A stretch of DNA of 25,492 nucleotides from a virus. This document shows, piece after piece, positions 1-25,492 of the stretch. The translations under genes were made by a program, and so were the position numbers. The notes beneath the pieces are model-generated. The model saw only the letters and a program-made list of their open reading frames with translations. It was not told the origin of the DNA and searched no databases. Position 1 is the stretch's first letter; every line of letters begins with the position of its first letter. The stretch spans positions 1 to 25,492 of IMG/VR virus record IMGVR_UViG_3300043778_000126; one strand, 5' to 3'.

Positions 1-296
1 ATCGGGCGCAGCCGGATCGCGTAGGTTGTATTGAGATTGTCGCCGTTGTGCAGACGGAAGTTCACGCCCCAGAGATCGCCCAGGACGCCCGCGACAATCA
101 CGCCGGCTTGAATCAGGCCCATCGACAGGAACTCGACGGCGAAGGAGTCGGTCGCCGGCACGCCGCCGGTTACCGGATCGACCGGCACGAGCGTCGTGCC
201 CGACAGCAGGGAGTCACCGGTATCGAGCACGACCTCGATCGTCCTCAGTCGTGTGCCATCCGGATCGTGTGATTTAAGCAGCGGATATCCACTCAC
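1..296 (-). CDS. Probable virion protein, C-terminus cut off by the window edge
   Basis: The gene runs off the left end; 98 codons are visible. The start is GTG at 296-294, with a good ribosome-binding site AAGGAG (CTCCTT on the plus strand, 302-307) that overlaps the stop of the preceding repeat-protein gene. The protein starts VSGYPLLKSHDPDG and is rich in beta-prone residues. A hydrophobic, glycine-rich stretch lies near residues 57-72, and after it WGVNFRLHNGD leads into TYAIRLRP. That ending resembles Ig-like accessory domains in phage structural proteins, where a G-x-x-Y pattern precedes a beta strand, but this is a visual impression. Position after the repeat protein suggests a virion or tail accessory component. 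No function is assigned. Confidence 0.75.
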   Translation of the reverse strand, partial: MSGYPLLKSHDPDGTRLRTIEVVLDTGDSLLSGTTLVPVDPVTGGVPATDSFAVEFLSMGLIQAGVIVAGVLGDLWGVNFRLHNGDNLNTTYAIRLRP

Positions 297-306
297 GTCC
301 GCTCCT

Positions 307-2859
307 TCAGGTGATTCGATAGTCGGTGACCGGAGAAGCGTATATGGCGTCGCGCATGTCGATCACGAGCGAGCACCAGGGAGGAGCGGCCGGCCCCTGA
401 AAGAGCGGCGTCGCCTGACCAAAGCCGGCAAAGAGCGCGGTGCCGGGCGGGAGCAACGTGATCCCGGTCGTCACGAATGGGACGGTGATCACCGTAGCAA
501 CTTGGCTTGGCTGTCCGAATCCGCGAGCTAGGAAGCTCGCTGGCGGCAGCGAAGTCTCAAAGACCGCGGGCGAACGCAGGATGAACGCCGCCGGCTGAAG
601 CGGCACACCGATGAACAGCGCCCCCATTGGAGGCAGCTCGCCACGCGGCGCGTGCTGCACGGCGAACATGATCACCGGAGGCTGTGCAGCTTGACCGAAG
701 CCGCGCGCCAAGAGCGGTACCGGCGGCAGCGCGGCTGCTGCTGGCGGGATCGTCTGGTAGACCGCTGCCACCGCGGCGATCGTAGGCACGACGCCAGCGC
801 TAAGGCTGCCCGCTGGCGGGGGAGCCGTGACGCTTGGCAGGACTTGCGGAGAATAGACTGCGGGGGCCTGTGCGGGCTGCCCAGCGCCGGCGCGGACGGT
901 TACGTTCGGCGGCAGTTCGACCCAAGGTGCGAACCTGGCTGCCGAGTAGACCGGGGGCACCGGGAGCAGTATTTGGCCAGCGCCCGCCGACAAGATCGGC
1001 ACAAAGAAGCGTTCGGCGTTTGCAGGCAAGCGCGGCGCGCTGATCACCGTCGCGGACTGAGCGGCTTGTCCGAAGCCAGCAAAGAGCGCTGCCCTGGCGG
1101 TCTCGACCGGACGCAGCACCTCTGCCGAGCGCAGAATCACGGGCGATTGCGCCGGAAGACCGAATCCTGCGAATGTGGCGCCCTGCGGTGGCAGCTCCGC
1201 GCGAGGCGCGTTCGTGGGCGCGCTGACGACGGCGCCCACCTGTGCAGGCAGACCAAAGCCGGCCGCTATCGAGCCGCGCGGCGGCAGCTCCTGCAACTGC
1301 ACGACCGTGGCATGGGCGACGATCCCGGAGGTTGTCGCTGGAGGTATCACACCAGCGAACCACGCAGGCGTCGTTGTCGATGCTGGAGCGGGCGCCGATG
1401 AAGCAAGCGCAATCGTAGCGACTTGCGCCGCGTTACCGAAGCCCGCAGCGAGTGCGCCAAGCGGCGGCAGACTCGCGAACGGAGCGATCGGCGAACCGAG
1501 GATGACCGCGGGCTTAGCGGCCTGTCCGGCGCCAACGAAGAGAGCCGGCGCCGTTGCTGTAGCCCAGGGCCGAGGATGCGGGACGCTGACTACAGAGGCA
1601 ACTTGGGCTGCCGCGCCGAAGCCGGCGAACAGGGAGGCAGGCGGCGGCAGCGCGGCCGATGGCGGCACAACAGACCCCGCGATCACCGGCGCCTGCGCCG
1701 CCTGACCCGCTCCGGCTATGATAGTCGGGCGATGCGTCGTTGGCGCCGTAGGAGCGAATGCAAACGCGATCGTCGCAGCGGTCGGCGATGCGACCGAAAC
1801 GCCCAGGAAGAGGCCAGGACCGACAGGAGCCGGCGCCTCATCGGGTAGGAATGCGCTCGCGATGCCGGAGCCGACGACGCCGGGGTCGTTCGCGCTTCCC
1901 GCGTACAGAGCAGGCGCGGGCGCCGCAGGAAGGGGCACATTCGGCGCGCTGATTTGCGCAGCGACCCCGGCCGCCGCGGCAGCGAGCACGCCTGCGTAAA
2001 TGGTCGGCGCACTGGCCGGCAGATAGTTCGCGGCCCGCTCGCGCGTTTGGATGATCGCCGGCGCCTGCGCCGCCTGACCCGCTCCCGCGAAGACTTGAGG
2101 TAAGGGCGGCGGTAGGTACGCCGTTCCTTTCTCACCGCGGACTATTACGGGAGGCTGCGCGGCTTGCCCGGCGCCCGCGAAGCTCTTTGGCGTCAAATAT
2201 CGGGGCGGCTCCGGCGGCAACCCGTTCGTGATGATCGTCGAGGCCACGCTGGGCGCGGGCTCGATGACAAGCACATAAGTGTGATACTCGAGCGAGCCGG
2301 TGAGCTCAGCAAGCGACAGAACACCGGTCGCACCGGGGCTCATGTTCTGCTTGTAGAAAGCGCTGATCTTGTACGGCTGAGAGTTCGTGCTCGCCGTGTC
2401 GAGCGTCAAGCCAGAGCTGCCCGCAGTGACCGGATCTTGGCCGACCACGCCGCAGATGAGAGTCGCGCCCGAATTGACGACATTGACACTGATGGTCGGT
2501 ACCGCAGTGCCAGTAGGGGAAAGCTGGAAATTAGTGGAAGTCGCACCGAGCGTGCCGCCCGCGGCGTTCCACGATTCGATGACGGAGCCCGAGATCGTGC
2601 TGCCCGTCGCGCTGACTACAATGTTTGCGCCAACATCGCCCGCGACGGCTTGCTTGGCAAAAACGTAGGCGTAGTTTGCACCGTCGTTCTGAGCGCCCAC
2701 CAACGACCATGCGGTCGTGACGGTCGGAATCGTCGCGCCCGCTCCGCCGCCGATGAACCAGATGTAGACGACGATCACATCGCCAGCGGCGATCGTGCCG
2801 GGCGTAAGCGTGTTGCTTCCGCCGCTGCCAGGAACGCTGGAGCGAAGCGGGATTGTCAC
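307..2859 (-). CDS. 850-aa virion-type protein with about 19 degenerate 30-residue repeats
   Basis: Starts at GTG (2859-2857), overlapping the stop of the 64-aa gene as GTGA. Residues 1-205 form a Gly/Thr/Val-rich, beta-predicted domain with no signal peptide. Residues about 211-820 are a chain of some 19 imperfect repeats of about 30 residues, each with the core LPPxxxLFAGFGQAAQ followed by a short hydrophobic strand (VI or II). Several units have diverged: one near residue 300 is Ala-rich and one near 340 is longer. Residues 821-850 form a unique C-terminal tail. Composition is dominated by Ala, Pro and Gly, with few charged residues. The gene lies downstream of the head and connector genes, next to an SGNH hydrolase, so a fibre, spike or capsid-surface role is likely. 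I do not recognise the repeat family. Confidence 0.85.
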   Translation of the reverse strand: MTIPLRSSVPGSGGSNTLTPGTIAAGDVIVVYIWFIGGGAGATIPTVTTAWSLVGAQNDGANYAYVFAKQAVAGDVGANIVVSATGSTISGSVIESWNAAGGTLGATSTNFQLSPTGTAVPTISVNVVNSGATLICGVVGQDPVTAGSSGLTLDTASTNSQPYKISAFYKQNMSPGATGVLSLAELTGSLEYHTYVLVIEPAPSVASTIITNGLPPEPPRYLTPKSFAGAGQAAQPPVIVRGEKGTAYLPPPLPQVFAGAGQAAQAPAIIQTRERAANYLPASAPTIYAGVLAAAAAGVAAQISAPNVPLPAAPAPALYAGSANDPGVVGSGIASAFLPDEAPAPVGPGLFLGVSVASPTAATIAFAFAPTAPTTHRPTIIAGAGQAAQAPVIAGSVVPPSAALPPPASLFAGFGAAAQVASVVSVPHPRPWATATAPALFVGAGQAAKPAVILGSPIAPFASLPPLGALAAGFGNAAQVATIALASSAPAPASTTTPAWFAGVIPPATTSGIVAHATVVQLQELPPRGSIAAGFGLPAQVGAVVSAPTNAPRAELPPQGATFAGFGLPAQSPVILRSAEVLRPVETARAALFAGFGQAAQSATVISAPRLPANAERFFVPILSAGAGQILLPVPPVYSAARFAPWVELPPNVTVRAGAGQPAQAPAVYSPQVLPSVTAPPPAGSLSAGVVPTIAAVAAVYQTIPPAAAALPPVPLLARGFGQAAQPPVIMFAVQHAPRGELPPMGALFIGVPLQPAAFILRSPAVFETSLPPASFLARGFGQPSQVATVITVPFVTTGITLLPPGTALFAGFGQATPLFQGPAAPPWCSLVIDMRDAIYASPVTDYRIT
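400..2229 (-). repeat. Array of about 19 diverged 90-bp coding repeats
   Basis: This part of the 850-aa gene encodes residues about 211-820. The units are about 90 bp, in frame and not identical at DNA level. The protein core is LPPxxxLFAGFGQAAQ. The most regular copies are FAGAGQAAQPPVIV, FAGAGQAAQAPAII and FAGFGLPAQSPVIL. The divergence suggests old duplication under selection rather than recent slippage. Confidence 0.85.
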
Positions 2860-3050
2860 GTCGATACCGCGGGCTGCGCTTCGATCTCGAGGTCCTCATG
2901 CTTGACGCTGGCATGCGTACCATCGTCGAATTGCACGCACACACCCGCCGCCGGTACAGTCATCGCAACTTTGCCGCGCTTGCCCTTGTGCTCTCCGGTG
3001 TGCACGTGGACTCGCTTTTCGAGATCTGCAGGTGTGAACTCGATCGTCAT
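2856..3050 (-). CDS. 64-aa KOW-like small protein
   Basis: The ATG at 3050-3048 overlaps the stop of the SGNH hydrolase gene (TAATG), and its own stop overlaps the GTG of the repeat-protein gene. A longer reading from 3080 is possible but lies inside the hydrolase gene and lacks the coupling. The protein starts MTIEFTPADLEKRVHVH. Its middle, GEHKGKRGKVAM, has the G-x-x-K-G-x-x-G spacing of KOW-like small beta-barrels, followed by VCVQFDDGTHASV, which could form the closing strands. Such folds bind nucleic acid or act as structural modules in phage proteins. The function here is unknown. Tight coupling on both sides suggests coordinated production with its neighbours. Confidence 0.75.
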   Translation of the reverse strand: MTIEFTPADLEKRVHVHTGEHKGKRGKVAMTVPAAGVCVQFDDGTHASVKHEDLEIEAQPAVST

Positions 3051-3691
3051 TAGATGATGCTCCGGATCGTAGTCTCCCAAGCACTCGCCGCGCTCACGCC
3101 TTGCGCCGTGGTGATGTGCGTGCCGTCCGACTGCCCGGGCGTGCCCACAATTGTGAACAGGTCAACGATCGCTGCATCGGCCACGCTCGCCTGATTCGCT
3201 ACGAGCAAATTGTTCCAAGTCGTCACAGTCGCAGGGTTCAAGCTGTTACGCGGAATGCAGTTGGAGACGATGATTTTAACGCCAGGGTTCGCAGCTCTGC
3301 GAGCCGCGACATAGGTTTGCAGGTTGCCCAGCAGCGTCGCAGGCGGCGTGCCTGCCAAATAGAGGTCGTTCGTCCCGCCCCAAAAGCAAATGATATTCCA
3401 AGGCTTCGTGCCGTCGTACGCTGGGTCAACGTGCGTCGCCGCATCGTTGATCATGTCGGGGTTGATCTTCCAGCCGCCGACCGCGGTGTTGACCCAGGTC
3501 ACGCTCGTGTTGGCATTGGCCAAGCTATGCAGCGGAGCGGTGACCGTCACATCGAACGTGCTATCGGCGCTGTTGTAACCAGCGCTCAGCGAGTCACCCA
3601 CGCCGATGATTTTTCCGAGCAACGTCCCAACAAACGGATGAAGACGGCTGCCAGGAACCACGCCGACGAGAGGCTGACGAGCACCGACCAT
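3050..3691 (-). CDS. SGNH/GDSL-family hydrolase (esterase/deacetylase-like)
   Basis: 213 aa. The SGNH blocks are in order: GDSLS at residues 32-36 (nucleophile Ser34), a Gly in VGGW at 72-73, GGTND at 105-109 (oxyanion Asn108), and DGTH at 189-192 giving the Asp189/His192 pair. All catalytic residues are therefore present. Family members remove ester-linked groups such as acetyls from polysaccharides or lipids. The length is normal for a single SGNH domain. No signal peptide is visible, as expected for a virion-borne enzyme. It sits among late accessory genes and is coupled to a KOW-like protein and a repeat protein, which suggests a capsule- or LPS-modifying virion enzyme. The substrate cannot be read from the sequence. 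Confidence 0.85.
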   Translation of the reverse strand: MVGARQPLVGVVPGSRLHPFVGTLLGKIIGVGDSLSAGYNSADSTFDVTVTAPLHSLANANTSVTWVNTAVGGWKINPDMINDAATHVDPAYDGTKPWNIICFWGGTNDLYLAGTPPATLLGNLQTYVAARRAANPGVKIIVSNCIPRNSLNPATVTTWNNLLVANQASVADAAIVDLFTIVGTPGQSDGTHITTAQGVSAASAWETTIRSII

Positions 3692-3703
3692 CGCGCTCGC
3701 CTT

Positions 3704-4069
3704 TCAGTTCAGCCCGAGCGTGATCGCAATGCCGTTGGCCTGAAGGTAGTCGAACGACGAGCGCAGGACCTTGTCGCGCAACCGCTCGCCGGTGAGCAGC
3801 GACGAGCCCGGCATCGAGTCGCTGAGCGTTCCTCGACGCACCGTCATCAGGCACACGCCGAGCGCTGGAATGTTGCCGTCCGCTTTCGCCAGGTTGGTAA
3901 AAGCGATCACCAAGATCGGAAGCGCACCCTCGGCCCACTTCACGAAATAGTCGGCGCCCTTGCACTCGGGAATGTCCTCGAGCGCGCGACGTGCGATGTC
4001 GATCGCTTCCTGCTCGAAGCCTGGCGGCACTGCGAGCGGGCTCATGCGCGGCGATTCGGGCGCGCTCAT
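3704..4069 (-). CDS. 121-aa phage protein of unknown function
   Basis: The ATG at 4069-4067 overlaps the TGA of the upstream zinc-motif gene (ATGA), which supports this start. A second ATG eight codons later is an alternative. The protein starts MSAPESPRMSPLAVPPGFEQ and has a mixed helical middle with an IPECKGADYFVKW segment and a hydrophobic strand PILVIAFTNLA. The C-terminal part, GERLRDKVLRSSFDYLQANG, looks helical. No signal peptide or transmembrane segment was seen. I do not recognise the family. Coupling to the upstream zinc-motif gene suggests the two act together. Confidence 0.75.
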   Translation of the reverse strand: MSAPESPRMSPLAVPPGFEQEAIDIARRALEDIPECKGADYFVKWAEGALPILVIAFTNLAKADGNIPALGVCLMTVRRGTLSDSMPGSSLLTGERLRDKVLRSSFDYLQANGIAITLGLN

Positions 4070-4647
4070 TCTGTCATTCCGAGCGGCGGCGCGGCCTGCA
4101 TGACGATCGCGGCTCGCACGGGCGCCTCGACCTCCGGAGAGTCGTCTTCGACGTATTGCTCGGAGCCGATGGCAAGGATTACGATTTCGATTCCGCCGAA
4201 CTTCGCGCCGAGGTCGTCGCCCTTGGCGGTGACGTCGATGCGGCACTCGGGGAACATGGCGCACTGAGCCAGGATGTATGCGCCAGCTGCGGAGAACTGC
4301 GCCGATGCCTTGCGTATGCGGTCGGCCTTCTCCTGAGTCATCTTCGTTTCGCGGCGCGTCTGCGTGCCGAACGTGGCGCCTCCAGCGGCTTCGCCGAGCG
4401 TCACCGTCTCGGCGGGAACCCAGCGGAAATTGAGCGGGTCGCACTCGCCGACGTTGTGGCGGTTCAGCGCGTTCTCGATGCCGCAGTGAGCGGCACAAAG
4501 GCCGCTGCGAACGGCGTCGCAATGCGCGCAGCCAACGACCGCCGACTGATGCGTGGAGCAGCGCTTGCGGGCAACGGTGTTGCAGACCGCGCAGTCGCGC
4601 TCGTCAGACAAAGACTTCGGACCGATGTACTTAAAAGACCATTCCAT
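4066..4647 (-). CDS. 193-aa protein with two tandem CxxC-x7-CxxH zinc-binding motifs
   Basis: The ATG at 4647-4645 follows the purine-rich stretch GAGGGAAG. The N-terminus carries two copies of one spacing: C19-x2-C22-x7-C30-x2-H33 and C40-x2-C43-x7-C51-x2-H54. The copies are similar (CAVCNTVARKRCSTH and CAHCDAVRSGLCAAH), so this looks like a duplicated small zinc finger. Residues 103-193 form a separate mixed alpha/beta part starting MTQEKADRIRKASAQF. Zinc fingers of this size bind nucleic acid or protein, but the target is unknown. The gene stands alone after a terminator-like hairpin and is coupled to the following 121-aa gene. A later start at Met103 would drop the zinc part. The unbroken frame and the coding-like cysteine spacing argue for the long form. 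Confidence 0.75.
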   Translation of the reverse strand: MEWSFKYIGPKSLSDERDCAVCNTVARKRCSTHQSAVVGCAHCDAVRSGLCAAHCGIENALNRHNVGECDPLNFRWVPAETVTLGEAAGGATFGTQTRRETKMTQEKADRIRKASAQFSAAGAYILAQCAMFPECRIDVTAKGDDLGAKFGGIEIVILAIGSEQYVEDDSPEVEAPVRAAIVMQAAPPLGMTE

Positions 4648-4666
4648 TTTCTTCCCTCGAGATGGT

Positions 4667-4715
4667 GGAACAAATTAGCGAGGCCACGTCGCGCCGCTCG
4701 ACGGTCGGTGGCCTC
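4667..4715 (-). terminator. Terminator-like hairpin after the 145-aa gene
   Basis: On the transcribed minus strand, GAGGCCAC (4715-4708) pairs perfectly with GTGGCCTC (4687-4680) across a 20-nt loop. The 3' arm is followed by GCTAATTTGTTCC, which is moderately U-rich. It starts about 25 bp after the stop of the 145-aa gene and ends before the start of the zinc-motif gene. The long loop makes it weaker than a classical intrinsic terminator. Confidence 0.5.
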
Positions 4716-4739
4716 CACGCCTTGTGCGCTGATGAGCGT

Positions 4740-5177
4740 TTACTCGTCGTATTCGACGTAAACGTCCAGTGCGCTCGCCGTCGCGCCGCCGTGGTTCCAG
4801 AGAACCTTCCACGCCGACTTGGCGATGGCGATGCGCTCGTCGAGCGCCAGCTTCCACATCACGCCCGCGCCGACGGCAGCACCGAGCGTGGCTTTGCGAT
4901 CGAATACGGTCGGGGCGGTCGGGGCGGTCGACCATGCGGTGCCGAGCAGCGCCGTAGACGCCGCGTCTGCTGCGTCGTGCGCATTCGGGACGATGGTGGT
5001 AGTGGCCACCGGGGTATTGGCCGGCGTGCCGAGCGACACGGAGCTCGCGGTTGCCGCCGTCGTAAAGGCGCCAATCTCGCGCAGCAGTGCGCGGCGGTTG
5101 GCGGTCGTATTCATGGTCGCGTGGGCCGCGGCCGTACCTGCGGCGGTGCTTGTGCCGCCAACCGTAAACGTAGGCAT
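4740..5177 (-). CDS. 145-aa probable virion structural protein
   Basis: The ATG at 5177-5175 has an AGGAG ribosome-binding site about 11 nt upstream. The protein starts MPTFTVGGTSTAAGTAAAH and is very rich in Ala and Thr, with no signal peptide or membrane segment. The middle (VATTTIVPNAHDAADAA) and the C-terminus (VLWNHGGATASALDVYVEY) alternate in a way that suggests beta strands. Low charge, Ala/Thr richness, a strong RBS and a following terminator-like hairpin fit an abundant structural protein placed after the connector genes. It could be a tail-tube-like or decoration protein; nothing in the sequence decides. The family is unknown to me. Confidence 0.7.
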   Translation of the reverse strand: MPTFTVGGTSTAAGTAAAHATMNTTANRRALLREIGAFTTAATASSVSLGTPANTPVATTTIVPNAHDAADAASTALLGTAWSTAPTAPTVFDRKATLGAAVGAGVMWKLALDERIAIAKSAWKVLWNHGGATASALDVYVEYDE

Positions 5178-5251
5178 CGTATTTCTCTCTCCTGTTTGGG
5201 GGTCTTGTTGCGAAGTTCCCCACCGGAAAAGCGGGGGACGGGCAAGTTGGC

Positions 5252-5398
5252 TCAGCGCGCGCGAGGCGGACGTGGAACGATGAGCGCGGCGCGCTTCGTC
5301 GGCGCCGGCCGCATTGGCAGCTTCGGCACCGGATCGGGATTGCGCTTCACGCGCTTCGGAACAGCGGGGGGCGCGGCGGGTTTGGCTTTGGTTGTCAT
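5252..5398 (-). CDS. 48-aa basic proline-rich peptide
   Basis: The ATG at 5398-5396 overlaps the TGA of the gp10-like gene (ATGA). The frame encodes 48 residues: MTTKAKPAAPPAVPKRVKRN, then Pro- and Arg-rich sequence ending PRPPRAR, stop TGA at 5252-5254. About a quarter of the residues are Lys or Arg and about a quarter are Pro, so it is probably disordered and could bind nucleic acid or an acidic partner. It sits between the tail-completion protein and a structural protein. Start/stop coupling and G+C-rich third positions favour a real gene. Confidence 0.6.
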   Translation of the reverse strand: MTTKAKPAAPPAVPKRVKRNPDPVPKLPMRPAPTKRAALIVPRPPRAR

Positions 5399-5916
5399 TG
5401 AGAGTTTCCGCTAGAGCCGTTGCCCACTTGGTGGGTTACGCTCTTCCACATTTGGCCGCCGTCGATCAGCGGTGTTGAGCTGCCCTTGCGCTCGATCGTC
5501 GACTCGGCGTTTGCAGGCTCGATGCCAGCCTTGATGCGCGCTTGGATGCGGCCGACGAAGAGCAAGCCCACGCGATTGAGCGCAGTCGTCATGTCGGGCA
5601 CGGTGCCCTTCAGGACCGCTGCAGCCGACTTCCTCAGCGCGGCGCGGTTCTCTTCGACATTCTCATCAGCCCAATCGACGATGAACGAGCGCCGAGGCGG
5701 ATTGCCTTCGGGCTTCGATTCCGTCGGCGGCCCGCCGAACTCGTTGAACGCAGCTATCTCGATCAGCGTCGCGTCGTCGCTGCCCTCTGCGGCTTGCGCG
5801 CCCTCGGCCTCGTGGATGCCGACCGTCAGATTCTGACCGGCCGCCATCTTGCGCAGGCGCGCGATCATCGCGTTCGCGCCGCGGTCGACGCTCGTGATCT
5901 TGACCCCGCGCGCCAT
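5395..5916 (-). CDS. HK97 gp10-like tail-completion / neck protein
   Basis: 173 aa, ATG at 5916-5914. Features typical of the HK97 gp10/virion-morphogenesis group are an N-terminal basic helix with NAMIARLRKMA, a strand TVGIHEAEGA, the NEFGGPP segment (residues about 58-64), the PPRRSFI strand (about 73-79), a long helix with VGRIQARIKAGI, and a C-terminal TPLIDGGQMWKSV motif that matches the family's TPLxDTGxLxxSI ending. Proteins of this group cap the tail end or form the head-tail stopper. The position after the DUF4054 connector is as expected. The C-terminal tail is Ser/Gly-rich. Confidence 0.8.
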   Translation of the reverse strand: MARGVKITSVDRGANAMIARLRKMAAGQNLTVGIHEAEGAQAAEGSDDATLIEIAAFNEFGGPPTESKPEGNPPRRSFIVDWADENVEENRAALRKSAAAVLKGTVPDMTTALNRVGLLFVGRIQARIKAGIEPANAESTIERKGSSTPLIDGGQMWKSVTHQVGNGSSGNSQ

Positions 5917-5918
5917 GG

Positions 5919-6215
5919 TCAGTTCAGCACGGTAAAGCCGAGCCCGAGTTCACGCCGCACCTGACAATATTCCCGCCAGTAGCGGCTCTTCTGGTTCGGC
6001 TTCTCGCCGACATCGCCATCGAGCCGCAGGCTGTCGCCAGCCGGATCCGTCCAAAGCAGGTGCGCCGTAAGGAACCCAACCGCCTCGTCGAGGCGCGTGC
6101 CATAGAGCGTCGCGTCGCAGCGGCCGTAAGCAATCCCGAGCTTCGCCGAGATCGTCAACGGATCGATATTCGAGAAGCTCGGGTAAGCGTTCACGAAGGT
6201 CGATGGGGTGAGCAT
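5919..6215 (-). CDS. DUF4054-like head-tail connector (adaptor)
   Basis: 98 aa, ATG at 6215-6213. The N-terminus (TPSTFVNAYPSFSN), a helix containing AKLGIAYGRCD, the segment DEAVGFLTAHLLW (residues about 43-55) and a short loop before the C-terminus match the DUF4054 group. Those small helical proteins sit between the major capsid and the tail-completion genes and serve as head-completion adaptors. Here the gene is exactly there, with the gp10-like gene 2 bp downstream. The later part (KSRYWREYCQVRREL) is a helix followed by a short strand. The length is close to the family norm. Confidence 0.75.
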   Translation of the reverse strand: MLTPSTFVNAYPSFSNIDPLTISAKLGIAYGRCDATLYGTRLDEAVGFLTAHLLWTDPAGDSLRLDGDVGEKPNQKSRYWREYCQVRRELGLGFTVLN

Positions 6216-6219
6216 GGGC

Positions 6220-6540
6220 TTACTTCTTGGCTTCGGACTTCGCTGTGTCGGGCTGAGGCGCGGGCCACGGCGAGGGCTTCCCGTCGCCGTCGAGGATCAC
6301 GATCTTCACCGTGCCCGCCTTCTGCAATGCAAGCAGGCGAGCTTCGACGGGCGCCGGCAACGGCCCTTCGAAGTGGTTGGCGCCCGGCACGAGCTCGAAC
6401 ATGCCGTGCGGGGGCGGCATGCTGATCTTTCGATCCGCTGTGACGCTAAAGAGCTGGAGCTTGGCCTTCGCCTTTGCCGCGAGCCCTTCGGACTCGAGCT
6501 GCTCCGGCGTCTTCTCCACGCTGGTCTGTGCGTCAGCCAT
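6220..6540 (-). CDS. 106-aa phage protein of unknown function
   Basis: The ATG at 6540-6538 overlaps the previous stop as TGATG. An in-frame GTG lies one codon earlier, so the start is uncertain by one residue. The N-terminus (residues about 6-30) is Glu/Lys/Ala-rich and helical. A central beta-prone core contains MFELVPGANHFEGPLP, and a second segment AGTVKIVILDGDG follows. The last 20 residues are Pro- and Lys-rich. The core recalls short beta-sandwich accessory proteins, but I recognise no family. It lies between the capsid and connector genes, where small head-completion or decoration proteins are common. Confidence 0.7.
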   Translation of the reverse strand: MADAQTSVEKTPEQLESEGLAAKAKAKLQLFSVTADRKISMPPPHGMFELVPGANHFEGPLPAPVEARLLALQKAGTVKIVILDGDGKPSPWPAPQPDTAKSEAKK

Positions 6541-6923
6541 CACGCCGCTCGCCGACCGGGCTTCTTCTTGGGCGGCTCGATCGCAGCGCTTGAGCGCACG
6601 GTCGGTGCTTTGGCGTCCGGCTCAGGCTTTTGGCCGAGCGGATTGCCATCGGTGTCGGTGAACTTCAGCAGGCCGATCTCGAGGAATCGCGGCCTGCCGT
6701 CGCTGTCGACCTCGGCGGTGTTCTCGTTCTTGCCATCGCGCGCGCGCCGTCCGTAGTGATACGTCAGCCGAGCGATCGTCACAGAGTCGAGCTTGTCGGT
6801 CTCCACGACGCCCGGGCCTTGCGGCGTGGCCATCGGGATCACCAGCACAGGCGATTTGTTGCCCATCTCTGGACGCAGCGGCACGGAAAGATCGTGCCCG
6901 AGTTTGCTTTCGACGCGGATCAT
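6540..6923 (-). CDS. 127-aa phage protein of unknown function
   Basis: The ATG at 6923-6921 follows AAGGG about 11 nt upstream. The protein starts MIRVESKLGHDLSVPLRP. Residues about 20-90 look beta-rich (VLVIPMATPQGPGVVETD, then a strand with TIARLTYHYG and FLEIGLLKF). The C-terminus is Pro-, Lys- and Arg-rich and ends PKKKPGRRAA, a basic tail that could touch DNA or an acidic capsid surface. It is the first gene after the major capsid protein, separated by an 83-bp gap that holds only a short G/C hairpin. No recognised family. Confidence 0.7.
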   Translation of the reverse strand: MIRVESKLGHDLSVPLRPEMGNKSPVLVIPMATPQGPGVVETDKLDSVTIARLTYHYGRRARDGKNENTAEVDSDGRPRFLEIGLLKFTDTDGNPLGQKPEPDAKAPTVRSSAAIEPPKKKPGRRAA

Positions 6924-7006
6924 GTGAGCTTTTTCCCTTCGAGTTTGACCCCCCTCGGGGCCGCATAACTAGCTACCAAGTAGCGACTAAGAACGAGTGT
7001 TCGCGA

Positions 7007-7996
7007 TCAGCTGAAGTCGATGTATCGGCACGCTTGCGGCTGATACACCTTCACGCCGCCGACGCGCGACACGCACGGCACGACCATCTCGGTCCCGCGC
7101 GCTTGGGGCGGCAGCTGCTCGAACGGCAGCGGCAAGACGCCCTCGAGCACCGTGGGGTCGAGCTTGTACACGAGCCCGCGATCTGCACCGGACGCGCCCG
7201 CGGCGTTTCCGCGATACCACATCTCGACGCGCTTGATCCAAGGGCCGTTCTTGACCAGCCACTGCAGCGCCGTCACCGTCGCGGCGTCGGTACCGTACGG
7301 CGTCTCTGCGAGGATCGTGTACATGCTCGTCGGCAGCACCAGCGTGTCGGGAATGAACGACTGGTTGGAGGCCACCACAATCGTCTGCACAGCCTTGTTG
7401 ATGTTGGCGATCATCGTCGCCGCCGTGGTCGTGCCCATCACCCACTTGGACAGGGCGACGGTGCCCAGCCCGAAGATGTCGGTGTTATTCAGCAAGCCGA
7501 GCAGACCGCTGCCCGCCACGCCGCCAGCCTGCGTGTCGGTTGCGCCGGTCGACAGGATGCTGTCGATTTCGCGCGCGATCGTCTCGCGAGCCGCCTGCAC
7601 GCGCATTTCGCTGAGCGGGATCTGAAGCCGCGCGGCAAGGCGCATCTCGAAGAGCTCCCAGCCGTAGGAAGCGCCGACCGTCTTCAGCACGCCGTAGCGC
7701 TCGGTCTTCGACACGTCCACGCGCGGGATGTCGTCGCTGCCGTCGGCGATGATCTTCGCCTGGCCTACGTGGTCGAGCACGTAGTAAACGTACTGCTTCA
7801 CGTCGGGCGAGATATCGTTCGCGAACGGCATCAGGTTCTGTGCGAGCAGCGCCGCGTAAACGACGTTGAACACCTTCGCGCGGATCTGCGTGATCTCGCG
7901 CTCCACGAACGCGGTCTCATTCGCGTCGAGGCGCTGGCCCTGCATGTCGGTGATCTTGGCCAGTGAGCTGCGAAGCTCGGATCGGAAATGGTCCAT
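7007..7996 (-). CDS. Major capsid protein, DUF2184-like HK97 fold
   Basis: 329 aa, ATG at 7996-7994 with an AAGGAAG ribosome-binding site. A helical N-terminal arm (to about residue 70) precedes the body. Motifs seen are YVYYVLDHVGQAKII (residues about 69-83), PRVDVSKTERYGVLKTVG, a helical spine with ARLQIPLSEMRVQAARE, GLLNN, and a late PDTLVLPTSMY strand. This order matches the DUF2184 group of phage major capsid proteins. About 160 bp of hairpin-rich DNA separates it from the cement-like gene, and scaffold, protease and portal are upstream, which is the usual head order. The N-terminus lacks a long delta domain, consistent with a separate scaffold domain in the protease polypeptide. High-level synthesis is expected from the strong RBS. 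Confidence 0.85.
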   Translation of the reverse strand: MDHFRSELRSSLAKITDMQGQRLDANETAFVEREITQIRAKVFNVVYAALLAQNLMPFANDISPDVKQYVYYVLDHVGQAKIIADGSDDIPRVDVSKTERYGVLKTVGASYGWELFEMRLAARLQIPLSEMRVQAARETIAREIDSILSTGATDTQAGGVAGSGLLGLLNNTDIFGLGTVALSKWVMGTTTAATMIANINKAVQTIVVASNQSFIPDTLVLPTSMYTILAETPYGTDAATVTALQWLVKNGPWIKRVEMWYRGNAAGASGADRGLVYKLDPTVLEGVLPLPFEQLPPQARGTEMVVPCVSRVGGVKVYQPQACRYIDFS

Positions 7997-8038
7997 GAAA
8001 TATTCTTCCTTGTTGAGAAAAGTAGGGAGGGGCGACTC

Positions 8039-8091
8039 GTGCGAAACGCACCGCGGCCTGACCGTTCGCCTTTGCGTTCGGTCGAGGCCGC
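8039..8091 (-). promoter_or_regulatory. Two adjacent hairpins in the gap before the major capsid gene
   Basis: The 133-bp gap between the cement-like and major capsid genes contains a long interrupted stem (GCGGCCTGACCG at 8053-8064 against CGGTCGAGGCCGC at 8079-8091, with one bulged base). Next to it is a short perfect stem GTGCG-AAA-CGCAC (8039-8051). On the minus strand these come just before the capsid RBS. There is no U-run, so an RNA-processing, stability or attenuation element is more likely than a full terminator. Confidence 0.5.
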
Positions 8092-8101
8092 GTGCCGCGT
8101 T

Positions 8102-8123
8102 GTGGCTACGGCGTGGCTACGGC
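8102..8123. repeat. Two tandem 11-bp direct repeats
   Basis: GTGGCTACGGC occurs twice back to back (8102-8112 and 8113-8123) and is followed by GTG. It lies just past the stop of the cement-like gene in the same gap as the hairpins. Probably a slippage product; no function is inferred. Confidence 0.7.
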
Positions 8124-8129
8124 GTGTTA

Positions 8130-8639
8130 TCAGCCAACGTCGAGAGCGACGAAGCCGGTGACGCCGCCGTGGAAGCACGTCAGCGAAACAGGAGTCGAGG
8201 CCGTCCCCGTGTCCGCCGTGGCAGCGAACGCGCCCAGCACGGTGCCGCCCGCGCCAGCTGCGAAGCGCACGAACAACGTCGCGCCCATCACGATGGCTGC
8301 GGCCGGATCGGCCAGCGCCCAGATACGGCCGCGGCGCATCACGCGCACCGAGTCGCCGATGTCGTAGCCCTCGCCGGACGCCTTTTGGTGATCGATCATC
8401 GCGATACCGCGAAGCGCCGCGCCGGAGCCCGTGACGCTGCCGGTCAATGCAGGCACCGAGCAGAAGCCGTCCGAGCTCTCCCAGACGAACGCGCCGAACG
8501 GGATAGCCGTGGTTGCGATCCACGAGACCACGTCGCTGAAGCTGTCGTCGTATTCGAGGCCCGCAGCGGCGACGTTCGGGTTGATGTTGATCGCCGTCTG
8601 CACGGCACTGGAATAGGTGTTGTTTGAGGGGAAAGACAT
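8130..8639 (-). CDS. Capsid cement/decoration-like protein
   Basis: 169 aa, ATG at 8639-8637 with AAGGTAAG upstream. The sequence is strongly beta-prone with few charges. The N-terminus is SFPSNNTYSSAVQTAIN. The middle contains GDSVRVMRRGRIWALADPAA, then GATLFVRFAAGAGG, and the C-terminus ends VTGFVALDVG. A V-x-V-x-x-x-G-x-x-W strand followed by Ala-rich turns is typical of small cement proteins such as the P22 gp24-like structural cement group or DUF2190. It lies between the protease/scaffold gene and the major capsid gene, where decoration proteins are often encoded. The assignment rests on composition and place, so it is moderate. Confidence 0.65.
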   Translation of the reverse strand: MSFPSNNTYSSAVQTAININPNVAAAGLEYDDSFSDVVSWIATTAIPFGAFVWESSDGFCSVPALTGSVTGSGAALRGIAMIDHQKASGEGYDIGDSVRVMRRGRIWALADPAAAIVMGATLFVRFAAGAGGTVLGAFAATADTGTASTPVSLTCFHGGVTGFVALDVG

Positions 8640-8704
8640 CGCGATTCTTACCTTTTACTTGAGGAGCTTTGGGGACTAGGCCGCTTGGTTGCCGAGCGCC
8701 GGGC

Positions 8705-9352
8705 TCAGGCCGTCTTCGGCGTCCGCCACGCCTCGTGGAGGTTCTTGTGCATCGCGGCGCGCGCGTCGAGGACGAGCTTGTCGTCCTTGTCGATCGCGTC
8801 CACGCGCTGCACATGGCGCAGGGTGTTGACCACGCTATCGATCCCATCGCTGCGCGTCACGCCGGCCTTGCAGACCGAGTCGAAGATCGCGGCGATGTAG
8901 TCGTCGCTCTTCTTGTCGAGCGGCGTGCCGTCGCCGGCGAGCCCATCGGTGTACTTCGCATCGGTGCGAATCACCTTCTCCTGGAGCTGGCGATCGGTCA
9001 GCAGGTCGAGCGAATCCTCGAGGGCGTCCATTTTGTCCTCGTCCTCGTCGTCATCGTCCGAGGCCATCAGGCGGATCGCGCGGCGCAGCAGCTTGTTACG
9101 GCTGCGGCGGCGCGCCTTGGTCTTCTCGCCGTCCTTCTCTTCTTTCAGGTCTTCGAGCGACTTCTTCGCGTCGGTGCGCGCCACGTCGCGATCGGCTTCC
9201 GCCTTGTCGCAGCGGCTCGTCAGCTCGGTCACCTTGGCGTTGAAGGAGGCCACCGTCGCGGCGTGCCCCTTCTCGAGGTGCTCGAGGTGCTCCTCCGAGC
9301 CGAAGTTGATGTTTTTGCCATCGAGGCGAATAACGCGAACGGGATCGGTCAT
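8705..9352 (-). CDS. Possible separate 215-aa scaffold from an internal start
   Basis: An in-frame ATG at 9352-9350 (residue 444 of the fusion) is preceded by GGAG (9364-9361) with 8 nt between, a good ribosome-binding site. It falls at the boundary between the DUF2213 part and the charged coiled-coil region. The product would start MTDPVRVIRLDGKN and consist only of the scaffold-like domain. The arrangement parallels phage lambda, where Nu3 is made from inside gene C. The placement at the domain edge argues for real use, though no expression can be shown here. Confidence 0.5.
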   Translation of the reverse strand: MTDPVRVIRLDGKNINFGSEEHLEHLEKGHAATVASFNAKVTELTSRCDKAEADRDVARTDAKKSLEDLKEEKDGEKTKARRRSRNKLLRRAIRLMASDDDDEDEDKMDALEDSLDLLTDRQLQEKVIRTDAKYTDGLAGDGTPLDKKSDDYIAAIFDSVCKAGVTRSDGIDSVVNTLRHVQRVDAIDKDDKLVLDARAAMHKNLHEAWRTPKTA

Positions 9353-10681
9353 GATGATGTCTCCAGCGGCTGGGGCCTCGACGCAGTAGGCGTCTCTGGC
9401 GTCGAGGCGGAGCGCGACGTCAGTGCCGGCTCGCCCTTGTCCTTTGCGCAGCACCGCTACGTGATTGTAGCGAATGCCTCTCTGTATCGCGTCGTACGGC
9501 TGACCCTTCCAAGTTCCGGGCGTGTGCTCGAGCTTGCAGCGGTAGCCCGCTGAGATGTCGTGCAGCTGCCGGTTCTCGATCGCGGCCACGGTGCCCGGAT
9601 CGTTGATCACGAGCTCGGCGCTGATGAAGTCGCCGTCCTGGCGTACTTGCTCGGTGTGGCCGAGCGTCGCGTTTTTCCAGTTGCTCGTGTCGAGCATTCC
9701 CACGTGGTGGTGAATGTCGGTGACGGTCGCGCCGTTGAGCGTGGCCAGCGAATCGGCCTTGAACACTTCCTCGGGCAACCGGAGCTCGCGGCGGATCGAG
9801 CCGTCGGGTTTTCGGTACTGCAGTACGCCGATCTTGCTGATGCGTGCCTTGACGCGGATGCCGCCGACCTGCGTGCGCTCGAACTCGGAGACGGAGCCCA
9901 GGAAATCGAAGCGGCTCTCCAGCTCGGCGTCGTTTGCGTCGGTGCGTTCCGCTGGCGTCGTCTTGCGCGCCGAGCGCAGCATGCGAGCGGCCGAGATGAT
10001 CAGGTCGCGGTTGCGGCCTTCGCTTTCGGCCTTGATCGCGCCGCAGACTTTGGCGGCCGTTTCCTCGCTGCCGTACTTTTTCATTTGGTCCGACATGCAG
10101 TCAGACCAGGGATAATCGGCGCGGAGCTTTGAACGCGTCTTGCAGCCGCGACAGGACTCGGTCTCGTGGGCACGCGCGGCGATTGCCGGCGTTACGTCGT
10201 CGTCATCGGCGCCTCCACCGACCAGGCCATCTTCGTCAGCGGGCACGGGCACGAAGGAAACCTCGTTGAGCTCGGGCTGGTCGACGATGCGCGTCCTGAC
10301 GCCGCCGCGATCCTCGTAGCTCACATTGCCGCCGCCCCAGCCGACGCTGATGCCGCGCACGATCCCCTCGCGAGTGGCCTGGAAGACTTGCTCGGCCATT
10401 GGGTTCGCCTTCTCGCTGGCGAACTTCACGCGCATCTTCAGGCCGTCGGGACCTGATTCGATATCGTGCGCGGTGCCGATGGGCATGCTCTTGGCATCGT
10501 GGCCCCAGAGCACCACGGGATTCTTCGAGAAGCGCTCGAGGTTCCAGTTGCCGCTGAGCACCTCGGGCACGCCATCGGCGGCCGTCACGGCGTTAGTGGT
10601 CGACGCCATCACCGGCACCGAGCGCGTGGATTCCTCCAAGGCCCCGAGATCGTACCCGCGCGAGCCCTTGAGTGCGTTCAT
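8705..10681 (-). CDS. Fused double prohead protease plus scaffold (HK97-type + DUF2213-type)
   Basis: 658 aa in one frame, ATG at 10681-10679. Residues about 15-160 look like an HK97-family prohead serine protease: NPVVLWGHD with His61, a long helix, then GISVGW with Ser112, and a strand ending LNEVSFVPVPAD. Residues about 165-220 hold four cysteines (C177, C180, C195, C213) and the segment YPWSDCMSDQMKKYGSEET. Residues about 255-440 match DUF2213: SIRRELRLPEEVF, DIHHHVGML (His324-326), then LHDISAGY with Ser377 and IRYNHVAV. Residues 444-658 are charged and coiled-coil-like with an acidic Asp/Glu run, as in scaffold proteins. Both protease halves keep their His and Ser. Such proteases cut scaffold and capsid subunits during head maturation, then themselves. 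Most phages carry one protease, so the pair is unusual. Confidence 0.8.
   Translation of the reverse strand: MNALKGSRGYDLGALEESTRSVPVMASTTNAVTAADGVPEVLSGNWNLERFSKNPVVLWGHDAKSMPIGTAHDIESGPDGLKMRVKFASEKANPMAEQVFQATREGIVRGISVGWGGGNVSYEDRGGVRTRIVDQPELNEVSFVPVPADEDGLVGGGADDDDVTPAIAARAHETESCRGCKTRSKLRADYPWSDCMSDQMKKYGSEETAAKVCGAIKAESEGRNRDLIISAARMLRSARKTTPAERTDANDAELESRFDFLGSVSEFERTQVGGIRVKARISKIGVLQYRKPDGSIRRELRLPEEVFKADSLATLNGATVTDIHHHVGMLDTSNWKNATLGHTEQVRQDGDFISAELVINDPGTVAAIENRQLHDISAGYRCKLEHTPGTWKGQPYDAIQRGIRYNHVAVLRKGQGRAGTDVALRLDARDAYCVEAPAAGDIIMTDPVRVIRLDGKNINFGSEEHLEHLEKGHAATVASFNAKVTELTSRCDKAEADRDVARTDAKKSLEDLKEEKDGEKTKARRRSRNKLLRRAIRLMASDDDDEDEDKMDALEDSLDLLTDRQLQEKVIRTDAKYTDGLAGDGTPLDKKSDDYIAAIFDSVCKAGVTRSDGIDSVVNTLRHVQRVDAIDKDDKLVLDARAAMHKNLHEAWRTPKTA
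9361..9364 (-). promoter_or_regulatory. Internal Shine-Dalgarno GGAG for the scaffold start
   Basis: CTCC on the plus strand reads GGAG on the transcribed strand, 8 nt before the internal ATG at 9352-9350. This is the evidence that decides the internal start. Confidence 0.5.
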
Positions 10682-10689
10682 GGTTTGAT

Positions 10690-11109
10690 TTAGACGCGGT
10701 CGGGAAAGATGATCGGAAGCGTGAGCCGCGGGCGGATGCCATCGAGCACCGTGGCGATTGCCTTGCCCATTGCTTGCTGCTGAGGTGTTTGCTTGGAGCC
10801 AACCGCGTCGAGCCAGACCAGCGCGTCGACCGCTAGGCCCTTGCGGAGCGCACGCGGCACTTGGACCCCCTCAAGCAGGAAGCGGTCGAGCGTCAAGCAT
10901 GCGGCGATGATGAGCTCCGGCTGCTTCTTCCACTCAACGCCTTGCCAGACGTCTGTGTGAATTACCTCACGCTCGAGTCCGTAGGTGCCCGCGAGCCAGG
11001 TCTTTCCGGTGCGCGGCGCGCCCGTGATCGCGATTCGTGGGAATCGGCACAGCGCCCACTCAACGGCCCGCTGGCGCGCATCAACACAGTCTTGCCCGAA
11101 GGCCAGCAT
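10690..11109 (-). CDS. Small P-loop NTPase in the head module
   Basis: 139 aa. The ATG at 11109-11107 overlaps the stop of the spike-base-like gene as TGATG. A clear Walker A motif GAPRTGKT lies at residues 30-37, after a strand FPRIAITG. A candidate second strand with acidic residues occurs at RFLLEGVQVPRAL, and VDALVWLDAVG follows. The overall layout resembles small nucleotide kinases or ATPases of the P-loop class, but no kinase lid or Walker B aspartate pair is clear. It lies between a spike-base-like protein and the protease fusion, an unusual position for an NTPase. It could be a DNA- or nucleotide-related accessory gene. Confidence 0.75.
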   Translation of the reverse strand: MLAFGQDCVDARQRAVEWALCRFPRIAITGAPRTGKTWLAGTYGLEREVIHTDVWQGVEWKKQPELIIAACLTLDRFLLEGVQVPRALRKGLAVDALVWLDAVGSKQTPQQQAMGKAIATVLDGIRPRLTLPIIFPDRV

Positions 11110-11375
11110 CAGCGGAGGGCGAGGTAGGTGCCTGTGGTGCCGGTGGCCTTGACGTAGCTCACGCGGATCGGCAGCGTTTGACCGACCGTCATCGGGAACG
11201 TCACCGCAGTAACGCCGTCCTTGGCGAATACAGTTAGGTTGCCGGCCGTCAGGCAGTAGATGCCGCGCGTGCGCCAGGGGAGCACCGCCGAGTCGCTGGG
11301 CGTGATGGCGACGAAATCCTCGTAGACGCCGGAGAGCGGCTGCGAAAAATCGTCAGAGGCTGGGGGCAGAACCAC
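11109..11375 (-). CDS. Spike-base-like protein (resembles RCAP_Rcc01079 family)
   Basis: 88 aa, GTG start at 11375-11373, with AGGAG about 9 nt upstream inside the previous gene. The N-terminal segment [10 protein letters not shown], the motif [12 protein letters not shown] (residues about 22-33), the strand [13 protein letters not shown] and the closing [20 protein letters not shown] match my memory of small spike-base proteins of Rhodobacter GTA (RCAP_Rcc01079 family). Those beta-barrel proteins sit at the base of capsid head spikes. Location in the head module fits. The match is from motif memory and needs a profile search. Confidence 0.6.
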
Positions 11376-11378
11376 GGC

Positions 11379-11786
11379 TCAGGACTCCTGTGGAAACATT
11401 GGGGGCTCAGGTGTGCCGGTGTCGGTGGATGGCGGGGAAACTGGCTCGAGGCCCGGCAGCCCAGGGGCTGGAGGAGCGCTGGAGACCGACGGCAGCTCGA
11501 CGTTGGCTCCAGAATCGCCGACCGGGGCGGCGGGCTCGGACGCTGGCGCTTGGCCGTCGGGCTCGCTAGCGGCCGGTTCTGTGGCGGCATCGGCGGTTTC
11601 CGGCTCGGCTGGCGGGAACAGGATGGCCCGCACGCGATTCCGGAGCGGGAAGGTCACCTCGGCCGTGTGGCCGCCAGCCCGCTGCAGGCAATCTAGGCCG
11701 AGCACGATTTCGGTCAGCTCCTCGGTGGTGAGCTCGAGATCGTAGGTGGGCACGCCGTCGTCGGTGTCGTCGGTCGGATCAGTCAT
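11379..11786 (-). CDS. 135-aa acidic protein with Pro/Ala-rich disordered tail
   Basis: The start is ATG at 11786-11784, overlapping the end of the Mu F-like gene. An upstream ATG exists in the same frame but lies inside that gene. The N-terminus MTDPTDDTDDGVPTY is acidic. Residues about 16-55 look folded: LTTEELTEIVLGLDCLQRAG, then VTFPLRNRVRAIL. From about residue 58 the protein is Pro-, Ala- and Glu-rich and low in complexity. I recognise no family. Coupling to the Mu F-like protein suggests a head-assembly role. Confidence 0.7.
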   Translation of the reverse strand: MTDPTDDTDDGVPTYDLELTTEELTEIVLGLDCLQRAGGHTAEVTFPLRNRVRAILFPPAEPETADAATEPAASEPDGQAPASEPAAPVGDSGANVELPSVSSAPPAPGLPGLEPVSPPSTDTGTPEPPMFPQES

Positions 11787-12663
11787 CGGAATCGTCCTCC
11801 TCGGGGGGTGCGTCGTCATCGCCCGCGTCGTCATCGAATTCGGGAAGTACCGGCGTCGCGACGCAACTGCACTGAAAATCTTCGCCGGGGTTGTTCGTGT
11901 CGCCGTCCTCGTTCGTCACAGGCGGATCGTCGAAGTCGAATTGCTGACCGTCGAGCTCGGCGTGCATCGGACGCACGCGCTCGTTGCCGGCTGTCGTGAA
12001 AATGTACGAAGTGACGCCGGCCGAAGCCATGCGCGCCTGCGCGATACGAGACGTCAGCTTGTTCGTCTGGTCTCTCGCGATGAGCTCGGCGTGCCTCGTC
12101 GTGATGTCGAAGCGCGCGCCAATGTCTTTTGCCAGCGCCGACCAAGTGCGCCCGGCGCCGTCGGCAAGCAGCTGCTCAAGCTTGTCTTTCTCGTCGGCGA
12201 ACATCGTGCTGACGAGATCGACGTTCTCGCGTCGCCACTTCGGCACCAGCTTGGCGATCGCCGGGTCGGCGTCCTTGAGCCGGATGCCGATGCGCTTTGC
12301 TTCGCGCGCCGTGTGGCTCGTGACGTCGTTGGCCACGTTGTCGATGCTGCGGAGGAACCAGGCTGGGTGACTAGCGTCGGAGGCGTCCAGGCGAAGGTGA
12401 TCGGGCGCGTCGTCATCCAGTAATCGTGCATCGGTGCGTTCCTCCGGCTCAGGCTCCGCAATCTTCTTCCCGCGGCTCAGGTAGCCCGGGCCAACGCGCG
12501 TCCACCAAGTCGCGACCAGCTTGCGCATCGCAATCCGATAGCGAAGCTCGGCCGCGTGCGCGGGCTGAAAGCTCGCAGCGTAGCGGGCGGCACGAGACGG
12601 GACGCGCTTCTTCAGCTTGCGCCGGGGCTGGCGCGTCCGTCGGCGTGCTGCCCGAGCTGTCAT
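11779..12663 (-). CDS. Phage Mu F-like minor head (head morphogenesis) protein
   Basis: 294 aa. The ATG at 12663-12661 overlaps the portal stop (ATGA). The N-terminus is Arg-rich. Residues about 170-270 match the Mu F/SPP1 gp7 group: ARDQTNKLTSRIAQARM, then GVTSYIFTTAGNERVRPMH, a following DGQQFDF segment, and NPGEDFQCSC. These are the family's conserved Arg/His/Cys positions. Such proteins bind the portal and help start head assembly, sometimes travelling with the DNA. The C-terminal about 25 residues are almost all Asp and Glu. The gene directly follows the portal, as usual. Confidence 0.85.
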   Translation of the reverse strand: MTARAARRRTRQPRRKLKKRVPSRAARYAASFQPAHAAELRYRIAMRKLVATWWTRVGPGYLSRGKKIAEPEPEERTDARLLDDDAPDHLRLDASDASHPAWFLRSIDNVANDVTSHTAREAKRIGIRLKDADPAIAKLVPKWRRENVDLVSTMFADEKDKLEQLLADGAGRTWSALAKDIGARFDITTRHAELIARDQTNKLTSRIAQARMASAGVTSYIFTTAGNERVRPMHAELDGQQFDFDDPPVTNEDGDTNNPGEDFQCSCVATPVLPEFDDDAGDDDAPPEEDDSDD

Positions 12664-14234
12664 TCGGTTCCTGCTTTCGGCTGCTTGGTCCCAGGCTCAA
12701 GCGCTGGCGGCTCGCCCTTGAGTTGCTGCGGCGGCTTCGCGTTGCCGCCAGTCGGCGGCGGCGCTGGCTCCGTGAACGAGCCCTTCGCGATCTCGGTCAG
12801 GTCGACCTTGAGTTCATCCTCACGCGCCTTCTTGGCGTCGTCGCTCAATTGGATTTCCTGCTCGAAGCCGTCGGGGCGGAAGCGCGACAACGCGTGCTCG
12901 GCTGGCGTGAGCGACTGGCCGGTCAGCGCGAGCGCGTCGCCCTGCAGCAGCGCGTAGCGCGTCTGGGCCCTGGTCAACGGCGGCTCGGTCCATAGCGGCG
13001 GGAACTTCACGCCGACGCGGTCGATCTTATCGCCGAAGTCCTTCGTCGCTAGGATCACTTTCGCGATGCGCCGAATCTTGCCCGCCAGCTTGCGGTTCTG
13101 GTTCGAGCGGATGCGATCGTAGAACCACTGGAAATCACTTTGCCCAGTGGCGTTCATGCCCGAGGGCGATTGACCCATCAGGATGGTGACCGGGATTTGC
13201 AGCGCCGCAGCGAGCCGCAGGCACAGCCGGTCGAGCGTCTCCGGAATGCCAGTCATCGGGAAGTGCTGGCGCTCGAAGCTCTCCTCGGTCTGATCTTCGG
13301 CATTGCCGCCGGCATCGATCACGATTGCGCCAACCACGCTGCGCGCTTCGTCGATCGCCTTCATGCGCTGCTGCAGCGCGTCGCCCTGGCCGCTCGCGAT
13401 GGCGTCTGCGAGCCCGGCCATCTTGAAGACGGCCTGGTTGCCGTCCTGCAGCAGAACGCTGACGGCGTTCCAGCCGAGATTGAACTCGCCGAGGATCTTC
13501 GAAACGCGCTGGAGCACCGAGAGGTCCCAGCCGAAATTGATTTGGCGTTCGCGGATGCCGGTGGTCGCGCCATCGAACAGCACCAGCCGCGACTCGTGCA
13601 CGATCGAAACCGGCGCGTCCGCGTAAGCGGCTGGCGACGTGACCATGTAGGTCTCGGCTTCCCCGAGCTTCGGGTTGCCGACATCGCGATACCAGCTCAG
13701 CGGGAAGAGATAGCGGCGGTCGAAGACGTATGTGTACGTCAGTCCCTGCGCGCGCTCGGGCATCAGCGGCGTTGCGGCAGAGCGGCCGTCATCGGCGCCG
13801 AGCAGCAAAGCGCCGCCGCCGTACAGGCGACCCCAGCGAAGCGCATCGGCGAGCTTGTCGACGAGCCCGAGCTGTTCGCTCTTCTCGTTGAGCTCGTCGT
13901 TCAGCTCAGGGTCGCCGGCGTCAATCAGGAAGCCCTCGCGCAGCATCTCGTCGGGGACGATGTCCACCATGCGCGCGGCGAGGTCGTCGTTGTGATAAAT
14001 CGCGGACAATTCCATGTCCCGCATCACGCCGCCGGGACGGAATTCGTTCCACTGCGTCTTGTCCCGGCGCGTCCCCATGCCGGTGACCGGGTTCTCCCAA
14101 CCGCCGAGACGATCCCGCCAGTCAGTGTCGAGGCGCGCGCTTGCGTGCTCGTCGATCACCGCCTGCGGATCGTCAACAACGCGAAGGCGCGCTCCGGTCT
14201 TCAGCGCCTCCGCCATTGTTACGTGCTTGGGCAT
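12660..14234 (-). CDS. Portal protein, DUF1073-like
   Basis: 524 aa, ATG at 14234-14232, 3 bp after the TerL stop. Motifs of the DUF1073 portal group are seen in order: an N-terminal segment with MELSAIYHNDDLAARMVDIV, then DEMLREGF, ALRWGRLYGGGALLLG (residues about 139-154), FDRRYLFPLSWY, a SRLVLFDG strand, and the GMNATGQSDFQWFYDRI motif near residues 365-385. Twelve portal subunits form the DNA-entry ring and dock the terminase. The length is typical. The last 60 residues are Pro/Lys-rich and probably disordered. The gene sits after the terminase pair and before the Mu F-like protein, the usual packaging order. Confidence 0.85.
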   Translation of the reverse strand: MPKHVTMAEALKTGARLRVVDDPQAVIDEHASARLDTDWRDRLGGWENPVTGMGTRRDKTQWNEFRPGGVMRDMELSAIYHNDDLAARMVDIVPDEMLREGFLIDAGDPELNDELNEKSEQLGLVDKLADALRWGRLYGGGALLLGADDGRSAATPLMPERAQGLTYTYVFDRRYLFPLSWYRDVGNPKLGEAETYMVTSPAAYADAPVSIVHESRLVLFDGATTGIRERQINFGWDLSVLQRVSKILGEFNLGWNAVSVLLQDGNQAVFKMAGLADAIASGQGDALQQRMKAIDEARSVVGAIVIDAGGNAEDQTEESFERQHFPMTGIPETLDRLCLRLAAALQIPVTILMGQSPSGMNATGQSDFQWFYDRIRSNQNRKLAGKIRRIAKVILATKDFGDKIDRVGVKFPPLWTEPPLTRAQTRYALLQGDALALTGQSLTPAEHALSRFRPDGFEQEIQLSDDAKKAREDELKVDLTEIAKGSFTEPAPPPTGGNAKPPQQLKGEPPALEPGTKQPKAGTE

Positions 14235-14237
14235 GCG

Positions 14238-15785
14238 TTATCCGGTCAGAGCTTCCGTCATGCGCGAAGCGTGGAAAAGTTGATCGTGCAGCGCCGCCAG
14301 CGCGTCGACATCGTCGTCGTGCTCGTCGTCGACGCCCGTGAATCGCGTGATGATCTCGAGCACCTCAGAAAGCCACGGCGTGTCGTAGACCTCGGGGTCG
14401 GGCAGAAGCACGTGCCCAGAGTTCCAGCGCGCGGCCACGCCGATCGAGCGCACGAACTTGTCGTGCTTTGCCGTCATCACGCGGAACGGATCAGCACCAT
14501 TCTTGCGGAGCAGCTGGCGAATGAATTGCGCCGAGCCCTTCTCGGTGCCCGAGGCATACCAACGCATTTTCCAGCCGGGCCGCTTCGACGACTTGGCCTT
14601 CAGCGTGAGCGCGAAGTTGGTGGCTTCAACCTGCTTGCGGACGACGTCCACCACGTAGAGGTCTTGCCCGACGCGCACGCCCTCGATGCAGATCGACCAG
14701 TCCGCTGCCGTCTTGCACGTGTAGGCGAGATCGAGACCGAAGGCCCCAACGTCGTACTTCTCCGGGATGCTGCGGTAGAACCGCGCGCCTCGAACGATCT
14801 CCTTGCCCGTGTCGTCGGTGCCCACGGTGCCAGGCTCGGCGAAGACGTTGGCGCCCATCGGCACCGGCTCGCCCTGGAACATCGCCGACCACCAATAAAT
14901 GCTGGTGCGCTCTTCCTCGAAATATTCGGGCGGCTTCTGCGACCACAGCGATTCGCCAGGGAAGCGATGAAGCGGGTCGCTGACGACGCGACCTTCGGCG
15001 TCGACATCGGCCAAGCTCTTCGGCGTCGCGATCGCCTTTAGATTGACGTACTGGAACTTCTGCTTCGCGCAGAGGTAGCCGCCCGGATCGTCGACGTTCC
15101 AGCGCGTGCCCATCCCGATGAAGGACGTGCCCTTGTGGCGGCGCGAGCGCGCGACGGAAAGCCACCAGTTCTCGAATCGCCTTCGGATCTTGGGGCTTCG
15201 AGCTTCCTCGGCGTCCTTGACGGGATCGTCGATGATGCAGACGCCGGTGATCGGCGACCCAGTGAGCGAGCCCTGGATCGACGTGAACTTGATGGTGGTG
15301 TCGCCCTCGAGCTCGACCGTGCCGAGCGTGCCCTTGACGACGAAACCAGCTTCAACGGCTAGCGTTTGGAAGAGGAGGGCGATCTCGCGCGCTCGAACCT
15401 GATTGTAGGTGACGTATGCGTGGCTGTAACCAGGGGAGAAGCGCGCCCAGTACAGGAAGGCCCGGAGCGTGAATTCACTTTTGCCGTGCTGAGGTGGCGC
15501 TGCGAACCAGTAGCGCAGAGCACCACCGATCGCGGTCTCGAGGACTTCGGCATAGGGCTGGAAGTAGTCGAAGCGATCGAACGTCGGCCAGAGATTGGCC
15601 GTGTAGTTGACGAGGCCGGGCGGCTTTAGCTCAATGCACCGGCCCGCTACCTCCGCCTCGGACTTCTCTTTCGCTTGGGCTTCGGCGCGCAGGCGCGTCA
15701 AACGCTCCTCGGCCTTCAGCGCGAGAAGCGAGCGCGGTGAAGAGCTTCGCGGCAGCTGCTCCGCCGAGTACACTCTCCGCGACAT
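14238..15785 (-). CDS. Terminase large subunit (TerL)
   Basis: 515 aa, ATG at 15785-15783. The ATPase part has Walker A APPQHGKS at residues 96-103 and Walker B VCIIDD at 182-187. The nuclease part has FGLDLAYT with Asp352 and DDDVDA at about 490-495, both metal-binding acidic sites of the RNase H-like fold. TerL translocates and cuts the genome at the portal. The TerL start lies inside the TerS gene (155-bp overlap). The recognisable TerL core begins near residue 51, just past the TerS stop. The N-terminal 50 residues are Arg/Glu/Ala-rich helices and are only weakly constrained by family knowledge. No other ATG or GTG lies before the core. Confidence 0.9.
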   Translation of the reverse strand: MSRRVYSAEQLPRSSSPRSLLALKAEERLTRLRAEAQAKEKSEAEVAGRCIELKPPGLVNYTANLWPTFDRFDYFQPYAEVLETAIGGALRYWFAAPPQHGKSEFTLRAFLYWARFSPGYSHAYVTYNQVRAREIALLFQTLAVEAGFVVKGTLGTVELEGDTTIKFTSIQGSLTGSPITGVCIIDDPVKDAEEARSPKIRRRFENWWLSVARSRRHKGTSFIGMGTRWNVDDPGGYLCAKQKFQYVNLKAIATPKSLADVDAEGRVVSDPLHRFPGESLWSQKPPEYFEEERTSIYWWSAMFQGEPVPMGANVFAEPGTVGTDDTGKEIVRGARFYRSIPEKYDVGAFGLDLAYTCKTAADWSICIEGVRVGQDLYVVDVVRKQVEATNFALTLKAKSSKRPGWKMRWYASGTEKGSAQFIRQLLRKNGADPFRVMTAKHDKFVRSIGVAARWNSGHVLLPDPEVYDTPWLSEVLEIITRFTGVDDEHDDDVDALAALHDQLFHASRMTEALTG

Positions 15786-16230
15786 CTAGGATGTTCTCCA
15801 GGGCTTCGTCGACGGTGAACTCGACCTGCGCCTTGTAGCCCCAGCGCTTGGAGCCGCGGCGTTCGAGCAGCCACGCAGCCGCGCGCCAGTCTTTGATCGC
15901 GCCCTTGCGGCACGCGACGACGAGGATGTTTTCCGCTTCGGCCTCGGCGGTCTCGAGCTTGTCGACGAAGGCGACGAACTTCTCTTCACCGCGGGCGGCA
16001 GCAGCGAGCCAGTTGCGCAGCGCTCGGCCAGAGACACCGGCCTGGGCGCAGGCGGTCTCGCGGAAGTTGCCGCGGCGCACGAGCTCGATGATCTTGGCGC
16101 AGCGCTCGGGCGTGAACTTCGGCGAGAGGTCCAGCACCACGTCGTCGGGCGGCGCGAGGTCGAGCACTTCCGGATCGACGTGCTTGCGGCGCTTGGCGCG
16201 CTTTGCTGGGGGCGTTTTCTTGGTGGCCAT
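15631..16230 (-). CDS. Terminase small subunit (TerS)
   Basis: 199 aa, ATG at 16230-16228. There is no clear Shine-Dalgarno, and the gene starts 12 bp after the methyltransferase stop. The N-terminus is very basic. Residues about 40-78 form a helix-turn-helix: RCAKIIELVRRGNFRETACA followed by AGVSGRALRNWLAAA, the DNA-recognition part of many TerS proteins. Helices with KDWRAAAWLLERR and RWGYKAQVEFTVDEA follow, typical of the oligomerisation region. The C-terminal 50 residues overlap TerL in another frame. TerS binds the packaging site and recruits TerL. The position before TerL is as expected. Confidence 0.8.
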   Translation of the reverse strand: MATKKTPPAKRAKRRKHVDPEVLDLAPPDDVVLDLSPKFTPERCAKIIELVRRGNFRETACAQAGVSGRALRNWLAAAARGEEKFVAFVDKLETAEAEAENILVVACRKGAIKDWRAAAWLLERRGSKRWGYKAQVEFTVDEALENILDVAESVLGGAAAAKLFTALASRAEGRGAFDAPARRSPSEREVRGGGSGPVH

Positions 16231-16241
16231 TTGAGCAACGC

Positions 16242-17717
16242 TTACAGCGCGCCAGATCCAGGCTCGATCCCAGCGCTTCTAGCGAAATCTCCCCAGCGCT
16301 TGCGAATGACGTCGCAATAGCCCGGGTCGAGTTCGATCAGCCGAGCGCGGCGTCCGGTCCGAGCGCAGGCGATCAGCGTGCTGCCGCTGCCGCCGAACGG
16401 GTCGCCGACAAGTGCGTCGGGCTTCGAGCTGTTCTCGATGCAATGCGCGATGAGCTCGGGCGGCTTCATCGTCGGGTGCTCGGTCGATTTCTTGGGCCGC
16501 GGGAACTCAAGGACGCTGTCGAGGGTGCGAGCGCCAGACCAGAAGTGTGGGCCGCTCGGTTCCCAACCGTAAAAGATGGGTTCGTGGCGATAGTGGTAAT
16601 CGCAACGGCCCATCACGAGGCTGTCCTTGAGCCAAATTAGGGTGTGGCGCCAGATGCCAGTTGCGAGCAGCGCATTGCCGAACGCGCCGAACAGCGGCCC
16701 AATTGCCGGCGCTGCGACGTACCAGGAAGCGCCCTTGGAACAGTGCGCTATCGCGGCAGCGAAAGCGGCGTCGAGGAATGCCCGGAGCTGTTCGGGCGAC
16801 AACTCGTCGTTCTTGATGATCTTGCCGCCCTTGGCCTTGCGCTGCGCTGGCGAAAGCGAGTGATTTCCGCCTACGATTTCCACGCCATACGGCGGGTCCG
16901 TCCAAACCAGCGACAACCGCTCGTCGCCGAGCAGCAGCGCCCACGCCTTCTCGTCGGTCGAATCGCCGCAGACCAGCACGTGCGGCCCAAGCTCGTACCG
17001 CTCGCCGAGCTTGCTCTTGGCCTTCTTCGGGACGGGCGGAACTTCATCGACGCCATCGGGCCGACCGCCATCGCCGACCAGACCCTGAAACTGCTCCTCG
17101 GACCAGCCGGCAAGCGACCGCTCCTCAGCCTGCAGCTGCTTCAGCATCTCGAGCAGCGCCTCGGGCTCCCAGTCGGCGCCGAGCTCGTTGTCGGCCAGCG
17201 CCGACAGGTGCGCGTCGTCCTCGCTGAGGTCGAGGAAGCGGCAGGGAACAGGGCCGCCTTTGGCGATGCGCTCAGCGTCGTAGCTCCAGGGCTTGGCCTT
17301 CGGGTCGAGCAGATACGCCGCGTGGAGCACTGGCAGCAGGCGAACGGCCGCGAGACGCGTGTGCCCGGCAATCACCTCGCGGTTGGCAAGGCGCGCGACC
17401 AGCGCAGCACCAAAGCCAAAGCGGATGATGGACCGCGCAACGCCCTCGACCTCGTCCCGCGTCGGCGCCTTGGGATTCTTCGCCCACAGCACCAGAGAAC
17501 CTGGAGCAACCCATTCAGCAGCAGCACCTAGCTCACCGGAATCAGAAGAGATTGCGCGTGCGCGCGTGGCTACGGAAGCGAGTCGCTTGGCCTTCTGCCC
17601 TCTCGCCTTCCCCCTCTTTTCCGGAGGAGAAACCGGAACCGCTTCACCTTTTGCCACCGTCTTGCTCGGTCGCGAAAGGGGAACCGATGCGGCTGGCTTG
17701 CCCGGTTTCGCCTTCAC
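16242..17717 (-). CDS. ParB-like / N6- or N4-type DNA methyltransferase fusion
   Basis: 491 aa, GTG start at 17717-17715, overlapping the previous stop (GTGA). Residues about 70-190 look like a ParB/Srx-type nucleotide-binding module, with GHTRLAAVRLL at 118-128. Residues about 240-480 are a DNA methyltransferase: TDPPYG (DPPY at 274-277, catalytic motif IV), HPTMKPPELI, and the SAM-binding GDPFGGSGS near 438-446. DPPY before FGGSG is the beta-class order of PF01555-like N4/N6 amino-methyltransferases. The N-terminal 60 residues are basic and low in complexity. Phages use such enzymes to protect their DNA from host restriction. No restriction endonuclease is next to it, so it is an orphan methylase. 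The recognition site cannot be read. Confidence 0.85.
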   Translation of the reverse strand: MKAKPGKPAASVPLSRPSKTVAKGEAVPVSPPEKRGKARGQKAKRLASVATRARAISSDSGELGAAAEWVAPGSLVLWAKNPKAPTRDEVEGVARSIIRFGFGAALVARLANREVIAGHTRLAAVRLLPVLHAAYLLDPKAKPWSYDAERIAKGGPVPCRFLDLSEDDAHLSALADNELGADWEPEALLEMLKQLQAEERSLAGWSEEQFQGLVGDGGRPDGVDEVPPVPKKAKSKLGERYELGPHVLVCGDSTDEKAWALLLGDERLSLVWTDPPYGVEIVGGNHSLSPAQRKAKGGKIIKNDELSPEQLRAFLDAAFAAAIAHCSKGASWYVAAPAIGPLFGAFGNALLATGIWRHTLIWLKDSLVMGRCDYHYRHEPIFYGWEPSGPHFWSGARTLDSVLEFPRPKKSTEHPTMKPPELIAHCIENSSKPDALVGDPFGGSGSTLIACARTGRRARLIELDPGYCDVIRKRWGDFARSAGIEPGSGAL

Positions 17718-17884
17718 TGGGCGTCCTGGCGCTGCGCTTCGAGCCGCGCGATCTGCTTGGCGATGACGTGCTCTGCGATGCTGGCGCGCAGGCGTTCGGC
17801 TTCGGCCTTCTCGACCTGTTCCGCCCGAAACTCGCGATTATTCCAGCCGCTGGCGTCGATGATTCTGCGTGTTGTCTTGCGCAC
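17714..17884 (-). CDS. 56-aa helical protein coupled to the methyltransferase
   Basis: GTG start at 17884-17882 with a GAGGGG ribosome-binding site about 5 nt upstream. The stop TGA overlaps the methyltransferase GTG. It encodes VRKTTRRIIDASGWNNREFR, then a long charged helix of Glu, Ala, Arg and Gln ending RQDAQ. The N-terminus is basic. The translational coupling suggests co-expression with the methyltransferase. No family is recognised. Confidence 0.65.
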   Translation of the reverse strand: MRKTTRRIIDASGWNNREFRAEQVEKAEAERLRASIAEHVIAKQIARLEAQRQDAQ

Positions 17885-18098
17885 TTGGCCCCTCAGCCCG
17901 TCAAAACCTGCTCGGATTATTCCCGGAATTTATTCCGGCGGTGACCGCTCCCGCGACTCGCCCGATAACGCGTGCTGACCGGTGCCGTCGTCTGGGCTCG
18001 GTGCGCGCGAAGCAGTCAGGGCATCGGGTAGGGCCTCCGGAATCGGGAGCTGACACCAGAGAGGCCGTGGCGTGGCACTTTCTGGTTCTTTCTGGCGC
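17885..18098. other. 214-bp intergenic region without a convincing gene
   Basis: Between the 130-aa gene and the 56-aa gene nothing looks coding. It holds the CCGGAAT palindrome described separately and short A/T-rich stretches such as GAATAAT on the minus strand that could be a -10 element, but no matching -35 is convincing. A promoter for the methyltransferase-terminase operon would be sensible here; it is not shown. Confidence 0.4.
17923..17938. promoter_or_regulatory. Perfect inverted repeat CCGGAAT-TT-ATTCCGG
   Basis: Two 7-bp arms are separated by 2 bp, in the A/T-richer part of the gap upstream of the 56-aa and methyltransferase genes. The symmetry and position suggest a repressor or activator operator. 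A weak terminator is less likely because the spacer is too short to form a loop. Confidence 0.45.
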
Positions 18099-18491
18099 TC
18101 AGGGCGGCAGCATTTTCTTGAGGGCGGCACGTATGATTCGCTCGTTTTTCTCAAGCCGCGTGAGTCTTGGGTCGACCGTATTTTTTATTTCTTCCTGCAC
18201 CACAGATCGCGTCCGTTCTGCGGCGCGGTCCAGCATCGGGCGCATTAGTCGGTGGATGTCGTCTATCCGCGCAGGGAGCAGTTCGGGGAACGCCCGGTAA
18301 AGCGCACCTATCGTGATGCGCAACTGAGGTTCCTTTTCCCCGTTCAGGCGGATGGCTATCTGCTTGCCCGTCTGCTTCTCGCGGGCAAGCACCATGGACC
18401 GGAGGGCTCGGCCGCGGCTGTCCCGTTTGCGGTTCAGCACCTTGGCAGCCTCGTGGAAGCTGAGTTCCTGATCGAAGCCGTCGCGCCTCAA
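18099..18491 (-). CDS. 130-aa protein, possible DNA-binding, start inferred at TTG
   Basis: The upstream stop overlaps a TTG at 18491-18489 (TTGA), preceded by AGGGG five nt away, so TTG is the most likely start; the earlier ATG at 18563 lies inside the zinc-ribbon gene. The protein begins (M)RRDGFDQELSFHEAAKVLNR, which looks like the first helices of a small HTH domain. KQTGKQIAIRLNG and QLRITIGALYRAF are a strand and a recognition-type helix. From about residue 80 a long charged helix follows (ERTRSVVQEEIKNTVD, then an Arg/Lys-rich end). The position before the terminase operon could suit a regulator, but this is inference. Confidence 0.6.
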   Translation of the reverse strand: MRRDGFDQELSFHEAAKVLNRKRDSRGRALRSMVLAREKQTGKQIAIRLNGEKEPQLRITIGALYRAFPELLPARIDDIHRLMRPMLDRAAERTRSVVQEEIKNTVDPRLTRLEKNERIIRAALKKMLPP

Positions 18492-18709
18492 CGGACCCCT
18501 CGGAAGTCGTGGTTCGTCCCGCACCGACTGCAGCGGACAGGCACGTCCCAACGCCCGGTGCACTGATCGGCGCCGCAGCCGCGGCAGACGAAGGTCAGGG
18601 CGTTGCCGTAGAGCCGCATTTCCCAGGCGAGGGACGTCGCTGGCTTGGCTTCGCGCAAAGCGACCAAACCATCTGTGGCACGGCCCAATAGCCCATCACG
18701 GCGATTCAC
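18488..18709 (-). CDS. 73-aa zinc-ribbon protein
   Basis: GTG at 18709-18707 overlaps the stop of the 340-aa gene (GTGA) with a purine-rich GGGGCAGGGA before it. An ATG further upstream lies inside that gene. The protein has a helical N-terminal half and then a ribbon: C42-x2-C45, an extra C50, and C60-x2-C63 (CRGC and CSRC-type turns). This is the spacing of a single zinc ribbon that might bind nucleic acid or polymerase. No family name is assigned. It is coupled to the following TTG-started gene. Confidence 0.7.
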   Translation of the reverse strand: MNRRDGLLGRATDGLVALREAKPATSLAWEMRLYGNALTFVCRGCGADQCTGRWDVPVRCSRCGTNHDFRGVR

Positions 18710-19728
18710 GTCCCTGCCCCGTAGGCCGCCAGTTGATAGACGCCGCATGAGAAGTCGCGCAACTCGCTACCCTTGCGCACCATCGCCGCGCCGCTCAGCC
18801 CCATCAACTCGCCAGCGATCCTATCCAGCGCGCGCTGCCCGCCGCCCTCGACGTAGTATTCCTCGACTGCCACACGGGCGATCTCACTGAGCCGCGCCAT
18901 GTCCTCGAGAATCGCTCGGATGCCAATGTAGCGGTCGAGCTCTCGGCGGTCGATCCGCGCGCTCCCGTCTTCGATCATGCGCCTGCCTGTCACATACTTC
19001 CGCGTCAGGCGCTCGGCGTCGTCGTTCTCCTTCCCTCCGATCTGCTTCGAGCTGCCCGTGGGGTAAGCAGTCACCTCGACGTGCGACGCTGCGCGCCTCG
19101 GCACAATCCCGATCCCGTCGCAGATCCTGCACGGCTGTGTGAGATCGTCTGGAAGTTTCTCGAACGCCTGCCGAAAGTCAGCGTCGGTCATCAGCGTTTT
19201 TCCTTCATCAGCAAAGCGCTTCTCGATAGTCGCCCAAACCGCGTCAGCGTCGAGCCCTGACTCGGGCTTGGGCGCGGGGCGGGACATCAGCACGATCCCG
19301 TGCTCGCGCTGCATTTGTACGCGGTAGGCCGCGAGCGCTACCGAGTACGTCACGCGCTTCCCGAAGCGATCTCGCGGCGCCATGCCCGTGCCCTCGCACC
19401 ACTCGACGATCTTGCTGGCGCCGTTGCGCTTGCGCGTTCGGAGCTTTCCGCCGCACCTAAGACACGGCAGCGAGCCGAACCCAAAGCTCTCGGCCTGCTC
19501 AAGCTGAACGCCGAATGCGCCGCTCGACGTTGCGATGCTCGCGACCAGAGGATGCCCGAGAAACCACCTCAGCTCACCTTCGTCCACAGCGTCAATTCGA
19601 CGCGGGACGCGCTTGAGTTCCGGGATATCCGGCAGATCAAAAGGCGCTGGCGCCCGCACAACGCGCAGGGGCGTCGCTTCGAGCTCGGGGTCAAGTGTGG
19701 CCGCTGTGCTTGTTTCGCGCTGTGGCAT
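18706..19728 (-). CDS. 340-aa protein with DnaJ-type Cys motifs; candidate late-gene regulator
   Basis: The ATG at 19728-19726 follows GAGGAGG (19741-19735) with a 6-nt gap, which decides this start over an upstream ATG. Cys motifs resembling DnaJ-type zinc repeats (CxxCxGxG) are CLRCGG at 89-94, WCEGTG at 110-115 and CRICDGIG at 200-207, so one zinc site may be built from the first two and another from the third with a distant Cys. The rest is charged and helical (residues about 125-190 and 235-320). Some phage antiterminators of the Q class have such motifs, and the gene lies upstream of the packaging and head genes, where Q genes sit. That link is inference. No DNA-binding domain is certain. 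Confidence 0.6.
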   Translation of the reverse strand: MPQRETSTAATLDPELEATPLRVVRAPAPFDLPDIPELKRVPRRIDAVDEGELRWFLGHPLVASIATSSGAFGVQLEQAESFGFGSLPCLRCGGKLRTRKRNGASKIVEWCEGTGMAPRDRFGKRVTYSVALAAYRVQMQREHGIVLMSRPAPKPESGLDADAVWATIEKRFADEGKTLMTDADFRQAFEKLPDDLTQPCRICDGIGIVPRRAASHVEVTAYPTGSSKQIGGKENDDAERLTRKYVTGRRMIEDGSARIDRRELDRYIGIRAILEDMARLSEIARVAVEEYYVEGGGQRALDRIAGELMGLSGAAMVRKGSELRDFSCGVYQLAAYGAGT

Positions 19729-19772
19729 CTGATACCTCCTCGAATGCTGCGCGCGTTCTCGAGGTTCGATGC

Positions 19773-19804
19773 ACGCCCGGCCGGTCGCCAAACTGGCCGG
19801 GCGT
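19773..19804 (-). terminator. Strong G/C hairpin before the DnaJ-motif gene
   Basis: ACGCCCGGCC (19773-19782) and GGCCGGGCGT (19795-19804) are perfect 10-bp complements around a 12-nt loop. It lies between the stop at 19820 and the start of the 340-aa gene at 19728. No U-run follows, so it may be a pause or attenuation site, an RNA-processing site or an operator rather than a full intrinsic terminator. Confidence 0.5.
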
Positions 19805-19819
19805 CGCTACTTCGGCTCT

Positions 19820-20056
19820 CTAGGCTAGCGCCTCCGCAAGCCTCGCCAGCGAATCGAGCAGCGGCTCGTCGGGGTTTGGCTCGTGCAGTTCAGCCACGAT
19901 CTTCCTCAGCACCAGGCCCTTCACATCCTCCTTCGTCGGCCTAGCGCCTTCGGCAATGGGCGGATAAGTAGCCGTGAGCGCCTGCTGCAGCGCGTCGGCG
20001 TTCTGGCTGATCAGTTTGCGGAGTTCCCGCTGGTCTTCTTTCAGCTTAGTCGCGAC
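19820..20056 (-). CDS. 78-codon frame continuing past an in-frame amber codon
   Basis: Directly after the TAG of the 55-aa gene, the same frame stays open for 78 codons, beginning VATKLKEDQRELRKLISQNA and ending SLARLAEALA before TAG at 19820-19822. The sequence is strongly helical and coding-like, with no ATG. The first GTG with any Shine-Dalgarno support comes late and would drop about half of it. It is best read as the C-terminal half of a gene split by an amber codon or made by readthrough. Role unknown. Confidence 0.5.
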   Translation of the reverse strand, partial: VATKLKEDQRELRKLISQNADALQQALTATYPPIAEGARPTKEDVKGLVLRKIVAELHEPNPDEPLLDSLARLAEALA

Positions 20057-20345
20057 CTAGTCTAGCGACTTTGCCGCCGCAGCCAGCGACAGGCGAGTGT
20101 CGGGATCCTCGCCAAAGTGGTTCACGGTATTGAATACCCTGGGCTCTTCCGACGCCGGGTTCTTCCGCTTCACGCGCGCCTTTTGCGGTGCCTTCTTCGT
20201 TGATCGTTTCTTCTTCGTTGCCATGCATTCCCTCGATTCGATTGTTGGCTTTGCTCAAAATCCGCGCGGGCCGCGACTTGGTTCTTTGTGCGGGGCGCCC
20301 GGCGAGAGCGCACCGCAGCTCGCAACCGTACTTTACTTTCGCCAT
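20046..20345 (-). CDS. 99-aa frame overlapping the 55-aa gene in another frame
   Basis: The ATG at 20345-20343 has an excellent ribosome-binding site AAGGAGG (20360-20354), 8 nt upstream, so ribosomes should start here. The frame encodes MAKVKYGCELRCALAGRPAQ and continues, basic at first and later Glu/Gly-rich, to TAA at 20046-20048. It covers the whole 55-aa gene in a different frame. The downstream codons look less coding-like than the other frame. Either both proteins are made or one frame is an artefact. Function unknown. Confidence 0.45.
   Translation of the reverse strand: MAKVKYGCELRCALAGRPAQRTKSRPARILSKANNRIEGMHGNEEETINEEGTAKGAREAEEPGVGRAQGIQYREPLWRGSRHSPVAGCGGKVARLGRD
20057..20224 (-). 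CDS. 55-aa Lys-rich protein ending at an in-frame TAG
   Basis: The ATG at 20224-20222 has GAGGG about 6 nt upstream. The protein starts MATKKKRSTKKAPQKARVKR, then VFNTVNHFGEDPDTRLSL and ends KSLD before TAG (20057-20059). The N-terminus is Lys/Arg-rich. Codon third positions are G/C-rich, which favours this frame over the overlapping 99-aa one. The frame reopens immediately after the TAG. Confidence 0.55.
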   Translation of the reverse strand: MATKKKRSTKKAPQKARVKRKNPASEEPRVFNTVNHFGEDPDTRLSLAAAAKSLD

Positions 20346-20359
20346 GCTCGCGTCCTCCT

Positions 20360-20671
20360 TCAGCTCTTGATGGTGATCAGCAGATTGCCGAAGCCGTGGC
20401 CCTGGGGCGGCAGTCTGCGGGAGAGCGAACCGCTGTGGCCATCCTTGTCGATGATGATGAAGTCCGAGGCGTCGTGCTCGATCGGGACGCCATTGAACAG
20501 CAGCTCAAACTCGTGCGCGCGATAGATGCGCCCGGCGATCTTTGGCTTCGCCCAGATGAACGAGTAAGCAACGCGAGGCGCGATCGCCACCGCCGCGGCT
20601 GCGGGAACGAACAGCGCGCCCAGCTTCAGGAATTGTCGTCGACTATGCTCCACAGGCCAGTACTTGATCAC
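20360..20671 (-). CDS. Small protein with Tat-type signal peptide
   Basis: 103 aa, GTG start at 20671-20669 overlapping the previous stop (GTGA). The N-terminus holds SRRQFLK at residues 10-16, an exact match to the twin-arginine consensus, followed by a hydrophobic stretch with GALFVPAAAAVAIA and a possible cleavage site after RVAYS. The mature part of about 65 residues is beta-prone (FELLFNGVPIEHD, then a DFIIIDKDG strand) with a Gly-rich end. It should be exported folded to the periplasm by the host. Small Tat-signal proteins turn up in other phage genomes, but their role is not known to me. Confidence 0.75.
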   Translation of the reverse strand: MIKYWPVEHSRRQFLKLGALFVPAAAAVAIAPRVAYSFIWAKPKIAGRIYRAHEFELLFNGVPIEHDASDFIIIDKDGHSGSLSRRLPPQGHGFGNLLITIKS

Positions 20672-21126
20672 GCTTTACCTGCCCTTCTCAACTCGTACAG
20701 CCCACGCGCGAACTCCCGCAGCGCGGGAAGCATCGTCCGGTTCAGCGGCACATAACCCTCGGGGAATAGCACGCGCTGCGCTAAGAGCTTGGCGTCTAGC
20801 GAAAGCTCGCCCTTGAACGCCTTCTGCGCCCAGGGAACGATCGTCGCCACCTCGCGATCCTCGTCCCTGCGCTTGCGCCGCTCGCGATCACGCTCGGCGT
20901 CCTCGGTGCCCCACCATGGCTCGATCTTCACGAACTGGACGTACATGACCTGCGCCAGCTCGCGGTCGGGTATCGCGCGCAGACGGTCGAGGCCTTCCAG
21001 CGCGTCGATGCGCACAGCGGGATCGAACGGGAAGTCGGTGGCGCTCGAGTGCCATGGCTTCGAGGACAGACCTACGCGCTGCAGGTCCTCCTCGGTGGGC
21101 TCCAGGCAATCGAAGTCGTCGGCCAT
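20668..21126 (-). CDS. 152-aa acidic-N-terminus protein of unknown function
   Basis: ATG at 21126-21124, three codons past the previous stop. Longer readings with ATGs upstream lie inside the 382-aa gene. The protein starts MADDFDCLEPTEEDLQRVGL. An aromatic segment SSKPWHSSATDFPFDP follows, then VRIDALEGLDRLRAIP. Residues about 80-110 are a highly charged helix with AERDRERRKRRDED, and the C-terminal half is helical (FKGELSLDAKLLAQRVLFPE, later ALREFARGLYELRRAG). I recognise no family. It is coupled to the Tat-signal gene downstream. Confidence 0.7.
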   Translation of the reverse strand: MADDFDCLEPTEEDLQRVGLSSKPWHSSATDFPFDPAVRIDALEGLDRLRAIPDRELAQVMYVQFVKIEPWWGTEDAERDRERRKRRDEDREVATIVPWAQKAFKGELSLDAKLLAQRVLFPEGYVPLNRTMLPALREFARGLYELRRAGKA

Positions 21127-21128
21127 GA

Positions 21129-22277
21129 TCAGGGCTCGCTTGGTGGGCATCCGCAGACGAAATCCGACGCCACGGTGGCCTCGCATCGTTCCGCGTGGAC
21201 AGGATGATCGCATGCCTCGCACAGCTCACCGGCTACGGGCTCTCCGGCTTGCTTGGGGGATTGGGCGGTTTCGGCAGCGTTCGCACCAGACAACACCCAC
21301 TCAGCGCGCTTCTCCCACTCGTGAGCCGCCACGGTGTCAGCAGACGCTGCCCAGGTTAGTGGCGCCGACGATTGCACAAGTTCGACCAGCCTCTCCGCTC
21401 GCGCATTGGCTTCGGCGAGGGCGGACTCTAGCTTGTCCCGCTGTCGTAGCACCCTACCGCGCTCAGCAAATTCATCGCGATAGCAGCAGTGATAGTCGTC
21501 CCGCTCCCGCTCAACAGCAGCAAGCCGCGACTGCTCCGTAGCCAGCTCGGCGTGCAGCATTGATGAGTGTTCGCGTTCGGCGAGGAGGGATTGTTCGGAG
21601 GCGGCGAGCTGGGATTTGATGACGCCCATGAACCGCCTTGCGCCGCGCGTATCCACGCCGCCCTTCGGTCCGTAGGTACCAATGAAGTCGATCATGAACT
21701 CGAACCCATTTTCTGCCGAGTAGAAATCAGGCTCTCCCGCTACCGGTGACAGGGACTCGGCAACGGGGGCGGTCGCTCCGGTCAAGTCGCGAGACGGATG
21801 CATGTGGTCCAGCGCAACATCGCATAGCGCCGTGCATGGGCATGACGCCGCTAGATCTAGCGGGTCTGCGTGGTGGCATCCGTGTGGCTCATGATGCAGC
21901 GCCAGCGAGTGACCGCAGTCGCCGCAATTCTCGACATCGGGCTTCGCTTCAGCAACGGGGCGCGGCACAGGCGGTAGATTCCACGGTTCGCCAGCCTGTA
22001 CGCGCTCCCAGTCAGTTGGCTTCGCCTCTATACGCGCCTTTTCAGCAATGCGCTCCTGAACAAACTCGGCAGCACTGCGACCGCCAAGACGCTGCCCAGC
22101 GGCGCGCTGCTCGTCGAGCAAATATCCAAGTGTACGTCGAATCGCGAACTTCACGCTGTGTCGGTTCAGGCCGTAATCCGCGGCGAGCGCGCCAATCGAA
22201 TCACCAGCCGCATACCGACTGGCAATCGCTTCTTGAGTCCGGTCTGGAGCGGTCGCGTCGTTCGGTTTGGTGGTCAT
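21129..22277 (-). CDS. 382-aa HTH protein with two Cys/His clusters and a coiled coil
   Basis: The ATG at 22277-22275 overlaps the stop of the 62-aa gene (ATGA); GAGAAAG lies about 7 nt upstream. Residues about 12-50 look like an HTH (RTQEAIASRYAAGDSIGALA then a recognition helix NRHSVKFAIRRTL). Residues 118-152 contain C118, C121, C134, C146, C148 and C152. Residues 222-300 form a long coiled coil, and residues 353-377 contain C353, C356, C365, C375 and C377. The two Cys groups share the pattern C-x2-C, C, then C-x-C, so they may be copies of a zinc-binding unit. It could be a DNA-binding regulator or assembly factor. No family is known to me. Confidence 0.75.
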   Translation of the reverse strand: MTTKPNDATAPDRTQEAIASRYAAGDSIGALAADYGLNRHSVKFAIRRTLGYLLDEQRAAGQRLGGRSAAEFVQERIAEKARIEAKPTDWERVQAGEPWNLPPVPRPVAEAKPDVENCGDCGHSLALHHEPHGCHHADPLDLAASCPCTALCDVALDHMHPSRDLTGATAPVAESLSPVAGEPDFYSAENGFEFMIDFIGTYGPKGGVDTRGARRFMGVIKSQLAASEQSLLAEREHSSMLHAELATEQSRLAAVERERDDYHCCYRDEFAERGRVLRQRDKLESALAEANARAERLVELVQSSAPLTWAASADTVAAHEWEKRAEWVLSGANAAETAQSPKQAGEPVAGELCEACDHPVHAERCEATVASDFVCGCPPSEP

Positions 22278-22462
22278 CGGGTTGCTTTCTCGCATATCGA
22301 GCAAATAGCGTACGTGGCACCGCTCGGGGCTTCGGTGAGCACAGACGCCGAATCCCGTCCGCACAGTGTAAGCGACGGATCAACTGATGATTGCAGGCGG
22401 ATGCATCGGTGCGTGTGCGGGTCAGCGCGTTCGCACAGGAAACACGATTCTACGTCAGTCAT
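22274..22462 (-). CDS. 62-aa Cys-rich small protein
   Basis: The ATG at 22462-22460 overlaps the previous stop (ATGA) and has AAGGCGG upstream. It encodes MTDVESCFLCERADPHTHRC with Cys at 7, 10, 20, 34, 54 and 57 (CFLC and CSIC pairs). This fits a zinc-ribbon-type fold. It is coupled to the 382-aa gene, which carries similar Cys clusters. Function unknown. Confidence 0.75.
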   Translation of the reverse strand: MTDVESCFLCERADPHTHRCIRLQSSVDPSLTLCGRDSASVLTEAPSGATYAICSICEKATR

Positions 22463-22737
22463 TCCGCCTTCTCCCGTGCTCGAAGCGCGAGCAGCTGTTC
22501 ACTTGCCTTGGCGTGTACCTCATTGAATGCCTGGCCGAACGCCTTCGCTGCGTCGAATTGGTTCCTGGCCAGCACATTCAGGTAGCGCACATACAGCTCG
22601 TCAAGCGTCGCCACAGCCCGCTCCGCATCCGTCAGAGTGCGTGTTGATGCTAGCTCGGCGCGGAGCTTGATCAGCTCAGCGTCTCTCCACTGAACCGACT
22701 CCTCCAGTTCGCGAATCTTTTGCCAATCAGGCGTCAT
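22459..22737 (-). CDS. 92-aa coiled-coil protein
   Basis: ATG at 22737-22735 with GGAGG about 8 nt upstream, which decides it over a longer frame starting at 22911 inside the previous gene. The protein starts MTPDWQKIRELEESVQWRDA and continues with heptad-like leucines, AVATLDELYVRYLNVLARNQ and a helix to the C-terminus. Probably a small dimeric helical protein. No family recognised. Confidence 0.7.
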   Translation of the reverse strand: MTPDWQKIRELEESVQWRDAELIKLRAELASTRTLTDAERAVATLDELYVRYLNVLARNQFDAAKAFGQAFNEVHAKASEQLLALRAREKAE

Positions 22738-23017
22738 CGCTCGCTCCTCCGGGTGGTGGGTCGTAAGGATTTGGCCGCCTGTCATCGTCATTGGAACAGG
22801 CATCCCAGCCTTCATGCCAAGCTCGATGCTCAGCCCCACGCTCAGCCGCCGCAATAGCCCTCGCCGTGGTCTGCAACACACGGTTAGGCAGCAGATTGCG
22901 CTCGTCACCATCCTCGACCCATTGGGCGAGCCCGCAGTTCGTCTCTAGCAGATGAGCCCAGCCGAAAGCGGTTACGGCGGCTAGACGGTGTTCACGGGTG
23001 ACGAGGGGGTCGATCAT
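22727..23017 (-). CDS. 96-aa small phage protein of unknown function
   Basis: The ATG at 23017-23015 overlaps the previous stop (ATGA) and has AGGAG upstream; the earlier ATG at 23050 lies inside that gene. The protein starts MIDPLVTREHRLAAVTAFGW, has helical segments with TARAIAAAERGAEHRAWHEG, and ends in a disordered Asp/Pro-rich tail. No family is recognised; it belongs to the row of small early genes. Confidence 0.65.
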   Translation of the reverse strand: MIDPLVTREHRLAAVTAFGWAHLLETNCGLAQWVEDGDERNLLPNRVLQTTARAIAAAERGAEHRAWHEGWDACSNDDDRRPNPYDPPPGGASDDA

Positions 23018-23268
23018 TTGGGTGGCTCCTGCTGTGTACACCTTCGCCATCGCTCAATATTCCGCAGCTCACTGAGCAATTCTCCGAAGGTCGGCTTGCA
23101 CCAAGGCCATTTGAAATACCACCGGCCCATTTGGCCACCATGTTTGTACAAGCAGAAGATGCGCCGCATGCTGTTCGCGGTCCTCCAGTGAATGCAGAAC
23201 CATGGCCAGCATCGTAGGTCCCATTGCTCTTTGCGGTGAATAATCAGGTACGGAACGATCTTTCTCAT
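23014..23268 (-). CDS. 84-aa Trp- and Cys-rich basic protein
   Basis: The ATG at 23268-23266 overlaps the previous stop as TGATG. It has 8 Trp and 5 Cys in 84 residues, with segments CWPWFCIHWR and RWYFKWPWCK. The Cys spacing (20, 25, 39, 57, 77) is not a standard zinc finger. The charge is strongly positive. The composition is unlike its neighbours, so function cannot be named. It might contact membranes, DNA or host protein. Confidence 0.65.
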   Translation of the reverse strand: MRKIVPYLIIHRKEQWDLRCWPWFCIHWRTANSMRRIFCLYKHGGQMGRWYFKWPWCKPTFGELLSELRNIERWRRCTQQEPPK

Positions 23269-23828
23269 CAGTATTTCCTCGGTGCGCCAAGCAGTCGCGC
23301 CAATACCTCGGCAGTGAAGCTCGACGGACCAGGGCTGTCCTCGGCGATGATCGCCGCGTCGTTCATGCCGGCGTCGCCTGCTTCTTCGAGCTGCTCAACC
23401 GAATAGCCAGCGGCCAAAGCCTCGAGCATCGCTCGAAGATCGGCATCCTGCGCGGGCGACGTCCCGAGGCGCACGGCGCCGATGCCAAAGGGCGCGCTCC
23501 AGGCGACGGTCACGCGCTGCACCGCGGCTAGCACCGCTGGCGTCAGCGAATAGACCAATCTCGGATCGTCGAGCAGCGTTCGGCACGTTCGGGCGAGATC
23601 GATAGCCTCGGCGTTCGGCGCGGGTTGCGCTGCGGGCCGTTCGGAAATTGGGCGCGGCTTTGGCTGCGCTGAACCATTCTTCTCGCGCCTGACCTCCGCC
23701 GAACGCTTGCCGGCGACGCGAGCTGCTTCGCTTCTGCTGCGAACGACAGCGGGCGCACTCAGCGCTGGATGGCCCTCGAGTTCTCCGAGACGCTGCTCCA
23801 GCTCGCGCACGCGTTCTGCGAGTTTCAT
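23268..23828 (-). CDS. 186-aa protein with N-terminal coiled coil
   Basis: The ATG at 23828-23826 overlaps the loader stop (ATGA). Residues 1-20 form a coiled coil (MKLAERVRELEQRLGELEG). A basic, Pro-rich linker follows to about residue 75, then a helical part with RTCRTLLDDPRLVYSLTP and QDADLRAMLEALAAGYSVEQ. The position just after a helicase loader suggests a replication-related partner, but no family is recognised. Confidence 0.65.
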   Translation of the reverse strand: MKLAERVRELEQRLGELEGHPALSAPAVVRSRSEAARVAGKRSAEVRREKNGSAQPKPRPISERPAAQPAPNAEAIDLARTCRTLLDDPRLVYSLTPAVLAAVQRVTVAWSAPFGIGAVRLGTSPAQDADLRAMLEALAAGYSVEQLEEAGDAGMNDAAIIAEDSPGPSSFTAEVLARLLGAPRKY

Positions 23829-24481
23829 CGCGATTGCCCTTTCGGAAAGCAGTCCACAACCGCCGGCATTTTGCCGCCGGTCTCACGTAGCCGCCCGACC
23901 ACGGCCGCGCCGTAGTGCGCCGTGAGCTCGGCGCGCGTCTTACCCGTGGTGATCACCGTGGGATATTCTCGCTCGTACCGTTCGTTCAGAACGATGCAGG
24001 TTTCGGTGACATCCTGGTCCCAGCCCGCGTCGTCCAAGAACAGCAGACGAGCGTTGCACGCAGCGATCAGCTCGGGCGGATCACCTTGGCCAAGCGGGTG
24101 CCCGCGTCGCGACAACGCGAGGTCCGCAGCGCTGAACCAGCGCATCGACGACGCTAGGTCCCAATGCTCGCCGGACGCGACCGCTTGGCCCAGCAGACGG
24201 CGGAACAGGTACGCCGCCGCAGTCGTCTTTCCGCAGCGCGTCGGGCCGCACAGCAGCAGGTTTCCGTGGCCCCACTGCCATGCCTGCACGGCCAGCAATA
24301 GGCGCGGCTCACCGATGCGGCGCGCGAGCTCGTCGGGCTTGGCGGCGCGGAGGAACGGCGGCACGCGTCCGCGCACCTCGCGGCCCTCGACGGCGCGCTC
24401 ACGCTGCTCTTCGGCGGCCAGCTCGGCATCGCCGATAAAAGCGCCTGGGCCGGCAGCCAGCAGCTCGCCGAGCGCCCTCAT
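23825..24481 (-). CDS. DnaC/IstB-type helicase-loader ATPase
   Basis: 218 aa. The ATG at 24481-24479 overlaps the initiator stop (ATGA). It has Walker A GPTRCGKT at residues 79-86, Walker B RLLFLDDAG near 145-153, a possible sensor-1 region TVITTGKTRAEL, and a late Arg in VGRLRETGG that may act as arginine finger. This order fits a DnaC-like AAA+ loader, slightly shorter than cellular DnaC. It would load the host DnaB-type helicase at the origin brought by the upstream initiator. The neighbour and the pair order (initiator then loader) match lambda O/P-like modules. Confidence 0.8.
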   Translation of the reverse strand: MRALGELLAAGPGAFIGDAELAAEEQRERAVEGREVRGRVPPFLRAAKPDELARRIGEPRLLLAVQAWQWGHGNLLLCGPTRCGKTTAAAYLFRRLLGQAVASGEHWDLASSMRWFSAADLALSRRGHPLGQGDPPELIAACNARLLFLDDAGWDQDVTETCIVLNERYEREYPTVITTGKTRAELTAHYGAAVVGRLRETGGKMPAVVDCFPKGQSR

Positions 24482-25491
24482 TGGTCCTGACCTTCCCAGC
24501 CCGTTTTTCCGTGGTTGGGCTGCGGCGGACCACCGCGCCGTGGCCTACCGCCGCCGCACTGTTTCGGCGCCGTCAGGGCCACCAGCCGCTCGACCTGCGC
24601 CGCATCGCGCAGCAGCGTTTCGATGCCGTCGAAGACCTGCGATCGGTCGTTTTCGCCCATCAAAAATGGGTCATTCACGCGGTTCGCGATCGCCGAGCAA
24701 AGCTGCTCCGGCGTGAAACCTTCGGCCAGACGGGATGCGATCCGCGCCTGGCGTTTCTTGTCGAAAACGGTCTGTTTTGTCCTGCCAGTTGCTGCAACCC
24801 AAGCATCAAACACCAGCCGCGCAGCGGCGTTCTTTGCTGGCCGCTTCGGGGCCGGCTGATCCTCGGGTCGTTCGACGATCGCTGGATCTTCCTGATCTGC
24901 TTCTGCTTCTGCTTCTGCTTCTGCTTCTGCTTTGTCGTTACCCGCGTATTCATGGCGTGACGCCCCGTTACCCTGCGTTACACTGCACGTTACCGTAACG
25001 CTAGGCTCGGCATCGCTGCCCGCAGGATTGTCGAACGGACGTTCGGCGTTTGGGACCTCGCCACGTTCGGGGTTTCGTTCGGGCGCAGGAGCCGGAGGTC
25101 GTTCGGGCGACGTTCGGGGCTTTGGATGGTTCTGGCGAAAGCGCTGCTGGCGCTTCGCCGCCTTGTCGCGCTGGTCCTCGGTGCTCATGCGCTCGCGGTA
25201 GGACTCGTAATTCAGCAGGCGCCACCCACCAGGGACGTCGCCGATCCGGCGGCCGTCGTGCTCCCTCGACCGGCTATATTTGTCGGGCTTGGCGAGCTTG
25301 CTGAGCGCGTCCTCACACTGCTCGAGAGTGACGCGAGCAGCGTCGGCCAGCCCAGGAACGGACGCCTCGACGATGCCATCGCGATTCACAATGGCGAGCA
25401 TCGTGATCCACACCAGCCGCACATGATCGGCCTCGCGCCAGATCGTTGAGTGGATCAGCGATCCTAAAAGCTTCGTATACCCGTCGCTCAA
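24478..25491 (-). CDS. Replication-initiator-like protein, start near the window edge
   Basis: At least 337 codons; the first visible start is TTG at 25491-25489, and the true start may lie beyond the window. Residues about 1-100 look like a winged-helix DNA-binding part: YTKLLGSLIHSTIWRE, HVRLVWITMLAIVNRDGIVE and GGWRLLNYESYRER. Residues about 105-220 are a low-complexity linker (PER repeats, an Ala-Glu run at 188-198). Residues about 225-305 form a helical domain with RLVFDAWVAATGR, RIASRLAEGF and MGENDRSQVF, as seen in phage replication proteins next to helicase loaders. The organisation of initiator then loader supports the role. The linker DNA carries two repeat arrays described separately. 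Confidence 0.75.
   Translation of the reverse strand: MSDGYTKLLGSLIHSTIWREADHVRLVWITMLAIVNRDGIVEASVPGLADAARVTLEQCEDALSKLAKPDKYSRSREHDGRRIGDVPGGWRLLNYESYRERMSTEDQRDKAAKRQQRFRQNHPKPRTSPERPPAPAPERNPERGEVPNAERPFDNPAGSDAEPSVTVTCSVTQGNGASRHEYAGNDKAEAEAEAEAEADQEDPAIVERPEDQPAPKRPAKNAAARLVFDAWVAATGRTKQTVFDKKRQARIASRLAEGFTPEQLCSAIANRVNDPFLMGENDRSQVFDGIETLLRDAAQVERLVALTAPKQCGGGRPRRGGPPQPNHGKTGWEGQDQ
24901..24930. repeat. Five copies of the hexamer TTCTGC
   Basis: TTCTGC is repeated five times without change. On the coding strand GCAGAA gives alternating Ala and Glu. The hexamer keeps the frame, so copy-number change alters only linker length. Confidence 0.9.
24936..25118. other. Candidate replication origin: two iteron-like arrays inside the initiator gene
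   Basis: Array 1: CGTTAC at 24936, 24966, 24976 and 24988, with an inverted copy at 24995 making the palindrome CGTTACCGTAACG (24988-25000). Array 2: CGTTCGG at 25040, 25064, 25076, 25100 and 25111, spaced 24, 12, 24 and 11 bp. Copies in both arrays occur in more than one reading frame of the gene, so the repeats are not just repeated codons. An origin inside the initiator gene is known from phage lambda (within O). The assignment here is inference from the pattern. Confidence 0.45.
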
Positions 25492-25492
25492 T

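Follow-up and report, generated by a model that had tools for sequence, protein, structure and literature searches.

A 30-residue repeat in an 850-residue phage protein and homologous arrays in two further uncultured phage lineages

The 25,492-bp virus record analysed here in full (the window) encodes an 850-residue protein with a 30-residue repeat, and the locus raises the question of whether this repeat is a protein-level family or an accident of the DNA, and what a phage might do with it. The gene lies at 307–2859, exactly as given in the first-pass annotation, and is encoded on the minus strand; a plus-strand reading of the same interval was rejected because the frame is not open. Its start shares the overlap GTGA with the stop of an upstream ORF (2856–3080), and 3' of the gene an AAGGAG-like site is followed by a further GTG ORF at 296, an arrangement that places the repeat gene in an operon. 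The gene and its parts are as follows.

307–2859, minus strand: gene for the 850-residue repeat protein, GTG start at 2859, TGA stop at 307–309
2245–2859, minus strand: N-terminal domain, residues 1–205, predicted to be β-rich; low-confidence model (pLDDT 48, pTM 0.46) that resembles β domains of phage minor tail proteins
367–2205, minus strand: repeat array, residues 219–831, 20 positions of 30–31 residues (unit HMM, register and autocorrelation)
310–366, minus strand: non-repeat C-terminal tail, residues 832–850 (19 residues), delimited by register

The presence of the 30-residue repeat was confirmed. BLOSUM autocorrelation of the 850-residue protein peaks at lags 30/31 (0.05, against a baseline of -0.57), with harmonics at lags 60/61, and this peak lies above the maxima of all 500 shuffled sequences (-0.35 +/- 0.04, largest -0.18). 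Between residues 219 and 831 we found 20 consecutive positions at a spacing of 29–32 residues, mostly 30–31. Thirteen of them match the unit HMM at E < 1e-5 and the other seven are degenerate, most with weak in-register traces in the HMM, so that the earlier count of about 19 units was a fair one. The units read, in the order of translation:

2116–2205, minus strand: unit 1 (PRYLTPKSFAGAGQAAQPPVIVRGEKGTAY), HMM E 1e-12 and register
2026–2115, minus strand: unit 2, HMM E 9e-14
1933–2025, minus strand: unit 3, degenerate (IYAGVLAAA...), register only, HMM E 1
1837–1932, minus strand: unit 4, degenerate (LYAGSAND...), register, HMM E 0.11
1741–1836, minus strand: unit 5, degenerate (LFLGVSVAS...), register, HMM E 0.64
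1651–1740, minus strand: unit 6, HMM E 3e-13
1561–1650, minus strand: unit 7, HMM E 2e-15
1471–1560, minus strand: unit 8, HMM E 4e-11
1378–1470, minus strand: unit 9, HMM E 9e-13
1288–1377, minus strand: unit 10, degenerate (WFAGVIPPA...), register only
1195–1287, minus strand: unit 11, HMM E 3e-15
1105–1194, minus strand: unit 12, HMM E 7e-16
1012–1104, minus strand: unit 13, HMM E 3e-16
916–1011, minus strand: unit 14, degenerate (LSAGAGQILL...), HMM E 0.04, register
823–915, minus strand: unit 15, HMM E 3e-13
730–822, minus strand: unit 16, degenerate (LSAGVVPTI...), HMM E 0.15, register
637–729, minus strand: unit 17, HMM E 8e-17
550–636, minus strand: unit 18, degenerate (LFIGVPLQP...), HMM E 0.09, register
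457–549, minus strand: unit 19, HMM E 2e-15
367–456, minus strand: unit 20, partial core match (LFAGFGQATPLF...), HMM E 1e-6

The array is flanked, as had been described, by a non-repeat, predicted β-rich N-terminal region of some 205 residues and by a non-repeat C-terminal tail; the length of the latter, previously put at 30 residues, is better given as about 19–30.

If the repeat had arisen by slippage, it should be visible in the DNA. No DNA-level tandem array of the 30-residue period was found within the repeat gene, and the window units share on average 34% identity in protein and 45% in DNA. Where two units carry the same amino acid at the same position, the codon is shared in 40% of cases; the codon usage of the gene itself would predict 36%. 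Across the units, the core [LF]AG[FA]GQ[AP]AQ and the LPP start survive this saturation of synonymous codons. With synonymous sites randomised while the core and LPP start persist, the units must be ancient and conserved as protein, and DNA slippage is ruled out by the absent DNA array and the saturated codons, which bears out the first-pass reading against that origin.

No existing family accounts for the repeat, in agreement with its initial description as unrecognised. The 850-residue protein matched zero families in Pfam, PHROGs and NCBIfam, and the repeat had no match among PDB sequences or 50,697 phage records; none of the cultured phage records matched even with 822 residues of regular array as the query. 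A literature search with the core peptides returned nothing relevant, and a single-protein scan of viral contigs, for which the chosen peptides lay outside the repeat core, confirmed no relative. Relatives were found by scanning IMG/VR with a degenerate DNA pattern for AGFGQ[AP]AQ. The scan returned 24 stretches, four loci from three contigs being true arrays and the rest isolated cores; the pattern matches L031, L032 and L058–L060 were discarded, as no array is present there. Further viral scans gave no fourth lineage with an array. Genomes from 84,980 species of bacteria and archaea yielded 17 pattern stretches, none of which was confirmed, and the 24 matches from a second pattern scan of these genomes were all isolated single cores, not arrays. 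Because the DNA pattern selects for the core, it is register, LPP flank and copy number that serve as independent evidence. An HMM built from the window units only scored the relatives' arrays at 219 and 173 bits, whereas shuffled sequences of the same composition reached at most 3.7 bits and reversed sequences fell below zero. Homologous arrays occur in two further uncultured phage lineages:

IMG/VR 3300028800_000175 (L006/L028), 41-kb contig: frame of 907 residues, still open where the contig stops, with at least 22 units
IMG/VR 3300044796_000662 / 3300045923_000041 (L030/L029), contigs of 363 kb (loci L007/L022/L030) and 126 kb (loci L005/L029): near-identical gene, 2773-residue ORF, at least 39 units

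The 363-kb contig is that of a jumbo phage and forms one lineage with the 126-kb contig. Over 460–670 residues the relatives' proteins are 30–34% identical to the window protein, whose array has the in-register 30–31-residue units, AG[FYA]GQ[AP]AQ core and LPP start of the family. Likewise, L028 and L030/L029 carry units of 30–31 residues in 22 to 39 or more in-register copies, but their core is more regular than that of the window (LPPxDY..AG[FY]GQ[AP]AQ). Taken over 74 anchored cores, the family consensus is L-P-P-x-[DPQ]-[YSA]-[VIL]-[FYL]-A-G-[FYA]-G-Q-[PA]-A-Q-x-[AP]-x-[ILV]-[VYF]-x-P..., and in the regular arrays a second PP pair stands a few residues ahead of the next unit. Pro makes up 15–21% of the arrays, Ala 11–23% and charged residues 5–9%. 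The 2773-residue relative had zero Pfam families, and the L028 protein gave a single weak PHROG match, to phrog_34250 (a family of unknown function; E 7.5e-5, 37 residues, no stretch passing alone). Only the jumbo-phage protein has extra domains between its units, four of about 200 residues with a β pattern, and some of its units contain an internal insertion (the L030 loop). Upstream of a common junction, the near-identical giant genes diverge abruptly (L030 at about 3555, L029 at about 213; GGGCTTCGGTGCGCCG); beyond it L029 runs on into repeat-like sequence and L030 joins another gene, which reflects either an assembly collapse or a real deletion.

The relatives' proteins differ from the window protein in ending in a conserved domain of about 120 residues, which is 66% identical between L028 and the jumbo-phage protein; the gene after the repeat protein opens with a weak copy of it. 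The domain had no match among the window ORFs, and the window protein ends in its 19-residue tail. L028 and L030 share the gene after the repeat protein at 84% conservation. This gene, which lies directly behind the giant repeat gene, is a homologue of the protein annotated as head-tail connector in phage Tunturi_5 (28%, E 3e-16), where the connector stands ahead of genes for minor tail protein, tail terminator and sheath. On its other side the giant gene is preceded by phrog_240 head proteins. The N-terminal domain and the C-terminal tail had been proposed as the anchor points of the array, and this is only partly supported: the C-terminal domain that the relatives conserve beside the head-tail connector gene would be the better candidate, and it is absent from the window protein.

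Two further observations concern the surroundings of the giant gene. The phrog_240 head proteins upstream of it in L030 (674–1084 and 1980–2363) are two paralogues, with counterparts in L068, another relative. A volactin-type actin (PF25216) is encoded in L030 (17014–18027, E 2.5e-74), L028 (8303–9334, 1.3e-73) and L068 (15433–16518, 3e-70), in conserved order near the giant repeat protein; the volactin family takes its name from the archaeon Haloferax volcanii.

In L068 the positional counterpart of the giant gene (9632–10351) is a 240-residue ORF, set in synteny between a phrog_240-like protein and the connector homologue. It has the shared C-terminal domain, an unrelated Gly/Ser/Leu-rich low-complexity N-terminal part and no 30-residue units. 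The array is thus a module that can be taken off an anchor that stays in place. This slot, and the wide variation in unit number, are also what one would expect if the array were filler under little constraint, a polymorphic tail of low complexity that lengthens and shortens and does little by itself. However, the retention of core and spacing while synonymous sites are saturated calls for purifying selection; the filler reading is contradicted by the codon analysis and we regard it as very unlikely.

The window itself offers a virion-type context, as the first reading had it, in that the repeat gene follows capsid, neck and GDSL-esterase genes. In the order of minus-strand transcription the genes encode a replication-initiation-like protein, a ParB/methylase fusion, terminase, portal (PF06381), a head morphogenesis protein, an S78+DUF2213 protease, capsid (PF09950), small proteins, a neck protein, a GDSL hydrolase and the repeat protein, after which a small ORF is cut by the contig end. 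Because the contig ends just downstream of the repeat gene, the tail genes are out of view. The structural neighbours are:

7007–7996, minus strand: major capsid protein, family match (PF09950)
5395–5916, minus strand: neck / tail-completion protein (phrog_222, E 1.5e-37)
3050–3691, minus strand: GDSL/SGNH hydrolase, possibly a surface-polysaccharide esterase (PF13472, E 1e-13)

Passages in the phage literature describe virion-associated SGNH/GDSL esterases that act on host polysaccharides in other phages (e.g. PMC8471582, PMC9569702), and by analogy the GDSL neighbour would fit an adsorption module. Three further minus-strand ORFs deserve mention in their own right. The ORF at 8705–10681 encodes a single 658-residue protein with a Peptidase_S78 prohead-protease domain (residues 56–152) and DUF2213 (residues 269–425), that is, two head-maturation-protease modules in one protein. 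At 16242–17717 a ParB-like domain is fused to an N6/N4 DNA methylase, and at 4066–4647, between the neck gene and the GDSL hydrolase, lies a 193-residue ORF with a Cys/His-rich N-terminal half and no family match.

We then considered what form the array might take. The units had been thought to look like a repeating structural motif, a view that, by the refuting condition set with it, fails for the monomer as predicted: four regular units of the jumbo-phage relative's array were modelled by AlphaFold2 as a single chain from a shallow 16-row alignment, and the model has no fold and no secondary structure (pLDDT 49, pTM 0.13), which speaks against a monomer solenoid. FoldIndex was positive for the array because the charge is so low, and composition alone therefore does not predict disorder.

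A single-chain model is blind to multi-chain folding, and the units might stay unfolded until at least three chains come together, and then form a new, rigid β-structured fibre shaft of the kind known from adenovirus, reovirus or phages. The strict 30–31-residue register over 20–40 units in three lineages would suit such a shaft, as would the alternation of aliphatic and aromatic positions, the invariant Gly and the phage appendage setting. The triple β-spiral shafts of adenovirus fibre and reovirus sigma-1 are short tandem repeats in a viral attachment protein, as the array may be. They have a 15-residue period, however, whereas none of the three arrays rises above the autocorrelation baseline at lags 14–16 and the consensus differs, so that a triple β-spiral is disfavoured. 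The lack of this sub-period also counts against the proposed new shaft, as do the high Pro content with PP pairs in each unit, the tolerance of the window array for degenerate units and the inserted loop in an L030 unit. We consider assembly into such a shaft unlikely.

The cores may alternatively act as stickers, with aromatic-Gly-Gln motifs weakly cohesive enough to form a gel or phase separate, as a particle coat or an intracellular body. The array resembles the FG-repeat nucleoporins in its regularly spaced Phe-Gly cores, low-charge chain and absence of a predicted monomer fold, and a conserved [FY]AG[FY]GQ[AP]AQ core between variable Pro-rich spacers, with the fraction of charged residues at 5–9%, is what cohesion through stickers would look like. 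FG-nucleoporins, however, have FG motifs with hydrophilic spacers, whereas the array spacers are hydrophobic and rich in Pro, Ala and Val, and on this composition we rejected the assignment to an FG-nucleoporin-like class. The array differs from them as well in its strict 30–31-residue period and its phage virion context, and GFGQ is often GAGQ: in about 40% of anchored window units Ala replaces Phe in the GFG position. Since the gene is also placed among virion genes, the sticker-and-spacer explanation strikes us as distinctly unlikely.

We also modelled the N-terminal region of the window protein together with two units, the other alignment rows being domains of the jumbo-phage protein. Foldseek against predicted viral structures gave 23 matches at E < 1e-3; the named ones are from tailed phages, and several, including mycobacteriophage proteins, are called minor tail proteins. 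Among the best were minor tail proteins with a β domain of about 200 residues from the Mycobacterium phages Hawkeye (X2KSL9), PP and Stubby (E 9e-6 to 1e-3, TM about 0.5), whose two-lobed β fold the window domain may share; these proteins have no detectable sequence similarity to the window protein and no evidence of a 30-residue array. Against the PDB no fold match was obtained below E 0.1, and the domain had no PHROG and no significant sequence match to phage records. Comparison with the interspersed domains of the jumbo-phage protein by HMM and hhalign gave nothing significant; the aligned pattern is similar. Given the pLDDT of 48 and alignment rows taken from the relatives' domains, the resemblance of the predicted N-terminal domain to β domains of phage minor tail proteins is suggestive only.

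On balance we slightly favour a role for the repeat protein as a virion appendage of a tailed phage, with an N-terminal β domain on a long Pro/Ala-rich tether; its presence in the particle, the tether role and N-terminal binding are what we infer from the evidence above. A minor-tail-type β domain would be carried on the 20-unit, almost uncharged array, which, having no stable single-chain fold, could be a long, flexible and extensible tether or, once assembled, the shaft of a fibre. The tether would hold the β domain off the particle, where it may bind or dock to the cell surface or to glycans around it. Selection would maintain the spacing and the motif LPP-x(3)-[LV][FY]AG[FY]GQ[AP]AQ-x-[AP]-x-[IV] and let the spacers drift, and unit number would change between phages with unit length conserved.

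Phages are already known to carry modular appendage proteins with repeats, and the 30-residue repeat is a new family among them; T4 Hoc, for example, joins a conserved C-terminal capsid anchor to a string of variable Ig-like domains (PMC10385173). The relatives' proteins may be built analogously, from a conserved C-terminal domain and a variable modular N-terminal string in a virion-surface context. In contrast to Hoc, however, the modules here are 30-residue and Pro-rich with no predicted fold, there is no Ig-fold or capsid-binding evidence, and the genes lie nearer the neck and connector. A bolder and unlikely proposal is that the arrays represent a virion polymer of a class new to phages, with an aromatic-Gly-Gln sticker every 30 residues of a Pro-rich uncharged chain, common to an ordinary tailed phage and jumbo phages; it would either adopt a new fibre fold on oligomerisation or surround the head-tail region as a brush that is both cohesive and extensible.

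A repeat family absent from Pfam, PHROGs and NCBIfam is now defined, and it ranges from the phage of a 25-kb contig to a 363-kb jumbo phage, in which at least 39 units make up part of a 2773-residue protein adjoining a head-tail connector gene. The L068 slot without units shows that over 2000 repeat residues can be added to or removed from a surface protein of a phage while its anchor stays the same, and this contrast provides a clean setting for asking whether the purpose of the array is reach, adhesion or assembly.
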